Below are positions 1-64,000 of a stretch of DNA of 64,000 nt, in pieces (positions within the stretch are counted from its first letter, which is position 1; each line of letters begins with the position of its first letter). The position numbers were made by a program, and so were the translations under genes. The stretch comes from Pseudochrobactrum sp. sp1633 (GTDB taxonomy: Bacteria; Pseudomonadota; Alphaproteobacteria; Rhizobiales; Rhizobiaceae), in the NCBI RefSeq assembly GCF_030376605.1, contig NZ_JARRAE010000009.1, positions 62,001 through 126,000 of the forward strand, in the 5' to 3' direction. The notes under the pieces are model-generated. The model made no database searches, was not told the DNA's origin, and saw nothing but the letters and a program-made list of their open reading frames with translations.

Positions 1-141
1 GCCAGGGCGGCGTGAAGTTGCCGTTTCTTCATAAATATAAAGTGCTGTAACAGAGCCGCCCGTTAACAATGCCGCATCAAGCGCCGGATTATCTTGTATT
101 CTAAGATCATTGCGCAACCATATAAGACTATGATTTTTCAT
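1..141 (-). CDS. phr: Deoxyribodipyrimidine photolyase, N-terminal 47 residues (cut by window edge)
   Basis: An ATG on the minus strand at 141 opens a frame that stays open to base 1 (47 codons). The peptide contains LIWLRNDLRIQDNPAL, the characteristic opening of the photolyase/cryptochrome alpha/beta (antenna-binding) domain. Photolyases repair UV-induced cyclobutane pyrimidine dimers using FADH and blue light. The rest of the protein lies outside the window, so a cryptochrome-like paralogue cannot be excluded. Photolyase is a known member of the RpoE-ChrR singlet-oxygen regulon of Rhodobacter, which fits the rpoE-chrR pair 4.5 kb away. No convincing sigma-E-type promoter was seen for this gene in its 101-bp divergent spacer. 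Confidence 0.85.
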   Translation of the reverse strand, partial: MKNHSLIWLRNDLRIQDNPALDAALLTGGSVTALYIYEETATSRRPG

Positions 142-180
142 AGAGAATCCTGAAAGCTGAGAGAAAGAGCAGATGACAGA

Positions 181-209
181 TGAACCGCTGCCATCCCTGT
201 TGCGTATAC
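181..209 (+). promoter_or_regulatory. Candidate ECF sigma (RpoE) promoter of the SDR gene
   Basis: TGAACC (181-186), a 17-nt spacer and GTATAC (204-209) have the same architecture as the candidate rpoE promoter at 4512-4540 (TGATCC-N17-GTAAAG). Transcription would start near 216, which leaves room for the AAGGTG ribosome site before the ATG at 243. TGATCC is the reported -35 type for Rhodobacter sigma-E. The assignment by shared spacing is inference. Confidence 0.5.
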
Positions 210-242
210 ATAATATAAAGTTTGTCTAATAAGGTGAACGTA

Positions 243-1001
243 ATGGACGCTCATATACCTAATAAGCTTGTATGGATAACGGGTGCCGGCACCGGAATGG
301 GGCGCGCTTTGGCAATAAGACTTGCCAGCCAAGGCTGGACAGTAGCAATCAGCGCCCGCACGAGAACACATCTTGAAGAGGTCGCCGCACAAGCACCGGA
401 CAAGATTTTTGCTTTTCCAATGGATGTGACGGATCACGCTGCGATACCGGCTGTATATGCCGCGATTGAAGCACAGCTTGGCCCCGTCAGTGTCGCAATC
501 CTCAATGCGGGCATATATAAGCGGGACAATGCGATTAATTTTGATGCTGCGCTTTTTGAGGAAACGGTCAATGTCAATCTGATAGGAACTGCCTATTGTA
601 TGGGCGTCGTTATGGAGCCCATGCTCAAGCGGCAATCGGGACGCATATTGGTCGTCTCCTCCGTTGCAGGATATACCGGCCTGCCGGGTGCAGCAGCATA
701 TGGCGCGACCAAAGCCGGCCTCATTAATATGTGTGAGGCCCTTTATCCTGAGCTGCGACGTAAGAATGTGCTTCTCAGCGTTGTTAATCCCGGTTTTGTA
801 GATACGCCGCTCACACAAAAAAATGACTTTCCTATGCCTTTTATAATTTCAGAGAATGAGGCCGCTGATCACATCATTCGCGGCCTGAATTCACATCGTT
901 TTGAAATTGCATTTCCGTGGAAGATGGTTTGGCTTACCAAATGTCTGGCGCGTCTGCCTGCAGGGTTGCGATTTGCAATTACGCGCAAATTGTTACGTTA
1001 A
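243..1001 (+). CDS. Short-chain dehydrogenase/reductase
   Basis: A classical SDR of 252 aa. The Rossmann motif TGAGTGMG (residues 13-20) binds NAD(P). The NAG motif is at 88-90, and the catalytic set is Ser140, Tyr153 and Lys157 (YGATK). The ATG at 243 is preferred over an in-frame TTG at 222 because AAGGTG lies 6 nt upstream of the ATG. The stop overlaps the stop of the convergent cfa gene by 4 bases. Short-chain dehydrogenases are recurrent neighbours of RpoE-ChrR systems. The likely substrate is a lipid or carbonyl product of photo-oxidation, but the sequence does not reveal it. Confidence 0.85.
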   Translation: MDAHIPNKLVWITGAGTGMGRALAIRLASQGWTVAISARTRTHLEEVAAQAPDKIFAFPMDVTDHAAIPAVYAAIEAQLGPVSVAILNAGIYKRDNAINFDAALFEETVNVNLIGTAYCMGVVMEPMLKRQSGRILVVSSVAGYTGLPGAAAYGATKAGLINMCEALYPELRRKNVLLSVVNPGFVDTPLTQKNDFPMPFIISENEAADHIIRGLNSHRFEIAFPWKMVWLTKCLARLPAGLRFAITRKLLR

Positions 1002-2248
1002 TCCTGATTGAGGCAGAGCTGACGGAAATGAAACTGCCCGACATCAATGCGCTGCGCTCTGAAACCGGCAGCGCAATAGTGGAAATAATATCGCCACATC
1101 CGCTTGAAGCGCGCATCAAACCCAAGTGGCTCAATATTGCTCCATTGTTTTATGAATTGATCGTCCCATTGAAGCAGCGTTTTCTCATAATCACGTCCAA
1201 ACATCAGCTGGTCAGTCAGCTTTAAATTATGTCTTCGTGCGACATCAATAAGTGCGTTGCATGAAGGCAGCATACCGCCCGGGAAAATATAGGTCTGAAT
1301 GAAATCAGCATTGCGCCGGTATTCATCAAGGCGGTTATCATCGATGGTAATAACCTGTAGCAAAGCCTCGCCGTCACTCTCTAACAAGGCTTGCAGTCTT
1401 GCAAAATATACAGGCCAGTTCTCCTCGCCGACAGCTTCAAACATCTCGACAGATACGATTTTGTTGAAACGCCCCTCACAATTTCTGTAATCTTCAATAC
1501 GAATTTCAACACGATCAGATAGGCCCGCTTTCATCATGCGCTCTTGCGCAAAATGTGCCTGCTCCTGAGAAAGTGTCAGGCCTACAATGCTGCAACCGGT
1601 TTTACGCGCAGCATATTCCGCAAATCCGCCCCATCCGCAGCCGATCTCAAGAACACGGTCATTTTTCTGAATATTCAATTGCCTGACAATGCGGTCATAT
1701 TTGGCATTTTGCGCATCAGATAAGGACTGTCCGGCCGTTTGGAACAAGCCGGAAGAATATGTCATGGTCTCATCCAGCCACTGAGCATAGAACTGGTTGC
1801 CCAGATCATAATGGAAAGCAATATTGCGCTTGCTGCCTTTAGGCGTATTGGCACGGAGACGATGGCGCAAATTGGCCATCAATCTTGCAAGTGCCGGCAA
1901 TGCGAGAACCGAATTTAAATAATCCTCATTGAAAATTCCCAGATCCAAAACAGCACCAATATCTGGGCTATCCCAGTTATTATCAATAAATGCGCGCGCC
2001 AGCCCGAGTTTTCCTCCGGAGAGGACTTGCCACACAAATTTAGGCGAGCGAATGATCATTGTTGCATCAGGGCCCGGTCTTGAGCCTTTGACATAAAAAC
2101 TGTGCCCGTCAGGAAACTCAACAGTCAGTGTGCCGAAAGCAATCCGGCCAGCCCATTTTTGCACAATGCGCATCCATAGCGGCGGACGTTTATTGAACCC
2201 TGCTTTGACTTCCCTCTTGATGTTCATTGTCTCTTCAGTGGTGCTCAT
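998..2248 (-). CDS. cfa: Cyclopropane-fatty-acyl-phospholipid synthase family methyltransferase
   Basis: A 416-aa SAM-dependent methyltransferase of the Cfa/mycolic acid synthase family. It shows the SAM-binding glycine-rich loop EIGCGWGG (201-208), the upstream FHYDLGNQFY segment that binds acyl phospholipid, and ETMTYSSG. Such enzymes methylate or cyclopropanate cis double bonds of membrane phospholipids. It is last in a three-gene minus-strand operon (FAD oxidase, DUF1365, Cfa). The ATG at 2248 overlaps the DUF1365 stop by 14 bases. A second ATG at 2227, preceded by GAAGAG, is an alternative start. Cfa homologues belong to the Rhodobacter RpoE regulon, where related enzymes act in furan fatty acid synthesis. 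Which methylated product is made here is unknown. Confidence 0.85.
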   Translation of the reverse strand: MSTTEETMNIKREVKAGFNKRPPLWMRIVQKWAGRIAFGTLTVEFPDGHSFYVKGSRPGPDATMIIRSPKFVWQVLSGGKLGLARAFIDNNWDSPDIGAVLDLGIFNEDYLNSVLALPALARLMANLRHRLRANTPKGSKRNIAFHYDLGNQFYAQWLDETMTYSSGLFQTAGQSLSDAQNAKYDRIVRQLNIQKNDRVLEIGCGWGGFAEYAARKTGCSIVGLTLSQEQAHFAQERMMKAGLSDRVEIRIEDYRNCEGRFNKIVSVEMFEAVGEENWPVYFARLQALLESDGEALLQVITIDDNRLDEYRRNADFIQTYIFPGGMLPSCNALIDVARRHNLKLTDQLMFGRDYEKTLLQWDDQFIKQWSNIEPLGFDARFKRMWRYYFHYCAAGFRAQRIDVGQFHFRQLCLNQD

Positions 2249-3077
2249 CAGGATTTAACTCACGGGGCTGATTGATCGGAGTGGGGTTTGAAACAACAGT
2301 ACTGTCGACCTTGCTGGCCGCCGCCTTATGGCGATAAATGGTAAGGCCTTTTCTCCAAAGGCGCAGTGCCTCCCAATAAATGCTCGCGCTGACTTTCAGC
2401 GTCATAAACGGGTGACGCAACAATGCCAAACCAAGCGTGCGGTCATTTATGGGGCTTCGTGTTGCTGCAAAATTTGCAACAAGCACCATGCCATCAGCAT
2501 CTTCTTCATGAATACGAACCAGCAGCTTTTCATCGGGAGGCTCAATGTAAAAATTATAGAAACAGTCCATCGGCAAAAAAGGAGATACATAAAAATCCTT
2601 CTTACATTGCTGGTGAAAGCCCTGTCCGGTCAGCTCCCCCTCAAGAACACGCATAATATAGGTATGACGTTCTGCGAATGTATTGCTGACCTCATAAAGA
2701 ACAGCGCGCAGCCCTCCTTGCGCGTCATAACAAAAATAGAGTGTCAGCGGATTGAAGACATAGCCATAAATGCGCGGATAACAGAGAATATAAATACTCA
2801 TCCCTGCCCCCTGAAGACCAGCACGGGCTAGCTGCTCCTCAACCCAATGGCGCAATCCGCCCTTTGTGCCATCTCCGTGATCTTTATCGTGAAAGCTCAC
2901 AATTGCGCGGCGATTATAACCAAAAAGACGCTTTGCCTTGTCTAATGACGGAAGCTCATCAATATTCAGCAGCAATGAAAATACACGATAAGTGAAGCGA
3001 TGCCGTTGAGGACGCAACCGCATATGCATCACTTTGCCTATATAAAGACCTGACTGTATCTTCTCACTAGAGCGCAT
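2235..3077 (-). CDS. DUF1365 family protein
   Basis: This 280-aa protein has the hallmarks of DUF1365: an SGLYIGKVMHMRLRP-type opening, HRFTYRVFSLLLNIDEL, and a YGYVFNPLTLYFCYD core followed by EVSNTFAERHTY. The biochemical role of the family is not established. It almost always sits between an FAD-dependent amine-oxidase-like protein and a Cfa-type methyltransferase, as here, with a 2-nt gap to the upstream gene and overlap with the downstream one. That suggests a membrane-lipid modification function. No signal peptide or clear transmembrane segment is evident. Confidence 0.85.
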   Translation of the reverse strand: MRSSEKIQSGLYIGKVMHMRLRPQRHRFTYRVFSLLLNIDELPSLDKAKRLFGYNRRAIVSFHDKDHGDGTKGGLRHWVEEQLARAGLQGAGMSIYILCYPRIYGYVFNPLTLYFCYDAQGGLRAVLYEVSNTFAERHTYIMRVLEGELTGQGFHQQCKKDFYVSPFLPMDCFYNFYIEPPDEKLLVRIHEEDADGMVLVANFAATRSPINDRTLGLALLRHPFMTLKVSASIYWEALRLWRKGLTIYRHKAAASKVDSTVVSNPTPINQPRELNPDEHH

Positions 3078-3079
3078 TA

Positions 3080-4429
3080 TTATGATGCCTCACTCTCAGA
3101 CGGCTGTGAAATTCTGGAGGATGCGTTTGGTACATTCCAAGGTCGTTTCAAACCTGCCAGCCCTTCGGCCACTGCAAGCCCTGCCTGCAAACCATCCTCA
3201 TGAAAACCATAGCCAAAGTACGCACCACAGAACCATGTATTACGCTTGCCTTGCAGGACATGCAGCGCACGCTGCGCTTCCAATGCCCGAAGGTCAAAAA
3301 GCGGGTGCTCATAATCAATCACCTTGATAATTTTTTCATCGGCGATCGGCTTAGTCGGATTAAGCGTAACAAAAAGTGGATATTTCTCATCAATAGATTG
3401 AAGCTTATTCATCCAATATGTCACACATAAAGGCTGCTTTTCTGCGCTATTGTGATCGCCGGTATAATTCCAGCTCGACCAGATCCGCCTGCGCCTTGGC
3501 ATAAGTGACGTATCGGAGTGCAAAACGGCGCTATTGGCTGTGTAACGAAAAGCACCAAGCAGTTTCTGCTCCTCAAAGCTGGGATCATCCAACATTGCAA
3601 GCGCCTGATCCGCATGTGCAGCAATAACAACATCAGTAAAACGCTCTGTATGACCTTTACAGTCAGTCACCATGACACCGTCAGTTATGCGCTTTATGCT
3701 CTCAACCCTGGTATTCAGCCTGATGTCACCGGATATTGCCTGCGCCAACCGCTCAACATAGCGGCGACTACCGCCCGTAACAGTTCGCCATTGCGGCCGG
3801 TCTTTAAGACTGAGTAATCCGTGACTGACGAAAAAGCGTACAAATGCCTGAACAGGATAAGCCCGCATTTCATCTGCGCTCGCAGACCAAATTGCAGCCC
3901 CCATCGGCAGAAGATGATTTTCAACAAAATCATCGCTGTAATTATAAAATCTCAGATATTCGCCAAGGCTAGTCTGCGCGTAATGTTCACTATCCAGAAC
4001 AGAAGGCGCCTCGCGGTAAAACCTCAACACATCCCTGACCATAAACCAGAAACGGGGACGAATGATATTACGCCGCTGACCAAGCAACCCGTTGATGCCA
4101 GAACCGGAGTATTCCAGCCCGCCCTCATTAAGTGATACGGCAAATGACATATTGGATTTTTGTGTCTCAACCCCGCATGTTTCAAATAATGCGACAAGAT
4201 TGGGATAATTCCGCTCATTATAAACAATAAAGCCCGTATCAACGGCAATCTCGTTTTGTCCGCACGGAACCATAATCGTATTGGAATGCCCGCCTAAGCG
4301 GTTATTCTCTTCATAAATGGTGACCCGCGCAGTTTTGCTCAACAGCCATGCTGCAGACAATCCGGAAATACCTGATCCGATGACAGCAATGTGTTTTTTA
4401 TTTTCAGAGAATGAGTGAGAACTACTCAC
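3080..4429 (-). CDS. FAD/NAD(P)-binding amine-oxidase-like protein
   Basis: A 449-aa flavoprotein with a dinucleotide-binding motif near the N-terminus (VIGSGISGLSAAWLL), then EENNRLGGHSNT, typical of flavin-containing amine oxidases and phytoene-desaturase-like proteins. The C-terminal FCGAYFGYGFHEDGLQAGL is the second FAD contact. The start is a GTG at 4429 with AAGGAA 7-8 nt upstream. It heads the minus-strand operon with DUF1365 and cfa. In alphaproteobacteria, related proteins next to Cfa have been linked to fatty acyl desaturation in furan fatty acid synthesis. Applying that here is inference. Confidence 0.85.
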   Translation of the reverse strand: MSSSHSFSENKKHIAVIGSGISGLSAAWLLSKTARVTIYEENNRLGGHSNTIMVPCGQNEIAVDTGFIVYNERNYPNLVALFETCGVETQKSNMSFAVSLNEGGLEYSGSGINGLLGQRRNIIRPRFWFMVRDVLRFYREAPSVLDSEHYAQTSLGEYLRFYNYSDDFVENHLLPMGAAIWSASADEMRAYPVQAFVRFFVSHGLLSLKDRPQWRTVTGGSRRYVERLAQAISGDIRLNTRVESIKRITDGVMVTDCKGHTERFTDVVIAAHADQALAMLDDPSFEEQKLLGAFRYTANSAVLHSDTSLMPRRRRIWSSWNYTGDHNSAEKQPLCVTYWMNKLQSIDEKYPLFVTLNPTKPIADEKIIKVIDYEHPLFDLRALEAQRALHVLQGKRNTWFCGAYFGYGFHEDGLQAGLAVAEGLAGLKRPWNVPNASSRISQPSESEAS

Positions 4430-4457
4430 GGCTATTCCTTTTGTTTTTTATATATTC

Positions 4458-4486
4458 CAATACGCGCCGTACGACGTTTCGGATCT
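4458..4486 (-). promoter_or_regulatory. Candidate ECF sigma promoter of the FAD oxidase-DUF1365-cfa operon
   Basis: On the minus strand AGATCC (4486-4481) is followed after exactly 17 nt by GTATTG (4463-4458). This mirrors the rpoE promoter candidate on the other strand 25 bp away. Transcription would start around 4450, about 20 nt before the GTG start. The spacing match supports shared control, but the -35 has one difference from TGATCC. Confidence 0.45.
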
Positions 4487-4511
4487 CTTTTTTTAAATTA
4501 TTTTGATGTCG

Positions 4512-4540
4512 TGATCCGTTTGCTGATTTTCTCCGTAAAG
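4512..4540 (+). promoter_or_regulatory. Candidate autoregulated RpoE promoter of rpoE-chrR
   Basis: TGATCC (4512-4517), a 17-nt spacer and GTAAAG (4535-4540). The -35 is identical to the TGATCC element described for Rhodobacter sigma-E autoregulation. The implied start near 4547 makes an ATG at 4546 unusable and supports the downstream ATG at 4651. Confidence 0.6.
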
Positions 4541-4650
4541 ATGGCATGAAAACAAACATTTCCATCCAGCCGCAATCGTGGCACAACAAATACAAAGGAA
4601 TTGCAGAGCGCAGATCTATGCTGCTCCGATTCAGGCGGGAATGTTTAAAA

Positions 4651-5229
4651 ATGAAAAAAAACACCCCCAATGCGGACATTGGGAATCTCGAAGTATTAAT
4701 GCGAGCTGTCACATTGGATCGCGATATTGATGCCTATGAGGTGATTTTTAAATACTTTGCGCCGCGTGTTAAATCTTACATGTTGCGGCTTACGACTGAT
4801 GAACAGCTGGCAGAAGAGCTGATGCAGGAAACAATGATCACTGTATGGCACAAAGCGGACCGTTTTGATCCGCTCAAAGGAGCGCTTTCAACATGGATTT
4901 TTACGATTGCACGAAATTTGCGCATTGATGCTGTAAGACGAGAGAAAAGACCCGAATTTGACCCGGATGATCCGGCTTTTGTTCCTGATGAAACAATACC
5001 CGCTGATGCTCTAATCATAATGCAGCAATCAAGTAATGAATTACAGCAAGCAATGGAAAAATTACCGAAGGAACAGTTCGAGCTTATAAAAATGTCTTTT
5101 TATGATAATCACTCTCAAAGTGCTATTGCCGAGAAAATGAATATTCCGCTTGGTACAGTTAAATCACGAATGCGACTGGCATTTGAAAAATTGCGTCTTT
5201 CCCTCAAACACTTAGGGAGAGCGTCATGA
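4651..5229 (+). CDS. rpoE: ECF RNA polymerase sigma factor, RpoE/ChrR-controlled type
   Basis: A 192-aa group IV sigma factor. Region 2 contains DAYEVIFKYFAPRVKSYML and AEELMQETMITVWHKADRFDP. Region 2.4 follows (ALSTWIFTIARNLRID), and region 4 carries a helix-turn-helix (SQSAIAEKMNIPLGTVKSRM). The chosen ATG lies about 10 nt after AGGCGGGA. An ATG at 4546 would add 35 atypical residues and sits at the presumed transcription start. The stop overlaps the chrR ATG (ATGA). By homology with Rhodobacter it is released from ChrR by singlet oxygen and transcribes photoprotection and lipid-modifying genes such as those clustered here. Confidence 0.9.
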   Translation: MKKNTPNADIGNLEVLMRAVTLDRDIDAYEVIFKYFAPRVKSYMLRLTTDEQLAEELMQETMITVWHKADRFDPLKGALSTWIFTIARNLRIDAVRREKRPEFDPDDPAFVPDETIPADALIIMQQSSNELQQAMEKLPKEQFELIKMSFYDNHSQSAIAEKMNIPLGTVKSRMRLAFEKLRLSLKHLGRAS

Positions 5230-5882
5230 ATATACATCATCATTTAAGCGATGCGTTGCTTGAAAGCTATGCTGCCGGCACCTTAAGCGAGGGCTGGAGC
5301 ATTGCCGTAGCCACACATTTATCATTGTGCCCTTCATGCCGTTTTCGTCTTAAAAACTATGAATGTCTGGGCGGAAAATTGCTTGAGGAACTACCTGCTG
5401 ATACGTCTGCGGATAAAGCATGGGAGACTGTTCGGTCGAGATTGGCAAAGACATCACTAAAGACCAAGCAAGAACGGCCGGAACCACAACCTCAGGCACC
5501 TGTTTTACCTCAGCCATTACGCTCTTATCTCGGAGGAGATGTCGATAAGCTGAAATGGCGCGCTCTTGGTCGCGGAGCCAGTCATATTGTCATTCCGACC
5601 AGCGACAATTCATCAACCGTACGCCTGCTCAAGATACCTGCCGGCAAGCCGGTTCCTGAGCACGGTCATGGCGGACGGGAGTTGACACTTGTTCTTAGCG
5701 GAAGTTTTATCGATGGCGACGAGAGTTTTACTCGCGGCGATATCGAAGAGGCAAATTCCGATATTATTCATCAGCCTATAGCTACATCGGACGCTGATTG
5801 CATTTGTCTGGCGGTTACAGATGCCCCGTTACGTTTCCGCTCATGGATTGTTCGTTTAGTGCAACCTGTGCTTGGAATTTAG
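5226..5882 (+). CDS. chrR: ChrR-type zinc-dependent anti-sigma factor with cupin domain
   Basis: This 218-aa protein has the two ChrR modules. The N-terminal anti-sigma domain carries the zinc ligands His31, Cys35 and Cys38 (HLSLCPSC), with a histidine cluster at 4-6 providing the fourth. The C-terminal cupin has His146, His148, Glu152 and His182, matching the metal ligands of Rhodobacter ChrR. The N-domain sequesters RpoE, and the cupin is required for dissociation on singlet oxygen. It overlaps rpoE by 4 bases, consistent with coupled translation of sigma and anti-sigma. Confidence 0.92.
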   Translation: MNIHHHLSDALLESYAAGTLSEGWSIAVATHLSLCPSCRFRLKNYECLGGKLLEELPADTSADKAWETVRSRLAKTSLKTKQERPEPQPQAPVLPQPLRSYLGGDVDKLKWRALGRGASHIVIPTSDNSSTVRLLKIPAGKPVPEHGHGGRELTLVLSGSFIDGDESFTRGDIEEANSDIIHQPIATSDADCICLAVTDAPLRFRSWIVRLVQPVLGI

Positions 5883-5922
5883 CGGCTAACGAATTCTGAA
5901 TATAACAAAGATGAGATCTGCA

Positions 5923-6336
5923 ATGTTAAAACAGGCCATAATTGCATATACTACGACTGCCATAGTGTTCTTTGTTGTTGACTTTATCTGGCTGTCAAAA
6001 ATGACAAGTTTGTTTTACCGCCCACGAATGGCCAACATCCTTATGGATCAGCCAAATTTCACTGTCGCGGGTCTTTTCTATCTCGTTTATGTAGGCGGTA
6101 TTATTTATTTTGCGGTAATACCTGCTCTCAACTCAAACAGCTGGCTTAATGCTGTTATTAATGGCGCCATTCTTGGTCTTATTGCTTATGGCACCTATGA
6201 TATGACAAATCTCGCTACGTTAAAAAATTGGTCCCTATCAATAAGTATAGTTGATATGGCGTGGGGTCTGCTTCTCACTGCTGTGGCTAGTTCGGCAGGA
6301 TACTTTGCCACATCGTTTATTCTCCCCAAAATATAA
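5923..6336 (+). CDS. DUF2177 family small membrane protein
   Basis: This 137-aa protein has four predicted membrane helices, the DFIWLSKM motif in the first and YGTYDMTNLATLKNW between helices three and four, both typical of DUF2177. The function is unknown. It follows chrR by about 40 bp in the same orientation, so it is probably co-transcribed with rpoE-chrR. An in-frame ATG at 5911 is possible; neither start has a strong ribosome site. Its frequent association with photo-oxidative and lipid genes makes a membrane-protective role plausible but unproven. Confidence 0.8.
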   Translation: MLKQAIIAYTTTAIVFFVVDFIWLSKMTSLFYRPRMANILMDQPNFTVAGLFYLVYVGGIIYFAVIPALNSNSWLNAVINGAILGLIAYGTYDMTNLATLKNWSLSISIVDMAWGLLLTAVASSAGYFATSFILPKI

Positions 6337-6427
6337 CAAATTAGATGTGTTTTTTAGCTGCAAAATTACTATCTATTTCAAAAAAATTAGTGGAGTGAAC
6401 CGGCACTGTCCTAAACAATCTACGCAG

Positions 6428-8371
6428 CTATTTAGTACGAGTATTATCTTTCAGAAGATTTTGATCGGCAAAGACGCTTGACGTACTTCTAATTGGGTCG
6501 CTTAAGAGTCTCAACCCGTTGAGAACCACAAGAACCGTGCCCCCCTCGTGGCCAAGTACCGCCAAAGGCAAAGGTAATTCAAAAAAAGCTGCGCCCACAA
6601 CCAAAACACACATCATACAAATCGCAAAAATAAGATTTTGACGAATTATTGATACGGTTCGTCTGGCAAGACGATGGGCTGCCGCTAATCTTTCCATATT
6701 CTCTGAAAGCAGAGCGACATCAGCAGCCTGTAAAGCAACTTCAGATCCTACCGCCCCCATGGCAATGCCGACATCGGCGCGCGCTAGTGCCGCTGCATCA
6801 TTCACACCATCACCAACAAATGCAACTTTCCCACCATTAGCCATTTCTGCAACCAGCCTCACCTTATCCTCTGGCAACATCTCGGCATGAATCTCATCCG
6901 GTTTGAATCCAAGCAGCTTGCCAATACGCAGCGCGACTGCCGGTCTATCGCCTGTCATCATTGCGATGGTCTTAACCCCGTTATCTCGCAAAGCGACAAG
7001 TGCTCCAGCTGAAGTTTCACGTACTTTGTCGGCGATGCTGATCGCACCTAAAATGAGCGCCCCACGCCCAAGATAAACAACTGTCTCTGCTCCGTCCTGT
7101 AAGTTTTTAAAACGCTCATCATCCAGAAGAGCACCCATATTATGGGCCATTCGACGATTACCTGCCCAAATGGGGCCGTCCATATCACGTCCAACAATGC
7201 CAGCACTTGGAATTGTTTTCACATCATAAACATCGTGTAGTTTTACCTCTCGACGGAGCACTTCGCGCCTAAGGGCGTCGGCAATATGATGCTCGGAATT
7301 GGCTTCAATACTAGCTAGCGCGGATAAAAAACTCATCTCATCATCAGCTAGAGGAACAACTCCAGTTACTTCTGCACGCCCGGTTGTCAACGTTCCAGTC
7401 TTGTCGAAAGCAAAAATATTAACTGCTGCAAGTGTCTCAAGCGCTGCCCCACCTTTAAACAATACGCCTCCCCGTGCAGCTGATGATAGAGCGGACAAAA
7501 TTGCTGCTGGCACAGAAATGACTATCGCACACGGGCTCGCGGCTACAAGCAAAGTTGCTGCAAAGTATAATGCAGCTTCCCAGTCATGCCCAAACCAATA
7601 GAAAATGCCAAGAGCAATCAGCGAGACCATTAGAACGGCAACTGTATAACGTTGCCCAAACCAAACACTGAACCGTTCTGAAGGAGCTTTCGCTGCCTGA
7701 GCTTGTGTGACTAGCTCAATCATGCGTGCCACAGTACTTTGTTCAACAGTTTTAGTAATCCTAATCTCAAGTACGCCATCAAGATTGACCGTTGCCTCAA
7801 AAACTTTAGCACCAGTTTCTTTGCGCACAGGCATAGATTCACCCGTAATCGTAGACTCGTCCAGCGCTCCACTTCCGCTTGCAATTGTTCCGTCAGAGGG
7901 TATTCGTGCGCCAGGCCGAACGATAACAATATCTCCAACACGAAGAGTTGCTGCCTGCACTTCTTTGATCGAACTATCTGCTAGTTTAAGTAAAGCGATT
8001 TCAGGCCGTAACGCCATCAATGCTTCAATGGAGCGGCGCGCTCGCCCCATTGCACGCTCTTCCAAGGTCGTGGACAAACTAAACAGCGTCAACAAAATAG
8101 CACCTTCGACAAACGCACCAACAATCGCCGCAGCAATAGCTGCAACTATCATTAACAAATCGATGTCGAGTACGCGCTCATGCACCAACTCACTCAACGC
8201 CCGCCATCCGGCGGGAACACCGCCAGCAAGATATACCAGTACCACACCGAAACTAGTTAATGCGAAAGCCAATGCACCACTGAATAGCCATGTCCCAAGC
8301 AAAGCCAACGAAAGCCCCAACACAGTTGCAGAAGAAAGAGCAACTGATGGATTACTTAAAAATCGACACAT
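6428..8371 (-). CDS. P1B-4-type heavy-metal-transporting ATPase (Co/Fe/Zn efflux class)
   Basis: A 647-aa P-type ATPase. It shows the actuator loop TGES (176-179), the metal-site SPC in a membrane helix (279-281), the phosphorylation site DKTGT (323-327), the hinge GDGVND, and HEGGT (608-612) in the last membrane segment. SPC plus HEGGT and the absence of an N-terminal metal-binding domain define subgroup P1B-4. Known members (CoaT, CtpD, PfeT, Nia) export Co, Fe(II), Ni or Zn. The actual metal cannot be read from sequence. It is convergent with the DUF2177 gene and follows a small membrane gene by 28 bp. Confidence 0.9.
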   Translation of the reverse strand: MCRFLSNPSVALSSATVLGLSLALLGTWLFSGALAFALTSFGVVLVYLAGGVPAGWRALSELVHERVLDIDLLMIVAAIAAAIVGAFVEGAILLTLFSLSTTLEERAMGRARRSIEALMALRPEIALLKLADSSIKEVQAATLRVGDIVIVRPGARIPSDGTIASGSGALDESTITGESMPVRKETGAKVFEATVNLDGVLEIRITKTVEQSTVARMIELVTQAQAAKAPSERFSVWFGQRYTVAVLMVSLIALGIFYWFGHDWEAALYFAATLLVAASPCAIVISVPAAILSALSSAARGGVLFKGGAALETLAAVNIFAFDKTGTLTTGRAEVTGVVPLADDEMSFLSALASIEANSEHHIADALRREVLRREVKLHDVYDVKTIPSAGIVGRDMDGPIWAGNRRMAHNMGALLDDERFKNLQDGAETVVYLGRGALILGAISIADKVRETSAGALVALRDNGVKTIAMMTGDRPAVALRIGKLLGFKPDEIHAEMLPEDKVRLVAEMANGGKVAFVGDGVNDAAALARADVGIAMGAVGSEVALQAADVALLSENMERLAAAHRLARRTVSIIRQNLIFAICMMCVLVVGAAFFELPLPLAVLGHEGGTVLVVLNGLRLLSDPIRSTSSVFADQNLLKDNTRTK

Positions 8372-8399
8372 TAATACATTGCTCCAGTTCGCTAATTAA

Positions 8400-8597
8400 C
8401 TAAGGATGTTCAAACAGCTGTGCCAATATTCCTATCATAACTAAAGTCGCCGCAAGGCGTTTTGGAGCCAACTCCATAGAAGTTATCCCGGCTGCGACTA
8501 TGATCACACCATACAGTGCAATCGCGGCGTCACTGAGCATAGTAAAAAATTCAACAAGGTTAGTTGTTTGCCATAAAGTCGTATGAAACACAGCCAT
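8400..8597 (-). CDS. Small hypothetical membrane protein upstream of the metal ATPase
   Basis: This 65-aa frame has two hydrophobic stretches (FTMLSDAAIALYGVIIVAAGI and RLAATLVMIGILAQLF). It ends 28 bp before the ATPase start on the same strand and would be co-transcribed. No family is recognised and the ribosome site is weak. It could be an accessory membrane peptide of the exporter or a chance frame. Confidence 0.4.
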   Translation of the reverse strand: MAVFHTTLWQTTNLVEFFTMLSDAAIALYGVIIVAAGITSMELAPKRLAATLVMIGILAQLFEHP

Positions 8598-8990
8598 CGT
8601 CCGTGAACGGGACTTATTATGCAGAATATTTTTTATTGCATTGATTGCAAGTATAATAAAAACGAAACCGGTTACTGGAAAAAATGCCGATAGGACCTTT
8701 TCAGGTCAAAACCTCTCTATGCCTGGCAAGAGACTTCAAATTTAATAGTTATTTCAGAATGTGCGTAATGTTTTTTATCATTCGGGGCAGTCATTAATTC
8801 CTGCCTGCGCCATGATAACGGGCGGATATTACGGCGTAGATTGTGATCAATCTGTGGTGAAGTTTCAACGTTGATTAAACCGCGGAAAACTCTCATCCTA
8901 AATACTGTAATTACAAATTTTATAAGGATTGGTGAGTTTTACTCTAATTAATCTAAGCTGTCATTTCTAAGGCAATGAAACTGATAAATA
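8598..8990. other. AT-rich intergenic region with two palindromes
   Basis: No convincing gene is present. A 15-bp palindrome at 8636-8650 (TTGCA-TTGAT-TGCAA) sits just upstream of the small membrane gene and ATPase and is a plausible operator. A second inverted repeat at 8838-8853 (AGATTG-TGAT-CAATCT) is isolated. A GACCT/AGGTC hairpin lies near 8693-8706. The left junction of the integrative element probably falls somewhere in this stretch, but no copy of the tRNA-Val core is visible. Confidence 0.4.
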
Positions 8991-9281
8991 TTATGCCACC
9001 CCTCCACCACATAATGCTGCAATGCTATTCAACTCTTGCTGGACAGCACGCGAAAAGCCTGAAAGCTGTTCATGCTGCTGCTCGGCCGTCAGACCAATTC
9101 GGATGAGGTGTTTGCGGTTAGCGGCGATGACTTGCTTCCAGTACAAATCTGCATCCTCACCTTGTTTTTTGAAAAGCAGATAGGCAGTACGCCGGACCTT
9201 GCCAATTCTGGCATCGAGGGGAAATACTAATACCTTGGGCTCTGGCTGCCAGTCCAAAAGAGGAAGTTTAGAGCGAGACAT
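8991..9281 (-). CDS. DUF6074 family protein
   Basis: A 96-aa protein beginning MSRSKLPLLDW, with FPLDARIGKVRRTAYLL and YWKQVIAANRKHLIRIGL. This is the conserved pattern of DUF6074 proteins, common in mobile regions of Rhizobiales and of unknown function. The ATG at 9281 follows GGGAGG with 7-nt spacing. An earlier in-frame ATG at 9305 has no such site. The family often sits next to the winged-helix protein type found upstream here. The first of five palindromic repeats lies in its upstream region. Confidence 0.7.
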   Translation of the reverse strand: MSRSKLPLLDWQPEPKVLVFPLDARIGKVRRTAYLLFKKQGEDADLYWKQVIAANRKHLIRIGLTAEQQHEQLSGFSRAVQQELNSIAALCGGGVA

Positions 9282-9321
9282 GCAGAAGCCTCCCAAGACC
9301 ACCATACATGGTAACTAATAC

Positions 9322-9470
9322 TGTACGCTCCAAGCATACGATGAGAGCATGAAATTCAGCATTATGGTGTGCCATAAGCATACGCTCCGGCGTTAATGGT
9401 ACGCTCTAAGCGTACCTTGTTTTCGAAATGGTGTGCTGTGGGCGTACCATTGGTATGCTCTAAGCGTACC
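9322..9470. repeat. Five phased 19-bp palindromic repeats (iteron-like)
   Basis: Copies start at 9322, 9366, 9398, 9430 and 9452. The consensus is GGTAYGCTCTAAGCRTACC; the best copy (9398-9416) is a near-perfect palindrome with arms GGTACGCT and AGCGTACC. Start-to-start distances are 44, 32, 32 and 22 bp, close to four, three, three and two helical turns. The last three lie in the 3' coding end of the winged-helix gene, the second overlaps its stop, and the first is in the DUF6074 upstream region. Such spacing suggests cooperative binding by one protein, as in iteron origins or an operator array. Confidence 0.75.
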
Positions 9471-9901
9471 GCTGTTTTTTCTGTCGGCGGCTGCCAAGAC
9501 ATAAATTCCTTGGAGCCTCCGGACAAAACTTTCACCGGCACATCACGAGGCAATTCAGTCAGCTCCCATCGCGTTGCCCTTCCATTGCCACTACCAGTAC
9601 GAGAAACTTTCCAATCAAACGCTCCTTTAACAGTAGCTTTGATTAACCCTTTTTCTTGAAGTCCAGTAAAAGCTGTGCTGATCGGGCGATTGCTGCATTG
9701 TAATAATTCCTGCGCCTCTCGATGCGACATTGAAATATCACCATTATTCTTGCCGTTATATCGTCGCTTAATCTCAATATAGAGGGCCTTTTCATAGACT
9801 GTCGCATACTGCCATGCGGCTGACTTCATGAACCACTCATACATTTGGAAATAACGCCCCTCAGATGTGCTGCGGCCTTTGTTGTTATGCTTTCTGGTCA
9901 T
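9362..9901 (-). CDS. Winged-helix (HTH) protein of an integrative element, possible Rep-like protein
   Basis: A 179-aa protein with a wHTH of a type common on alphaproteobacterial mobile elements. The segment EKALYIEIKRRYNGKNNGDISMSHREAQELL is followed by SNRPISTAFTGLQEKGLIK and an ATRWELTE wing. The ATG at 9901 has a GAAGG-type site just upstream; an upstream in-frame start would add an unrelated 52-residue extension. The C-terminal tail contains the near-repeated peptides VRLEHT and VRLERT, because it is encoded by the 19-bp DNA repeats. The combination of a DNA-binding protein and iteron-like repeats suggests a replication initiator or self-regulator. This is not proven. Confidence 0.65.
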   Translation of the reverse strand: MTRKHNNKGRSTSEGRYFQMYEWFMKSAAWQYATVYEKALYIEIKRRYNGKNNGDISMSHREAQELLQCSNRPISTAFTGLQEKGLIKATVKGAFDWKVSRTGSGNGRATRWELTELPRDVPVKVLSGGSKEFMSWQPPTEKTAVRLEHTNGTPTAHHFENKVRLERTINAGAYAYGTP

Positions 9902-10013
9902 ACCGCCTTCTTTCTGGCCTGCGCTGCCGCAAGGCACTTGTCGGCCTGCTTTTCGTGCCAAGTAGCCATAATCAGGTGAACGCGTCCCATCAGGATTAGA
10001 ACCAAACGCATGC

Positions 10014-10400
10014 TCAATTCCCCCTGTTCTGATCGAGAGCAAGGCTCCATGTATCAAGCGTGGATCCGATAAATCGCTGCAAGTGTGATGCGGCGAAGAT
10101 CATGTTCGATACATCGCTTTCGCTGATGAAATAATATTCACGGTGACCAGTGACGGCCGAGTGATCTTTGTCAAAAATATCATGGAGCAACCTGCCGAGG
10201 ATTGAAGCCATATTCTTTGAATCGTTGATCGGCTCCTCGAGATCAAATAGCGCTGTTTGCGATTGCCGGCCGCCTGTTGCAGACTGGCCGGTATTGGTGT
10301 TATTAGTTCCCATGTTCTTCATTCCTGCTACGGTTTGGTTTGAACTCTGGCTCGGTTTTGAGGTTGCCGCCTCTGCCGAGCCTTTTGTTTTTCGGCTCAT
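10014..10400 (-). CDS. Hypothetical protein of the integrative element
   Basis: A 128-aa protein with no recognised family. Its first half is low-complexity (Ser, Thr, Asn and Gln rich) and likely disordered. The second half is folded-looking (LFDLEEPINDSKNMASILGRLL, then a C-terminal SDVSNMIFAASHLQRFIGSTLD helix). The start at 10400 overlaps the 3' end of the AlpA-like gene by 4 bases (ATGA type), supporting coupled translation. It lies between the AlpA-like and winged-helix genes in the same direction, so it probably belongs to the same transcript. Confidence 0.6.
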   Translation of the reverse strand: MSRKTKGSAEAATSKPSQSSNQTVAGMKNMGTNNTNTGQSATGGRQSQTALFDLEEPINDSKNMASILGRLLHDIFDKDHSAVTGHREYYFISESDVSNMIFAASHLQRFIGSTLDTWSLALDQNRGN

Positions 10401-10627
10401 GCCAAGCTTCGTTCCGCTGTCGAACTGACAGGCTTTGACAGCCGAGCCTCTGCCCACACGTCTAAATCATCGACATGATACAAAGGTGTCCGGCCGGAAT
10501 ATTGCATGGCGGGACCTCCACCGACGGTGGCCATCTTGTTGAGCGTTTTAAACGCAATAGGGATGCCGAATTTGCTCATCAAGTATGCAGGAACTTCTTT
10601 GCGGCGAAGGCGTGGACGATCATTCAT
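10397..10627 (-). CDS. AlpA/excisionase-like small DNA-binding protein
   Basis: A 76-aa protein of the helix-turn-helix excisionase/AlpA type: RLRRKEVPAYLMSKFGIPIAFKTLNKMATVGGGP, then YSGRTPLYHVDDLDVWAEARL. Proteins of this form act as recombination directionality factors or regulators of integrase genes. It is divergent from the ribbon-helix-helix gene, with two inverted repeats in the 128-bp spacer. It is the first gene of the minus-strand set that runs to DUF6074. Confidence 0.7.
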   Translation of the reverse strand: MNDRPRLRRKEVPAYLMSKFGIPIAFKTLNKMATVGGGPAMQYSGRTPLYHVDDLDVWAEARLSKPVSSTAERSLA

Positions 10628-10656
10628 AATTTATTAAATCCTATTGAGGTAAGCAT

Positions 10657-10674
10657 GATGGCACAAATGCCATC
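10657..10674. promoter_or_regulatory. Perfect 18-bp inverted repeat, operator candidate A
   Basis: GATGGCA-CAAA-TGCCATC, 30 bp upstream of the AlpA-like start. The related repeat at 10715-10732 lies symmetrically before the divergent gene. It is a likely operator of the ribbon-helix-helix protein, which is inference from position. Confidence 0.6.
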
Positions 10675-10714
10675 ACTGGAATATCCAGCAATAGAATGCT
10701 TTAGTCAAGCACAT

Positions 10715-10732
10715 AGTGGCATTGATGCCATC
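10715..10732. promoter_or_regulatory. Related inverted repeat, operator candidate B
   Basis: The core TGGCAT-TG-ATGCCA (10717-10730) is the same sequence family as operator candidate A on the opposite strand. It lies 24 bp before the ATG of the ribbon-helix-helix gene. The centres of the two sites are 58 bp apart, suitable for repression of both divergent promoters. Confidence 0.55.
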
Positions 10733-10755
10733 CGTAATGTGGAGCAAAACAGTTT

Positions 10756-11193
10756 ATGATTAAAAAACAAGCCGCTAAAGATCAGGAGAAATTTGTTGTT
10801 CGCCTCCCAGAAGGCATGAGAGATCGAATAAAGGTCAAAGCTGATCGCGCTGGCATGTCCATGAATGAGGCAATCGTATGGTGCCTTGATCAGTATTTCC
10901 CAGAACCTAAATCCCTTGAAGCTAAAATTAACGAGCTAGTTGAAATGGTCGCCCTCCTGAAAGGGGATGATACCAATAAGGCCGTAGGCGATCTAACAGC
11001 GGAAATACATAACACACTAAATGATCTTGGTGGCAAAGGCGTGACGGCACCTGTAGACTTTAAAAAAGCGGTAAATGAGCGCTTCATGCAATGGAAGGAA
11101 TGGGAAGCTGAGAATTGGAGCTCAGAACATCAAAACCCATTTGACGATAGCCTTTATCCGGATGATGACCCGTTTGATCTGGACAAAAAATAA
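10756..11193 (+). CDS. Arc-family ribbon-helix-helix DNA-binding protein
   Basis: A 145-aa protein. Residues 10-50 fit the Arc/MetJ fold: a beta strand EKFVVRLPEGMRDRIKVKADRAG followed by MSMNEAIVWCLDQYF. A charged, mostly helical segment follows, and the C-terminus is acidic (FDDSLYPDDDPFDLDKK). It is the only plus-strand gene of the element. It likely controls its own promoter and that of the AlpA-like gene via the two inverted repeats between them. It could also be a partition or antirepression component. Confidence 0.75.
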   Translation: MIKKQAAKDQEKFVVRLPEGMRDRIKVKADRAGMSMNEAIVWCLDQYFPEPKSLEAKINELVEMVALLKGDDTNKAVGDLTAEIHNTLNDLGGKGVTAPVDFKKAVNERFMQWKEWEAENWSSEHQNPFDDSLYPDDDPFDLDKK

Positions 11194-11325
11194 CCGGCTC
11201 TGATTTAAGCCGGTCGGGGGGCCGCCCCAAGGTTGGCACCTTCAAGGGTATTACACCCGCGCAGATCAACTTACGAATTCCGGACGATGATGCAAACCAT
11301 ACAAATTTGTCCAGTTTACACGTCC

Positions 11326-12570
11326 TCAATTTGTGGGCGTACCCATTTGTCGTTCAATTTCCTCAGCAATTTTATCCGCTGCCGCAATAAGCACACTATC
11401 CAGCCGGTGAGTATATCGGCTTGTGATGCCACTGCCAGAGTGACCAAGCATTGCCCCAATGGTGCTATCTGAGAAGCCCAAATCAGCTCCGACACTGGCA
11501 AACGAGTGGCGAAGCACATGTGGGGTTACATCATAGAAACCAGCAGATTTAAAGATACCGCGGTAATAGCGTTTAATACCAGCATAGGCGCGATCTTCGA
11601 GCCGATCTGATGGAAAGACAAACTTATAGTTGGAAGTCCTAGACAGGCTTTTAAGAAGCTTCGCAGCGGGTACACCGAGTGGGCGAACAGATTTACCGGT
11701 CTTGCTATCTTCGAGCGTCAGGAGACTATTTGTCAGATCAACCTCTGACCATTTCAGGTTTTCTATTTCACCGATCCGGCAGCCGGTTAATGCAGCCAGC
11801 CGCAATGCAGCCGCACCTTGCCACGCCTTAGCCTCAGCATCACGCAATGCCCGTCCGAATGCTGCATATTCTTCTGGTCGCAAGCGCCGCTCTCTCCTAC
11901 CGATAACGGGCTTCTTTACGCCATAGGTCGGATTGCTCTCTATAGCGCCCTCAGACACCGCGTAGGAGAGAATTGCTCCCAGAGTGGCCGCTGTACGTGT
12001 AGCAATACCAGCACCGCCAGAAATGCGAATACGGCCTCTTAATTTACCCGATGGCGCGATGTCCTTCGCCGTCTTGCCTGCCGTTACATCACGAATGAAT
12101 TTTACGATATCTGCACGGGTCAGGTCGATAACAAGTTTCTTGCCAAGTAATGGAATGATATGCGCATCAACCGCACTTTTATCTGTAGCGACTGTGCTCA
12201 GCTTCTTTGGCCGACCACCGCGACCGATAATCAACCCTTTGCTGGCCGCAGTGATATAATCATTACATAGCTCTGCAACGGCCAGGGATTTTCTGCGGGT
12301 TTTACGCTCAAGAATAGGATCATCACCTCGGATCGTATCGCCCAGCGTTGTGATAGCAATCTTGCGAGCTTCATCTGCTGTAATGGCGCCGTGACGACCG
12401 ATTGTCATTCTGCGCCGCGCACCATCAGCAGTTCTGTAATCAACGATATAAGACTTAGAGCCTGCCGGATTAATCGCTACACCAAAGCCTTTGAGATCAG
12501 AACACCAGACAGTATATTGCTTTTCTTTTGGTTCAGATTTATCGACAGCTGTTTTTGTAAGCTTAGGCAT
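11326..12570 (-). CDS. int: Tyrosine-family site-specific integrase
   Basis: A 414-aa integrase of the P4/tRNA-targeting class. It has an N-terminal arm-binding domain (DUF4102-like, KGFGVAINPAGSKSYIVDYR), a SAM-like core-binding domain (about 95-210) and a catalytic domain. The catalytic residues are Arg265 (TGCRIGEI), His351 and Arg354 (HVLRH), His377 (LGHSG) and the nucleophile Tyr386 (SRYTH). All are present, so the enzyme is probably active. Its start is about 170 bp from the tRNA-Val remnant that should be its attachment site. It is convergent with the ribbon-helix-helix gene. Confidence 0.92.
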   Translation of the reverse strand: MPKLTKTAVDKSEPKEKQYTVWCSDLKGFGVAINPAGSKSYIVDYRTADGARRRMTIGRHGAITADEARKIAITTLGDTIRGDDPILERKTRRKSLAVAELCNDYITAASKGLIIGRGGRPKKLSTVATDKSAVDAHIIPLLGKKLVIDLTRADIVKFIRDVTAGKTAKDIAPSGKLRGRIRISGGAGIATRTAATLGAILSYAVSEGAIESNPTYGVKKPVIGRRERRLRPEEYAAFGRALRDAEAKAWQGAAALRLAALTGCRIGEIENLKWSEVDLTNSLLTLEDSKTGKSVRPLGVPAAKLLKSLSRTSNYKFVFPSDRLEDRAYAGIKRYYRGIFKSAGFYDVTPHVLRHSFASVGADLGFSDSTIGAMLGHSGSGITSRYTHRLDSVLIAAADKIAEEIERQMGTPTN

Positions 12571-12740
12571 AGCACGACCCCAACACTCATGGATTACTCA
12601 CCAAATGCTCACCACAAACTGGAATACATTGGAAGCCTTGCGAAAATGAAAAACAACGCAGCACCACATTAAGTCATTGTTTTTGAATAAAAAAGAAAAC
12701 TGAAATAAATATATGGAAACTTTAGAAAGTCATAAGCAGG
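12571..12740. other. Integrase upstream region (attP arm side)
   Basis: An AT-rich 170-bp region between the integrase start and the tRNA-Val core, with no coding frame of note. By analogy it should hold the integrase promoter and arm-type binding sites. No clear direct repeats were recognised by eye. Confidence 0.35.
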
Positions 12741-12789
12741 TACATTGACATTGTAGGGGTCACAGGTTCAATCCCTGTTACGCCCACCA
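12741..12789 (+). other. attR: Attachment site: 3' half of a tRNA-Val(GAC) gene (attR)
   Basis: The sequence reads as the 3' part of a tRNA. The anticodon loop TTGACAT (12745-12751, anticodon GAC) is followed by stem TGTAG, variable loop GGGTC, T stem-loop ACAGG-TTCAATC-CCTGT, acceptor strand TACGCCC and encoded ACCA (12786-12789). The 5' half (expected to start GGGCGTA) is absent, so this is not a functional tRNA gene. It marks the end of an element integrated into the 3' end of a tRNA-Val gene, whose intact copy should lie to the left. Confidence 0.85.
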
Positions 12790-12982
12790 TCCGAATCCCC
12801 TCTCTTATCTGAAGAATAAGCAACTGAAAACATCAACGAATAATGTTGTTCGGTGGATTATAATTTTTTATAAATTCTGACTTTAGTGCGAAAGCGCCCG
12901 TCAAGCCACTTCACAAAACACCTCTTCTCCCAATAATGCCCACACTGATCTCTGATTTGCATATCATTCAAAATGATAGCGC
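12790..12982. other. Intergenic region right of attR
   Basis: No gene, repeat or regulatory site is recognised between the tRNA remnant and the DUF6683-like remnant. This should be the original chromosome downstream of the tRNA-Val gene. Confidence 0.4.
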
Positions 12983-13488
12983 TTAATGAAATCCCGCTTT
13001 TGTTACTCTAATTTGACGGAGATTAAGGCTCATTTCATTTTGAAACCGTGTGACCGCAGCATCACTCAAACGGCGGATAATCATCTTATCTCCGCGTTTA
13101 ATGACATCAACATAAGCCGCTTGCTGAAGCAAGAAATGCAACATGAATTTTCCGCAGGTTGCTGCCGCTCGCTATTGCTGAGACGTACAAACCTGACATC
13201 ACTCCCCAGAGCCTGCTGCACTTGCTTCCAAATGACCAGAACTTCTGCACGGCTGTTCTCACGGCCATTGGCCTTCATCCAGTTCAGAGTCCAATAGGCC
13301 GCCAAAGCATCAGCCACATCACCGGAACGCAGCCCGCCGGCCTTTACAATATCAGCCCAATTGGCGGCAGGATCCTTACGCTGTAACAACTCGTGCACTT
13401 GCTGCGAGGCTTGCTTCCCGACGTTTGTGCTACGTAAGCTATGATGTGCCAAGAATGAGCCTTCAACTGCATTAAACATATGCAGCAT
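12983..13488 (-). pseudogene. Frameshifted, N-terminally truncated DUF6683-like gene
   Basis: The 5' part (13488 to about 13150) reads LAHHSLRSTNVGKQ, then AGGLRSGDVADALAAYWTLNWMKANG, the DUF6683 pattern in which a helix is followed by DVADAYAVYW-type motifs. Near 13146-13150 the frame changes by one base. The continuation reads GKFMLHFLLQQAAYVDVIKRGDK and ends EMSLNLRQIRVTKAGFH at 12983, the expected family C-terminus. No signal peptide or proper start is present, so both ends indicate decay. The family is periplasmic and of unknown function. The assignment is from memory of the family pattern. Confidence 0.55.
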
Positions 13489-13499
13489 CTATTATTGAC

Positions 13500-13535
13500 T
13501 GTATTTAAATTAATGAGTGTATTTAAATTAATGAG
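13500..13535. repeat. Tandem 18-bp duplication
   Basis: TGTATTTAAATTAATGAG occurs twice head to tail (13500-13517 and 13518-13535), between the two gene remnants and at the truncated 5' end of the DUF6683-like remnant. It is probably a slippage product. Confidence 0.8.
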
Positions 13536-13620
13536 TGTAATTTTCCCGTCCAAATACGCTGATGTTTAACGTCATATTCAATAAGGCAGTCTCACTTATC
13601 CTGTGAGTTGAACCACTATC

Positions 13621-14090
13621 ATGACCCTACGCAAAGCACTGGTAATTAAGATCACTCTTGCAGTTGCATTATTGCAAGGCACCACGACTTTGCAGCAAAT
13701 AAAGGGCTGGATACTTTCATCGACGCTACAGCTGAAATTAATGCAGCAAAACTCGATGCGCTGGCACTATCGGTGGAGACTGATCTGCCGGATACTGCCA
13801 ATCATTTACAAACCAGTCTTGGAGGCCGCAAAGCATTACAGCGCTATACATTAGCCATGCTGACATATGGTCAGGCAGAGCGCTTGGTACGACAATGGGC
13901 AGCGCTCATCGCGGACACTGACAGATTGGGCAAGGCAGAAAATAAAGATGGCAGTGTTTGGTATCCTCATGCAATCATGCCGGTTTTTTCGCAGGCGGCA
14001 ATAGGCAGCCCTCAGCCACTCCCCGCAAACTATTCTGACCTTCAGTTCATGAGCGGGTTGAACACCACCTGCATCCGGTCAAGGCATTGA
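13621..14090 (+). pseudogene. Frameshifted remnant of an exported protein gene
   Basis: An ATG at 13621 starts a typical signal peptide (MTLRKALVIKITLAVALLQG), but the frame then loses sense. A different frame from about 13683 encodes a continuous helical protein (ANKGLDTFIDATAEINAAKL, then GRKALQRYTLAMLTYGQAERLVRQW) to a stop at 14090. The join near 13680 needs a one-base frame change. The C-terminus may also be altered. No family is recognised. It is divergent from the DUF6683-like remnant, and both may be leftovers of one lost locus next to the element. Confidence 0.5.
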
Positions 14091-14384
14091 GGACTGGTTT
14101 GCGTAGGCGCTTCCTCCCGTATCAAAACCAACTCGCTCCGCTTTTGATCCGGCTTTGTGCGCCGGTTCTGTTCGTTAAATAATTTTATCTGTACGCGAGA
14201 GCCGTCTGCACACTCGTTAGCATCAAGTGCTTCAATATTTGCATCAGCAAAAACATATATAATATCAATTCATAATCAGTTTGTTCTGACGCAAAGACGC
14301 GTCCGGCCACTTCGTTAAAGTCCACAGTCATGAACCGCCAACAGTACTTCTGTTGCGGAAGCAGGCTTGCAGTGGATATTTAAC
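14091..14384. other. nosR upstream region
   Basis: A 294-bp spacer between the decayed gene and nosR. It contains the TTG-N8-CAA box at 14281-14294 and no coding frame. The DNA between the box and the ATG (about 90 bp) should hold the nos promoter. Confidence 0.5.
14281..14294. promoter_or_regulatory. Candidate NnrR/FNR-family box of the nos operon
   Basis: TTTG-TTCTGACG-CAAA (14280-14295) fits the TTG-N8-CAA Crp/Fnr half-site arrangement. It differs by a single base from the box upstream of the DUF2249 gene (26755-26768). The position, 90-104 bp before nosR, is typical for class II activation of nos genes by NnrR or FNR-type proteins. Confidence 0.65.
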
Positions 14385-16724
14385 ATGAACCGCATTCATA
14401 ACCGTCAGGCACACCCGTTCAGCAGGCTGATCCGGATGCTCTGTATTTTGATCTGTGGTTTGTTCATCATCCATGCACCTGCCCATGCAGCACAACTGGA
14501 TAAATATCTGCCTGCGCTAAAAGTGCAGGACGTCTTTCAGGAGGCGACCCGCATCGGCACCCCGCAAGGTGAGCCGCCGATTGCGCCGGTTTTTAAAGAT
14601 CAGGATCTGCTGGGCTATGTTTATCTGAACTCGGACTTCACCAGTTCGGTCGGTTATTCCGGTAAACCTATCCATATCATCGTCGGTATTGATGTTAACG
14701 GCATTATCCGTGGCATTAAGCTGGTGGATCACAAGGAGCCGATTGTTCTGATCGGTATCCCCGAAGCTAAAGTCGTCGCTGCGCTCAACTCGCTCATCAA
14801 TAGTAATTTCAGCGATGTTGCCGCAGGAACTGTCAAGCCGCCACAGGTGGAGATTGTCAGCGGTGCAACCGTTACAGTTTTGGTGATGGGTGACAGCGTG
14901 GTGCGCTCTGCTGTCGGGCTGATCCGTAGCGGCCGTATCGGCAACCAGCCTTCTTCTGCGCAAGCTATCGTGCCGCAGGAAATACGTAGTGTTGATCTGT
15001 CCAAAAAAGAAATCCGCGACTGGCAGGAACTGACCGGTGACGGCTCTGTGCGCAGTCTGAAACTCAGCGTTGGTGAGGTAACGCAAGCCTTCGCAGATGC
15101 AAAGCATCAGGAAGCTGCAAACAAACCTGAAACATCTGACCCGAATGATCAGTTTATCGAGCTCTATGTCGCGCCGGTTTCCGTGCCGTCTATCGGCCTC
15201 AGCCTGCTGGGTCAGGCCGGTTACGAGCAGATGCAGAAACACCTGAAACCCGGACAGCAGGCCGTGCTGGTTGCCGGTGACGGTGCCTATTCCTTCAAAG
15301 GATCGGGCTATGTGCGCGGCGGGATTTTTGACCGTATCGAACTGTTGCAGGACGGTCAGGGCATCCGCTTTCGCGACAAAAATCATACACGCATCGGTGA
15401 GATCGCTGCGGATGGTGCGCCGAAGCTGCGGGAAATCGCGCTGTTCACAGTGCCGGATGGCTTCACATTTGACGTCACAAAGCCGTGGGATCTGCAATTG
15501 CTGGTTCAGCGTGGTTTTGGTGCCCGTGACAAGGCCAGCATCTTCTATGAAATAGGTTACAACCTTCCCGATCAATATGTGACGGTCAGCAAACCCTCTG
15601 CCGCTCCTGAAGCTGCAACCAAAGCGCAGCCTGCAAAAGAAGCTGCCGCCGGCAATGACGGACCACACAAAAGCACTCCGGTCGGAGAAGGTACAATTCC
15701 GGACTTTTTCGGCGAGGACAATCCGCTCTGGATTAAAATGTGGCAGATGAACACGATCAATATTGTGATCACTGCTCTCGCTATTCTCGTGCTGGTTACA
15801 ATCTTCTTCTTCCAGAACCACCTCGTCAAACGCCCGCGCTTTTTCGCATGGGTCAGACGTGGCTACCTGCTGTTCATCCTCGTATGGCTGGGTTTCTATA
15901 CCAATACGCAATTGTCGGTCGTCAATGTTCTGACCTTCACCAACTCGCTTATTACCGGCTTTAACTGGGAGTTTTTCCTCACTTCCCCGCTCACATTCCT
16001 GTTGTGGGGTTCCGTTGCCGCCGGCCTGTTATTCTGGGGTCGCGGCCCGTTCTGCGGCTGGCTCTGCCCTTTCGGTGCCTTGCAGGAACTGACCAATACA
16101 ATCGCAAGATGGTTCAAGGTTCCGCAAATCACACTGCCGTGGGGTCTGCATGAACGCCTGTGGCCGATCAAATACATCATCTTCCTCGGCTTGTTCGGTC
16201 TGTCCCTTTATTCTGTCGCTCTGGCTGAAATCTTTGCCGAGGTTGAGCCGTTCAAAACCGCGATCATTCTGAAATTTGCACGGGAATGGCCATTCGTCAT
16301 CTATGCGCTGACTCTTCTGACTGCCGGATTATTCATCGAGCGTTTCTACTGCCGGTATCTGTGCCCGCTTGGCGCAGCGCTTGCGATCCCTGGCCGCATC
16401 CGCATGTTCGAATGGCTGAAACGCTGGCCGGATTGCGGCTCGCCATGTCAGCGTTGTGCAGTCGAATGTCCGGTGCAATCCATCCATCCGGAAGGCCAGA
16501 TCAATGTCAATGAATGCATCTACTGCATGCATTGTCAGGAGCTTTACCACGACGACCAGCGCTGCCCGCATATGATTCAGGTGCGCGTCAAACGTGAGAA
16601 ATTCGCCGCCCGCAACGCGCCTTACACACCACCGGCAGAGCGTGGCAGCAGCCAGTCAAAAACCGTCATCACCCATAACGGAAAGCCTGTCACCGGTGCG
16701 CCTGCACCGGATGCGGCATCCTGA
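14385..16724 (+). CDS. nosR: NosR, flavin/iron-sulfur membrane protein for N2O reduction
   Basis: A 779-aa polytopic protein. It has a signal sequence, then a periplasmic FMN-binding domain with SGAT (159-162), whose threonine carries covalent FMN. A membrane domain follows with two CxxxCP motifs (FCGWLCP near 554 and YCRYLCP near 652). The C-terminal cytoplasmic [4Fe-4S] clusters are [13 protein letters not shown] near 685 and ECIYCMHC. NosR passes electrons to NosZ and is needed for nosZ expression. The ATG at 14385 is preferred to a TTG at 14367. It heads the nos cluster. Confidence 0.97.
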
Positions 16725-16747
16725 AACTTTCAACTGGAGACAAAGCA

Positions 16748-18667
16748 ATGTCTGAGCAAGAAAATAAAACCCGCATGAGCAGACGGCAATTACTCGGCAC
16801 CTCCGCTTTTGTGGCGGCTGCCGGTGCCAGCGGCATGGGCGGCGCGCTCGTTATGGCCGGAGCGCCAAAACAGGCAATGGCAGCATCTGCTGCATCCGGT
16901 TCAAGCGCCGAAGTTAAACCGGGCGAACTGGATGAATATTACACATTCTTTTCCAGCGGTCAGAGCGGTGAAGTGCGCATTGTCGGCCTGCCATCCATGC
17001 GTGAGCTGATGCGTATTCCGGTGTTCAACCGCGACAGTGCCACAGGCTGGGGACAGACCAATGAAAGTCTGAAAATTCTCCGTGACGGCATGCTGCCTGA
17101 AGATCGCGAATTCATGAAAGACCGCGGCGGCGTTTTCGACAATGGTGACCTTCACCACCCGCATCTTTCCTTTACTGACGGTACTTATGACGGCCGCTAT
17201 CTCTATGCCAATGACAAGGCCAATACCCGCGTCTGCCGTATCCGCCTTGATGTGATGAAATGCGACAAGATCATTCAGCTGCCGAACCAGCACACGGTTC
17301 ACGGCCTGCGCGTGCAGAAATATCCGAAAACCGGCTATGTGTTCTGTAACGGTGAAGACCGTGTGCCGATCCCGAATGACGGCACCAACCTGACCGACAC
17401 CAAAAACTATCATGCGATTTTTACCGCTGTTGACGGTGAGAGCATGAAAGTCGCATGGCAGGTGATGATTGACGGCAATCTGGACAATGTCGACTGCGAC
17501 TATCAGGGCAAATATGCTTTCGCGACCTGCTATAATTCGGAAGAAGGCACAACGCTTGCCGAAATGATGGAAAGCGAGCAGGACTGGATTGTTATCTTCA
17601 ACCTTAAGCGGATTGAAGAAGCTGTTGCCAAAGGTGAATTTAAAGAAATGGGCGGCGTTCCGGTGATTGACGGTCGCAAAGGCTCCAAATTCACCCGCTA
17701 CATTCCGGTACCAAACAGCCCGCATGGTATGAATACTGCGCCGGACGGCATTCACATTGTTGCCAATGGTAAATTGTCGCCGACTGTCACCGTCTTCGAC
17801 GTGCGCAAATTTGATGATCTGTTTGATGACAAGATCAATCCGCGTGATGCTGTTGTGGCTGAACCGGAACTCGGTCTCGGACCTTTGCACACCGCCTATG
17901 ACGGCAAAGGCAACGCCTATACAACATTGTTCATCGACAGTCAGGTCTGCAAGTGGAACATCGAAGACGCCAAACGCGCCTATAAAGGCGAAAAAGTGGA
18001 TCCGATCCGCCAGAAACTGGATGTGCAGTATCAGCCGGGCCACAACCACACATCGATGGGGCAAACCAAAGAGGCTGATGGCAAATGGCTGATATCCCTC
18101 AATAAATTCTCCAAAGACCGCTATCTCAATGTGGGCCCTCTTAAGCCGGAAAATGATCAGCTTATTGATATTTCCGGAGATAAAATGGTGGTTGTTCATG
18201 ACGGACCGAGTTTTGCCGAACCCCATGACGCAACAATCGTGCATCGCTCCAAGATCAATCCGGTCAATTTCTGGAGCCGTGAGGATCCGTTCTTTGCCGA
18301 TGCTGTTGCTCAGGCAAAGGCCGATGGTGTCGATCTGATGGAAGCCTCAGAAGTCATTCGCGACGGCAATAAAGTGCGCGTCTATATGACTTCGGCTGCC
18401 CCTGCTTTCAGCCTTGAGGAATTCACCGTCAAACAGGGTGATGAAGTCACTGTCTACGTCACCAATATTGATGAAATCGAAGACCTGACGCACGGTTTCT
18501 CGATCATCAATTACGGCATCAACATGGAAGTGGCACCGCAGGCTACCGCCTCGGTCACCTTCATCGCCAACAAGCCGGGCGTATGGTGGTATTATTGCTC
18601 ATGGTTCTGCCATGCCATGCATATGGAAATGAAAGGCCGTATGCTTGTCGAGCCGAAAGGCGCGTAA
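16748..18667 (+). CDS. nosZ: Nitrous oxide reductase, clade I
   Basis: A 639-aa periplasmic multicopper enzyme that reduces N2O to N2. The Tat signal ([12 protein letters not shown], residues 10-21) marks clade I. A seven-bladed propeller holds the CuZ histidines (for example DLHHPH and GPLHT). The C-terminal cupredoxin carries the CuA set Cys617, Trp619, Cys621, His625 and Met628 ([12 protein letters not shown]). It lies 23 bp after nosR, preceded by TGGAGA. Confidence 0.98.
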
Positions 18668-18673
18668 GTGGTC

Positions 18674-20092
18674 ATGAAACACCGGCATCAGACAGACAAA
18701 CACAGGCCTGTGCTATTATCCGCCACGGCTTTGTGCATCTGCAGTTTGCTTTCTGTCAGCATTATTTCTCCGGCTCAGGCCGGAGAAATAACCGTGCCTG
18801 CAGGGCAGAACCTGCAAGCCGTCATTGATCAGGCCGCGTCCGGCGACACCATCCGTCTGCTCAAAGGAAAACATGCCGGAGCGATCATTCTTGACAATAA
18901 AATCCTGCTTGAAGGTGAAGCGGGAGCGATCATTGACGGAATGGGTAAAGGTAACACAATTACCGTCAATGCGCCCGAGGCCGTTATCCGTGGGCTGGAA
19001 GTTACCGGTTCAGGCGACAATCTGTTTGACCTGAATGCCGGTATTTTCATTGCCAAAACGGCCACCGGCGCACGGGCGGAGAATAACCGACTGGTTGATA
19101 ATCTCTATGGCATCTATCTGCACGGCGCCAAAGAATCCGTGGCAGAAGGCAATGAGATCATCGGCAAGCGCGGCGTGCGCATGTCGCAGACCGGCAGCGG
19201 CATTTCTATCTGGAATGCTCCGGGTGCAAAAGTTCTCAATAACACCATTCGTTTTGGACGCGACGGCATCTACACCAATGCCAGCCGTAAGAATATTTTC
19301 CGCGGCAATCTCATGGAAAATGTGCGTTTTGCTGTCCATTATATGTACACCAACGACAGTGAAGTCAGCGATAATATCTCGCGCAATAATTCTGTCGGCT
19401 TTGCCATTATGTATACCAGCCGGCTTAAAATCACCGGCAATCTTTCCGATGGCGACCGCGACCACGGCCTACTGCTGAACTACGCGAACAGCTCCGTTGT
19501 TACCGGCAATCAGGTTATCGGCAGAATGCAACCGGCCGACCGCTGGCTGGATGCAGGCATTCAAACCGCCGAACACGGCCTGCCCGCACCCGATGCTGCC
19601 GCTCCCGCAGATACGGGCAGTATGCGGCTGGGGCCTGAGAAATGCGTTTTCATCTACAATGCCAATAAGAATAAATTCACCGGCAACAGTTTTGAAAATT
19701 GCAGCATCGGCATTCATTTCACCGCCGGTTCAGAAGGCAATGTGATGAGCGGCAATGCCTTCATCAACAATCGCAATCAGGTCAAATATGTCGGTACCCG
19801 CAATCTCGACTGGTCTGCCAAAGGCCGCGGCAATTACTGGAGTGACAATCCCGCCTTTGACCTCAATGGCGACGGCATTGCCGACAGTCCCTACCGGCCG
19901 AATGACCTGATCGACAAAGTTTTATGGACAGCGCCGCAGGCCAAAATCCTCATTAACAGTCCGGCGATCCAGACGATCCGCTGGGCACAAACCCAGTTTC
20001 CCGCATTGATGCCGGGCGGTGTCATCGACAGCTTTCCGCTGATGAAACCACCCTTAGTGCAGCTGAAATCCGGAGGCGAAAAGAACAAATGA
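18674..20092 (+). CDS. nosD: NosD, periplasmic copper-site maturation factor
   Basis: A 472-aa protein with a signal peptide (cleavage likely after AQA) and a right-handed beta-helix made of CASH repeats (VIRGLEVTGSGDNLFDLNAG, then NRLVDNLYGIYLHGA and so on). NosD works with the NosFY ABC complex in building the CuZ centre of NosZ. The ATG at 18674 or a GTG at 18668 could be the start; both follow the nosZ stop almost directly. The stop overlaps the nosF ATG (ATGA). Confidence 0.95.
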   Translation: MKHRHQTDKHRPVLLSATALCICSLLSVSIISPAQAGEITVPAGQNLQAVIDQAASGDTIRLLKGKHAGAIILDNKILLEGEAGAIIDGMGKGNTITVNAPEAVIRGLEVTGSGDNLFDLNAGIFIAKTATGARAENNRLVDNLYGIYLHGAKESVAEGNEIIGKRGVRMSQTGSGISIWNAPGAKVLNNTIRFGRDGIYTNASRKNIFRGNLMENVRFAVHYMYTNDSEVSDNISRNNSVGFAIMYTSRLKITGNLSDGDRDHGLLLNYANSSVVTGNQVIGRMQPADRWLDAGIQTAEHGLPAPDAAAPADTGSMRLGPEKCVFIYNANKNKFTGNSFENCSIGIHFTAGSEGNVMSGNAFINNRNQVKYVGTRNLDWSAKGRGNYWSDNPAFDLNGDGIADSPYRPNDLIDKVLWTAPQAKILINSPAIQTIRWAQTQFPALMPGGVIDSFPLMKPPLVQLKSGGEKNK

Positions 20093-21009
20093 CTGAAACA
20101 GTAAAGCTTGCCGGTGTCACCAAAGCCTATGGCAAATTCAATGCGATCAGCGATGCCTCTTATGTGTTGAATGCCGGTGAAAATATCGCGCTTGTCGGCC
20201 ATAATGGTGCAGGCAAAACCACAATGATTAAGCTGATGCTGGGGCTGATCCGCCCGACACATGGAAAAGTGCTGGTACTTGGTGAAGACCCTGCAGCCGG
20301 ACAATTCGCGGCACGGCGCAAACTTGGCTATCTGCCGGAGCATGTCTCCTTCAACATGGCGCTGACCGGCCGTGAGACCTTAGCCTTTTATGCAAGGCTC
20401 AAATCGGTTCCTTTGAAAGAAACTGCTGCACTGCTCGATCATGTCGGCCTTTCCCATGCCGCAGACCGGCGGATCAGCACCTATTCCAAAGGCATGCGTC
20501 AAAGGCTCGGTCTGGCACAGGCCTTGCTCGGCAAACCAGCGGTTCTCCTGCTTGATGAGCCGACGACCGGCCTCGATCCCGCATTGCGCAAGAATTTCTA
20601 CGATCTTCTGGAGGTTATGCGCGCGGAAGGCACCACAATTCTCATGTCCTCCCATGCGCTCACCGAACTGGAAAACCGTGTCGGACGGGTCATCATTGCC
20701 AATCGCGGCAAGGTCATCGCAGACGGTTCACTGGACGATCTGCGCCATATTGCTCGCTTGCCTGTGCGCATGCGTGTCAGCCTGACCCAAGGGGACAAAG
20801 CACCGCTCTGCCCTCAGCAAAACTTACGGATAGCATGGCAAAAAACAGGCTTTGCAACCTTTGAAACAGATGTGCCGACGGAAGAGAAGATTGGCTTTTT
20901 ACAGTCAGTCATCGCGCAAAATCACAACATTGCTGACATTGATGTTATCGCTCCGACACTGGATGAGCTTTACGCCCATTTCCTGACGGACAGGGAGGCG
21001 GCAGAATGA
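20089..21009 (+). CDS. nosF: NosF, ABC ATPase of the copper-site maturation complex
   Basis: A 306-aa ABC ATPase with Walker A GHNGAGKT (37-44), signature YSKGMRQRLG, Walker B VLLLDEPTTGLDP and a switch His in SSHALTE. It pairs with the membrane protein NosY and the periplasmic NosD. It overlaps both neighbours by 4 bases, which predicts coupled translation of DFY. Confidence 0.96.
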   Translation: MTETVKLAGVTKAYGKFNAISDASYVLNAGENIALVGHNGAGKTTMIKLMLGLIRPTHGKVLVLGEDPAAGQFAARRKLGYLPEHVSFNMALTGRETLAFYARLKSVPLKETAALLDHVGLSHAADRRISTYSKGMRQRLGLAQALLGKPAVLLLDEPTTGLDPALRKNFYDLLEVMRAEGTTILMSSHALTELENRVGRVIIANRGKVIADGSLDDLRHIARLPVRMRVSLTQGDKAPLCPQQNLRIAWQKTGFATFETDVPTEEKIGFLQSVIAQNHNIADIDVIAPTLDELYAHFLTDREAAE

Positions 21010-21836
21010 AAAATCTAACCATTATAGCCTTTAAGGAAATTCAGGAAGGCTTGCGCAACCGCTGGGTGCTGGCAACCACATTGCTGCTCGCGGCACTGGC
21101 GCTGAGTATGAGCTTTCTCGGTAATGCACCAACCGGCAGCACCATCGGCTCCAACCGGCTGGATGTGGTGATTGTCAGCCTCTCCAGCCTCACTATCTTT
21201 CTGATACCGCTGATTGCCCTACTGATCTCTCATGATGCCATTGTCGGGGAAATGGAGCGCGGCACCATGCTGTTGCTGCTGAGTTACCCCATCGGCCGCC
21301 GGCAAGTCATTCTTGGCAAGTTCTTGGGGCAACTGACCATTCTCGCTTTCGCCACCCTGTTTGGCTATGGCAGCACCGCTGTATTGCTGGCTCTGACCGG
21401 CGGCGGCATCGATGCTGCAAGCTGGCTGGCGCTGCTGTCACTAATCGGCTCATCTGTCTTGCTTGGTGCGGTATTCATCGCCATCGGCTTTTTCGCCAGC
21501 ACTATCGTGCGTGAGCGTAGCACCGCTGCGGGCATTGCCATCGGCATCTGGCTGCTCTTCGTACTGATCTACGACATGGCTCTGCTGGGGCTGCTGGTGC
21601 TCGATCAGGGACAGGTAATCGGCGCTGCCCTGCTCAATATTCTGCTGTTGATCAACCCGACTGATGCCTATCGCCTGCTCAATTTCGGCAGCGGCGGTGC
21701 CGGTGCCCTCACCGGCATGGGCGGTCTTGCAGGTAATGCAACACTTGGCACCGGCATTCTCACACTGGCATTGGGGCTATGGGCTATTATCCCGCTCGGC
21801 CTGTCGATGCTGGTCTTTTCGAGGAAAGAACTATGA
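21006..21836 (+). CDS. nosY: NosY, ABC permease of the copper-site maturation complex
   Basis: A 276-aa integral membrane protein of the ABC-2 type with about six helices. It contains IVGEMERGTMLLLLSYPIGRRQ, the conserved segment after the second helix. It is the membrane partner of NosF. It overlaps nosF and nosL by 4 bases each. Confidence 0.96.
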   Translation: MKNLTIIAFKEIQEGLRNRWVLATTLLLAALALSMSFLGNAPTGSTIGSNRLDVVIVSLSSLTIFLIPLIALLISHDAIVGEMERGTMLLLLSYPIGRRQVILGKFLGQLTILAFATLFGYGSTAVLLALTGGGIDAASWLALLSLIGSSVLLGAVFIAIGFFASTIVRERSTAAGIAIGIWLLFVLIYDMALLGLLVLDQGQVIGAALLNILLLINPTDAYRLLNFGSGGAGALTGMGGLAGNATLGTGILTLALGLWAIIPLGLSMLVFSRKEL

Positions 21837-22375
21837 GATTAATCTCCCTTTTTATCCCTCTGGCCATGTCTCTCGCCGTAAGCGCCTGCTCGCCTGAAAA
21901 ACAGGCTGAGGCACCTGCTCCGTTTGCTCTGACAGAAGCCGCGATGGGGCGCTATTGCGGCATGAATGTGCTGGAACATGCAGGCCCTAAGGGACAGGTC
22001 ATTCTTCATCCTGCAAGCGAAGCAATCTGGTTCTCCTCCGCGCGTGACACGCTGGCCTTCACCATGCTGCCGGAAGAGCCGAAAAACATAGCGGCAATAT
22101 ATGTGTCCGACATGGCAAAAGCCCCCAACTGGGAACAACCGGGTGCGCAAAACTGGGTTGATGCCAAACAGGCCTTTTACGTGATCAACAGCAATGCCAC
22201 CGGTGGCATGGGCGCCAAGGAAACAGTGCCGTTCTCAACGCGTGAAGCGGCAGAAAACTTCAGCAAAGACAAAGGCGGCACCATCGTGACCTTTGCCGAG
22301 ATTCCGCAGGATTATGTGCTTGGTACGTCCGACACCCCCGCTGAAGCTGAACCGGCGATGAGCCCCCATCATTAA
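21833..22375 (+). CDS. nosL: NosL, outer/periplasmic copper-chaperone lipoprotein
   Basis: A 180-aa lipoprotein with lipobox LAVSAC and then MGRYCGMNV, the Cys/Met pair used for Cu(I) binding in NosL. The DAKQAFYVINS and GAKETVPF segments are typical of the family. It delivers copper to NosD for NosZ assembly. The ATG at 21833 overlaps the nosY stop and is preceded by GAGGAAAG. A longer upstream frame is an overlap artefact. Confidence 0.93.
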   Translation: MRLISLFIPLAMSLAVSACSPEKQAEAPAPFALTEAAMGRYCGMNVLEHAGPKGQVILHPASEAIWFSSARDTLAFTMLPEEPKNIAAIYVSDMAKAPNWEQPGAQNWVDAKQAFYVINSNATGGMGAKETVPFSTREAAENFSKDKGGTIVTFAEIPQDYVLGTSDTPAEAEPAMSPHH

Positions 22376-22403
22376 TCCTTACAGAACCCGCAGGGAGGCT
22401 GCT

Positions 22404-23414
22404 ATGGCAAACCATCTCAATCGCAGACGCTTTATCGGCATCAGCTGTGCTGCCGCCGGTTTAAGCCTGCTACCGTTTCATGCCTCAGCTGCATCACAAA
22501 CGGATGCTCTGATCTGGCAGGGCTATGCGCTGGGTGCACCTGCAAAAATCATATTGCACCATTCCGACAAAAAGGCCGCACAAGCACTGCTGCGTCAGGT
22601 TCAGGGAGAGATTGCCCGTCTGGAAGATATCTTCAGCCTGTACCGGCCGGACTCCGAGCTTGCCGTGCTCAACCGTTCCGGCGCGTTGGTTTCGCCTTCG
22701 CCGGAAATGGTTGACCTTCTGGAGAGATGCCACGGCTTCTGGCAGCAAAGCGGTGGCGTGTTTGATCCGACCATCCAACCGCTCTGGACTTGTCTTGCCC
22801 GACACTTCTCGTCCGATCATCCCTCACCTGCTGGCCCGTCAGAACAAGAGCTGCAAAAAGCACTGGCCTTAACCGGCTTTGATGCGGTTCGCTTTAACAA
22901 AGACCGGATTGTCTTTACACGTCCTGAAATGGCAATAACGCTCAACGGCGTGGCGCAAGGCTATATCACTGACCGGATCACACAACTGCTCTCTGAGCAC
23001 GGCGTAACCAATACACTGATCAATCTGGGTGAATATCGCACCTTGGATAATCAGCCCGATGGCACGCTCTGGCAGATCGGTATTGCTGATCTTGAAACAG
23101 ACCAGCAACCGGATCAGACACTGGAACTCTCCGGTAATGCGCTGGCCACCTCAGGCGGTGCCGGTTTCAGGTTTGATCCGGCGGGGCACTTCAACCATCT
23201 GCTCAATCCGAAGGCGAAACCAGACGGTGATCTGTCTTCCAACCTATATCAGCGCCTGACAGTTGTCGCCCCTGATGCAACGTCTGCCGATGCATGGGCA
23301 ACAGCTTTCAGTCTGATGGAACCAACAGAAATCCGCGCAATTTTGCAAAATATGCCCGCAACTTCTGTCTATGTAAAAACTGAAAATGAAGGCTTTCACA
23401 TGCTAAAACTCTGA
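22404..23414 (+). CDS. nosX: NosX, ApbE-type FMN transferase for NosR
   Basis: A 336-aa periplasmic ApbE-like protein with an RRRFIGISCAAAG twin-arginine-type leader. Motifs include RLEDIFSLYRPDSELAVLN, a LNGVAQGYITD substrate-binding segment, and a C-terminal TSADAWATAFSLM metal-binding region. ApbE enzymes attach FMN to the SGAT threonine, and NosX is the one that flavinylates NosR in alphaproteobacteria. It lies 28 bp after nosL with AGGGAGG upstream, closing the nosRZDFYLX cluster. Confidence 0.95.
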   Translation: MANHLNRRRFIGISCAAAGLSLLPFHASAASQTDALIWQGYALGAPAKIILHHSDKKAAQALLRQVQGEIARLEDIFSLYRPDSELAVLNRSGALVSPSPEMVDLLERCHGFWQQSGGVFDPTIQPLWTCLARHFSSDHPSPAGPSEQELQKALALTGFDAVRFNKDRIVFTRPEMAITLNGVAQGYITDRITQLLSEHGVTNTLINLGEYRTLDNQPDGTLWQIGIADLETDQQPDQTLELSGNALATSGGAGFRFDPAGHFNHLLNPKAKPDGDLSSNLYQRLTVVAPDATSADAWATAFSLMEPTEIRAILQNMPATSVYVKTENEGFHMLKL

Positions 23415-23485
23415 AAATGATAGCAATATATTGAATTGCGCCACGCTTCACAAAGCTTTACTACTCATCCCCACATTGATGAACA

Positions 23486-23504
23486 CGCAGGGTCGATCCC
23501 TGCG
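23486..23504. promoter_or_regulatory. Stem-loop in the leader between nosX and nnrR
   Basis: CGCAGGG-TCGAT-CCCTGCG forms a 7-bp perfect stem, 40 nt before the nnrR ATG. A small GCGG/CCGC hairpin follows at 23505-23518. With no T-run after it, it could be a nosX transcript end or a structured nnrR leader. No clear TTG-N8-CAA box was found for nnrR itself. Confidence 0.5.
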
Positions 23505-23543
23505 GCGGTTTTAGCCGCGTATCATGACTGCAAAGGGATGACT

Positions 23544-24236
23544 ATGATTGACCGCACTCTTGTCGGCGCATTGCCAATCTTTGCAGGAATGGAGGATACC
23601 GCATTAGACAAGCTGCTCGCCAATGCGGTTCAGCGCCCTGTGTCCAAAGGCGCAAAAGTCTTCGAACAAGGTCAAAAAGCAACATTATTCTACCTGCTGT
23701 TGCAAGGCAGGCTGAAAGTCATGCAGGTGACCGCCGGTGGTCAGCAGCTAATTGTCCGCGTTGTGCACCCCGGCGATCTGTTCGGCTTTGCCTTGGCGAT
23801 CGGGCGCACAGAATATCCGGGCACACCGGTTGCGGTCGCCGACAGTATTGTGCTCGCATGGCCGATGAACATGATGAACAGCTTTCTGGAGCGCAATCCT
23901 ACACTGGCAATCAATGCTATGCAGATGATCGGCCAGAGGCTGGATCAGGCACATATCCGTATCCGTGAAATGTCCACGCAGGAAGTAGAGCGCCGCATCG
24001 CCCATACGGTTATCCGGCTGGCGCAGGAAGCCGGCGTCCCTGACGGTGATAATATCCGCATTGATTTTCCGATTTCGCGCCAAGACATTGCCGAAATGAC
24101 CGGAACCACGTTGCACACGGTTTCCCGAACGCTCAGCAACTGGGAAACCAAAGGTCTGGTCAAAGGCGGACGACAATTGCTTCTGGTCTGCAATTTGTCC
24201 GGCCTCACCCGACTGGCTGAACATGAAGATGACTAA
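23544..24236 (+). CDS. nnrR: NnrR-type Crp/Fnr family nitric-oxide-responsive regulator
   Basis: A 230-aa Crp/Fnr protein. The cyclic-nucleotide-like beta-roll is at about 10-120 (PGDLFGFALAIGRTEYPGTPVAV), then a long dimer helix. The winged helix contains ISRQDIAEMTGTTLHTVSRTL, the E-SR type recognition helix that reads TTG/CAA. It lacks the N-terminal cysteines of FNR, so it fits NO-sensing NnrR/Dnr. The ATG at 23544 has AAAGGG 6 nt upstream. The TTG-N8-CAA boxes at 14281, 24320 and 26755 are its likely targets. Confidence 0.85.
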   Translation: MIDRTLVGALPIFAGMEDTALDKLLANAVQRPVSKGAKVFEQGQKATLFYLLLQGRLKVMQVTAGGQQLIVRVVHPGDLFGFALAIGRTEYPGTPVAVADSIVLAWPMNMMNSFLERNPTLAINAMQMIGQRLDQAHIRIREMSTQEVERRIAHTVIRLAQEAGVPDGDNIRIDFPISRQDIAEMTGTTLHTVSRTLSNWETKGLVKGGRQLLLVCNLSGLTRLAEHEDD

Positions 24237-24319
24237 AGCGGTTACCGTTCAGACCGGATCATAGCGCGCACTCAAAACAGCATAATATTTTTATTCTGAA
24301 CCAGCGTTTATCCGCGTAT

Positions 24320-24333
24320 TTGCGCCCCGACAA
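24320..24333. promoter_or_regulatory. Candidate NnrR box of pseudoazurin-nnrS
   Basis: TTTG-CGCCCCGA-CAAA (24319-24334) fits TTG-N8-CAA, 70 bp before the pseudoazurin ATG. Read on the other strand it begins TTTGTC and ends GCGCAAA, resembling the nosR and DUF2249 boxes. Confidence 0.6.
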
Positions 24334-24403
24334 AGAGCCATACTTCTATCTGTCTTAAGTATCCGTCAGCCGCAGCAGCGGTTACCTTTTTTCGGAGACT
24401 GAC

Positions 24404-24847
24404 ATGAAACTTACCGCAACAAAACTGGCTCTGACAGCAGGCGCTTTCGCCCTCTTCACCCTGCCCGTATTCGCCGCCGATATTGAAGTGCATATGCTCA
24501 ATAAAGGCGCAGAAGGTGCGATGGTTTTTGAACCGGCCTATATCAAGGCCAATCCCGGCGACAACATCATCTTCATCCCTACCGACAAAGGCCACAATGT
24601 CGAGTCCGTCAAGGATATGATCCCTGAGGGCGTTGAGAAGTTCAAAAGCAAAATCAATGAAAATTACACGCTGACCGTTCAGCAGAATGGTGCCTATCTG
24701 GTCAAATGCACCCCGCATTACTCGATGGGCATGGCAGCCCTTATCGTTGTGGGCGACAATCCTGCTAATCTCGACGCTATTCTTGCGGCAAAAAAACCTA
24801 AACCCGTGCAGGCGCGTATCGAAAAAGCACTTGCTGGCGCGCAGTAA
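24404..24847 (+). CDS. Pseudoazurin, periplasmic type 1 copper electron carrier
   Basis: A 147-aa cupredoxin with a cleavable signal peptide (after VFA). The type 1 copper ligands are His64 (KGHNVE), Cys102, His105 and Met110 (CTPHYSMGM), the pseudoazurin spacing. It carries electrons from the bc1 complex to copper nitrite reductase or nitrous oxide reductase. It sits 35 bp upstream of nnrS, likely one transcript under the box at 24320. Confidence 0.95.
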
Positions 24848-24882
24848 TAACCGCCTTCCTGTAGCGGAATAAGGAGGCATCA

Positions 24883-26124
24883 ATGAGCGTCCCTGATAAT
24901 GCACATAGCCTGAAAGGCACAACTGCCAAAACAAGGAAGCCCGTACCCCGTGGTCTGAAAATGACAGGCCCCGTGATTTTCAGTTATGGTTTCAGACCAT
25001 TCTTTCTGGGTGCGGGCATATGGGCAGTTTTTGCCATGTTGTTATGGATTTTGTCACTGACGCTCGGCATGCCTCTCGGCGGCTCTTATGATGCGCTCAA
25101 CTGGCATGCCCATGAAATGCTGTTCGGTTTCGGCTCTGCCGTATTGGCCGGTTTTTTGTTAACGGCGGTACCGAACTGGACCGGCAGCCTGCCGGTTTCG
25201 GGAACACCGCTGATCGTGCTTTCCGGTGTCTGGCTCGCAGGGCGCTTAGCCTTCCTCTATCCGGATCTGATCAATTTCTATGCGGCCATTGCTCTGGAAA
25301 GCCTGTTTCTTCCTCTGTTGCTGGCAATCTGTGCCCGTGAAATCATTGCCGGTCACAAGTGGAAAGACCTTAAAGTTCTGATCGGACTTGGCGCACTCAC
25401 AATCGCCAATCTGACCTTCCATTATACGGTTATTACCGGCGGGGATATTGCACTTGCCAGCCGCATCGCTGTCAGCGCTTATATGATGCTGATCATGATT
25501 ATCGGCGGCCGCATTGTACCGAGTTTCACCCGCAACTGGCTCAACCGCAACAATAATCCCCGTTTTCCAGTGCCGTTTAACCGTTATGGTATAGCCTGCC
25601 TTATCGCAGGTGCCGTCACGCTTTTAAGCTGGATTATCGCACCGGATACAGTAGCCACGCTGCTTCTCGCCTGTCTTGCAGCCGTTATGCATAGTGCGCG
25701 ACTGATACGCTGGCGCGGTTGGCAAACATATTCTGAGAAACTGCTGCTCATCCTGCATATTGCCTATGCATTCATACCGGCCGGATTTATCGCTATTGCT
25801 TTGTCTGCCGCCGGTCTTCTCAACACCTATTCCACCCTGCATATTATCACTGTCGGTGCCATCGGCGGAATGATGCTTGCCGTGATGGGACGCGCCACAC
25901 GCGGCCATACAGGCAATGCGCTCAACGCATCCCTGACAACCAGCCTGTCTTATATTTGTCTGGTTGCTTCAGCGCTCATCAGGCCATTTGCGGAAATTAT
26001 TCTGAATTACTTCCATACAATTCTGGCCGTATCGGCGCTGTTATGGATCGCGGCTTTTGCACTGTTTGTCATCGAATATGCCCCGATGCTGGTGCAGGAT
26101 CGCCGGTTAAGATCAGGGGAATAA
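24883..26124 (+). CDS. nnrS: NnrS family heme-copper membrane protein
   Basis: A 413-aa polytopic protein of the NnrS family with about twelve membrane helices. Conserved motifs include FSYGFRPFFLGAGIWAVFAM, DALNWHAHEMLFGFGSAVLAGFLLTAVPNWTG and GRIVPSFTRNWL. NnrS proteins protect against nitrosative stress and are regulated by NO-responsive factors. A near-perfect AAGGAGG precedes the ATG. Confidence 0.93.
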   Translation: MSVPDNAHSLKGTTAKTRKPVPRGLKMTGPVIFSYGFRPFFLGAGIWAVFAMLLWILSLTLGMPLGGSYDALNWHAHEMLFGFGSAVLAGFLLTAVPNWTGSLPVSGTPLIVLSGVWLAGRLAFLYPDLINFYAAIALESLFLPLLLAICAREIIAGHKWKDLKVLIGLGALTIANLTFHYTVITGGDIALASRIAVSAYMMLIMIIGGRIVPSFTRNWLNRNNNPRFPVPFNRYGIACLIAGAVTLLSWIIAPDTVATLLLACLAAVMHSARLIRWRGWQTYSEKLLLILHIAYAFIPAGFIAIALSAAGLLNTYSTLHIITVGAIGGMMLAVMGRATRGHTGNALNASLTTSLSYICLVASALIRPFAEIILNYFHTILAVSALLWIAAFALFVIEYAPMLVQDRRLRSGE

Positions 26125-26134
26125 AACCGGTGCT

Positions 26135-26160
26135 GTTCAGGTGCTGTCAGGCACCTGAAC
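26135..26160. terminator. Hairpin between convergent nnrS and DUF2249 genes
   Basis: GTTCAGGTGC-TGTCAG-GCACCTGAAC is a perfect 10-bp stem with a 6-nt loop, 10 bp after the nnrS stop. It overlaps the last codons of the convergent DUF2249 gene. There is no strong T-run, but the position suggests bidirectional 3' end formation. Confidence 0.55.
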
Positions 26161-26668
26161 GGATCATCATGCGGTATGTCTCACCGGTCGCATCAAAATT
26201 TCCGACCCATTGATGCCCACCTTTTTCGAGTTCCGGCAGCAGAAAACGTGGCTCGGCGGAAAACAACGCAAAAATCACGGCGCCTTCCTCAACCCTATCC
26301 AGCAAGTGCAGGATTTCTTCCGTCATGATCGACTGATCGGGCAAAGAATAATCCAGATAATGCATCGGGTCCGGCCAGATTTCCGGCGCAACAGTCTCAG
26401 CGGACAGGCTGACAGACTGTATCTTTTGTGCTGCCTCCTCAGGGATGACAGGAGAGAAAATGACCTCCCAGTCACCGCCACCGATCTCGCGGGCCTCATA
26501 GGAGAAGCCCTTTTTCTGCATGGCCTGAAACAACGGTACCGGCCGGAATGTCGCCAGAAGTTTCAGCGCCTGCCCTGTCTGCAATCCGGCAACGGCCTGC
26601 ATAATCTGCGGAAACGGTTCACCGCCTTCGCGCAATATCGGACGCACGTCCAGCTCAAACGGTTGCAT
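26147..26668 (-). CDS. DUF2249 protein of the denitrification regulon
   Basis: A 173-aa cytoplasmic protein built of two DUF2249-like halves. The first reads LDVRPILREGGEPFPQIMQAV and FRPVPLFQAMQKKGF; the second is YLDYSLPDQSIMTEEILHLLDRVEEGAVIFALFSAEPRFLLPEL. Proteins of this family accompany denitrification genes, but their biochemistry is not settled. The box at 26755 is 87 bp upstream, which places the gene in the same putative NnrR regulon as nosR and pseudoazurin. Confidence 0.85.
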   Translation of the reverse strand: MQPFELDVRPILREGGEPFPQIMQAVAGLQTGQALKLLATFRPVPLFQAMQKKGFSYEAREIGGGDWEVIFSPVIPEEAAQKIQSVSLSAETVAPEIWPDPMHYLDYSLPDQSIMTEEILHLLDRVEEGAVIFALFSAEPRFLLPELEKGGHQWVGNFDATGETYRMMIRSGA

Positions 26669-26754
26669 GGATTATCCCCACGATTAAAAACCTCAGTTAG
26701 CATGACAAAAATTCTGCTGATACTGAATTATAATCATGATTTCAGGTTGATATT

Positions 26755-26768
26755 TTGTTCTGTCGCAA
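26755..26768. promoter_or_regulatory. Candidate NnrR box of the DUF2249 gene
   Basis: TTTG-TTCTGTCG-CAAA (26754-26769), TTG-N8-CAA, is one base different from the nosR box and 87 bp from the DUF2249 start. The rest of the 266-bp spacer (26669-26934) contains no gene. Confidence 0.65.
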
Positions 26769-26893
26769 ACTGCTGTCTCATATCGCAGTTAAATGACCGC
26801 GCTTAATGGGCAAGATAGGTAAGTTAAAGAGCGGTACGCTCTGATAAATAAGAAATATCTTTATAAAAATATAAGCAGAAACATGAGAGATGA

Positions 26894-26926
26894 AGTGGTT
26901 GATGCACAGACTGAGCATCAACCACT
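26894..26926 (-). terminator. Stem-loop after the L,D-transpeptidase gene
   Basis: AGTGGTTGATGC and GCATCAACCACT form a perfect 12-bp stem with a 9-nt loop, starting 9 nt after the stop codon on the minus strand. No T-run follows. Confidence 0.55.
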
Positions 26927-26934
26927 CCTGAATT

Positions 26935-27657
26935 TTATGCGCCGGCCATAACCGAATGCGCCTGTCCGGTTTTGTTCAAGTCCGGAATAACCACAATATC
27001 ACTGCCGTCACGCACGTTATCGTAAAGATGCATCACATCCTGATTGACCATGCGGATACAACCGGAGGAAACGGATTTACCGATTGTCCAATATTCCGGC
27101 GAGCCGTGAATGCGATAAATGGTGTCTCTGCCGTCTTTATGAATGTAATGCGCGCGTGCACCGAGTGGATTTTGCAATCCAGGCCCCATGCCGCCATTGG
27201 CAATGCTGTAAGGCTGGAGCGCAGGGTTACGCGCCACCATTTCATCCGGCGGTGTCCAGCGTGGCCATTTACGCTTATAGGCAATTTTTGCGCGGCCGGA
27301 CCAGGCATAACCATCTTTGCCGACGCCGATGCCATAACGGGTCGCACGACCACCAGGCTTGATATGGTAGAGGTATTTATTCGGTGTATCGACGATAACA
27401 GTGCCCGGCTTCTCGTCGGTCATGTAATCAACTTCTGCACGCCAGAATTTTTCAGGAATTTTCGACACATCAACTTCAGGGATCTGATATCCCTCATCCC
27501 ACACCGCATAATACATCGGCGGAGTCACAGGCTTTATTTTATTGGCTGCAAGATCAGCCGAAGGTCGTTTGGTTTCGCCGGTGGAAACACAGCCCGTCAA
27601 AGCTAGAGCGCTGGCTCCAAGCAAGAAATGACGACGGGAGAATGCAAAATCAGACAT
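26935..27657 (-). CDS. YkuD-family L,D-transpeptidase
   Basis: A 240-aa exported protein with the leader SRRHFLLGASALALTGC, which combines a twin-arginine-like start and a lipobox. The YkuD domain occupies about 75-235, with IHGSPEYWTIGKSVSSGCIRM containing the catalytic HG and SxGC-R motifs (Cys nucleophile). Such enzymes make 3-3 cross-links in peptidoglycan or attach outer-membrane proteins to it. It stands alone between two stem-loops. Confidence 0.92.
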   Translation of the reverse strand: MSDFAFSRRHFLLGASALALTGCVSTGETKRPSADLAANKIKPVTPPMYYAVWDEGYQIPEVDVSKIPEKFWRAEVDYMTDEKPGTVIVDTPNKYLYHIKPGGRATRYGIGVGKDGYAWSGRAKIAYKRKWPRWTPPDEMVARNPALQPYSIANGGMGPGLQNPLGARAHYIHKDGRDTIYRIHGSPEYWTIGKSVSSGCIRMVNQDVMHLYDNVRDGSDIVVIPDLNKTGQAHSVMAGA

Positions 27658-27900
27658 TTATAGCTCAATCTTCATTGGAATTGACCCCGAACTATCATGT
27701 CTGTCCTTAAGTCAGGCTTAAGAGCAGTCACGGGATCTATCACTTCATTCATTTATCTTCTCTGATTTACTGAACGCGGGAGGTTGCGTTTTTCATTCAG
27801 CAAGTCTGGAACCTGAGAACCCACATCTATGACAACAACATGGTAAAAACAGAATTAACGTGTGAAATAATAAGTTTTCTGACTGACCTGTGGCATTTAT

Positions 27901-27937
27901 AACAAAGCCCTTTGCGTTTCAGGCAAAGGGCTTTGTT
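27901..27937 (-). terminator. Strong hairpin terminator of the oxoprolinase gene
   Basis: AACAAAGCCCTTTGC, a 7-nt loop and GCAAAGGGCTTTGTT make a perfect 15-bp stem, about 22 nt after the stop of the minus-strand gene ending at 27960. It ends in TTGTT, consistent with intrinsic termination. Confidence 0.75.
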
Positions 27938-27959
27938 CATTTCACACTTATGTCAAAGA

Positions 27960-30900
27960 TCAGTTCTTACCGTAACCACCACCGGTCGGTGTGATAATGG
28001 TGAAAGCCTCACCGGCTTTCAGCACAACCTGATCGCAGCCTTTCAGCACTTCCACAGAACCATCCTGACGACGTACTTCATTGCGCCCCAGCTGACCATC
28101 TTCACCGCCTTCAAGGCCGAATGGCTGCACGCGGCGATGACCGGAGAGAATCGCAAATTCCAGTTCTTCCAGAGCACGGATGGTACGATGTGTACCATTG
28201 CCCGCAGTCCACTTACCGCGACCACCGGAATTTGCACGAATATGGAAATCTTCCAGCATCACAGGGAAACGGGTTTCCAGAATTTCCGGATCTGTAAGGC
28301 GTGAATTGGTCATATGGGTATGAACCGCATCCGCACCGTTGAAACCAGGCCCTGCCGGTGCACCGGAACAAATGGTTTCGTAATACTGATATTCATTATT
28401 GCCGAATGTCAGATTGTTCATCGTGCCCTGTGCCGCAGCCATAGCCTTGGTTGCACCAAACAAGCAGTTGGTCACAGCCTGACTGACTTCCACATTGCCC
28501 GCCACAACAGCAGCAGGATAATGCGGGGACAGCATCGAACCTTCCGGCACAACGATTTTAATCGGACGCAGACAGCCCGCATTCATCGGAATATCGCCGT
28601 CCACCAGCACGCGGAAGACATAAAGCACTGCGGCACGGGTTACCGGCTGCGGAGCATTAAAATTATCAGGACGCTGTTCTGAGGTGCCGGTGAAATCAAC
28701 CGTGGCTTCACGCTTTACGCGGTCAATCGTTACTTTGACTTCAATCTTGCTGCCCTGATCCAGTTCATAAGTGAACTGACCATCCGGCAATTGATCCAGC
28801 ACACGGCGCACGCTTTCGGCAGCATTATCCTGCACATGCCCCATATAGGCTTTCACAACATCCTCACCGAAATGCACAATCATCTTGCGCAATTCAGCCA
28901 CGCCTTTTTCATTAGCGGCAATCTGTGCTTTCAGATCATTAACGTTCTGGGTGAGATTGCGCACCGGATATTTGGCACCATTGAGCAAATCAGCCAGCGC
29001 TTCTTCACGGAACTGCCCCTGATCGACCAGCTTGAAATTGTCGATATAGACGCCTTCCTGCTCAATATTGACCGCCAGAGGTGACATCGAACCCGGTGCA
29101 ATACCGCCGATGTCGGCATGGTGACCACGGCTGGCAACCCAGAAACGAATCTCGGTCTGCGTATCATCAAAGACCGGCGTACACACGGTCAGATCCGGCA
29201 GATGCGTACCGCCATTATAAGGCGCATTGATCAGGAACACGTCACCCGGTTTAATCACCGGATTTTCACGGATTGCGGTGGCAACAGACGCATCCATTGA
29301 CCCCAAATGCACCGGCATATGCGGTGCATTGGCAACCAGATTGCCCGCAGCATCAAAGACCGCGCAAGAGAAATCAAGGCGTTCTTTAATATTCACCGAA
29401 TAGGCAGTGTTCTGCAGGGTCACGCCCATCTGTTCCGCAATCGACATGAACAGATTGTTGAAAATCTCCAGCATAACCGGATCAGCTTCTGTGCCGATTG
29501 CAACGCGTTTCGGCAGCGCTTTGATGCGGGTCAGCACGACATGATCATGCTCGGTGAGGCGTGCCTGCCAGCCATCTTCAATAATAATGGTCTGGTTTTT
29601 CTCAATAATAATCGCAGGGCCGGTAACAGTCTGGCCACGCTGCATAACCTCACGCACCACAACGGATGCATCATGGAATGCTCCTTGTGAGTAGAAACGT
29701 GCCTGTCGATCAGCCTGCGCTTCGGATGCTTCACCGATGCTGCCTGCCACTTCGCCCTCACCGGCACCACCGCCGACAGTTTCCAGCTCAACGGCATCAA
29801 TCACCAGTGCTTTATTCTCGGCGATGAAACCGAAACGGCGCTTATGGGCAGCTTCAAACTCTTCACGCAGACGCGCAGCTGCATCAACCGCCGGATAAGT
29901 CGCCTCAATGGAGAGCACAGTATCGGTGCCTGCATAGCGAATATGCGCGCGCAAATGTTTAGTGATGACTTTCTCGTCCACGCCCTGTGCGATCAGTTCC
30001 GCTACACACTCAGTTGCCAGCTCCGCACCAAGGCGCTGCAATTCTGCAGGCGCATCTGCATCCAGATTAACGCCCAATGCCTTCTGGCGGGTGGCACGGA
30101 TATCCGCCAGCCCCATACCATAGGCAGACAACAGACCGGACATCGGGTGCAACAGAATGTTCTTCATACCCAGAGCATCGGCAACCAGACAAGCATGCTG
30201 ACCACCAGCACCACCAAAGCAGCTCAGTGCATAACGGGTCACATCATAGCCACGCTGGACAGAAATTTTCTTGATCGCTTCCACCATATTGGCAACAGCA
30301 ATACGGATAAACCCGTCTGCCACGCTTTCCGGTGTGCGGTCATCGCCGATTTCTTCAGCCATCTGCGTGAATAGTGCGCGAACACGCTCAACATCCAGCG
30401 GCTTGTCCTGATCAGGACCAAAAATCGACGGGAAATAGTCCGGAATCAATTTACCGAGCATCACATTGGCATCGGTCACGGCCAGCGGACCACCATTGCG
30501 GTAGCAGGCAGGCCCCGGATTGGCACCGGCAGAATCTGGGCCGACGCGGAAACGACCGGCATCAAAATGCAGAATGGAACCACCGCCAGCAGCAACCGTA
30601 TGAATCAGCATCATCGGTGCACGCACACGCACACCGGCCACTTCAGTTTCAAAAGCGCGTTCATATTCGCCGTCGAAATGCGCCACATCTGTCGATGTGC
30701 CGCCCATGTCAAAACCGATAACCTGACCAAAACCAGCTGTTTCACCGGTACGGGCAAGTCCGACCACACCACCGGCAGGGCCGGAGAGAATCGCGTCTTT
30801 CCCCTGAAACATATCCGCAGCAGTCAGGCCGCCGGAGGACATCATGAACATCACGCGGGCACCGGTGCGCTCTACGTCCAGCTCGCGGGAAACCTGCGCC

Positions 30901-31589
30901 ACATAACGGCGCAAAACCGGCGACAAATAAGCATCAACAACCGTCGTATCACCTCGGCCAACCAGCTTAATCAGCGGCGACACTTCATGGCTGACGGAGA
31001 CCTGCTCAATGCCAATCTCACGGGCAATTTTGGCAACGGCGGCTTCATGTGCTGGGAATTTATAAGCATGCATAAACACGATAGCGACGGCATTATAGCC
31101 CTCAGCTTTCAGGGCACGCAGCGCGGCTTCTGCCTGAGCCAGATCAAGCGGCAATTCAGTGCTGCCATCGGCCAAAACGCGCTCATCAATCTCAACAACG
31201 CGGTCATAAAGCGCTTCCGGCTTGATGATTTCAGTTGCGAAAATATTCTTGCGTTCCTGATAGCCGATACGCAGTGCATCGCGGAAACCTTTGGTGGTGA
31301 CCAGCGCCAGCTTTTCGCCCTTGCGCTCAAGCAGCGCATTGGTGGCAACGGTTGTGCCCATGCGCACTTCACCGATTGCACCGGTTGGCACCGGCTCACC
31401 GGCTTTCAACCCCAGATGCAGACGGATACCCTGAACGGCAGCATCTTTATAGGCAGAAGGATTCTCTGACAGCACTTTGCGGGCATGAAGATTGCCTTGG
31501 CTGTCACGGCCGATAACATCTGTGAATGTGCCACCGCGATCAATCCAGAAGTCCCAAGCCCCTGAAATCTCTTGTGCCGCTGCGCTCAT
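27960..31589 (-). CDS. 5-oxoprolinase / hydantoinase A-B fusion enzyme
   Basis: A 1209-aa cytoplasmic enzyme fusing HyuA and HyuB. The N-terminal half starts [17 protein letters not shown], the actin-like ATP-binding opening of oxoprolinases, with [15 protein letters not shown] later. The second half (from about 720) contains [40 protein letters not shown] and ends in a [15 protein letters not shown] tail. Such enzymes hydrolyse 5-oxoproline or hydantoins with ATP. The ATG at 31589 follows GAGGGAG; an upstream frame to 31742 is spurious. It is divergent from a MarR-like gene that neighbours peptide transport, suggesting pyroglutamate recovery. Confidence 0.9.
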
Positions 31590-31653
31590 TATCGGCTCCC
31601 TCATAAAATTTATGCCGTTACGCTGAATGTTTATTGGAAAACATAGTTTCATT

Positions 31654-31674
31654 TTATTGACAAAATGTCGATAA
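31654..31674. promoter_or_regulatory. Near-perfect palindrome between oxoprolinase and MarR genes
   Basis: Half-sites TTATTGACA and TGTCGATAA flank AAA and mismatch at a single pair. The 21-bp palindrome lies 65 bp before the oxoprolinase start and 41 bp before the regulator ATG. It is a likely operator of the divergent winged-helix regulator. Confidence 0.6.
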
Positions 31675-31714
31675 GATGGTGACATAAAATACACAGGATT
31701 GGGAGACTGGCAAT

Positions 31715-32323
31715 ATGAGCAGGAAAAAATCGCCGCCTTCAACAGGTGACGTAACAGACAGCGCGGATGAAACCGTACTGGCTGAAGTCAGCCTGCCCAA
31801 GCATTTGCGCCCTGTCCCTTCCATCGGCCCTATTGTCTCTTCCGCCCATCTGGCCGAAGGCGGTTCTACCGCTCTGTCAGAGGTGGAATATGGTTTGATT
31901 CTTGCGTCCCATGCATTCTCCCGCTGGATGGTACGCTGCATGGCAGCCGCAGGGCTGCCGGGTCTCTCCCCGATTGAAATTCTGATCCTGCATTCCATCC
32001 GCCATCGCGGCCGCGAGAAGAAGCTGGCTGATATTTGTCTGGTACTGGATATTGAAGACACGCATATTGCGACTTACGCTCTGCGCAAGCTGGAAAATGC
32101 CGGTCTTCTGACAACTGGTAAAGCCGCAAAAGAAAAAACAGTCCGCATTACCGATAAAGGCGCTGAGGCCTGTGCGCGCTATGCGCAAATCCGCGAGCGT
32201 CTGCTCGTGGATTCCACGGCCAATGCCCGCCCCTCGGAAGAAACCCTGTCGGAAGTTGCAGCTCTGCTGCGCTTTATGTCGGGTGCATTTAATCAGGCAG
32301 CCCGTTCTGCCATTACACTATAA
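31715..32323 (+). CDS. MarR-like winged-helix regulator of the peptide/oxoproline locus
   Basis: A 202-aa protein with an unstructured N-terminus and a MarR/COG5631-type winged helix. The core is [52 protein letters not shown], then a wing ([14 protein letters not shown]). GGGAG precedes the ATG. It stands divergent to the oxoprolinase gene, with the palindrome at 31654-31674 in between. It is followed immediately by the ABC transporter genes, and probably controls both. Confidence 0.8.
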
Positions 32324-32334
32324 GGATGACCGGA

Positions 32335-34185
32335 GTGAACGACGCGCAGCTTCACCAATCAGCTGAAACCCAGCCACTTCTGGAAGTCACAGATCTCTCG
32401 GTAGAGTTCGGCACCGCCCGCGTGGTGGACGGACTGAGCTTTTCCGTTCGTTCCGGCCGCACAACGGCGATTGTCGGCGAGTCCGGCTCCGGTAAATCCA
32501 TCACCTCTCTGTCGGTGATGCGTCTGGCAGATATGCTGGGTGCGAAATTCCCTGAAGGCAAAATCCTGTTCACCGGCTCGCAGGGCAAAATGAACCTGCT
32601 CGAAGCTGAACAGAAGACTATGCGCAGCATTCGCGGCAAAGAAATTGCCATGATCTTTCAGGAGCCGATGACCTCGCTCAATCCGGTTTTCACCATTGGC
32701 GACCAGATTGCCGAAGTGCTGATGCTGCATGAAAAACTAGGCAAAAAGGCAGCATTGAAAGAAGGCCAGCGCCTGCTTGAAATGGTGCGTCTGCCGGATG
32801 CACAGGGCATGCTCAGCCGTTTCCCGCATCAGCTTTCCGGCGGCATGCGCCAGCGTGTGATGATTGCAATGGCACTGGCCTGTCGTCCGAAACTGCTGAT
32901 TGCCGATGAGCCGACCACAGCCCTCGATGTGACTATTCAGGCGCAGATTCTGCATATTATCCGCGATCTCCAGAAAGAACTGGAAATGGCCGTGATCTTC
33001 ATCACCCATGATATGGGCGTTGTCGCGGAAATGGCCGATGATGTAGTGGTCATGTGGAAGGGTAAAAAGGTAGAAGAAGGCGCGGTCAGCGATATTTTCG
33101 CCAATCCGCAGCATCCTTATACACAGACCCTTTTGTCAGCCGTGCCGAAACTCGGCAGCATGGCTGGTGAAGATTTCCCGAAGCGCATGCCGGTCACAAT
33201 TCTGGAAGATAACAAACCGGTTCTGGTCGGTGAAACCCGCATTCAGGACACTGCCCGTCTGGATCAGCCACCGCTGTTGTCGGTGCGCGATCTTTCTGTG
33301 CGTTTTAATATCAAGAAGAACCTGTTCGGCCGCACGACCCATGTGTGCAATGCGGTATCGCAGGTCAGCTTCGATATTCATCCGGGCGAAACTCTGGCAC
33401 TGGTTGGTGAATCCGGCTCAGGAAAATCCACCATCGGCCGCACAATTCAGCAATTGCAGAACCCGCTCTCCGGCGATATGCGCTTTAACGGCAAAGCCTT
33501 CTCGGAAATGAGTGCAGCAGAGCGCTTCCGTATGCGTCAGGAAGTGCAGTATATTTTTCAGGACCCGTTTGCCTCGCTCGATCCGCGTAAAACGGTTCGC
33601 TTCTCGATTGCCGAACCTATCCGCACCCACGGTCTTATTCTTGACGAAGCCGCAATTACCAAGCGTGTTGATGAATTGCTGGAACGCGTGGGCTTGAGTT
33701 CCGCCGTTGCCGGTCGTTATCCGCATGAGTTTTCCGGCGGTCAGCGTCAGCGTGTGTGTATTGCCCGTGCCCTTGCTTCCAATCCGAAGCTGATTATCGC
33801 CGATGAGGCATTGTCCGCACTTGATGTGTCCATTCAGGCGCAGATCATCAATCTGTTTATGGATTTGCAGAAAGAACACGGCCTCGCTTATCTCTTCATC
33901 AGCCACGACATGGCTGTGGTTGAAAAGATGAGCCACCGCGTGGCTGTGCTTTATCTCGGCCAGATCATGGAACTCGGCTCGCGCCGTCAGGTGTTTGAAA
34001 CACCGTCCCATGATTATACACGCCGCCTGCTCTCTGCTGTTCCTGTCGCCGATCCGCTGGCGCGTACCAACCGCGCAATGCTGGAAGGCGAAATTCCTAG
34101 CACCACACGCCGGATCGAGGACAAGCCGCAGATCTGGCAGCATGAAGAAATCGCCAAAGGGCATTTCATAGCCCGCAGCGCATAA
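32335..34185 (+). CDS. Oligopeptide ABC transporter, double ATP-binding protein
   Basis: This is a fused DppD-DppF type ATPase of about 616 aa. It has two Walker A motifs (GESGSGKS in each half), two signatures (LSGGMRQR and FSGGQRQR) and two Walker B segments ([12 protein letters not shown] and [12 protein letters not shown]). A GTG at 32335 is preferred because AAGGA lies 8 nt upstream. An ATG at 32326 directly abuts that site and cannot use it. It energises the permeases encoded at 35833-37617. Confidence 0.9.
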
Positions 34186-34229
34186 GATCTAACATCTGTT
34201 TCATTGTTTACAAAAGGGGAGTCGAGATT

Positions 34230-35762
34230 ATGAAACTTAAAGCATTATTCACAGCGCTGACTGTTGGCACAGCATTGTCTGCTGTTGCACTGTCATCAGC
34301 ACCGGCATTCGCTGCCGGTAAAATGACCGTATCCTCGCCGCAGGATCCGGGCAGCTGGGATCCGATTGACACATTTCTGGTCAACTGGGCATCCGTTGCC
34401 ACCAATATTTATGACGGTCTGGTCTATCGCGGCCCTGACCTGAAAATCGTACCGGCACTCGCCACCTCATGGGAAGAGCTGGACGAAGGCAAGCGCATCC
34501 GCTTCAACCTGCGTGAGAATGTAAAATTCCACAATGGCGAGCCTTTCAATGCTGAAGCCGTCAAATTCACCTTTGAGCGTCTGCTCGGTGATGAAGGTGC
34601 CAAAGGCCCGCAGCGCTCCAACTATATTGCGATTGAAAAAATCGAAGTCATCGACGACAAAACTGTCGATTTCCACCTGAAAGCGACCGATCCGGTTCTC
34701 ATGACCAAGCTCGCCGGTTACGGCGCGATGATCGTGCCGCCAAAATATATTCAGGAAAAAGGCGATGATTTCTTCAACGCCAATCCTGTTGGCACCGGCC
34801 CTTTCAAAGTCATCAGCTACAAGCCAAAAGTCGGCATTCAGATGGAAGCTTTTGCTGACCATTGGGGCGGCGCACCAAAGCTGTCTGAACTTGAATACCG
34901 CTTCATCACCGAACCATCGACCGCCGTTGCAGAATTGCAGGCAGGCCGCGTTGATCTGGTAATCCCGCCGACAATTCCGATCGGCATGATCTCGACCATT
35001 GAAGCTGATCCTAAGCTGGCGATTGTTACCACTGCCGGTCCGACTGTTTATTCGCTGCGCTATAATACCCGTACCGGCATCACTGCTGATGAACGCGTGC
35101 GTAAGGCGCTGATCCTTGGCGTTGACCGCGATACCATCATCAAATCCATTCTCGGTGGTCAGGCTGAGCCAATTGCCAGCCTTCAGGGTGCTCTGTCTTT
35201 CGGTTATGACGCGGATATGAAGCCGCTGCCATACGACCCGGAAGGCGCGAAGAAGCTTCTGGCAGAAGCCGGTGTTAAACCGGGTGCAGCCGTACAGATC
35301 GACATTCGCGGTAATGACGCAACTTTCAACGAAGTTGTGCAGGCGGTTTCCAGCTATCTGCAGATCATCGGTATCAATGCAACGATCAAGCCATATGAAA
35401 CCAACGTATTGCTGAATGACATCATTCCACAGGGCAAAACCGGCGCGATGTTCCAGCAATCATGGGGCGGCTGGACATTCGATTACGATAACACCGCTTA
35501 TTCCATGTATCACGCCGGTGAAAAGTGGAACCCGTATGACAATGATGCGAAAATGAATGAGCTGCTGGAATCCCAGCGCGCCATTACCGATCGTGCCAAG
35601 CGTGAAGAAATCCTCAAGAAAATTGCGAAATACGCAGCCGACCGCGCATTGGAAATGCCGCTTTACAATCTCAAAGCGATCTACGGCATCAACAAGCGCG
35701 TGAAAGATTTCGTACCGGCTCCAGACAGCCGTCTGCGCCTCACCGAAGTCAGCGTTGACTAA
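34230..35762 (+). CDS. Peptide ABC transporter substrate-binding protein (family 5)
   Basis: A 510-aa periplasmic protein with a signal peptide (cleavage after AFA). The SBP_bac_5 signature is FNLRENVKFHNGEPFNAEAVKFTFERLL. The C-terminal part includes NTAYSMYHAGEKWNPYDND. Family 5 proteins bind di- and oligopeptides or nickel chelates. A hairpin follows the stop. Confidence 0.92.
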   Translation: MKLKALFTALTVGTALSAVALSSAPAFAAGKMTVSSPQDPGSWDPIDTFLVNWASVATNIYDGLVYRGPDLKIVPALATSWEELDEGKRIRFNLRENVKFHNGEPFNAEAVKFTFERLLGDEGAKGPQRSNYIAIEKIEVIDDKTVDFHLKATDPVLMTKLAGYGAMIVPPKYIQEKGDDFFNANPVGTGPFKVISYKPKVGIQMEAFADHWGGAPKLSELEYRFITEPSTAVAELQAGRVDLVIPPTIPIGMISTIEADPKLAIVTTAGPTVYSLRYNTRTGITADERVRKALILGVDRDTIIKSILGGQAEPIASLQGALSFGYDADMKPLPYDPEGAKKLLAEAGVKPGAAVQIDIRGNDATFNEVVQAVSSYLQIIGINATIKPYETNVLLNDIIPQGKTGAMFQQSWGGWTFDYDNTAYSMYHAGEKWNPYDNDAKMNELLESQRAITDRAKREEILKKIAKYAADRALEMPLYNLKAIYGINKRVKDFVPAPDSRLRLTEVSVD

Positions 35763-35775
35763 TGAACAGACTAAA

Positions 35776-35801
35776 CCGCGCTGGTTCTTTCACCGGCGCG
35801 G
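35776..35801 (+). promoter_or_regulatory. Intercistronic hairpin after the peptide-binding protein gene
   Basis: CCGCGCTGG, an 8-nt loop and CCGGCGCGG form a 9-bp stem (one G-U). Hairpins here typically stabilise the upstream mRNA, so that binding protein is made in excess over permeases. Confidence 0.55.
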
Positions 35802-35832
35802 GATTTCCTTGATCTTATAAAGGATAAGAATT

Positions 35833-36756
35833 TTGGCCGGGTTTCTGATCAAACGAATTTTACAGGCGATCTTTGTCGTCATTGTCGTGACTTTGACCGT
35901 CGCTTTCGCAATCCGTATGACCGGTGATCCGGCGCTGATGCTCACTCAAGGTGCGGGCAGCGTGACCGAGGCCGATCTGGAGCGCATCCGCGAAGGTTTG
36001 GGCTTAAACCAGCCTTTCATCGTGCAATATATGAATTTCATCAAAGGCCTGTTCACGCTGGATTTCGGACGCAGCTTTCTTGGCGGCACTCCGGTCTCCC
36101 TGCTGATTAAAGATGCTCTGCCTGCAACCTTACTGCTGGCTTTTGCATCCATGGCCGTATCGATCATTATTTCGATCCCGCTCGGCATTAAAGCTGCGGT
36201 ATCGCGCGGCAAATGGGCAGATCAGCTGATCCGCATCCTGTCGCTTGTCGGTCTGTCCTTCCCGAACTTCTGGCTCGCAACCATGCTGGTATTGCTGTTT
36301 GCTGTCGGCCTGCAATGGCTACCGCCAAGCGGTATGGATGGCTTTGCAAGTTTCATCATGCCTGCTGTGACAATGGGGATTATCCTCACGGCCACCAATG
36401 TGCGTCTGGTGCGCACTTCGATGCTAGAGACCCTGCAGTCCCAATATATTATGGTGGCACGGGCCAAAGGCTTAAGCGAAAACAAAGTGCTGTACAAACA
36501 TGCACTGCGCAATTGCGCCATTCCGCTGATTACCTATTTCGGCCTGCAATTCGGCGGCTTGCTCGGCGGCATCGTGGTTGTTGAACGCGTGTTCAACTGG
36601 CCAGGCATGGGCACACTGGCTTTCGATGCGGTTTCCGGTCGTGATTATCCGGTTCTGCAGGCAAGTATCACCGTGCTGTCGCTTATGATTATCGGTGTCA
36701 ATCTTCTGGTCGATATTGCCTATGGCCTTGTCGATCCACGCATCCGGACGGAGTAG
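35833..36756 (+). CDS. Peptide ABC transporter permease (DppB-like)
   Basis: A 307-aa permease with six helices, the DppB-type RILQAIFVVIVVTLTVAFAIRMTGDPA opening, and the EAA loop VARAKGLSENKVLYKHALRN. The start is a TTG at 35833 with AAAGGA upstream; no ATG is available before the first helix. It lies 4 bp upstream of the second permease gene. Confidence 0.93.
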   Translation: MAGFLIKRILQAIFVVIVVTLTVAFAIRMTGDPALMLTQGAGSVTEADLERIREGLGLNQPFIVQYMNFIKGLFTLDFGRSFLGGTPVSLLIKDALPATLLLAFASMAVSIIISIPLGIKAAVSRGKWADQLIRILSLVGLSFPNFWLATMLVLLFAVGLQWLPPSGMDGFASFIMPAVTMGIILTATNVRLVRTSMLETLQSQYIMVARAKGLSENKVLYKHALRNCAIPLITYFGLQFGGLLGGIVVVERVFNWPGMGTLAFDAVSGRDYPVLQASITVLSLMIIGVNLLVDIAYGLVDPRIRTE

Positions 36757-36759
36757 AAA

Positions 36760-37617
36760 ATGGCCGCGAAAACATCCTCTTCCCTGCTGTTCTCCCGCCT
36801 GTTCAGCCTTGAATTCATTCTCGGTGTTGGCCTGACAGCCATTATCTGTTTGGCTGTCCTGTTCTCCGGCCTGCTGTTTCCTGATGGCGGGGAAAAGATT
36901 GATCTGATGGCGCGTCTCACGCCACCATTCACCAATATGTCCCATATTTTCGGCACCGATCCGCTCGGTCGTGATGTGCTGGCACGCGTTATCACCGGCG
37001 GTAAAATCTCGCTGCTGGTCGGCTTTGTTTCCGTTGCCGGTGCCGTGGTTATCGGTGTCATTATGGGACTGGTTGCCGGTTACTATCGCGGCTTCTGGGA
37101 CATGGTGGTGATGCGCTTTGCCGATGTGCAGCTGGCGCTGCCTTTCATTCTGCTGGCCATTACCTTTATCGCCATTGTCGGCGGCGGCCTGATGAATACC
37201 ATCATCCTGCTGATCGTTTCTCAATGGGTACAATATGCCCGTCTGGTACGCGGTTCGGTACTGGCGCTGCGTGAGCGTGAATTCATCCTCTCCGCCCGTG
37301 CCATCGGTGTCAAAGACTGGCGCATTATTTTCCAGCATCTGCTGCCGAACCTGCTTGGACCGGTAATCGTGCTGATGACACTGAATGTTGCCAATAATAT
37401 TTTGCTGGAATCCAGCCTGACGTTCTTGGGGCTTGGTGTTGATCCGACCATTCCAAGCTGGGGCGGGATGCTGGCCGATGGCCGTACTTACCTGCAAACC
37501 GCATGGTGGGTCAGCGTCTTCCCGGGTCTGGCAATCTTGCTGACAGTGCTTGGTCTCAATCTTCTGGGTGACTGGCTGCGTGACAGCCTTGATCCGACTG
37601 GGAGAACCTCCCGATGA
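36760..37617 (+). CDS. Peptide ABC transporter permease (DppC-like)
   Basis: A 285-aa permease of the DppC type. It shows the conserved FGTDPLGRDVLARVITGGKISLLVG after the first helix and the EAA loop LSARAIGVKDWRIIFQHLLPN. It overlaps the M14 peptidase gene by 4 bases. Confidence 0.93.
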   Translation: MAAKTSSSLLFSRLFSLEFILGVGLTAIICLAVLFSGLLFPDGGEKIDLMARLTPPFTNMSHIFGTDPLGRDVLARVITGGKISLLVGFVSVAGAVVIGVIMGLVAGYYRGFWDMVVMRFADVQLALPFILLAITFIAIVGGGLMNTIILLIVSQWVQYARLVRGSVLALREREFILSARAIGVKDWRIIFQHLLPNLLGPVIVLMTLNVANNILLESSLTFLGLGVDPTIPSWGGMLADGRTYLQTAWWVSVFPGLAILLTVLGLNLLGDWLRDSLDPTGRTSR

Positions 37618-39371
37618 GCATGATCTTTGAAAAAAGCTTTGAGCGCAGCATCGACAAGCTGGTTGCCCGTTTTTCCGATCCATCGATGAAAGACGCAACG
37701 GTAGAAGCTTGGCTGTTCGATGATCAGCCAAACCGCAAGGCAGCGGAAGCAAAATTGCAGGCACTTGGCGTTAAAGCCAAACTGCATAGTGCCTATAAGC
37801 CACTGGTGCAGTTCTTTCTTGAAGATGTTGATTGCAACACTCTCAAACAGATCAGCATCGCCTATCCTGCCCATGAGGCCTGCGCAGCTAACCGTTTTCT
37901 GCTGGAAACCTATCCGCTGACCAAATTGACCGGTGATGCGGAAATCGAGTTCAAGCCATCCGGCAAACAGGATTTCACCTATCAGGTAACGCTGACAGAC
38001 AACAACGGCACCGTCACGCAGCACGAGGTTTTCGCGCCCAACCGCACCCATCAGGATGCCATTGGTGAAACACTGTTGTCGCCTACCGGTTGGTTGAAAG
38101 TCACACATCAGGGTGAAACCACATCCGAGCACTTTGAGACCGATCTTGAACAGCTGTTTCATGCGGGCATCGCAGCTATAGCCAATCACGCATGGGGCGA
38201 TACAGAGCCATATTTTGAAGAGCTGAATATTGCTGTCTCGCTACCAATCAAAGATCAGAAGCTAGCCTATGCGGAAGAATCCATCAGCCTGACCGAAGCC
38301 CTGCACGAAGATTTCTACTTTGCACTGCTGGAAGTGTTTCAAAAGAAATCCGGCCGCCCTCTCGGTGACCGCGGTTTGCAGCCGGGGCAGATTGTGCCGG
38401 AAATCACTTACGCAGATGCTGCACCGTCGATCCGCATCTCTGCCCGCGCTCTATCTACACAAGACAGTACCGGCGAAAGCCAGACACTTGCCACCGCACA
38501 GGCTCCACTGTTTGCAGCACAGATCGCACAGGAACTGGAGCACATCGGTGGCGAGGCATTCAGCGCCCAATCCCGCTCCGGTCGCAGCGTTCTTGGCCGC
38601 TATATCAAAGGCACAGATGAGCCGATGATTATCAGCGGCGGTCAGCATGCCAATGAAACCACCGGCGTGGTTGGTGCATTGCGTGCAGCGCATGAGCTGA
38701 AATCCCGTAAGGGTGCGCATTTCACCATTTCCCCGCAGGAAAATCCTGACGGCTATGAGCTGCATCGCCGCCTCTGTGCTGATAATCCGAAGCATATGCA
38801 CCATGCGGCGCGTTACACCGCTATGGGCGATGATCTGGAATATCGGTGTGGCGAGAAGCCCAAGGGGGGACTTGGCGAAAAAGCCATCCGCACACAGGCT
38901 GAAGCGCTGACCGGCGCCAAGCTTCACGTGAATCTGCACGGCTATCCGTCCCATGAATGGACGCGCCCGCTCTCCGGCTATATTCCGCGCGGCTTTGGCA
39001 TGTGGACATTGCCGAAAGGCTTCTTCCTCATCGTCCGTCATCACTCCGAATGGGCGCAGCAATCAGAAGAGCTGGTTGACCACGTTACCCGCCATCTCTC
39101 GGCCATTGATGGTCTGGTGGATTACAACAATGCGCAGATCGCCTTGTTTGAAAAACACGCAGGCGAAACCGGCTTCCGCATCATCAACGGTTTCCCTTGT
39201 CTGATCGGTATTGATGACCGTCATACGGTACCGCTGACGCTGATCACCGAATATCCGGACGAAACCATTTACGGTGAAGATTTCATTCGCGGCCATACGG
39301 CGCAGATGGAGACAGTGCTCTCGGCTTACGAAGCACTGCAAAAACTATCAGCCAAATGGCTCACAGTATAA
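37614..39371 (+). CDS. M14-family zinc carboxypeptidase
   Basis: A 585-aa protein with no signal peptide. The M14 zinc motif is HANE (His345, Glu348) in SGGQHANETTG, followed by SPQENPDGYELHRR and NLHGYPSHEW carrying the third ligand. An N-terminal 300-residue region of unknown fold precedes it. Its translational coupling to the permeases implies that imported peptides are cleaved in the cytoplasm. Specificity is unknown. With the oxoprolinase nearby, a pyroglutamyl- or glutamyl-peptide diet is plausible. Confidence 0.85.
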   Translation: MSMIFEKSFERSIDKLVARFSDPSMKDATVEAWLFDDQPNRKAAEAKLQALGVKAKLHSAYKPLVQFFLEDVDCNTLKQISIAYPAHEACAANRFLLETYPLTKLTGDAEIEFKPSGKQDFTYQVTLTDNNGTVTQHEVFAPNRTHQDAIGETLLSPTGWLKVTHQGETTSEHFETDLEQLFHAGIAAIANHAWGDTEPYFEELNIAVSLPIKDQKLAYAEESISLTEALHEDFYFALLEVFQKKSGRPLGDRGLQPGQIVPEITYADAAPSIRISARALSTQDSTGESQTLATAQAPLFAAQIAQELEHIGGEAFSAQSRSGRSVLGRYIKGTDEPMIISGGQHANETTGVVGALRAAHELKSRKGAHFTISPQENPDGYELHRRLCADNPKHMHHAARYTAMGDDLEYRCGEKPKGGLGEKAIRTQAEALTGAKLHVNLHGYPSHEWTRPLSGYIPRGFGMWTLPKGFFLIVRHHSEWAQQSEELVDHVTRHLSAIDGLVDYNNAQIALFEKHAGETGFRIINGFPCLIGIDDRHTVPLTLITEYPDETIYGEDFIRGHTAQMETVLSAYEALQKLSAKWLTV

Positions 39372-39376
39372 AACAG

Positions 39377-39402
39377 AAAAGGCGGGTCTCCCCGCCTTTT
39401 TT
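39377..39402 (+). terminator. Rho-independent terminator after the M14 gene
   Basis: AAAAGGCGGG-TCTC-CCCGCCTTTT followed by TT forms a GC-rich stem and T-run 6 nt after the stop codon. It could also serve the convergent Lrp gene on the opposite strand. Confidence 0.9.
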
Positions 39403-39423
39403 AATACCTATAACAAGCTGAAT

Positions 39424-39876
39424 TTATAAATTCGTACCGCGATTGAATTTTGTTTCCATCACAATATTCGAGGTCGTGCGGACAATACCCATCATTTCAT
39501 TGATCTTATTGATCTCGGCATTGAGCTTTTCCAGCGTGTCCGTGCAGATATGAATGATCAGATCCCAATCACCGGAAATCGAATGGACCGCCTGCACAGC
39601 TGTCAGGGTTTTCAGCTGTTTGATAACATCCGGAAAGTTCTTGTTGTTCAGTGCCGCGAAGGTAAAGCACTGGATCGGCGAACGGTTCACATTGGCACCA
39701 AGGCGCACCGAGTAACCATCAATAATCCCGTTGGTTTCAAGCCGCTGAATGCGCTCCTGCAAGGCAGTTCTGGAAACGCCGAGCTGACGCGCTAGAGACG
39801 CCACAGATTCACGGGCATTCTTCTGCATTAATGCCAGTAACTGCTTATCCTTATCGGTCATTTGCATGAGCGTCAT
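39424..39876 (-). CDS. Lrp/AsnC-family regulator
   Basis: An AsnC/Lrp protein of about 150 aa. The N-terminal HTH is LLALMQKNARESVASLARQLGVSRTALQERIQRLETNGII, followed by a RAM ligand-binding domain (SGDWDLIIHI). The start is uncertain: a TTG at 39888 and ATGs at 39876, 39867 and 39861 are in frame; 39876 is taken. It follows the oxidase gene by 33 bp and probably controls the amino-acid oxidase/ABC operon in response to its substrate. Confidence 0.88.
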   Translation of the reverse strand: MTLMQMTDKDKQLLALMQKNARESVASLARQLGVSRTALQERIQRLETNGIIDGYSVRLGANVNRSPIQCFTFAALNNKNFPDVIKQLKTLTAVQAVHSISGDWDLIIHICTDTLEKLNAEINKINEMMGIVRTTSNIVMETKFNRGTNL

Positions 39877-39908
39877 TCCAAATCTCAACCCGTATTTTAG
39901 TCCGCATT

Positions 39909-41225
39909 TCAGCGATGAGCGCCCTTATACCGCCCTTCCTGAAAGTAATCCATCAGGCGCAGATAGGAGTAGACCGTTTCAGCAGCTATCGGGCCCAATA
40001 CGCCACCGTTCCATGTCAGGCCGTAAGGCTCAAACAGACGGATACGGTCGCTCTCGCCACTCACCGCTTCTGCCACCACACGGCCGCCAATCGCAGTTGT
40101 GTTCATGCCATGCCCGCCAAAGGAGCTGCAAGCCCACAAGCCGTCTTCAATTTTGGCAACATGCGGCATTTTATGGCGGGAATAACCCATCAATCCCGAC
40201 CAGGCCTTCTCGATTTTCACATCCTGCAGACCGGCGAAAACATCGCACATATCTTTGCGCAGAATTGCCGCGAGACGTGTCTCATCCTGTTCATTCTTGG
40301 TGGTGATACGTCCGCCCCAGAGAATGCGGTCACCCTCAACCACACGGTAGTAATCCGATGAACGACGGTCATCGCCAACGGCATCCGTAGTGCGGATGAA
40401 ATCCTGCAAACGGCTGCCCAATTTCTCGGTCAGTACAACATAAGTGGCAATCGGCAGGAATGAGCTACGGAGCTTTCCGAATTCAGCACCGCCATAGCCA
40501 CCGCAACAGAACACCACATCATCACATTGCACAGAGCCTTGAGCCGTTTTGACCGTATAACGACCGGTTACTCCTGCCTGTGTATTACGGTTGTAGAACT
40601 GCATCGCGCTGTTTTCGAAAATCTTTCCGCCTTTGGCGCGGATCAGATCAGCCAGCCCCAATGCATAATTAAGCGGATGAAAATGAAAGCCTGTGCTATC
40701 ACGCAGAGCCTGTTTATAGATCGGTGTATTCAGTTTCTGGCGGACGGCAGCGGTGTCCAGATATTCATATTCATAATTGAAATGCTGTGCCATGCGATCG
40801 CGGTAGCGTTGCATTTGCTCCGCAGCCTCATAACGCACTACACTCAGCTTGCCTTTGACAATATGACAATCCGGGAGATTGTTTTGCTCAATATTTTCGC
40901 GGACAATTTCCACGCCTTCAACCGACATGGCAAAAAGCTTTTTAGCGTCTTCAAAACCGCTGCGCTTTTCAATCGCGCCTAAGCCTTCTGCCCAGCCATT
41001 CAGGCAGAAACCGCCATTGCGCCCCGACGCACCCCAGCTCACCTTGTTTTCTTCAATCACAATCACGGATTTATTGCGCTTCAGCAATTCCCATGCAGTT
41101 GTCAGACCGGCAAGCCCGCCGCCGACAATACAGACATCGGCCTGCAGATTTTGCTGCAAGCTTTCATAAGCAGAAGATGAAGCAACGCGTGTGGCGCTGT
41201 AATAGGTAGCCGGATATGAACTCAT
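39909..41225 (-). CDS. FAD-dependent amine/amino-acid oxidase (PuuB/DAO-like)
   Basis: A 438-aa flavoenzyme with the FAD motif VCIVGGGLAGLTTAWELL, a KVSWGASGRNGGFCLNGWAEG loop and a C-terminal CSSFGGHGMNTTAIGG segment, as in gamma-glutamylputrescine oxidases and other D-amino-acid-oxidase-fold enzymes. It is cytoplasmic. The upstream amino-acid ABC genes and downstream Lrp suggest that it oxidises the transported amino acid or amine. The identity of that compound is not readable. Confidence 0.85.
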   Translation of the reverse strand: MSSYPATYYSATRVASSSAYESLQQNLQADVCIVGGGLAGLTTAWELLKRNKSVIVIEENKVSWGASGRNGGFCLNGWAEGLGAIEKRSGFEDAKKLFAMSVEGVEIVRENIEQNNLPDCHIVKGKLSVVRYEAAEQMQRYRDRMAQHFNYEYEYLDTAAVRQKLNTPIYKQALRDSTGFHFHPLNYALGLADLIRAKGGKIFENSAMQFYNRNTQAGVTGRYTVKTAQGSVQCDDVVFCCGGYGGAEFGKLRSSFLPIATYVVLTEKLGSRLQDFIRTTDAVGDDRRSSDYYRVVEGDRILWGGRITTKNEQDETRLAAILRKDMCDVFAGLQDVKIEKAWSGLMGYSRHKMPHVAKIEDGLWACSSFGGHGMNTTAIGGRVVAEAVSGESDRIRLFEPYGLTWNGGVLGPIAAETVYSYLRLMDYFQEGRYKGAHR

Positions 41226-41275
41226 AATTATACTGCTTCTTACAGAAAATGTGTTTCAGTTTGCAAAAGACAGTA

Positions 41276-41310
41276 CCGGTTTCTGACTACGGGGGAAGGT
41301 CAGAAACCGG
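41276..41310 (-). promoter_or_regulatory. Perfect intercistronic hairpin between binding protein and oxidase genes
   Basis: CCGGTTTCTGAC, an 11-nt loop and GTCAGAAACCGG form a 12-bp perfect stem downstream of the binding protein gene. Like the hairpin at 35776, it probably protects the upstream mRNA or attenuates downstream expression. Confidence 0.6.
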
Positions 41311-41328
41311 CATGCAGTAACAGACTGA

Positions 41329-42156
41329 TTATTTCAATTTGGTATAATCCACACCATACCATTTCACAGACAGTTCAGACATTGTGCCGTCAGTTTTCAA
41401 CTGTTCGAAAATGTCTTTAACCTTAGCTGTAAATTCCGGATCGCCTTTATCAACTGCAACCGCCAGTGGCTCGTAGAAGGCAGGTTCACCGGCAAGAGCG
41501 CGGATCGGATAACCACGCTTCACCGCATTTTCTACCGTCGGCATGGCGGAAACAGTGGCATCAAGACGTGTACCGTCACCAAGACGCAGATCGTCAAGCG
41601 GGCCAACGCTGTCGCCATAGGTTTTAATGTCGCCAGGCTTCACATCATATTTAAACTCAGGCACACCCACGGCATCAATCTTCAGATTGCCGTTGATGTA
41701 ATCTTCCGTGGTCGTACCACCTTCAACACCAATGGTCTTACCGTTCAGATCGGCGCGGTTTTGAGCCTTTGAATCTTTATGCACAGTGAAAACATAAGGT
41801 GTGTAGTAATAAACGGTCGGGAAATCGAGAATGCGGGCGCGACCTGTTGTCGGGGTCATGGAGCCGACAGAAATATCCCAGCGGCCATTCCAGTTACCGG
41901 CAGTGATGATACCCCATTCAGGCGTTACAAAACGAGCCGTTGCGCCGAGACGTTTGGCAACTTCAGTCGCAACGTCAATATCAAAGCCAACAAGCTTGTC
42001 GTCTTTCATGAAAGACTGCGGCGGCCAGTTTGCAGCGGTTGCAACAACCAGCTCTTTCTTTTCTGTAACACGGTCGAGCGTTTCACCTGCAAAAGCAGGC
42101 AGGCTAACACTCAGCGCCAATGCGGCAACTGCAGCGGATAAAATTGTATTTTTCAT
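41329..42156 (-). CDS. Amino-acid ABC transporter substrate-binding protein (family 3)
   Basis: A 275-aa periplasmic protein. Its signal peptide (MKNTILSAAVAALALSVSLPAFA) precedes the family 3 core: LVGFDIDVATEVAKRLG, WDISVGSMTPTTGRARILDF, LNGKTIGVEGGTTTEDY. The ATG at 42156 has GGGGAGGA upstream; the longer frame to 42177 is not used. It lies 87 bp downstream of the permease gene. A hairpin follows its stop. Confidence 0.9.
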   Translation of the reverse strand: MKNTILSAAVAALALSVSLPAFAGETLDRVTEKKELVVATAANWPPQSFMKDDKLVGFDIDVATEVAKRLGATARFVTPEWGIITAGNWNGRWDISVGSMTPTTGRARILDFPTVYYYTPYVFTVHKDSKAQNRADLNGKTIGVEGGTTTEDYINGNLKIDAVGVPEFKYDVKPGDIKTYGDSVGPLDDLRLGDGTRLDATVSAMPTVENAVKRGYPIRALAGEPAFYEPLAVAVDKGDPEFTAKVKDIFEQLKTDGTMSELSVKWYGVDYTKLK

Positions 42157-42243
42157 GTGGGTTCCTCCCCTGAGCATGCTTAAAATAATGCGACAGTTTG
42201 GTCAGAACGGCTGACCTCCCGTATTACATAGGCTTGATATTTC

Positions 42244-43209
42244 TTAGCGTTCCTGACGCTTCATGCGTTTTTCCAACACAGCCTGGCAGCGCTCAAGAAT
42301 GATCGACAAAATCCAGTATAACATCGCAGCCGTAATCAGCATTTCCAGATGGCGAAACTCCTCACGCCCCTGAGTACGCGCCAAAAACATCAGTTCCCAC
42401 ACGCCAATAACCGATACGAGCGATGAATCTTTCAGCATGGCGATAAACTGGTTTCCTGTCGGCGGAATAATCAGCTTCATCGCCTGCGGCATGATAACTT
42501 TGCGCATTGTGGTGAACGGGCGCAGGCCAAGCGCACGGGCAGCTTCCCATTGGCCGCGCGGAATAGACATGATGCCGCCACGGAAAATCTCAGTCATATA
42601 AGCGCCATAGCAGAGCGACAGAGCAAGCACACCAGCCGGCACAGCATCAATCACATAACCAAGCTGCGGAATACCCAGATAAATCAGATAAATCTGGATC
42701 AGCAGCGGTACACCACGAAAGAAAGAGGTATAAAACGAGGCGATTGCGACCGCAAAACCGTTCTGGGAGAGTTTGGCAATGGCACCGATAATCGCCAGCA
42801 CAAAGGCAATCGCAATGGAGATCGCCGAAATATAAACAGTTGTGAAAACACCCTGTGTGATCAAAAACGGCAGTTTCGACAGGATGAAGCTATAGGAGAG
42901 ATCAAAGCTGTAGAAAAAATACAATGCAGCAGACAAAAGCGCCAGCCAGACAACAACGGTTTGTGTCTGCATCGGCAATTTGCCGACAACATTGATGATC
43001 AGTGTCAGTACCAGCGAAGTGACGGCCGAGACCGCGATAATACCGCCGGTCGACTGTAATAATCCGGCCAACCCTGTGGCGGCCGCATCACCGGCACCTG
43101 ATTGATTCCAGTTATTCCAGATCATGAAAATGAAGGTAATGAGGGCGAATGCCCCTAAAAACCACGGCTGCTGCGTGATTTTATTTTTCTGAACTTTATC
43201 GTAATACAT
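42244..43209 (-). CDS. Amino-acid ABC transporter permease with N-terminal extension
   Basis: A 321-aa permease of the HisMQ type. The conserved part starts near 110 (FLITQGVFTTVYISAISIAIAFVLAIIGAIA), with the EAA loop GQWEAARALGLRPFTTMRKVIMPQA. About 105 extra residues with three hydrophobic helices precede it. No cognate ATPase gene is adjacent, so one is presumably encoded elsewhere. It is the first gene of the minus-strand operon. Confidence 0.9.
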   Translation of the reverse strand: MYYDKVQKNKITQQPWFLGAFALITFIFMIWNNWNQSGAGDAAATGLAGLLQSTGGIIAVSAVTSLVLTLIINVVGKLPMQTQTVVVWLALLSAALYFFYSFDLSYSFILSKLPFLITQGVFTTVYISAISIAIAFVLAIIGAIAKLSQNGFAVAIASFYTSFFRGVPLLIQIYLIYLGIPQLGYVIDAVPAGVLALSLCYGAYMTEIFRGGIMSIPRGQWEAARALGLRPFTTMRKVIMPQAMKLIIPPTGNQFIAMLKDSSLVSVIGVWELMFLARTQGREEFRHLEMLITAAMLYWILSIILERCQAVLEKRMKRQER

Positions 43210-43603
43210 ACTGCTCTGCTCCCTGCCCCTATGTCTCCGTCAAAAAAGCGCAGGCTTCCACCCGAACATTTGCCGGAAATGACACAAAAAGCAGGCAATT
43301 TCACTGAAATAGATATCACTATGCGATTCAAAGCTGCTGATTTAACTGCATAAGCGCATCATTGACTTCTGAAAAAGTTATTTCGCAGGTTATAACAGGC
43401 TTAAACACACCTTCAGAGCAGTCGATTTCACATTATTTAATTCCCTGTTTAATGTCGTGCATTCAGCAATCATTTTGTGCGTTTTCAGGACACAGCGTTG
43501 CCGGTTATGCGACTTGATTTATGTGAAGCCGCGACATAAATTCACCTCATGCAGACAAGCTGCGGCTCGCTCCTCAGTTTGTCTGCATAGTAATTTTAAT
43601 CCA
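43210..43603. other. Intergenic leader region before the FMN riboswitch
   Basis: No coding frame is supported. It contains the divergent promoters of the amino-acid permease operon and of ribN. A 10-bp stem-loop is at 43549-43588 (ATGCAGACAA paired to TTGTCTGCAT around 20 nt), directly ahead of the riboswitch. Confidence 0.45.
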
Positions 43604-43903
43604 GTTCTCAGGGCGGGGTGTAATTCCCCACCGGCGGTAACAGGCGTAAGTCTGAAGCCCGCGAGCGCTTAATTGGAATGCAAAGCAGGCACCAAACATA
43701 GAGTGCGCCTGCCCGTATTCTGGTTATAGCGTGCTGAAAATGGTGTTTTCCGAGAACCGGAGCGGAGTGTACTTTTAGTACATGAGCACCGGAAGTGTAG
43801 AAAAACGACATTTGCAAGCCGCTAGAGCCTGAATACTCCAGTTAGGGTCAGCAGATTCGGTGTGATTCCGAAGCCGACGGTCATAGTCCGGATGCAAGAG
43901 AAC
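43604..43903 (+). ncRNA. FMN riboswitch (RFN element) with expanded variable region
   Basis: The conserved blocks are present in order. P1 is GTTCTC (43604-43609) paired with GAGAAC (43898-43903). Then come AGGGCGGGGTG, TTCCCCACCGGCGGTAA, AGCCCGCGAGCGC, CAGCAGATTCGGTGTGATTC, CCGAAGCCGACGGT and ATAGTCCGGATG. The aptamer is stretched to 300 nt by an insert of about 170 nt between the GAGCGC and CAGCAG blocks. It precedes a RibN-like gene. A GACGGC-TACCT-GCCGTC hairpin (43928-43944) after P1 may be the expression platform. Confidence 0.93.
43715..43836. repeat. 122-nt palindromic insert inside the FMN riboswitch
   Basis: Nested complementary arms run from GTATTC (43715-43720) and GAATAC (43831-43836) inward through TAGCG/CGCTA and GTTTT/AAAAC to a tip TGTAC-TTTTA-GTACA. 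The composition and interrupted dyad resemble the dispersed palindromic repeats known in Brucellaceae (Bru-RS-like). That identity is inference. Confidence 0.5.
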
Positions 43904-44012
43904 GGGGCTGAAATGGCATTGTTGTGTGACGGCTACCTGCCGTCCGTATTATGCGTTTTTCTTCCCGTACTATTCCCCTGAGGTAACAGGCTTACGAGAC
44001 AGGAAGAAAACG

Positions 44013-44939
44013 TTGAGCCCAATTGCCTCTGTTCAGACTTTAAAACCAACCGTCCGCGGTGCCGCTCTCATGCTGGCTGCTGCGGCCGCCTATGCAGGCG
44101 TCAATGTTGCCACCCAATGGGCAGGCACACGCACCGGCATTCCTTCAGTCATCATTGCTTTTTGGCAATATGTGGTTGCCCTTGTGCTCACATTGCCGCT
44201 GCTGATCCGCGAAGGCACAAAAGCACTGCGCACCAATCATCTCGGGTTGCATGTTATTCGCGTAGCTCTGGCTGCCGCCGGTGTGCAGGTCTGGATTTTT
44301 GCCCTCACCCATGTGCCAATCTGGCAGGTGATTGCGCTATCCATGACCTCGCCGTTTTTTGTTATTCTCTGCGCACGATTATTCCTGCGTGAAGAGGTAA
44401 CACAAACACGCCTGCTCACCACTTTGGCAGGCTTTGTCGGCGCGTTGATTATCATCGCCCCGTGGTCAGATACCTATACTGTCTATTCTCTGCTGCCAAT
44501 TCTGGCCGCAGCGCTCTGGGCAGGCTATTCGGTGATGACCAAATATCTGACCCGTTTTGAAACAACGGCCAGCATTTCCGTTTATATGCTGATCCTGCTA
44601 ACACCGATTAACGGCGCACTCTGGGTTGCATCAGGTGTCGGATTTCCGGAGATTGCAGCGCCGTCTATGGAAATCTGGTCAATTCTGCTGACCATCGGCA
44701 TTCTCACTGCAATGGCACAGTATTTCCAGATCGCAGCCTACTCAGCTGCGGATGCTGTTTATTTGCAGCCTTTTGATGATCTGAAACTGCCGCTGAATGT
44801 CATTCTCGGCTGGATCGTTTTTGCCGCTGCGCCAAGCATTAATTTCTGGCCGGGTGCTCTGCTGATTGTCGGCGCATCGCTCTATCTGATGCGTCAGGAC
44901 AGCGGGCGCTCCTCACCACAAATACAAGCAGCACAATGA
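44013..44939 (+). CDS. ribN: EamA/DMT-family riboflavin transporter (RibN-like)
   Basis: A 308-aa membrane protein with ten helices and two EamA repeats (GAALMLAAAAAYAGVNVATQW, then LLPILAAALWAGYSVMTKYL). The FMN riboswitch upstream and the family assign it as the RibN riboflavin importer of alphaproteobacteria. A TTG at 44013 with AGGAA 8 nt upstream is the preferred start; longer frames run into the riboswitch platform. Confidence 0.85.
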   Translation: MSPIASVQTLKPTVRGAALMLAAAAAYAGVNVATQWAGTRTGIPSVIIAFWQYVVALVLTLPLLIREGTKALRTNHLGLHVIRVALAAAGVQVWIFALTHVPIWQVIALSMTSPFFVILCARLFLREEVTQTRLLTTLAGFVGALIIIAPWSDTYTVYSLLPILAAALWAGYSVMTKYLTRFETTASISVYMLILLTPINGALWVASGVGFPEIAAPSMEIWSILLTIGILTAMAQYFQIAAYSAADAVYLQPFDDLKLPLNVILGWIVFAAAPSINFWPGALLIVGASLYLMRQDSGRSSPQIQAAQ

Positions 44940-44945
44940 GATAGC

Positions 44946-44974
44946 AAAACGGCGGGTTTCTACCCGCCGTTTTT
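44946..44974. terminator. Bidirectional terminator between ribN and emrB-like genes
   Basis: AAAACGGCGGGT-TTCT-ACCCGCCGTTTTT lies 6 nt after the ribN stop and 19 nt from the stop of the convergent efflux gene. The A-run and T-run allow use from both sides. Confidence 0.9.
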
Positions 44975-44992
44975 ATTTGAACTGACACGCCC

Positions 44993-46570
44993 TTAATGTC
45001 CTGCCGCTTCTTTCGGCACATCACCGGGCTTTTTCATCATGGTCGCAAAAAAGGCCAGCGAGACAAACAACACGGTCAAAATCATAAACACATCAATGAA
45101 CGACATCAGCGTTGCCTGCTGGCGCACCATGCCGGAGAGTTTAACCAGCGCAATATTGGCACCGTCCATACCGGCCGCATTAAATTTAGCGGTCAGATTG
45201 GCCAGCATTTCCTGAGCTTCGTGGTTGCCCCAGTTCAGATGCTCCGACAATTGCGCATAATGCAAATCACCACGACGCATCAGCATTGTATTGATCATTG
45301 CCAGACCAATCGCACCGCCAAGATTACGCATCAGATTAAACAGCCCCGATGCATTTTTAATATGGGATGGCGGCAATGTGCCAAGCGCCAGATTGTTGAT
45401 CGGCACCATACAGAGCATCATTGAACAGCCACGCAGAATTTGCGGCAACAACAGCTCGTAGAAATCCCAGTCCGCCGTCAATCCCGTCATCAGATAGGTA
45501 CCGGCGGCAAAGCCGATAAAACCGATCATCATCATCAGACGCGGATCCATCCGCGTTGAGAGAAACCCTGCCAGCGGCGCTGTCATAAACATCGCCAGAC
45601 CACTGACAAACAAAGCCTCACCGATCATCAGCGCATCATAGCCGCGAATACTGCCGAGATAGAGCGGATAGAGATAGGTCAGCCCGTAAAGCCCCACCCC
45701 CATGATGAACGAGAAACTGGAACCAAGCGCAAAATTCATATTCCTGAAGGCCGAGAGATCAACAATCGGCTCTTCGGCTGTAAACGCCCTGTAGAAAAAT
45801 GTAACCGCACCGGCAACCAGCACAAATGTCATGATCACAATATGGCTGTCCTGAAACCAGTCATTGCGCGGCCCCTCTTCCAGCACATATTCCAGAGAGC
45901 CAAGAAACGCCGCCATACCGGCCAGTCCCCACCAGTCGAATTTAGCCAGCAGGGATTTATCACCCTTATCGAAATCGATCAGATTCCATGCGGCAATCGC
46001 CACAATAATACCGGGTCCCACATTGACCAGAAACAGCCAGTGCCATGAAAATGCATGGGAAAGATAACCACCGATTGTCGGTCCCACGGTCGGCGCCAAA
46101 GTTGCCACCAGCCCGACAATCGGGGAAACGATGGAGCGTTTGGACGGTGGGAAAATTGTAAAAGCCGCAGCAAACACACTCGGGATCATACCACCGCCGA
46201 TGAAGCCCTGAATCGCACGATAGACGATCATCTGCTCGATATTCGTCGCGGTTGCACAGAGCACACTGGCCGCAGTAAAGCCCGCCGCCGAAACCGTGAA
46301 CAGAACACGCGTGGATACCAGCCGCCCGAGAAAACCAGACAGCGGTATCATAATCACTTCCGCGATCAGATAGGAGGTTTGCACCCACGAAATTTCATCG
46401 GAACTTGCCCCTAAGCCTGCCTGAATTTCAGCCAGAGACGCAGACACAATCTGGATATCCAGAATGGCCATAAACATGCCGAAGACCATTGCCAGAAACG
46501 CAAAGGCTTTTCTCGGATCAATCTTTTCTTCGGCGGCAGGCACTGCCTGCATAGTGGTTGAAACGGCCAT
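44993..46570 (-). CDS. emrB: DHA2/EmrB-type MFS drug exporter
   Basis: A 525-aa transporter with 14 membrane helices. Motifs: MAILDIQIVSASLAEIQAGLG in helix 1, DEISWVQTSYLIAEVIMIPLSGFLGR, and PTVGPTIGGYLSHAFSWHWLFLVNVGPG (motif C). It lies 12 bp downstream of the EmrA-like gene, forming the inner-membrane half of a tripartite pump. Confidence 0.92.
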   Translation of the reverse strand: MAVSTTMQAVPAAEEKIDPRKAFAFLAMVFGMFMAILDIQIVSASLAEIQAGLGASSDEISWVQTSYLIAEVIMIPLSGFLGRLVSTRVLFTVSAAGFTAASVLCATATNIEQMIVYRAIQGFIGGGMIPSVFAAAFTIFPPSKRSIVSPIVGLVATLAPTVGPTIGGYLSHAFSWHWLFLVNVGPGIIVAIAAWNLIDFDKGDKSLLAKFDWWGLAGMAAFLGSLEYVLEEGPRNDWFQDSHIVIMTFVLVAGAVTFFYRAFTAEEPIVDLSAFRNMNFALGSSFSFIMGVGLYGLTYLYPLYLGSIRGYDALMIGEALFVSGLAMFMTAPLAGFLSTRMDPRLMMMIGFIGFAAGTYLMTGLTADWDFYELLLPQILRGCSMMLCMVPINNLALGTLPPSHIKNASGLFNLMRNLGGAIGLAMINTMLMRRGDLHYAQLSEHLNWGNHEAQEMLANLTAKFNAAGMDGANIALVKLSGMVRQQATLMSFIDVFMILTVLFVSLAFFATMMKKPGDVPKEAAGH

Positions 46571-46582
46571 AGCTGAACAGGC

Positions 46583-47857
46583 CTACTCTGCGGTTGCAGT
46601 CTTTTGCGGTGCAGTACGTGTGTCCACATCCACAACAACACTCAGACCTGCACGCAATTTACCGGTTGCCAGTGCCTCTGCCGGAATAACAATACGTACC
46701 GGCACGCGCTGAACAACCTTGGTGAAATTGCCTGTGGCATTTTCCGGTGGCAGCAGGGAGAAGACAGAGCCAGAAGCAGGCGACAAGGATGCCAGCTTGC
46801 CTTCAAACGTTTCACCACCCAGCGCATCCACCGTGAAATGCACGGTCTCGCCACCCTGCAAATTCTTCAGCTGTGTTTCTTTAAAATTGGCATCAATATA
46901 CAGCGCATTCACTGGCACCAGTGCTGCTATGCGCTGCCCTGCACTGACCAGATCACCCTTTTTACCGGTCAGATTGCCGACAACACCGTCAAATGGTGCG
47001 CGCAATGTTGTGAAGGACAAATCGCGTTGCGCTTTATCCCGCGCCAGCTCCAGACTGCGAACCTGACTTGATGCCTCGTTATATTGCGCTTTCAAAACGC
47101 CGATATTGGCCTGAGCCGCCGCAATCTGCGCCTGAGCATTCGCATCCGCCGCCTGTGCCTGCGCCAGTGCAGTTGTTGCACGGTCGAGGTCAGACTGGGA
47201 AACGAAACGCGTATCATGCAGCTTGGTAACCCGCTCCATTGTTGACTGAGCATTAGTCAGTCCGGCAGCAGAAGACTGCTGAGACGCGCGCGCCTGCGTT
47301 AACGCGGCCTCTGCGGCCACAGCCTGCGCATCAATTCGCGCCAGTGTTTGCTGCTGGGTGGCAAGCGCTGCGTTCTTTTCATCGAGCGCAATCTGATAAT
47401 CGCCCTGATCAAGCTGGAAAATGGCATCACCGGCTTTGACATGACTGTTGGCACTCACCAGCACATCATCAATATAACCGGTAACCTTCGGTGACATCGC
47501 CATGATGTCCCCGTGAATATAGGCATCATCGGTGGAAACCATAAAGCGCCCTGTTGTCCACCAGTCATAGCCATACCATGTGCCGCCAGCCAATGCTGCA
47601 ATCAGCACACCGGTCAGAATTTTACGTTTACGCGAAGGCTTCACTGGCTGATCATTTGCCGGTGATACCTGCTCATTCACAGACTGTGCCTGCTCATCGC
47701 GCGGCGGCTCGGTATTTGCGCCGTCATCATTCTGCGGTACCCGCTTAAACTCTGCCGGTGCAACAACATGCTCCGCTTCGAGATGTTCAGGACGACCGGC
47801 ATCCGCCGCAAACGGTTCAGTCGGATTTAATTTAGCTACAGATTTAAATGCGGACAT
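46583..47857 (-). CDS. emrA: EmrA/HlyD-family membrane fusion protein
   Basis: A 424-aa adaptor with a cytoplasmic N-terminus of about 80 residues, one membrane helix (KILTGVLIAALAGGTWYGYDW), a split lipoyl domain (VSTDDAYIHGDIMAMSPKVTGYI) and a long alanine-rich coiled coil. Transcribed divergently from a TetR gene, it is the first gene of the efflux operon. An outer-membrane channel gene is not present here. Confidence 0.92.
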   Translation of the reverse strand: MSAFKSVAKLNPTEPFAADAGRPEHLEAEHVVAPAEFKRVPQNDDGANTEPPRDEQAQSVNEQVSPANDQPVKPSRKRKILTGVLIAALAGGTWYGYDWWTTGRFMVSTDDAYIHGDIMAMSPKVTGYIDDVLVSANSHVKAGDAIFQLDQGDYQIALDEKNAALATQQQTLARIDAQAVAAEAALTQARASQQSSAAGLTNAQSTMERVTKLHDTRFVSQSDLDRATTALAQAQAADANAQAQIAAAQANIGVLKAQYNEASSQVRSLELARDKAQRDLSFTTLRAPFDGVVGNLTGKKGDLVSAGQRIAALVPVNALYIDANFKETQLKNLQGGETVHFTVDALGGETFEGKLASLSPASGSVFSLLPPENATGNFTKVVQRVPVRIVIPAEALATGKLRAGLSVVVDVDTRTAPQKTATAE

Positions 47858-48019
47858 GGGGGCGACTTTCTTAAAGAACAGGCCGCATTGCCAAGAGGGA
47901 GGAACAAATCAATATCAAAAACAGGCAATGACAGTCACAATAAAACCGCAGCAGATTATTCGTGTGACATCTAAATTAGCGGACGGCTTGCATCCGGAAA
48001 CCACATTTGTCACACTTCA

Positions 48020-48031
48020 AACCGATCGGTT
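48020..48031. promoter_or_regulatory. Palindrome in the emrAB/TetR divergent spacer
   Basis: AACCGATCGGTT is a perfect 12-bp palindrome in the 278-bp spacer, 163 bp before emrA and 105 bp before the TetR gene. It is a candidate TetR operator. No other gene is seen in the spacer. Confidence 0.4.
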
Positions 48032-48135
48032 CGATGTTGACATAAAGCAAGCCAGACGTCATATCAATTGAAATCGCACTGATCAGTTCGAAATACTGAT
48101 TTTTTTGCTCATCCATATATCGGAAACATACAGGC

Positions 48136-48801
48136 ATGACAGGCAACAAAGAGTCACAGAATGGTCGCCACGGCGCCGGACAGGATCCGGCAAAGCGTCA
48201 GAAAATTCTGGACGGTGCGCAAAATGTATTTCTGCGCATGGGGTTTGATGCTGCGAGTATGAATGACATCACCCGTGAAGCCGGTGTGTCCAAAAGCACG
48301 ATCTATGTTTATTTCGAGAGCAAGGACGAATTGTTTGAAACGCTCTGCGAGCAACATCGCAGCGTTTTATTTTCGCAGATCGAGGCAATTAACGGCGACG
48401 CCCTGTCCAGTAAAGAGAGCCTGATTGCCTATGGCGTGGCGCTCGTTACGCTTGTCACATCAGATATGGTTATCAGCGCCCAGCGCACTATTCTCGGTGT
48501 CACAGAACGGAAACCGGAAATGGGTGTGCGTTTTTATGAACGCGGACCACGGCGCGGGCTGATGGTACTCAAAGCCTATATTGAAAAGCTTGCCGAGCAA
48601 GGGATCATCCGCGTACCGGATGTGCAGCATGCAGCCTATCAACTGGCAGAACTGTTCCTTGCTGGCATCTATCGCCAACGACTGTTCGCTTATATGGAAG
48701 AAGCTCCGACAGCAGAGCAAATCCGCTATAATGTTGAATCCGCAGTGAATATGTTCTTCGCGGCCTATGGTACGCAACCGGATGCTCCTGAAGCCGGATA
48801 A
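48136..48801 (+). CDS. TetR/AcrR-family regulator of the efflux pump
   Basis: A 221-aa protein. The N-terminal TetR HTH is ILDGAQNVFLRMGFDAASMNDITREAGVSKSTIYVYFESKDELFETL, followed by an all-helical ligand domain. It is divergent from emrAB and therefore the likely repressor of the pump. Confidence 0.88.
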   Translation: MTGNKESQNGRHGAGQDPAKRQKILDGAQNVFLRMGFDAASMNDITREAGVSKSTIYVYFESKDELFETLCEQHRSVLFSQIEAINGDALSSKESLIAYGVALVTLVTSDMVISAQRTILGVTERKPEMGVRFYERGPRRGLMVLKAYIEKLAEQGIIRVPDVQHAAYQLAELFLAGIYRQRLFAYMEEAPTAEQIRYNVESAVNMFFAAYGTQPDAPEAG

Positions 48802-48940
48802 CTCCGCTCCCGCTTCCCTCAACATCACTATGCGGCGACTGCAATTGTGATTGCAGCAATACAGATTTGCGCTACTCTGCCTCAAACAACAGTTTACGTT
48901 CAGGTCAATTGAACAGGCTGTGTAAAGGGGGAGAAAATGC

Positions 48941-49657
48941 ATGGCCGTCGGGAACACATCACAAACAACCAATAATCACTCTGCCGCAATGCTGGTCTAT
49001 ATGCTACTTGCTGCGGCAGCCATTACGGGTGCATTGCTTGGCGCTTCACTCAGTCCTGAATGGCGTTGGCTGCATTATCTCACCAAGCCGACGGCTACGG
49101 CTTTCCTGCTGTTTCTGACTTTGCAGATTAAGCACCCTGCATCCCGCCATTATCGCAATGCAATTGCGCTCGGGCTGGCCTTTGCTATCGGCGGCGACTT
49201 CTTTCTGATGTTACCGGGGGATTATTTTCTGGCAGGCCTCATCTGCTTTCTGCTCACCCATTGTGCTTATATTTATGCACTGCTGTCCGATCATGCTGCG
49301 TTCAAGCCCGCTGTCTTTATCGGTTTTGCTGCCATTGCGCTGCTGATTATTTCCGGACTGTGGAACAGCCTGCCAGATGGTATGCATATTCCGGTCGCCA
49401 TTTATGCTATTGCATTGGCGCTGATGGCCGCACTGGCACTCAACCGCGCTATCAACATGACAATCGCTGACCGAAATACAAAACAGGCGGCCAAAATTGC
49501 GGCTTTTGGCGGTATCTTCTTTGTTATCAGTGATAGTATTCTGGCTTACGGGCGTTTTCGTTTTGATATACCGCTGAACCCGCTCTGGGTGCTCGGCACC
49601 TATTATACAGCGCAATGGTGTTTTGCCCGTTCTGTTTTAAGGGTTACAAATGACTGA
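48941..49657 (+). CDS. YhhN/TMEM86-family membrane protein (lysoplasmalogenase-like)
   Basis: A 238-aa polytopic protein with eight helices. YhhN motifs: LHYLTKPTATAFLLFL, AIALGLAFAIGGDFFLML and FFVISDSILAYGRF. Animal and some bacterial members hydrolyse lysoplasmalogens. GGGGGAG precedes the ATG. It overlaps the aldehyde dehydrogenase gene by 8 bases, so the two may act together on fatty aldehydes released from ether lipids (inference). Confidence 0.8.
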   Translation: MAVGNTSQTTNNHSAAMLVYMLLAAAAITGALLGASLSPEWRWLHYLTKPTATAFLLFLTLQIKHPASRHYRNAIALGLAFAIGGDFFLMLPGDYFLAGLICFLLTHCAYIYALLSDHAAFKPAVFIGFAAIALLIISGLWNSLPDGMHIPVAIYAIALALMAALALNRAINMTIADRNTKQAAKIAAFGGIFFVISDSILAYGRFRFDIPLNPLWVLGTYYTAQWCFARSVLRVTND

Positions 49658-51053
49658 GCAACTGAGCACAAATTTTGCGATTTTGCGTGATGCATGGCTG
49701 CAAAACCGCCCTGATGAGCGGCAACGCCGCGAGGATTTGTTGCGGTTGCGCACAGCCTTCAAAGCCAGTCTGCCGCAGATGACAGAAGCGATTTCACGCG
49801 ATTTCGGCCACCGTTCCACCCATGAGAGCATGATGGCTGAAGCCGTGATTGTGCTGAAAGAAATTGACACTTCTCTGCGTCATCTCAAAAAATGGATGAA
49901 ACCACAAAGACGTAAAGCCGGATGGCAGTTCTGGCCTGCAAAAGCAGAAGTCCGCCATGTACCGCTGGGCGTTGTAGGCATCATGTCACCGTGGAATTAT
50001 CCGGTAAACCTGTCGCTCACACCACTGGTTTCCGCACTGGCTGCGGGCAATCATGTTTACATCAAACCATCCGAGCATACGCCGCATACCAATGCTTATC
50101 TCTGTCACCTGTTGCGCGAGATTTTTCCTGAAAACCGTGTGAACATTGCCCAAGGTGGTGCAGACATTGCCGCAGCTTTTTCTGCCCTGCCTTTTGATCA
50201 TTTGTTTTTCACCGGCTCCGGTGCTGTGGGTAAAAAGGTTATGGCCGCAGCAGCCCGAAATCTGACACCCGTCACATTGGAGCTTGGCGGAAAATCACCC
50301 GCGCTGATTGCGCCCGATGCCGATCTTCCCAAAACCGTTGCCCGTATTCTCACAGGCAAGTTCTTCAATGCCGGACAAACCTGTATTGCGCCAGATTATG
50401 TGCTGCTGCCGGAGGCTCTACTTGAGGATTTTATTGCAGAGGTAAAGCAACAAACCAAACAGCGCTATTCCCGCCTCGACAGTCAACCGGACTACACTGC
50501 CATCATCAACGAAACCCAATATAAACGCCTCACAGGCCTGATTGATGACGCGAGTATACGCGGCCATAAAATTATCCCGCTCTTGTCACTGGATGATGAG
50601 CAGAAGGCAAAAGAATATCACATTCTGCCGCCCATGCTGGTGATTGAGCCATCCGATGACAGCGCCGTCATGCAGGAAGAGATTTTCGGCCCCCTGCTAC
50701 CGGTAAAAACCTATCCATCTTATGATGGGGCGATCCGCTTCATCACCACACGTGACCGTCCGCTGGCGCTGTATTGCTTCAGCAAAAACCATGAGAACAT
50801 CGAGCGTGCGCTTTCACATATCGTTGCCGGCAGTGTCTGCATCAATGATACGCTTTACCAGTTTGCTTGCGCCGATTTGCCATTCGGCGGCGTGGGCATG
50901 AGCGGCATGGGGCATTATCACGGTGAGGAAGGGTTCAAAACCTTTTCAAAAGCCATGCCTGTTCTGCACAAATACAATCCGGCAGCGACCGATTATCTGC
51001 ACCCGCCCTATGGCAGATTTGCCAATTTTATCATCCGTCTGCTAACCAGATAA
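49650..51053 (+). CDS. Aldehyde dehydrogenase, coniferyl/fatty-aldehyde type
   Basis: A 467-aa ALDH of the short CalB/class 3 type. Motifs: GIMSPWNYPVNLSL (substrate/NAD), FTGSGAVGKKVMAAAA (Rossmann), ELGGKSP with catalytic Glu, and GQTCIAPDY with the nucleophilic Cys. Such enzymes oxidise coniferyl or long-chain aldehydes. Coupling to the YhhN gene suggests fatal aldehyde detoxification after ether-lipid hydrolysis, which is unproven. Confidence 0.88.
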   Translation: MTEQLSTNFAILRDAWLQNRPDERQRREDLLRLRTAFKASLPQMTEAISRDFGHRSTHESMMAEAVIVLKEIDTSLRHLKKWMKPQRRKAGWQFWPAKAEVRHVPLGVVGIMSPWNYPVNLSLTPLVSALAAGNHVYIKPSEHTPHTNAYLCHLLREIFPENRVNIAQGGADIAAAFSALPFDHLFFTGSGAVGKKVMAAAARNLTPVTLELGGKSPALIAPDADLPKTVARILTGKFFNAGQTCIAPDYVLLPEALLEDFIAEVKQQTKQRYSRLDSQPDYTAIINETQYKRLTGLIDDASIRGHKIIPLLSLDDEQKAKEYHILPPMLVIEPSDDSAVMQEEIFGPLLPVKTYPSYDGAIRFITTRDRPLALYCFSKNHENIERALSHIVAGSVCINDTLYQFACADLPFGGVGMSGMGHYHGEEGFKTFSKAMPVLHKYNPAATDYLHPPYGRFANFIIRLLTR

Positions 51054-51062
51054 TCCGCACAA

Positions 51063-51097
51063 AAAAGCCCCGCCTGAAATGCTCCGGCGGGGCTTTT
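51063..51097. terminator. Bidirectional terminator between ALDH and macroglobulin genes
   Basis: AAAAGCCCCGCC, an 11-nt loop and GGCGGGGCTTTT make a 12-bp stem. It lies 10 nt after the ALDH stop and 15 nt from the stop of the convergent macroglobulin gene. Confidence 0.9.
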
Positions 51098-51111
51098 ATA
51101 TTTTAACCGGC

Positions 51112-54100
51112 TTATTGGGCTGGCTGCACTTCCATCATGCCCTTTGCGCCGCGGGCAAAATATTGCGGACGATACATATCTTCCACATAGGGTGCCGGAT
51201 GTGCATAGGTTCCGGGCGTAACTGCCCGCACGATATAAGCAACAGTATATTCACGGGCATTGCCGCCACTGCTGTCAAAGGCAGCCACAAAACGATCACT
51301 GCGGAACTCGCTATGGGCAACCGAAGTCGCTCCCAGCCAGCCGAAATTGCTCAAATCCGCACTGTTCACAACGCGCGGATTGTCAATTTCAAATCCGGCA
51401 GGCAGCAAATCCGTCACCAGCACGCGTGAAGCCCAGTTATTGGCTTCAGCCACTTTCAGAACAACCACATAACGCTCATTCTGCTGAGCCGCGGAGACAC
51501 TGATCTCTTCACCATCCAGCGTGTAATAGCTGCGTGCAATGGTAAAGCCATCACCACCGGCAGGAGGCGCTTCCACAGGCGTGGCAATCGTTGTGATCAC
51601 TGCCGTTACCGGCTTATCACCGGTATTACCAATAGTGACCGGAGATACTTCAAGCTCTTCCCCTGTCAGACGCTCAGACATTGCTCCCTGACGCGCTTCA
51701 CCATTCAGCGAAAGTGTCAGATTGGCATCTTCGTCTTTCAGCCCCTTGGCAGCCAGAAGCAGCCATGCCTGCTCCTGCGTGCTGGTATAGCGGGTAGAGT
51801 TGCTCAGGCCACCCACCAGCTTGGTCAGCTCCGGTACGATTGACGGTACCGGACGGCTTTCCGCAGCCAGTGCTAGAATAGCCGCTCCGTCACGCAGGTT
51901 CGAACCATAGTCCGACCGCGCCCACGAGATATTGCCCTTATTTGCAAGGCGGTAGGCCGAGGCAAAAGCCTGTTCAGAACGGGCACCGTCACCGTAAAGC
52001 GCAAGACTTGCACCGAGCTGGGCACGGGACAACGGCGTTGCGAATTCTTCAAGTCGGGTATCTACGTAATAACGCAGATCCGCAATGGAAGCACGGCGGT
52101 TGCGTGACAGGACATAGAAGGCATAGGCAATAGCATTGCCATTGTCCTTGATTGAAACATCATAGGCCAGAGCATTCTGCAGATTATCCAGTGCCAGCAC
52201 CATAGCCTGCTGCGGAACCGCATAATTCTGCTCACGGGCACGGGTCAGGAAATCCGTCACATAGGCATCGAGCCACAGGTCACCGCTATCCGGCGACCAG
52301 AGACCAAAGCTGCCTGAAGACGACTGATTATTCAGCACCTTGTAAACTGACTCCTGAATGCGCTCGCGCAGTTCCTCCTCGGTGTCTTTCATCGGCATAC
52401 CGGCCTGCTTGGCCAGTTCGCTCATATAGAGCAGCGGCAAAGCGCGGCTGGCTGTCTGTTCGGTACAGCCATAAGGGTAACGATCCAGCGCAGTCAGCAT
52501 GCCCGGAATATCAAAACCTGAAGCATTGGACACATTAATGCTCACCGAAGCACCGTCCATACGCTGATCAGCCAACAACTCTTTGTTGATGATGAGAGAA
52601 CCGTTGACGGCAGCAAGCGTTACTTCCTTACGTGTGGTTTCCGGCAGAGAAGACGCCCGCACCGGCAGGATCAGATCCTGCGAGATGCTCAATCCGCTTT
52701 CATGGGTCAGCTGAACTGTCAGTTCTGCAATACCTGCTTTTTCAGCTTTCAAAGGCAAAGTCAGATGTGTCTTCTGCCCCTGTGCCAGCGTAATCGCGGA
52801 AGGTGCCTGTTCCTGCGGAACAGCAACCAGACCGGTACTGACAACGCTTACAGTGTAATTTCCGGCAGGGCCGTCTGTGTTGGCGATATCCAGACGCAGC
52901 TGCGCCTGATCTTCCGGTGCCATGAATTTTGGCAGAGCAGAGGTAATCACCACCGGATCGCGGATAATCACGTCAGATTGCGCATTGCCGACAGCGGTTT
53001 TCGTCCATGCCACAGCGCTGATCCGCGCCGTTCCGTTGAACTGCGGAATATCAAAGCTGACATTGGCCTTGCCGTCTGCACCGACCTCAACAGGACCAGC
53101 AAAGAAGGCGACCAGTTTTTCAGTCGGAGGGGAACCTTCAGCAGCCATCTGTGCACCGTCACCACCAGTGCGCAAACGTCCCATTGATCCAAGCGAACCA
53201 TCAATCAGACGGCCGTAAAGATCACGGATTTCAAGACCGAGCTGACGCTGGCCGAAATACCAGCCCGCAGGATCTGCCGGTTTGTGATTGGTCAGATTGA
53301 GAATGCCGACATCCACAGCCGAGATCATGACAAAAGCCTGATCACCGGACTTCAGCCCGCCGATGGATACCGGAATTGTCAAAGGTTTGCGCGGCTCGGT
53401 TTTCTCCGGTGCTTCAATGCGCACAGAAAGTTTGCGCTCAGCGGGATCAACCGCCAGCCAGCGAATGCCAATGGCACGCGCAGGCATACGGGTTTCCTGT
53501 GCTTCGCCCGGACGATAAAGGCTGGCAGTAATATAAGCGCCTGCGCCCCATTCACCACTCACCGGAATCTCAACTTCCGCACCCTCAGCAGAAACCGAAA
53601 CGGTTTTGGTCATCAGCAGACTGTCGGCGCCGACAGTGACCAGCAGCTCACCGGCAAAACGCGGTGAGATTTTCAGCTTGGCAGTTTCACCGTCTTTATA
53701 AATGTCTTTGTCCAGCGCAACTTCCAGGCCATCAGGCGTTTCAGTAGAACGCGCCTCGACATACCAGCCTGCATCAAACTCAATGCTAGTCTGCGGGCCG
53801 TCAGGATCAGATGTTGCAACCTCAAGGCGATAACGTCCCCACTGCACAGGAACCTGTACAGCACCGGCATTCTGCTCACTCACGGAAACCGTGCCGTCTG
53901 CCACCTTTTTCGTATAGGTAACCGGCTCATAGTTCCATGAACTGCCGCTGCGATACCACTGATAATTACGCTCAACCTTGATCAGCGACCATTCCAGTCC
54001 TTCTTCAGCCAAACGCTTACCATCGGCATCACTGAGAATAACCGAGAACTGCGCATTGCTGTTTTCAGGCAGGCTTTCGCTGTCAAATTCAGGCTTGATA

Positions 54101-56610
54101 CCGATCATGGCACTGTCGGAGGCAACCGGTAAAGTCAGCTTGCGCTCAACCGCGCGGCCGCCGCCTTCACGCATGCGCACAACAATATCCGCATTCAGAC
54201 GCTGTGTTGTCACCGGTAGGTCATTCAGCAGCACCGGAATTTCGGCCTTGCCCTGCTCATCCAGAACCGGCAGATCATCCAGCGTAATGCGTGTATCTTC
54301 CGGCTGTTCTTCATCCGCCAGACCGAAAACATATTTCGGGAACAGCTCCCATGTACGGGTCGGGCGGATATTAACTTCACCCTCAAGGGTCAGACCAGCA
54401 GCCGGTGCACCATAAAGATAACGGCCGTCAACTTTAACCACAGCTGCATCCCCGGCCTGAATTTCCTTCACATCCGATGTCAGGTCAAATTCCGTGCGAT
54501 CCGGCACAAAATCCTCAACCAGAAACTGCTTTTCCGACAGCGGCGAAGCTTTAGGATCGCTCAGAATACGCAAAGTCCAGGTGCCGCGCATGGCATTATC
54601 CGCCAGCGGCAATTCCACGGCATGGCCACCAGCTGCCTGTGATGTGCTGACAATCGCACGGTCTTCCACACCATCCGGACGCAGAAAAGAGAAGGTCAGC
54701 GGTAAATTATCAACGGCCTTTGCAGCACCGTCACGCACTAATGCTGCCGCATGTACAGTCTCACCGGTGCGGTAGATACCACGCTCAGTCCAGCCATAAA
54801 CATCCAGTGCTCCCGGCGCAGGGCGGCCTGTCACACCACGATCGGAAAGGTCAAAACCGGCGCGTTTCATATCGAGAAACACATAGTCTTCCTCGCCATT
54901 ATCACCCTTGCTGCGGGCAGTCAGAATGGCAGGCGCCATCGCGGCTGTACCGCGCATCAAACCAGCGGTGAAGGTCGCACGGCCATCGCTGTCGGTGGTC
55001 GCAGTACCCAGCACTTCATTATTGGCGGCCAGCAATTGCAGTTCCACACCATTCAGCGGTTTGGCTGTTGCCAGAGAACGGGCAAAAACATTCAGACCAT
55101 CTTCACCGGCAAAAGTTGCAAGGCCGGTATCGGACACCAGAAACCACTGTGTGGCCTGCGAGCTCCAATATTCCGACTTATCGCCTGAAGCCTTGGCGGT
55201 CATGATATAAATGCCGGGTTTGCGTTTCGGCAGCGCTTCATCAACCGGAAAGGCTGATACGATTTCCTTATTCAGATCGCTCTCAACATCCAGCTTGCCG
55301 GTATAAACCTTTTCGCCGAGCGAGCTTACGATCTGCGATGTTGCATAACCATCCAGCTGGCCAAAGAAACTGATACCGTCCATCGACTGTGTGAGCGCGC
55401 GCTCACCAACGCGGTAAATTTCAAGATCAATGGTTTTCACGTTGATGCTAACGACAGGAATACCGCGACGCATGGTGCTTGGCAGCACAAAAGCATCGCC
55501 GTTGAAACGCACTGTCGGCGCACGGTCACGGATATAGATATTCAGAGCAACAGGCGCTTCGATCATCTCACCGATTGCCGCAGGCAGACCGGAACGCAAA
55601 CCAATGCGGTAATTCTTGCCGTGCTGCAAACCCTCGATACAAATCTGCCGGTCTTTCGCTTCCACACCTTTCGGCGTTGCATCATCAACGGTCACAAAAG
55701 AAGCATAATCAATGCCGCTTTTCATCAGCGCTTCAGAGAGCTGAATACAAACCCGCGGGCTGGCGCTGTCGCTGTCAACGGTATGATCGACAACACGGAA
55801 ACCCTTGCGGGCGCGCAGTTCTTCATAGGCCGCATTAACCGAGGCAGAGTTTTGAAGAGCAAGGCTGGCTTTATAGCTGTCCAGTGCAGGACGGAAATTC
55901 TCACGAAGCACCAGCGCCTTGGCCAGATTACTCAAAGCCTCAGCACGGTCGGAAACCGTGCGGCTCAGCTGATAGGCAACCACAGCGGAGGAGGTAGCCG
56001 CGCGTTTGATCTGCCAATTGGCCTCATTACTTTGCGCTGCGGAAAGCGTTGCGCGGCTCAAGCCCTGCCAGACTGCACTGTTTTCTTTGGCAAGCGGAAC
56101 AATACGGGCAAAATCAATCAGCGCTGAACCTGCATCACCGGATTCCAGAACACGCTGTGCATCGCGCAATAATGCGGCTGCATCACCTGATGGTTTATCT
56201 GCTGTACTCAGCTGATTGCGATAGGTGCGTGCTTCATCCAGTATGCTAGCCGGCACAAAGCTCAACGGTGCCGGTGCACCGATCTCTGCCTGTGCAGCCA
56301 CATCCACAACTTTACCGGCAACAGCACCGTCAAAACTGCTCAGCTGGTTATAGTCGGATTTCAGGAAACACCATTTGGCCTTCACATTATAAGTGAAAGC
56401 GCGGCATTCATCGTCTTTGAGGCAGATATTCTCACACTGGCCGAGACTGACATCTTTTTCCGTGCGCAGATCAAAACCGGGATAATCACCGTTCTGCGTT
56501 GTTTCGATCGTCCTTGTTCCGTTTTGGGCAGTCTGCGCCAATGAAGGCTGAACAGACAAGGTAAGCGCTGCGGACATGAAAAGGCCAGCAAAGACAGCAC
56601 GGATCGACAT
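51112..56610 (-). CDS. Bacterial alpha-2-macroglobulin with thioester and PAN domain
   Basis: An 1832-aa periplasmic protein with a signal peptide (after LAQ). A PAN/apple-like module at about 45-105 (CENICLKDDECRAFTYNVKAKWCFL) is followed by MG-type domains and the thioester motif CTEQ (Cys1382 to Gln1385, in PYGCTEQTASRALPLLYMS). The C-terminal TED and receptor-like domains end ARGAKGMMEVQPAQ. Thioester macroglobulins trap proteases and are often paired with penicillin-binding protein PbpC, which is not adjacent here. Confidence 0.93.
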   Translation of the reverse strand: MSIRAVFAGLFMSAALTLSVQPSLAQTAQNGTRTIETTQNGDYPGFDLRTEKDVSLGQCENICLKDDECRAFTYNVKAKWCFLKSDYNQLSSFDGAVAGKVVDVAAQAEIGAPAPLSFVPASILDEARTYRNQLSTADKPSGDAAALLRDAQRVLESGDAGSALIDFARIVPLAKENSAVWQGLSRATLSAAQSNEANWQIKRAATSSAVVAYQLSRTVSDRAEALSNLAKALVLRENFRPALDSYKASLALQNSASVNAAYEELRARKGFRVVDHTVDSDSASPRVCIQLSEALMKSGIDYASFVTVDDATPKGVEAKDRQICIEGLQHGKNYRIGLRSGLPAAIGEMIEAPVALNIYIRDRAPTVRFNGDAFVLPSTMRRGIPVVSINVKTIDLEIYRVGERALTQSMDGISFFGQLDGYATSQIVSSLGEKVYTGKLDVESDLNKEIVSAFPVDEALPKRKPGIYIMTAKASGDKSEYWSSQATQWFLVSDTGLATFAGEDGLNVFARSLATAKPLNGVELQLLAANNEVLGTATTDSDGRATFTAGLMRGTAAMAPAILTARSKGDNGEEDYVFLDMKRAGFDLSDRGVTGRPAPGALDVYGWTERGIYRTGETVHAAALVRDGAAKAVDNLPLTFSFLRPDGVEDRAIVSTSQAAGGHAVELPLADNAMRGTWTLRILSDPKASPLSEKQFLVEDFVPDRTEFDLTSDVKEIQAGDAAVVKVDGRYLYGAPAAGLTLEGEVNIRPTRTWELFPKYVFGLADEEQPEDTRITLDDLPVLDEQGKAEIPVLLNDLPVTTQRLNADIVVRMREGGGRAVERKLTLPVASDSAMIGIKPEFDSESLPENSNAQFSVILSDADGKRLAEEGLEWSLIKVERNYQWYRSGSSWNYEPVTYTKKVADGTVSVSEQNAGAVQVPVQWGRYRLEVATSDPDGPQTSIEFDAGWYVEARSTETPDGLEVALDKDIYKDGETAKLKISPRFAGELLVTVGADSLLMTKTVSVSAEGAEVEIPVSGEWGAGAYITASLYRPGEAQETRMPARAIGIRWLAVDPAERKLSVRIEAPEKTEPRKPLTIPVSIGGLKSGDQAFVMISAVDVGILNLTNHKPADPAGWYFGQRQLGLEIRDLYGRLIDGSLGSMGRLRTGGDGAQMAAEGSPPTEKLVAFFAGPVEVGADGKANVSFDIPQFNGTARISAVAWTKTAVGNAQSDVIIRDPVVITSALPKFMAPEDQAQLRLDIANTDGPAGNYTVSVVSTGLVAVPQEQAPSAITLAQGQKTHLTLPLKAEKAGIAELTVQLTHESGLSISQDLILPVRASSLPETTRKEVTLAAVNGSLIINKELLADQRMDGASVSINVSNASGFDIPGMLTALDRYPYGCTEQTASRALPLLYMSELAKQAGMPMKDTEEELRERIQESVYKVLNNQSSSGSFGLWSPDSGDLWLDAYVTDFLTRAREQNYAVPQQAMVLALDNLQNALAYDVSIKDNGNAIAYAFYVLSRNRRASIADLRYYVDTRLEEFATPLSRAQLGASLALYGDGARSEQAFASAYRLANKGNISWARSDYGSNLRDGAAILALAAESRPVPSIVPELTKLVGGLSNSTRYTSTQEQAWLLLAAKGLKDEDANLTLSLNGEARQGAMSERLTGEELEVSPVTIGNTGDKPVTAVITTIATPVEAPPAGGDGFTIARSYYTLDGEEISVSAAQQNERYVVVLKVAEANNWASRVLVTDLLPAGFEIDNPRVVNSADLSNFGWLGATSVAHSEFRSDRFVAAFDSSGGNAREYTVAYIVRAVTPGTYAHPAPYVEDMYRPQYFARGAKGMMEVQPAQ

Positions 56611-56834
56611 CGGGATTCTCCGGTCAATTGAATTTTAAACCAGCATGAAACCTGCAAGCCACCTCTTGTCAAGTCAACTATACCGATAGGGAAAAGGAAA
56701 TTTAAGTATTTCCCAAACAAAAAAATCTATTCAAATCCGTATGTTCCGCATATTTCAGATGACCTTGCTTCTGATTTATTCTAAAAGTAAATCACTTGTT
56801 TAAAGACAAAAATACTCTGGTGCGGATTTTTTCT

Positions 56835-57758
56835 ATGGAATTGAAGTGGCTCGAGGATTTCCTCTGCCTGTCGCAGCATCTGAACTTTTCCCGGGCGGCC
56901 AATGAGCGAAATGTCACGCAATCCGCATTGTCGCGCCGCATCAGGCAACTTGAGGCATGGGTCGGCGTACCGCTGATCGACCGCTCTACTTATCCCATTC
57001 GTCTGACCCTTGCCGGACAGAGTTTTTTGCACCGCGCCCATGATGCCGTCGGCCTTCTCACCCATGCCCGTGATGAGCTGAGCGCACGCTATACGCCAAT
57101 GCTTGAGGTGTTGTCTTTTGCAACCCTCAACACATTATCGCTCACATTTTTCCCCGCACTTATGGCAGAAATTGAGAAGAACGGAGATAATTTCAGAACC
57201 CGTTTTTCCGATCCGCATCCCTCATTTCTCGGCAATGTCTCAACACTGCTCAACGGAAATTGTGATTTTTTACTGACTTATGCCCATCCGTCCGTCAGCC
57301 AGATGGATGATCTGAGGAATTTTCCTTATCTGTCGCTCGGCCACGAAAAAGTCATTCCCGTTTGCGCGGCCGACACCGCAGGTCAGCCGTTGCACTGCCT
57401 GAAAAACGGAACATTACCGACTGAATATCTTCGCTACCGCAATACGACATTCTTTGCTCAGGTTCTCGATCCGCTTGTCGAAAACCGTGGTTTAAAACTC
57501 AATATGGTCTATGAAAACGGTATGGCAGTTGGTTTGAAAGCTATGGCTGTGTCCGGTCAGGGCGTTGCATGGATTCCACAGAGCCTGATGCCCGATGAAT
57601 GGAAACGGGGCATACTCGTTAGAGCGGGCACAGAAGACTATGACCTCGATGTGGAAATCCGCATTTATCGGTCGCAGCGTTTTCGCACCGACTATGCTGA
57701 GCGCTTCTGGCGACGCGCATCAGCACTCGCCGCCAGAGAGATCAATATACTTAGCTAA
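56835..57758 (+). CDS. LysR-family transcriptional regulator
   Basis: A 307-aa LTTR. The HTH is FLCLSQHLNFSRAANERNVTQSALSRRIRQLEAWVGVPLIDRS, followed by a periplasmic-binding-like effector domain. An ATG at 56835 fits the usual LTTR N-terminus; a longer TTG start at 56796 lacks a ribosome site. The stop overlaps the convergent prpD-like gene by 4 bases. It may control the MmgE/hydrolase/Dpp block. Confidence 0.88.
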   Translation: MELKWLEDFLCLSQHLNFSRAANERNVTQSALSRRIRQLEAWVGVPLIDRSTYPIRLTLAGQSFLHRAHDAVGLLTHARDELSARYTPMLEVLSFATLNTLSLTFFPALMAEIEKNGDNFRTRFSDPHPSFLGNVSTLLNGNCDFLLTYAHPSVSQMDDLRNFPYLSLGHEKVIPVCAADTAGQPLHCLKNGTLPTEYLRYRNTTFFAQVLDPLVENRGLKLNMVYENGMAVGLKAMAVSGQGVAWIPQSLMPDEWKRGILVRAGTEDYDLDVEIRIYRSQRFRTDYAERFWRRASALAAREINILS

Positions 57759-59095
57759 TGAAAAAGCGCCTTTAGCGGTTTGAGATCCGGCGCTTCATCG
57801 AACTTCAACAATTGCGCATAAATCGCAGCGGCGTCATTCATCCCACCACAGCAATCCATAAACTTCTGAAACCTGTCTGTATCAGAAAAGGGTTGCTGTA
57901 GCGTGCCGACTGCAAAATGGCGCGATGCTGTCAGCACCTGACCACTGTGTAATTTTACCGTCACACGATGCGGCAGCTTATCCTGTACAATCCGTTCCTC
58001 ATCCGCACTGTAGCTCAGCATTGTCACACGACTCAACAACGCATCATCCGCATGCTCCTGCACGGCCTGCGGTGTGAAATCAGCAAGACCGAGACTGCCC
58101 TGCCGCAAAGCACGCGCCACACAATATTGCATGGAAAACCGTGCCTGCATTTCATCAACCGGCTGCGGATAGGCGAGATTGCGGTAATTGGCGATACCAA
58201 CCAGCGCTTCAATACTCTCCACATCTACAGCAGTGAAATGATGCTCACGCATCAGATCCAGCAAGCCATCAATGATCAAATGCGTTGAACCACAACACGG
58301 GTGACGTTTCGGCATTACCCCTGCGGTCTCAATAATATGCTCTGCGTCAGCGATTATCGCTTCCGTTTTCCACCCGCGGCGCTGATCTCCGGCAAACAGG
58401 CTATGAAAACCCTGTCCGCCTTCCAGAATATCGTGCCGCGCCTGCATTCCGGCTTTTGCCAGCAATGCCGCCTCCACGGCATTGCGCGCCGCCATGCCCG
58501 CATGAAACGGCTTAATCAGCGTGCCGAACTGACCTTTAGTGCCGGAAGCATAGCTCACCGCAATGGTGATTGCTCGCGCTGTTGCCTCTTCACTCAAACC
58601 CAGCAGATGCGCAACCGCTGCCGCAGTGCCGATACTGCCAATTGTGGAAGTTCCGTGCCAGCCTGCCGTATAATGCGCCTGCCCGACACCTGCACCGACC
58701 AAAGCCTGCGCCTGCAAACCCGCCAGATAGGCATCAATCAGTTGCGCGCCGGATATCTTGTCAAAATCCGCCACAGCCAGCAGTGCCGGTACAATCACCG
58801 CCGAGGCATGGCTCATACCGGGTAGAAAATTATCATCATAGTCCAGCGCATGAGCTGCGGTGCCGTTCACTAACGCCGCCAGCATCGGGCTTGATGTTTT
58901 ACCAGTCACCAGCAGCGCCTCTCCCGCGCTGCCGCTCAGGGCAAAAGCCTCAAACACTGTTTTCGTGCTCGGATCACTACGCCCTGCCACCATACAGGCC
59001 AGCGTGTCGATAATGGCATCGCGCGCCAGCAGACGCGCCTTTGCACTGGTTACCGGTTTTGCGCAAACTTGCGCAATCGCTCCGGCAACCGTCAT
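57755..59095 (-). CDS. MmgE/PrpD family protein
   Basis: A 446-aa protein of the 2-methylcitrate dehydratase fold. Motifs: NGTAAHALDYDDNFLPGMSHASAVIVPALLA near the N-terminus and TAGVMPKRHPCCGSTHLIIDGLLDL in the middle. Family members include methylcitrate dehydratase and cis-aconitate decarboxylase-like enzymes; the substrate here is unknown. The ATG at 59095 follows GGGAGGAGG; a GTG at 59119 that overlaps the preceding stop is an alternative. Confidence 0.85.
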   Translation of the reverse strand: MTVAGAIAQVCAKPVTSAKARLLARDAIIDTLACMVAGRSDPSTKTVFEAFALSGSAGEALLVTGKTSSPMLAALVNGTAAHALDYDDNFLPGMSHASAVIVPALLAVADFDKISGAQLIDAYLAGLQAQALVGAGVGQAHYTAGWHGTSTIGSIGTAAAVAHLLGLSEEATARAITIAVSYASGTKGQFGTLIKPFHAGMAARNAVEAALLAKAGMQARHDILEGGQGFHSLFAGDQRRGWKTEAIIADAEHIIETAGVMPKRHPCCGSTHLIIDGLLDLMREHHFTAVDVESIEALVGIANYRNLAYPQPVDEMQARFSMQYCVARALRQGSLGLADFTPQAVQEHADDALLSRVTMLSYSADEERIVQDKLPHRVTVKLHSGQVLTASRHFAVGTLQQPFSDTDRFQKFMDCCGGMNDAAAIYAQLLKFDEAPDLKPLKALFH

Positions 59096-59115
59096 TTCCT
59101 CCTCCCGCATTTCCC

Positions 59116-60117
59116 TCACCCCTGAAATGCGTCGAAGATCAGTTTCAGCAAGCGACCGAATTTGTGACGGTTCAACTGGCGGCCGGTAATATCCGTATCC
59201 ACACGGTGCACAATCACCATATCCAGCGCCGGAATGGTAATGCAGAAATGGCCGCCCGCACCAAAGCCCGCATAGCTGCCCTTAGGTGTAACAACACCGG
59301 GGAAGAACACACCGTCCCGCTCCAGCCACCACATATAGCCATAGGCACCGCGTGCGCCTGCATCAGAATAAGGCATTACGCATTCCTGCGCCCAGCCCTT
59401 TGGAAGCACATCTTCACCGTTCCAGCGGCCATTGCGTAAATAGAGCTGGCTGAAACGCGCCAGATCACGGGTGGACAGGCGGAACGGATAGGCAGCATGG
59501 CGGCTCTCGGTAAAACGGTCATGCCAGCCGTCCGGCTTCGCACCGCTGAGTGAGAAATCCTCAAACTGCAACGGCTTGGCAATGCGCTCATCAAAGGCCT
59601 GATGCACGGTCTTACCGGTCAGCTGTTCAAAGATCGTACCCAGCGCATTGAAATCCCAGTTATTATAGCACCAGAAGGTGCCAGGTGCATGGGAGTGACG
59701 CTTCTCTTTAATCATGCGCATCCACGGCGTTTCATAACCCGCCGCATGATAAATACCGGAACGCGCAGTCAACAGATCATGGACCGTTGCCTGTTTTTCA
59801 ACTTCGCTCAAGCCCTCATTATCATCAATACCGAGCTGTTCGAGTGACAAGCTCAGATCTATGGTGCCATCGGCCACATCCTGCCCCATCAAAGCCGCAA
59901 GAATGCTTTTGCGGATCGAGTGGCAGAGATATTTATGGGTAACATCACCATAGCTATAAATGACCTTTGCACCTTGCACGATCATCAATGCATCGGTTTC
60001 CTGACCACTTGCGCAAGCCTCAACGGCTTGCAAACCGGCCTCCGACCAGCCTGAGGCCGCAGGATTTTGTACCCGCTCCCATTCAGCCGCCGGATTGGCC
60101 GCATGCTGATAACTCAT
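59116..60117 (-). CDS. Serine hydrolase of the beta-lactamase/penicillin-binding fold
   Basis: A 333-aa enzyme with the class C-like motifs SIRK (Ser67-x-x-Lys70) and YNN (Tyr151-x-Asn153). GAYGYMWWLERDGVF and GAGGHFCITIP resemble esterase-type members. It lacks a signal peptide and is probably a cytoplasmic amidase or esterase rather than a beta-lactamase. It is coupled to the MmgE/PrpD gene and lies downstream of the Dpp operon. Confidence 0.85.
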   Translation of the reverse strand: MSYQHAANPAAEWERVQNPAASGWSEAGLQAVEACASGQETDALMIVQGAKVIYSYGDVTHKYLCHSIRKSILAALMGQDVADGTIDLSLSLEQLGIDDNEGLSEVEKQATVHDLLTARSGIYHAAGYETPWMRMIKEKRHSHAPGTFWCYNNWDFNALGTIFEQLTGKTVHQAFDERIAKPLQFEDFSLSGAKPDGWHDRFTESRHAAYPFRLSTRDLARFSQLYLRNGRWNGEDVLPKGWAQECVMPYSDAGARGAYGYMWWLERDGVFFPGVVTPKGSYAGFGAGGHFCITIPALDMVIVHRVDTDITGRQLNRHKFGRLLKLIFDAFQG

Positions 60118-60148
60118 ATCTCTTCCCCCCGATCCATTTTCAATTGTC

Positions 60149-60191
60149 GCGCATTTTATCCAAAAACCGTTTCACACTTTTTGGAATGCGC
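60149..60191 (-). terminator. Stem-loop between dppF and the serine hydrolase gene
   Basis: GCGCATT/AATGCGC and CCAAAAA/TTTTTGG pair around an 11-nt loop, with a TTAT bulge, 2 bp after the dppF stop. Read on the minus strand it could attenuate transcription between the transporter and the hydrolase-prpD pair. Confidence 0.6.
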
Positions 60192-60192
60192 T

Positions 60193-60978
60193 TTAATTAT
60201 GCGCCACGGCTTCAACACTGGCCTGCAAAAATTCCTGCGTATAAGGTGCACTGGCGCGTGACTGGCGCAGATCATCTGCCGTCAGCTCTTCCAGAATAAT
60301 GCCTTTGTGCATCACGCCGACCCGCTCACAAATATGCGCAACCACCGCCAGATCATGGCTGACCATCAGATAGGTCAGGCCACGTTCACGGCGCAGGGTT
60401 TTGAGCAGGTTGAGAATTTCCGCCTGAACAGAAACGTCCAGCGCCGAGGTCGGCTCATCGAGCAGCAGCACGTCCGGCTCAATAATCAACGCACGGGCAA
60501 TTGCCACACGCTGACGCTGACCACCCGACAATTCATGCGGATAGCGATACATAAAGCTCGGCCCCAAACCGACAGCCGTCAACACATCACGGATACGCTC
60601 TTCTTTGCGATCCATGCCGTGAATGGTCAGAGATTCCGCCAGCACTTTATGCACCATCTTGCGTGGATGCAGCGAAGCATAAGGATCCTGAAACACCATC
60701 TGCACGCGGCGGAAGAAGGATTTGTCCCGCTCGCCGGACAGCAATGTACCGTCAAAACTGAAATTGCCGGTATAATGCGGGATCAGGCCGGCCAGCGCAC
60801 GCAGGATTGTGGACTTACCGCAACCGGATTCCCCGATCAGACCATAAGCCTCACCACGGGCAATATGAAAACGGGCTTTCTTGACCACGGTTGAGCGCTT
60901 GCGCCCCTTGCCAAAGCTGACAGACAGATCAGACACATCCACCAGCGGCTTTGCATTTTCACTCATAATATCCGCCAT
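60193..60978 (-). CDS. dppF: Peptide ABC transporter ATP-binding protein (DppF-like)
   Basis: A 261-aa ABC ATPase with Walker A GESGCGKS, the peptide-family loop QMVFQDPYASLHPRKM, signature [15 protein letters not shown] and Walker B VLLLDEPTSALD. The ATG at 60978 overlaps the dppD stop (TAATG). An ATG at 60966 is an alternative start. Confidence 0.92.
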   Translation of the reverse strand: MADIMSENAKPLVDVSDLSVSFGKGRKRSTVVKKARFHIARGEAYGLIGESGCGKSTILRALAGLIPHYTGNFSFDGTLLSGERDKSFFRRVQMVFQDPYASLHPRKMVHKVLAESLTIHGMDRKEERIRDVLTAVGLGPSFMYRYPHELSGGQRQRVAIARALIIEPDVLLLDEPTSALDVSVQAEILNLLKTLRRERGLTYLMVSHDLAVVAHICERVGVMHKGIILEELTADDLRQSRASAPYTQEFLQASVEAVAHN

Positions 60979-61841
60979 TATTTCTGACCTCCGCTGAGGG
61001 TCGCGCCTGAAAGCCAGCTCGGATCACGCTCCGGCACTTTCAGCATATCCACCGGCTGGTCGAGACGCGGCAGGCTGGAAAGCAGAGCCTGCGTATAAGG
61101 ATGCTGCGCTTTGTGCAGTTCTTTGGCAGGAAGATCTTCCATGATACGACCGGCATACATCACCAGCACGCGGTCGCAGAAATCCGCCACCAGATTGAGA
61201 TCGTGGCTGATAAACATCAGTCCGGTGCCGGAACGGCTCACCAGTTCATCCAGCACGGTCAGCACCTGACGACGCACTGTCACATCGAGCGCCGAGGTCG
61301 GTTCATCCGCAATGATCATATCCGGTTCTGGGATCAGCATCATTGCGATCATCACGCGCTGTCCCATACCGCCGGAAATCTCATGCGGGAACAGGTTCAT
61401 CACCCGCTCCGCATCACGGATATGAACGGCTTCCAGCATGGTCAGTGTGCGCTGACGGGCTTCCTGCTTATTCACCCGATGATGCAGCCGGTAGGCTTCC
61501 ATAATCTGGTCGCCGATACGGATCAGCGGATTGAGCGAATATTTCGGGTCCTGCAAAATCATCGAGATTTTATTGCCGCGAACCGAGCGCATCTGGCGCT
61601 CGCTGGCACCCAGCAAATCAACATCGCCGAATTGCATCTTCTTCGCTTTAATCTGCGCTGCCTTCGGCGTCAGTTTGAGGATCGAACGGCCGGTCATGGA
61701 TTTACCGGAACCGCTCTCCCCTACGATACCGACTTTCTCGCGTCCGATGGAAAAGCTGATGCCACGCACCACATCGATTGAGCGGTCAACACCCGGAAAG
61801 GACACCCACAGATCTTCAACTTCTAACAGAGGTTTGGTCAT
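60978..61841 (-). CDS. dppD: Peptide ABC transporter ATP-binding protein (DppD-like)
   Basis: A 287-aa ABC ATPase with Walker A GESGSGKS, signature ISGGMGQRVMIAMML and Walker B MIIADEPTSALD. Its C-terminal region is the oligopeptide-type extension (KAQHPYTQALLSSLPRLD). It lies 18 bp after dppC. Confidence 0.92.
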   Translation of the reverse strand: MTKPLLEVEDLWVSFPGVDRSIDVVRGISFSIGREKVGIVGESGSGKSMTGRSILKLTPKAAQIKAKKMQFGDVDLLGASERQMRSVRGNKISMILQDPKYSLNPLIRIGDQIMEAYRLHHRVNKQEARQRTLTMLEAVHIRDAERVMNLFPHEISGGMGQRVMIAMMLIPEPDMIIADEPTSALDVTVRRQVLTVLDELVSRSGTGLMFISHDLNLVADFCDRVLVMYAGRIMEDLPAKELHKAQHPYTQALLSSLPRLDQPVDMLKVPERDPSWLSGATLSGGQK

Positions 61842-61859
61842 TTGATTTATCCGTTCCTC

Positions 61860-62786
61860 TTATCCGTTACGCGGGTCAAGCACGTCGCGCAAACCATCAC
61901 CAAACAGGTTGAAGGCAAGGCTGGCGAGAAGAATGGCGCAACCGGGCATGGCTGCGAGCCACCACGAGGTCATCATGAATTCGCGACCGCTGGAGAGCAT
62001 AGCGCCCCATTCAGGGCTTGGCGGCTGAGCGCCGAGACCGAGGAAGCCGAGGCCTGCGGCAGTGAGAATGATCGACGACATATTCAGCGTGATACGGATC
62101 ACCACAGAAGGGATACACATCGGCACAACGTGATACCAGATCACGCGCATGGTGGAAGCGCCCTGCAAGCGAATGGCAGCCACATAATCCGATGAGCGGA
62201 TGGTCAGTGTTTCCGCACGCGCCAGGCGGGCAATCGGCGGCCATGCAGCCAGCGAGATCGCAATCACGGCATTTTCAATGCCGGGTCCGAGAGCCGCCGC
62301 AAAAGACAGCGCCAGAACAAGACTCGGAAAAGCGAGGAAAATATCAACGATACGCATCAGCGCCGTATCAACCCAGCCGCCCATATAACCGGCAGTGGTG
62401 CCGACAATCAGGCCGATTGGTGCAGCGATAATTGCCGTCAGCGTCACGATATAAAGTGTAATCCGTGAACCATAGACAAGACGGCTAAAAATATCGCGTC
62501 CCAGCTCATCGGTGCCGAAATAATGCGCCCATGACGGCGGCTGCAAACGGTTGGCCAGATTATTCGCACCGATATCATAAGGCGCGATATAAGGCGCAAA
62601 GATCGCCACAGCCACCAGCAACAGAATAACGAACAGACCAAAAACTGCGGATGTATTGGTCAGAAGCTTCAGCCATGAACGGCGCAGCTGCTGGATATAG
62701 GCCTGAAAGGCCGAGGAAGGCACCGGCGCACGCAGCCATTCACGGAATGACACAGATGCTGGTGCAGAATTAGAAGTATCAGTCAT
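61860..62786 (-). CDS. dppC: Peptide ABC transporter permease (DppC-like)
   Basis: A 308-aa permease with the DppC signature FGTDELGRDIFSRLVYGSRITLYIV and the EAA loop AAIRLQGASTMRVIWYHVVPM. A leading 40 residues are cytoplasmic. It is 8 bp downstream of dppB. Confidence 0.93.
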   Translation of the reverse strand: MTDTSNSAPASVSFREWLRAPVPSSAFQAYIQQLRRSWLKLLTNTSAVFGLFVILLLVAVAIFAPYIAPYDIGANNLANRLQPPSWAHYFGTDELGRDIFSRLVYGSRITLYIVTLTAIIAAPIGLIVGTTAGYMGGWVDTALMRIVDIFLAFPSLVLALSFAAALGPGIENAVIAISLAAWPPIARLARAETLTIRSSDYVAAIRLQGASTMRVIWYHVVPMCIPSVVIRITLNMSSIILTAAGLGFLGLGAQPPSPEWGAMLSSGREFMMTSWWLAAMPGCAILLASLAFNLFGDGLRDVLDPRNG

Positions 62787-62794
62787 AGAAGCAC

Positions 62795-63874
62795 CTATCG
62801 TGTACGCGGATCAAAGACGCGGTAAAGCAAGTCACTGATCAGATTGATAACCACGAAGAGAATACCCACGATCAGCGTACAGCCGACCACAGCATTCATA
62901 TCACCGGCCATCAGAGCATTGGTGAGATAGCGGCCAAAACCCGGCCATGCGAACACGGTTTCCGTCAGCACCGCGCCTTCAAGCAGAAACGCATAGGACA
63001 GCGCCACAACCGTCACCACCTGCACGGCGACATTGCGGAATGCATGTCCCCAGACGGTGCGCGACCATGACAAGCCTTTCACGCGGGCAGTGATGATATA
63101 TTCCTGATTGAGCTGCTCGATCATGAAGCCGCGTGTCATACGGCTGATATAAGCCATCGAACCAAAAGCCAGAATAAGCGCAGGCATGATGATATGGCTG
63201 AAAGCATTGCCGAAAGCATCCCACTGTCCCTGCATTGCACTGTCGAGCAGCAGGAAGCCGGTTTTCGGTTCAATCGAAAACTCATAGATGAAATCAATGC
63301 GTCCCGGACCACCAATCCAGCCGAGACCGGCATAGAATACCAGCAGCGCCATCAGACCGAGCCAGAAGTTCGGCGTGGAATAACCGAGCAGACTGAGCAT
63401 ACGCACCAGATGATCCAGCGGCGAATTACGATACATCGCCGAGAACACGCCGAGCGGAATACCAAAACCGGTACCGATGATAATCGCAACGGTTGCAAGC
63501 TCGATGGTGGCAGGAAACACGCGGCCGATATCTTCCAGCACAGGACGACCGGAGGTCAGTGCATTGCCGAAATCAAACATCACGGCATTTTTGATATAAA
63601 GACCATATTGCACGATCAGCGGCTGATCGAGACCAAGCTTACGATACATCGTATCATAGGCTTCCTGAGAGATATTATCCCCCAGCATCGCGATCACAGG
63701 ATCAAGCGGCAATAGACGGCTGATGAAAAAAGTCAGCGTGACCAGCCCCAGAAGCGTAATCGCAACAGAGATGATCAGGCGGGCGGCGGCGGCGAGAAAG
63801 AGAAGAACGGGATGAGGTTCATGATAGATCTCATTTTCAAACTCCGCGTCTTCAGTGATTTCGGGCGTCGTCAT
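62795..63874 (-). CDS. dppB: Peptide ABC transporter permease (DppB-like)
   Basis: A 359-aa permease with an unusually long acidic N-terminus (TTPEITEDAEFENEIYHEPH) before the first helix. The EAA loop is TARVKGLSWSRTVWGHAFRN, with a periplasmic insert of about 40 residues near PGRIDFIYEFSIEPKTG. It is the first gene of the minus-strand operon in the window. The binding protein gene is expected upstream, beyond base 64000. Confidence 0.92.
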   Translation of the reverse strand: MTTPEITEDAEFENEIYHEPHPVLLFLAAAARLIISVAITLLGLVTLTFFISRLLPLDPVIAMLGDNISQEAYDTMYRKLGLDQPLIVQYGLYIKNAVMFDFGNALTSGRPVLEDIGRVFPATIELATVAIIIGTGFGIPLGVFSAMYRNSPLDHLVRMLSLLGYSTPNFWLGLMALLVFYAGLGWIGGPGRIDFIYEFSIEPKTGFLLLDSAMQGQWDAFGNAFSHIIMPALILAFGSMAYISRMTRGFMIEQLNQEYIITARVKGLSWSRTVWGHAFRNVAVQVVTVVALSYAFLLEGAVLTETVFAWPGFGRYLTNALMAGDMNAVVGCTLIVGILFVVINLISDLLYRVFDPRTR

Positions 63875-64000
63875 GGCAATGTTTCCGTCAATATCGGGAA
63901 AAGGAGAATTTGCAGCACACGACTTTCAGCACCGCAAGGTGCCGGTGAAATACAGAAAATGTGCTGTAAAACCTGACTGAATGCCGGAATTTGCATTCCG
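63875..64000. other. Upstream region of the Dpp operon
   Basis: No gene start is visible. It contains two small hairpins, GCACC-GCAA-GGTGC (63929-63942) and CGGAAT-TTGC-ATTCCG (63985-64000). These may be the 3' end structure of an unseen upstream gene or a leader element. Confidence 0.4.

Follow-up and report, generated by a model that had tools for sequence, protein, structure and literature searches.

The FMN riboswitch (RFN element) in front of ribN in Pseudochrobactrum sp. sp1633 carries a copy of a dispersed palindromic repeat inside its own aptamer, in the variable stem P4. The leader lies in what we call the window, the whole stretch of 64,000 nucleotides that was analysed (C56:62001-126000 of genome G000, which comprises 3.89 Mb in 56 contigs). 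We consider it highly probable that this is an ordinary FMN riboswitch on ribN and that the repeat has been sitting in the head of P4 since the ancestor of Pseudochrobactrum, inherited vertically, tolerated and lost once. That a dispersed repeat is tolerated in a riboswitch had been proposed in a first-pass annotation of this DNA, and the proposal gains support from the copies elsewhere in the genome and from the intact core letters of the aptamer.

The conserved core segments of the aptamer are complete, stand in the right order and lie upstream of an EamA-family gene. A permissive search with the full RF00050 model gave two matches, 43600-43738 at 50.0 bits and 43741-43907 at 52.3 bits, and the whole-genome search agreed. 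The 5' core (P1, P2, P3) is covered by the first match, and the second contributes the 3' core (P5, P6 and the 3' strand of P1); between the two core halves lie the P4 arms, a small hairpin and the palindrome (Table 1). The stem names P1-P6 and the permissiveness of P4 follow the Rfam structure line, the relatives and what is usual in this class. In the permissive match the core letters flanking the insert are intact, and the earlier placement of the insert in the variable stem P4, with the core letters spared, is thereby borne out. The element had also been called overlong, which is correct: the aptamer takes up about 300 nt in the window, whereas the nine leaders from outside the genus, which have no insert, need 148-153 nt and the insert-free leader of AFS058694 (L061) 196 nt. 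The size of 120 nt first given for the insert needs amendment, as the palindrome is real and the repeat proper measures 122 nt, while the small hairpin, which is separate from the repeat, also adds length to P4. In the minimum-energy fold of the leader 43600-43905, P1, P2 and P3 are kept and the palindrome forms its own branch beyond P4; P5 and P6 do not take their canonical form in this fold.

Table 1. Features of the ribN leader and gene, in positions of the window.
Feature	Position	Strand	Basis
FMN riboswitch aptamer (RFN element), variable stem P4 interrupted	43600..43907	+	two sub-cut-off RF00050 matches
P1 5' strand, partner 43898-43906	43601..43609	+	inverted repeat; P1 in minimum-energy fold
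P4 5' arm, partner 43837-43846	43668..43677	+	Rfam structure line (variable fourth helix); pairing from folds
Small hairpin within P4, separate from repeat, fast-evolving	43685..43712	+	fold; divergence among six carriers
122-nt copy of the dispersed palindromic repeat	43715..43836	+	fold, BLAST, covariation, match of model R1 at 43709-43841
P4 3' arm	43837..43846	+	Rfam structure line, folds
Aptamer core 3' half (P5, P6, P1 3' strand)	43847..43906	+	permissive Rfam match
Predicted masking strand, pairs with 44002-44010	43957..43965	+	predicted folds of window, L058, L061
ribN ribosome-binding region (GGAAGAAAA), directly before the TTG start	44002..44010	+	sequence, fold
ribN, EamA-family riboflavin transporter, proposed TTG start	44013..44939	+	PF00892, E 2.6e-20

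A copy of the repeat would have come into the head of P4 in the ancestor of Pseudochrobactrum, possibly by transposition. Transcribed within the leader, it would fold as a hairpin of its own beyond P4, and because this hairpin is separate it should leave the FMN-binding core and the ribosome-masking platform alone. Judged from the sequence, the leader should still bind FMN and FMN should still switch ribN off: FMN would stabilise P1, so that the ribosome site stays masked, and without FMN the 3' strand of P1 might, in our reading, pair with the masking strand. The branch formed by the insert would touch neither P1 nor the platform, and the insert may thus have no effect on the switch. The platform pairing is predicted in the window, in P. 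kiredjianiae (L058) and in AFS058694; it is missing from the best fold of L064, the one Brucella leader tested, and in the window it is not unusually stable (z = -1.39). A terminator scan of 43300-44100 gave one site, at 43497-43513 upstream of the aptamer, which is near the shuffled mean of 0.7, and there was no promoter match.

The palindrome itself is well defined. All arms named at first sight are present: GTATTC (43715-43720) with GAATAC (43831-43836) on the outside, TAGCG (43727-43731) with CGCTA (43820-43824) in the middle and TGTAC (43768-43772) with GTACA (43778-43782) at the tip, all positions being counted by eye. The segment 43710-43845 folds at -47.7 kcal/mol (z = -4.7), with none of 200 shuffles equally stable. 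When 43700-43850 was compared with its own genome by BLAST, 15 further matches were found (E <= 2.7e-4; two of them are the halves of one interrupted copy), so we are dealing with a repeat and not with a chance palindrome, and the suspicion that no other copies exist can be dropped. An alignment of 13 dispersed copies over 137 columns gave a common fold of 35 pairs, 19 of which show changes on both sides; not one of 500 shuffles matched any of five covariation measures, and paired cells reached 93.8%, against 30-38% when the partners were slid. The outer arms vary among copies with pairing retained; the inner letters are almost fixed. Several copies per genome together with a conserved self-complementary fold mark this as a dispersed palindromic repeat.

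Of the two strands of the repeat, the one present in the ribN mRNA has the better fold, by about 10 kcal/mol, at 42 of 43 places (one copy each) and in 108 of 112 copies, counts that are not independent because the copies share descent. The same holds for all five ribN copies tested. Such a bias fits a repeat family that acts as single-stranded nucleic acid, RNA or DNA, and it does not single out ribN among the repeat loci.

With R1, a covariance model of the palindrome family, about 20 distinct places were counted by hand in G000 among the matches listed. R1 matched in all seven Pseudochrobactrum genomes (16-26 matches each, some places being counted on both strands), in 32 of 35 Brucella-genus genomes (E <= 1e-3) and in 39 of 121 sampled family genomes (E <= 1e-6; the genus itself included). 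Relatives were found by BLAST on 27 plasmid records as well: Sphingobium (13), Shinella (5), Phyllobacterium (3), Agrobacterium (3) and one record each of Allorhizobium, Novosphingobium and Ensifer. The plasmid copies of Sphingobium and Novosphingobium (hits H16-H25, H30, H32, H33) belong to hosts from another family than that of the window, a hint that the palindrome spreads horizontally. One copy in the genome of the window (G000:C12:109909-110104, L017/L018) is broken near its tip by an insert of about 100 bases that is itself apparently self-complementary. Of the 15 own-genome copies flanked on either side by a long ORF, 10 sit between convergent ORFs according to purely mechanical ORF calls (L144-L163, element from 1201 onward); the copy in the 5' leader of ribN may be unusual in its position, given these mostly convergent settings.

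How such a repeat moves is a separate matter. We infer that it is mobile from its dispersal and from its presence and absence. At another repeat locus, one pair with a full and an empty site shows an insertion of about 145 bases and no clear target-site duplication, the junctions being read by eye. A Y1 (RAYT) transposase as the mover is unsupported: a search limited to PF01797 (Y1_Tnp) gave no match in G000, which holds the repeat, and PF01797 occurs in two of the seven Pseudochrobactrum genomes compared with seven of seven for the repeat.

For the comparison of leaders we took in 16 of the 18 ribN loci of our genome collection. L074 and L075 (24-25% identity) were left out, and the more distant ribN loci L029-L044 and L057 lie outside it. 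The insert is present in six of the seven Pseudochrobactrum leaders, namely the window, P. kiredjianiae (L058), P. saccharolyticum (L059), P. asaccharolyticum (L060), a Brucellaceae MAG (L062) and L073; the seventh genus genome, AFS058694, has a leader without it. All nine leaders of the Brucella genus, Paenochrobactrum and Devosia that have a riboswitch lack the insert and show short P4 stems with full Rfam scores, so the relatives do not all share one and the same extended stem. L072 of the Brucella genus showed no riboswitch within 450 nt upstream and was dropped from the leader counts. L073 (JAHREI010000007.1) is titled Bacillus subtilis SK6B4 and groups within Pseudochrobactrum, with 92% RibN identity and as sister to P. 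asaccharolyticum.

In a tree of six genes around ribN, with the outgroups represented by ribN alone, AFS058694 and P. saccharolyticum are sisters with 99% support and share 95.9% identity across the six genes. One absence is thus nested among carriers, and since AFS058694 has no insert though its sister is a carrier, the insert was probably lost there. Most simply, the repeat entered once, ahead of the radiation of the genus, and was lost once. Support for the deepest branchings within the genus is weak (29% and 56%). The ribN copies are inherited: the nearest neighbour of a copy belongs to its own orthologous group for 95 of 99 grouped copies, which argues against re-insertion or conversion. 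The nearest neighbour lies in the same genome for only 5 of 113 copies, and gene conversion or repeated re-insertion as the source of the likeness among ribN copies is ruled out by these two counts, with P. saccharolyticum as the weakest case. Its ribN copy differs by 0.138-0.187 from the other ribN copies and by 0.187 from the nearest copy elsewhere; the inferred loss rests on the orthology of this copy, for which the margin is modest. An independent insertion at the same ribN site is unlikely, a judgement to be read together with the weak deep order and the modest margin of P. saccharolyticum. The orthology test was made without the interrupted copy mentioned above, the partial copy G000:C1:330337 and G123:C6:210501. 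Genome G125 (61% complete) stood outside the orthologous grouping and the conservation ranking; its ribN copy was added to the pairing and nearest-neighbour tests.

Has the repeat then come to serve a function in the ribN leader, such as stabilising P4 or the mRNA, and been kept by selection for it? Such domestication, which had been put forward at the outset, appears unlikely to us, even if some of the divergence values might be read in its favour. As mean pairwise difference among the six carriers (15 pairs), the aptamer halves are the most conserved parts (0.047 and 0.055), followed by the insert (0.095) and the platform (0.127), whereas the hairpin taken together with the P4 5' arm reaches 0.324 and the four-fold sites of ribN 0.37. 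Taken by itself the value of the insert would suggest constraint, and pairing is retained in all six ribN copies, with changes on both sides in 3 of 42 pairs. As a control we used the other copies of the repeat, for which 112 copies fetched from six genomes were sorted; 29 orthologous groups resulted, and 14 places stayed single. The group means span 0.017-0.196, and the ribN group, at 0.103, ranks 19th of the 29 in conservation; other loci are about equally conserved, as are its own flanks, which differ by 0.134. Because the groups span different genome pairs, a comparison within pairs was added. Where P. saccharolyticum is not part of the pair, the ribN copy belongs to the slower copies (13 of 57 values from other loci are as low or lower), a hint of less than full neutrality there. 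Where P. saccharolyticum is part of the pair, the ribN copy is rather fast, with 26 of 33 values from other loci as low or lower. Together these values might hint at constraint in most species and relaxation in the clade of the loss. Presence agrees with this: all six genomes share three of the 29 groups, and ribN belongs to the five groups that are found in five genomes. Overall the ribN copy is unexceptional in conservation, so that compared with the 28 other orthologous repeat loci domestication by unusual conservation is unsupported; in addition, the copy is absent in one lineage, AFS058694, whose riboswitch is intact without it at 110.7 bits. Copies at many loci (L144-L255) are less divergent between species, at the 0.017-0.196 given above, than the four-fold sites of ribN.

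One might also suppose that the insert broke the switch, leaving the leader blind to FMN and ribN unregulated in the carriers, since the Rfam score is below the cut-off in every one of them. We regard this as rather less probable than domestication. The low score is explained by the insert splitting the aptamer, as the insert-free sister leader L061 reaches its full score and each half in the carriers matches its own part of the model. Furthermore, the low divergence of the core in the carriers fits a working aptamer and not a long-dead switch, and the P4 arms retain their pairing. A more radical version of events would let the repeat act as RNA, with a one-strand hairpin selected genome-wide, and let a double-strand nuclease cut the ribN copy, which would leave FMN to be sensed by a natural two-piece aptamer held together by base pairing alone. 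The one-strand folding bias, with its non-independent counts, fits the first step, that of RNA action, and we hold this scenario to be very improbable; if it were true, the insertion of the repeat would have split what had been a one-piece riboswitch. That the insert is simply an ordinary long variable stem of local origin has next to no likelihood. The length of P4 does vary in FMN riboswitches, and the small hairpin next to the repeat is such a stem. For 43715-43836, however, a local origin is refuted by the dispersed copies in many places and genomes, and the stretch is absent from all nine outgroup leaders with a riboswitch. We therefore favour an ordinary FMN riboswitch with a tolerated repeat, for which P. 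saccharolyticum and AFS058694, as sister species with and without the insert, provide a natural pair in which tolerance could be tested.

How does this leader compare with known systems? A ribN gene with an FMN riboswitch is known in alphaproteobacteria, according to an excerpt of PMC4418817; it was from the FMN riboswitch upstream and from the RibN family described there that the present gene was, by analogy, tentatively named. Core letters, helices and gene context are the same as in that known system, and the differences here are the length (300 compared with about 150 nt), the repeat in P4 and the score under the Rfam cut-off. As excerpted from Barrick and Breaker 2007 (PMC2258182), riboswitches tolerate long stem-loops as ‘variable insertions’, and some true cases score low. 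The ribN insert resembles these: it is a long stem-loop, its site is permissive, the core is spared and the score under the covariance model drops. The excerpt calls them nonconserved and gives no origin for them, whereas the ribN insert is traced to a dispersed family; variable insertions being known already, the new part is a traceable dispersed-repeat origin for one long insertion of this kind. In the trp operon of pneumococcus two T-box riboswitches have a BOX element between them, and the authors judge in the excerpt that regulation still works (PMC3049150). The BOX element is likewise a dispersed bacterial repeat co-transcribed in a riboswitch leader, but it lies between two aptamers and the ribN repeat lies inside one.

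The repeat had also been likened to dispersed palindromic repeats of Brucellaceae, and copies are indeed found by BLAST and R1 across Brucellaceae and beyond. Bru-RS1 and Bru-RS2 are palindromic repeats of Brucella of 103-106 bp (excerpts of PMC10800456, PMC3163539, PMC2266754 and PMC2267715); like the R1 family they are palindromic, about 100-120 bp long, intergenic and from Brucellaceae, in a comparison by description and not by letters. Kinship between the two is plausible, with agreement in kind only (length, palindrome). In the open-licence literature sampled, we found no FMN aptamer described as containing a dispersed repeat, an absence that carries little weight. Palindromic repeats that land inside functional sequences are familiar from another family in another host, the Rickettsia palindromic elements, which land in genes. 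No riboswitch case is known for them.

The interruption has a practical consequence. At the gathering cut-off of RF00050 (66.2 bits) the window aptamer is not assigned to the family, and Rfam at cut-off found nothing across the 64-kb window. All six carriers (five leaders tested and the window) stay under the cut-off and all ten insert-free leaders pass it with 110.7-118.7 bits; genome-wide, ribN shows only sub-cut-off halves in the six carriers and a full match in AFS058694. The curated-cut-off FMN model hence has a small but real blind spot that hides the ribN switch in six of six carrier genomes, and because Rfam misses the switch, a vitamin transporter appears unregulated there. Repeats of this kind may conceal other structured RNAs, although the remaining 42 repeat loci of the genus showed none. 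In an Rfam scan of one copy from each of 43 Pseudochrobactrum loci and from 17 of 30 Brucella-genus loci, the ribN copy alone falls within a riboswitch already described (E limit 0.05 in one batch and 0.01 in the others, at which split matches of other families could escape). Weak matches far under the cut-off occur near or partly over copies in L144, L147 and L124 and apart from the copy in L202 and L121.

Six of the seven genus genomes have a further FMN riboswitch, which is uninterrupted, the exception being the incomplete G125. In G000 it lies at L001 1501-1654 (G000:C45:239809-239962) with 117 bits and offers an in-genome contrast to the ribN leader. The gene downstream of it may encode a lumazine synthase, as its start, read by eye, resembles that of RibH2 of Brucella.
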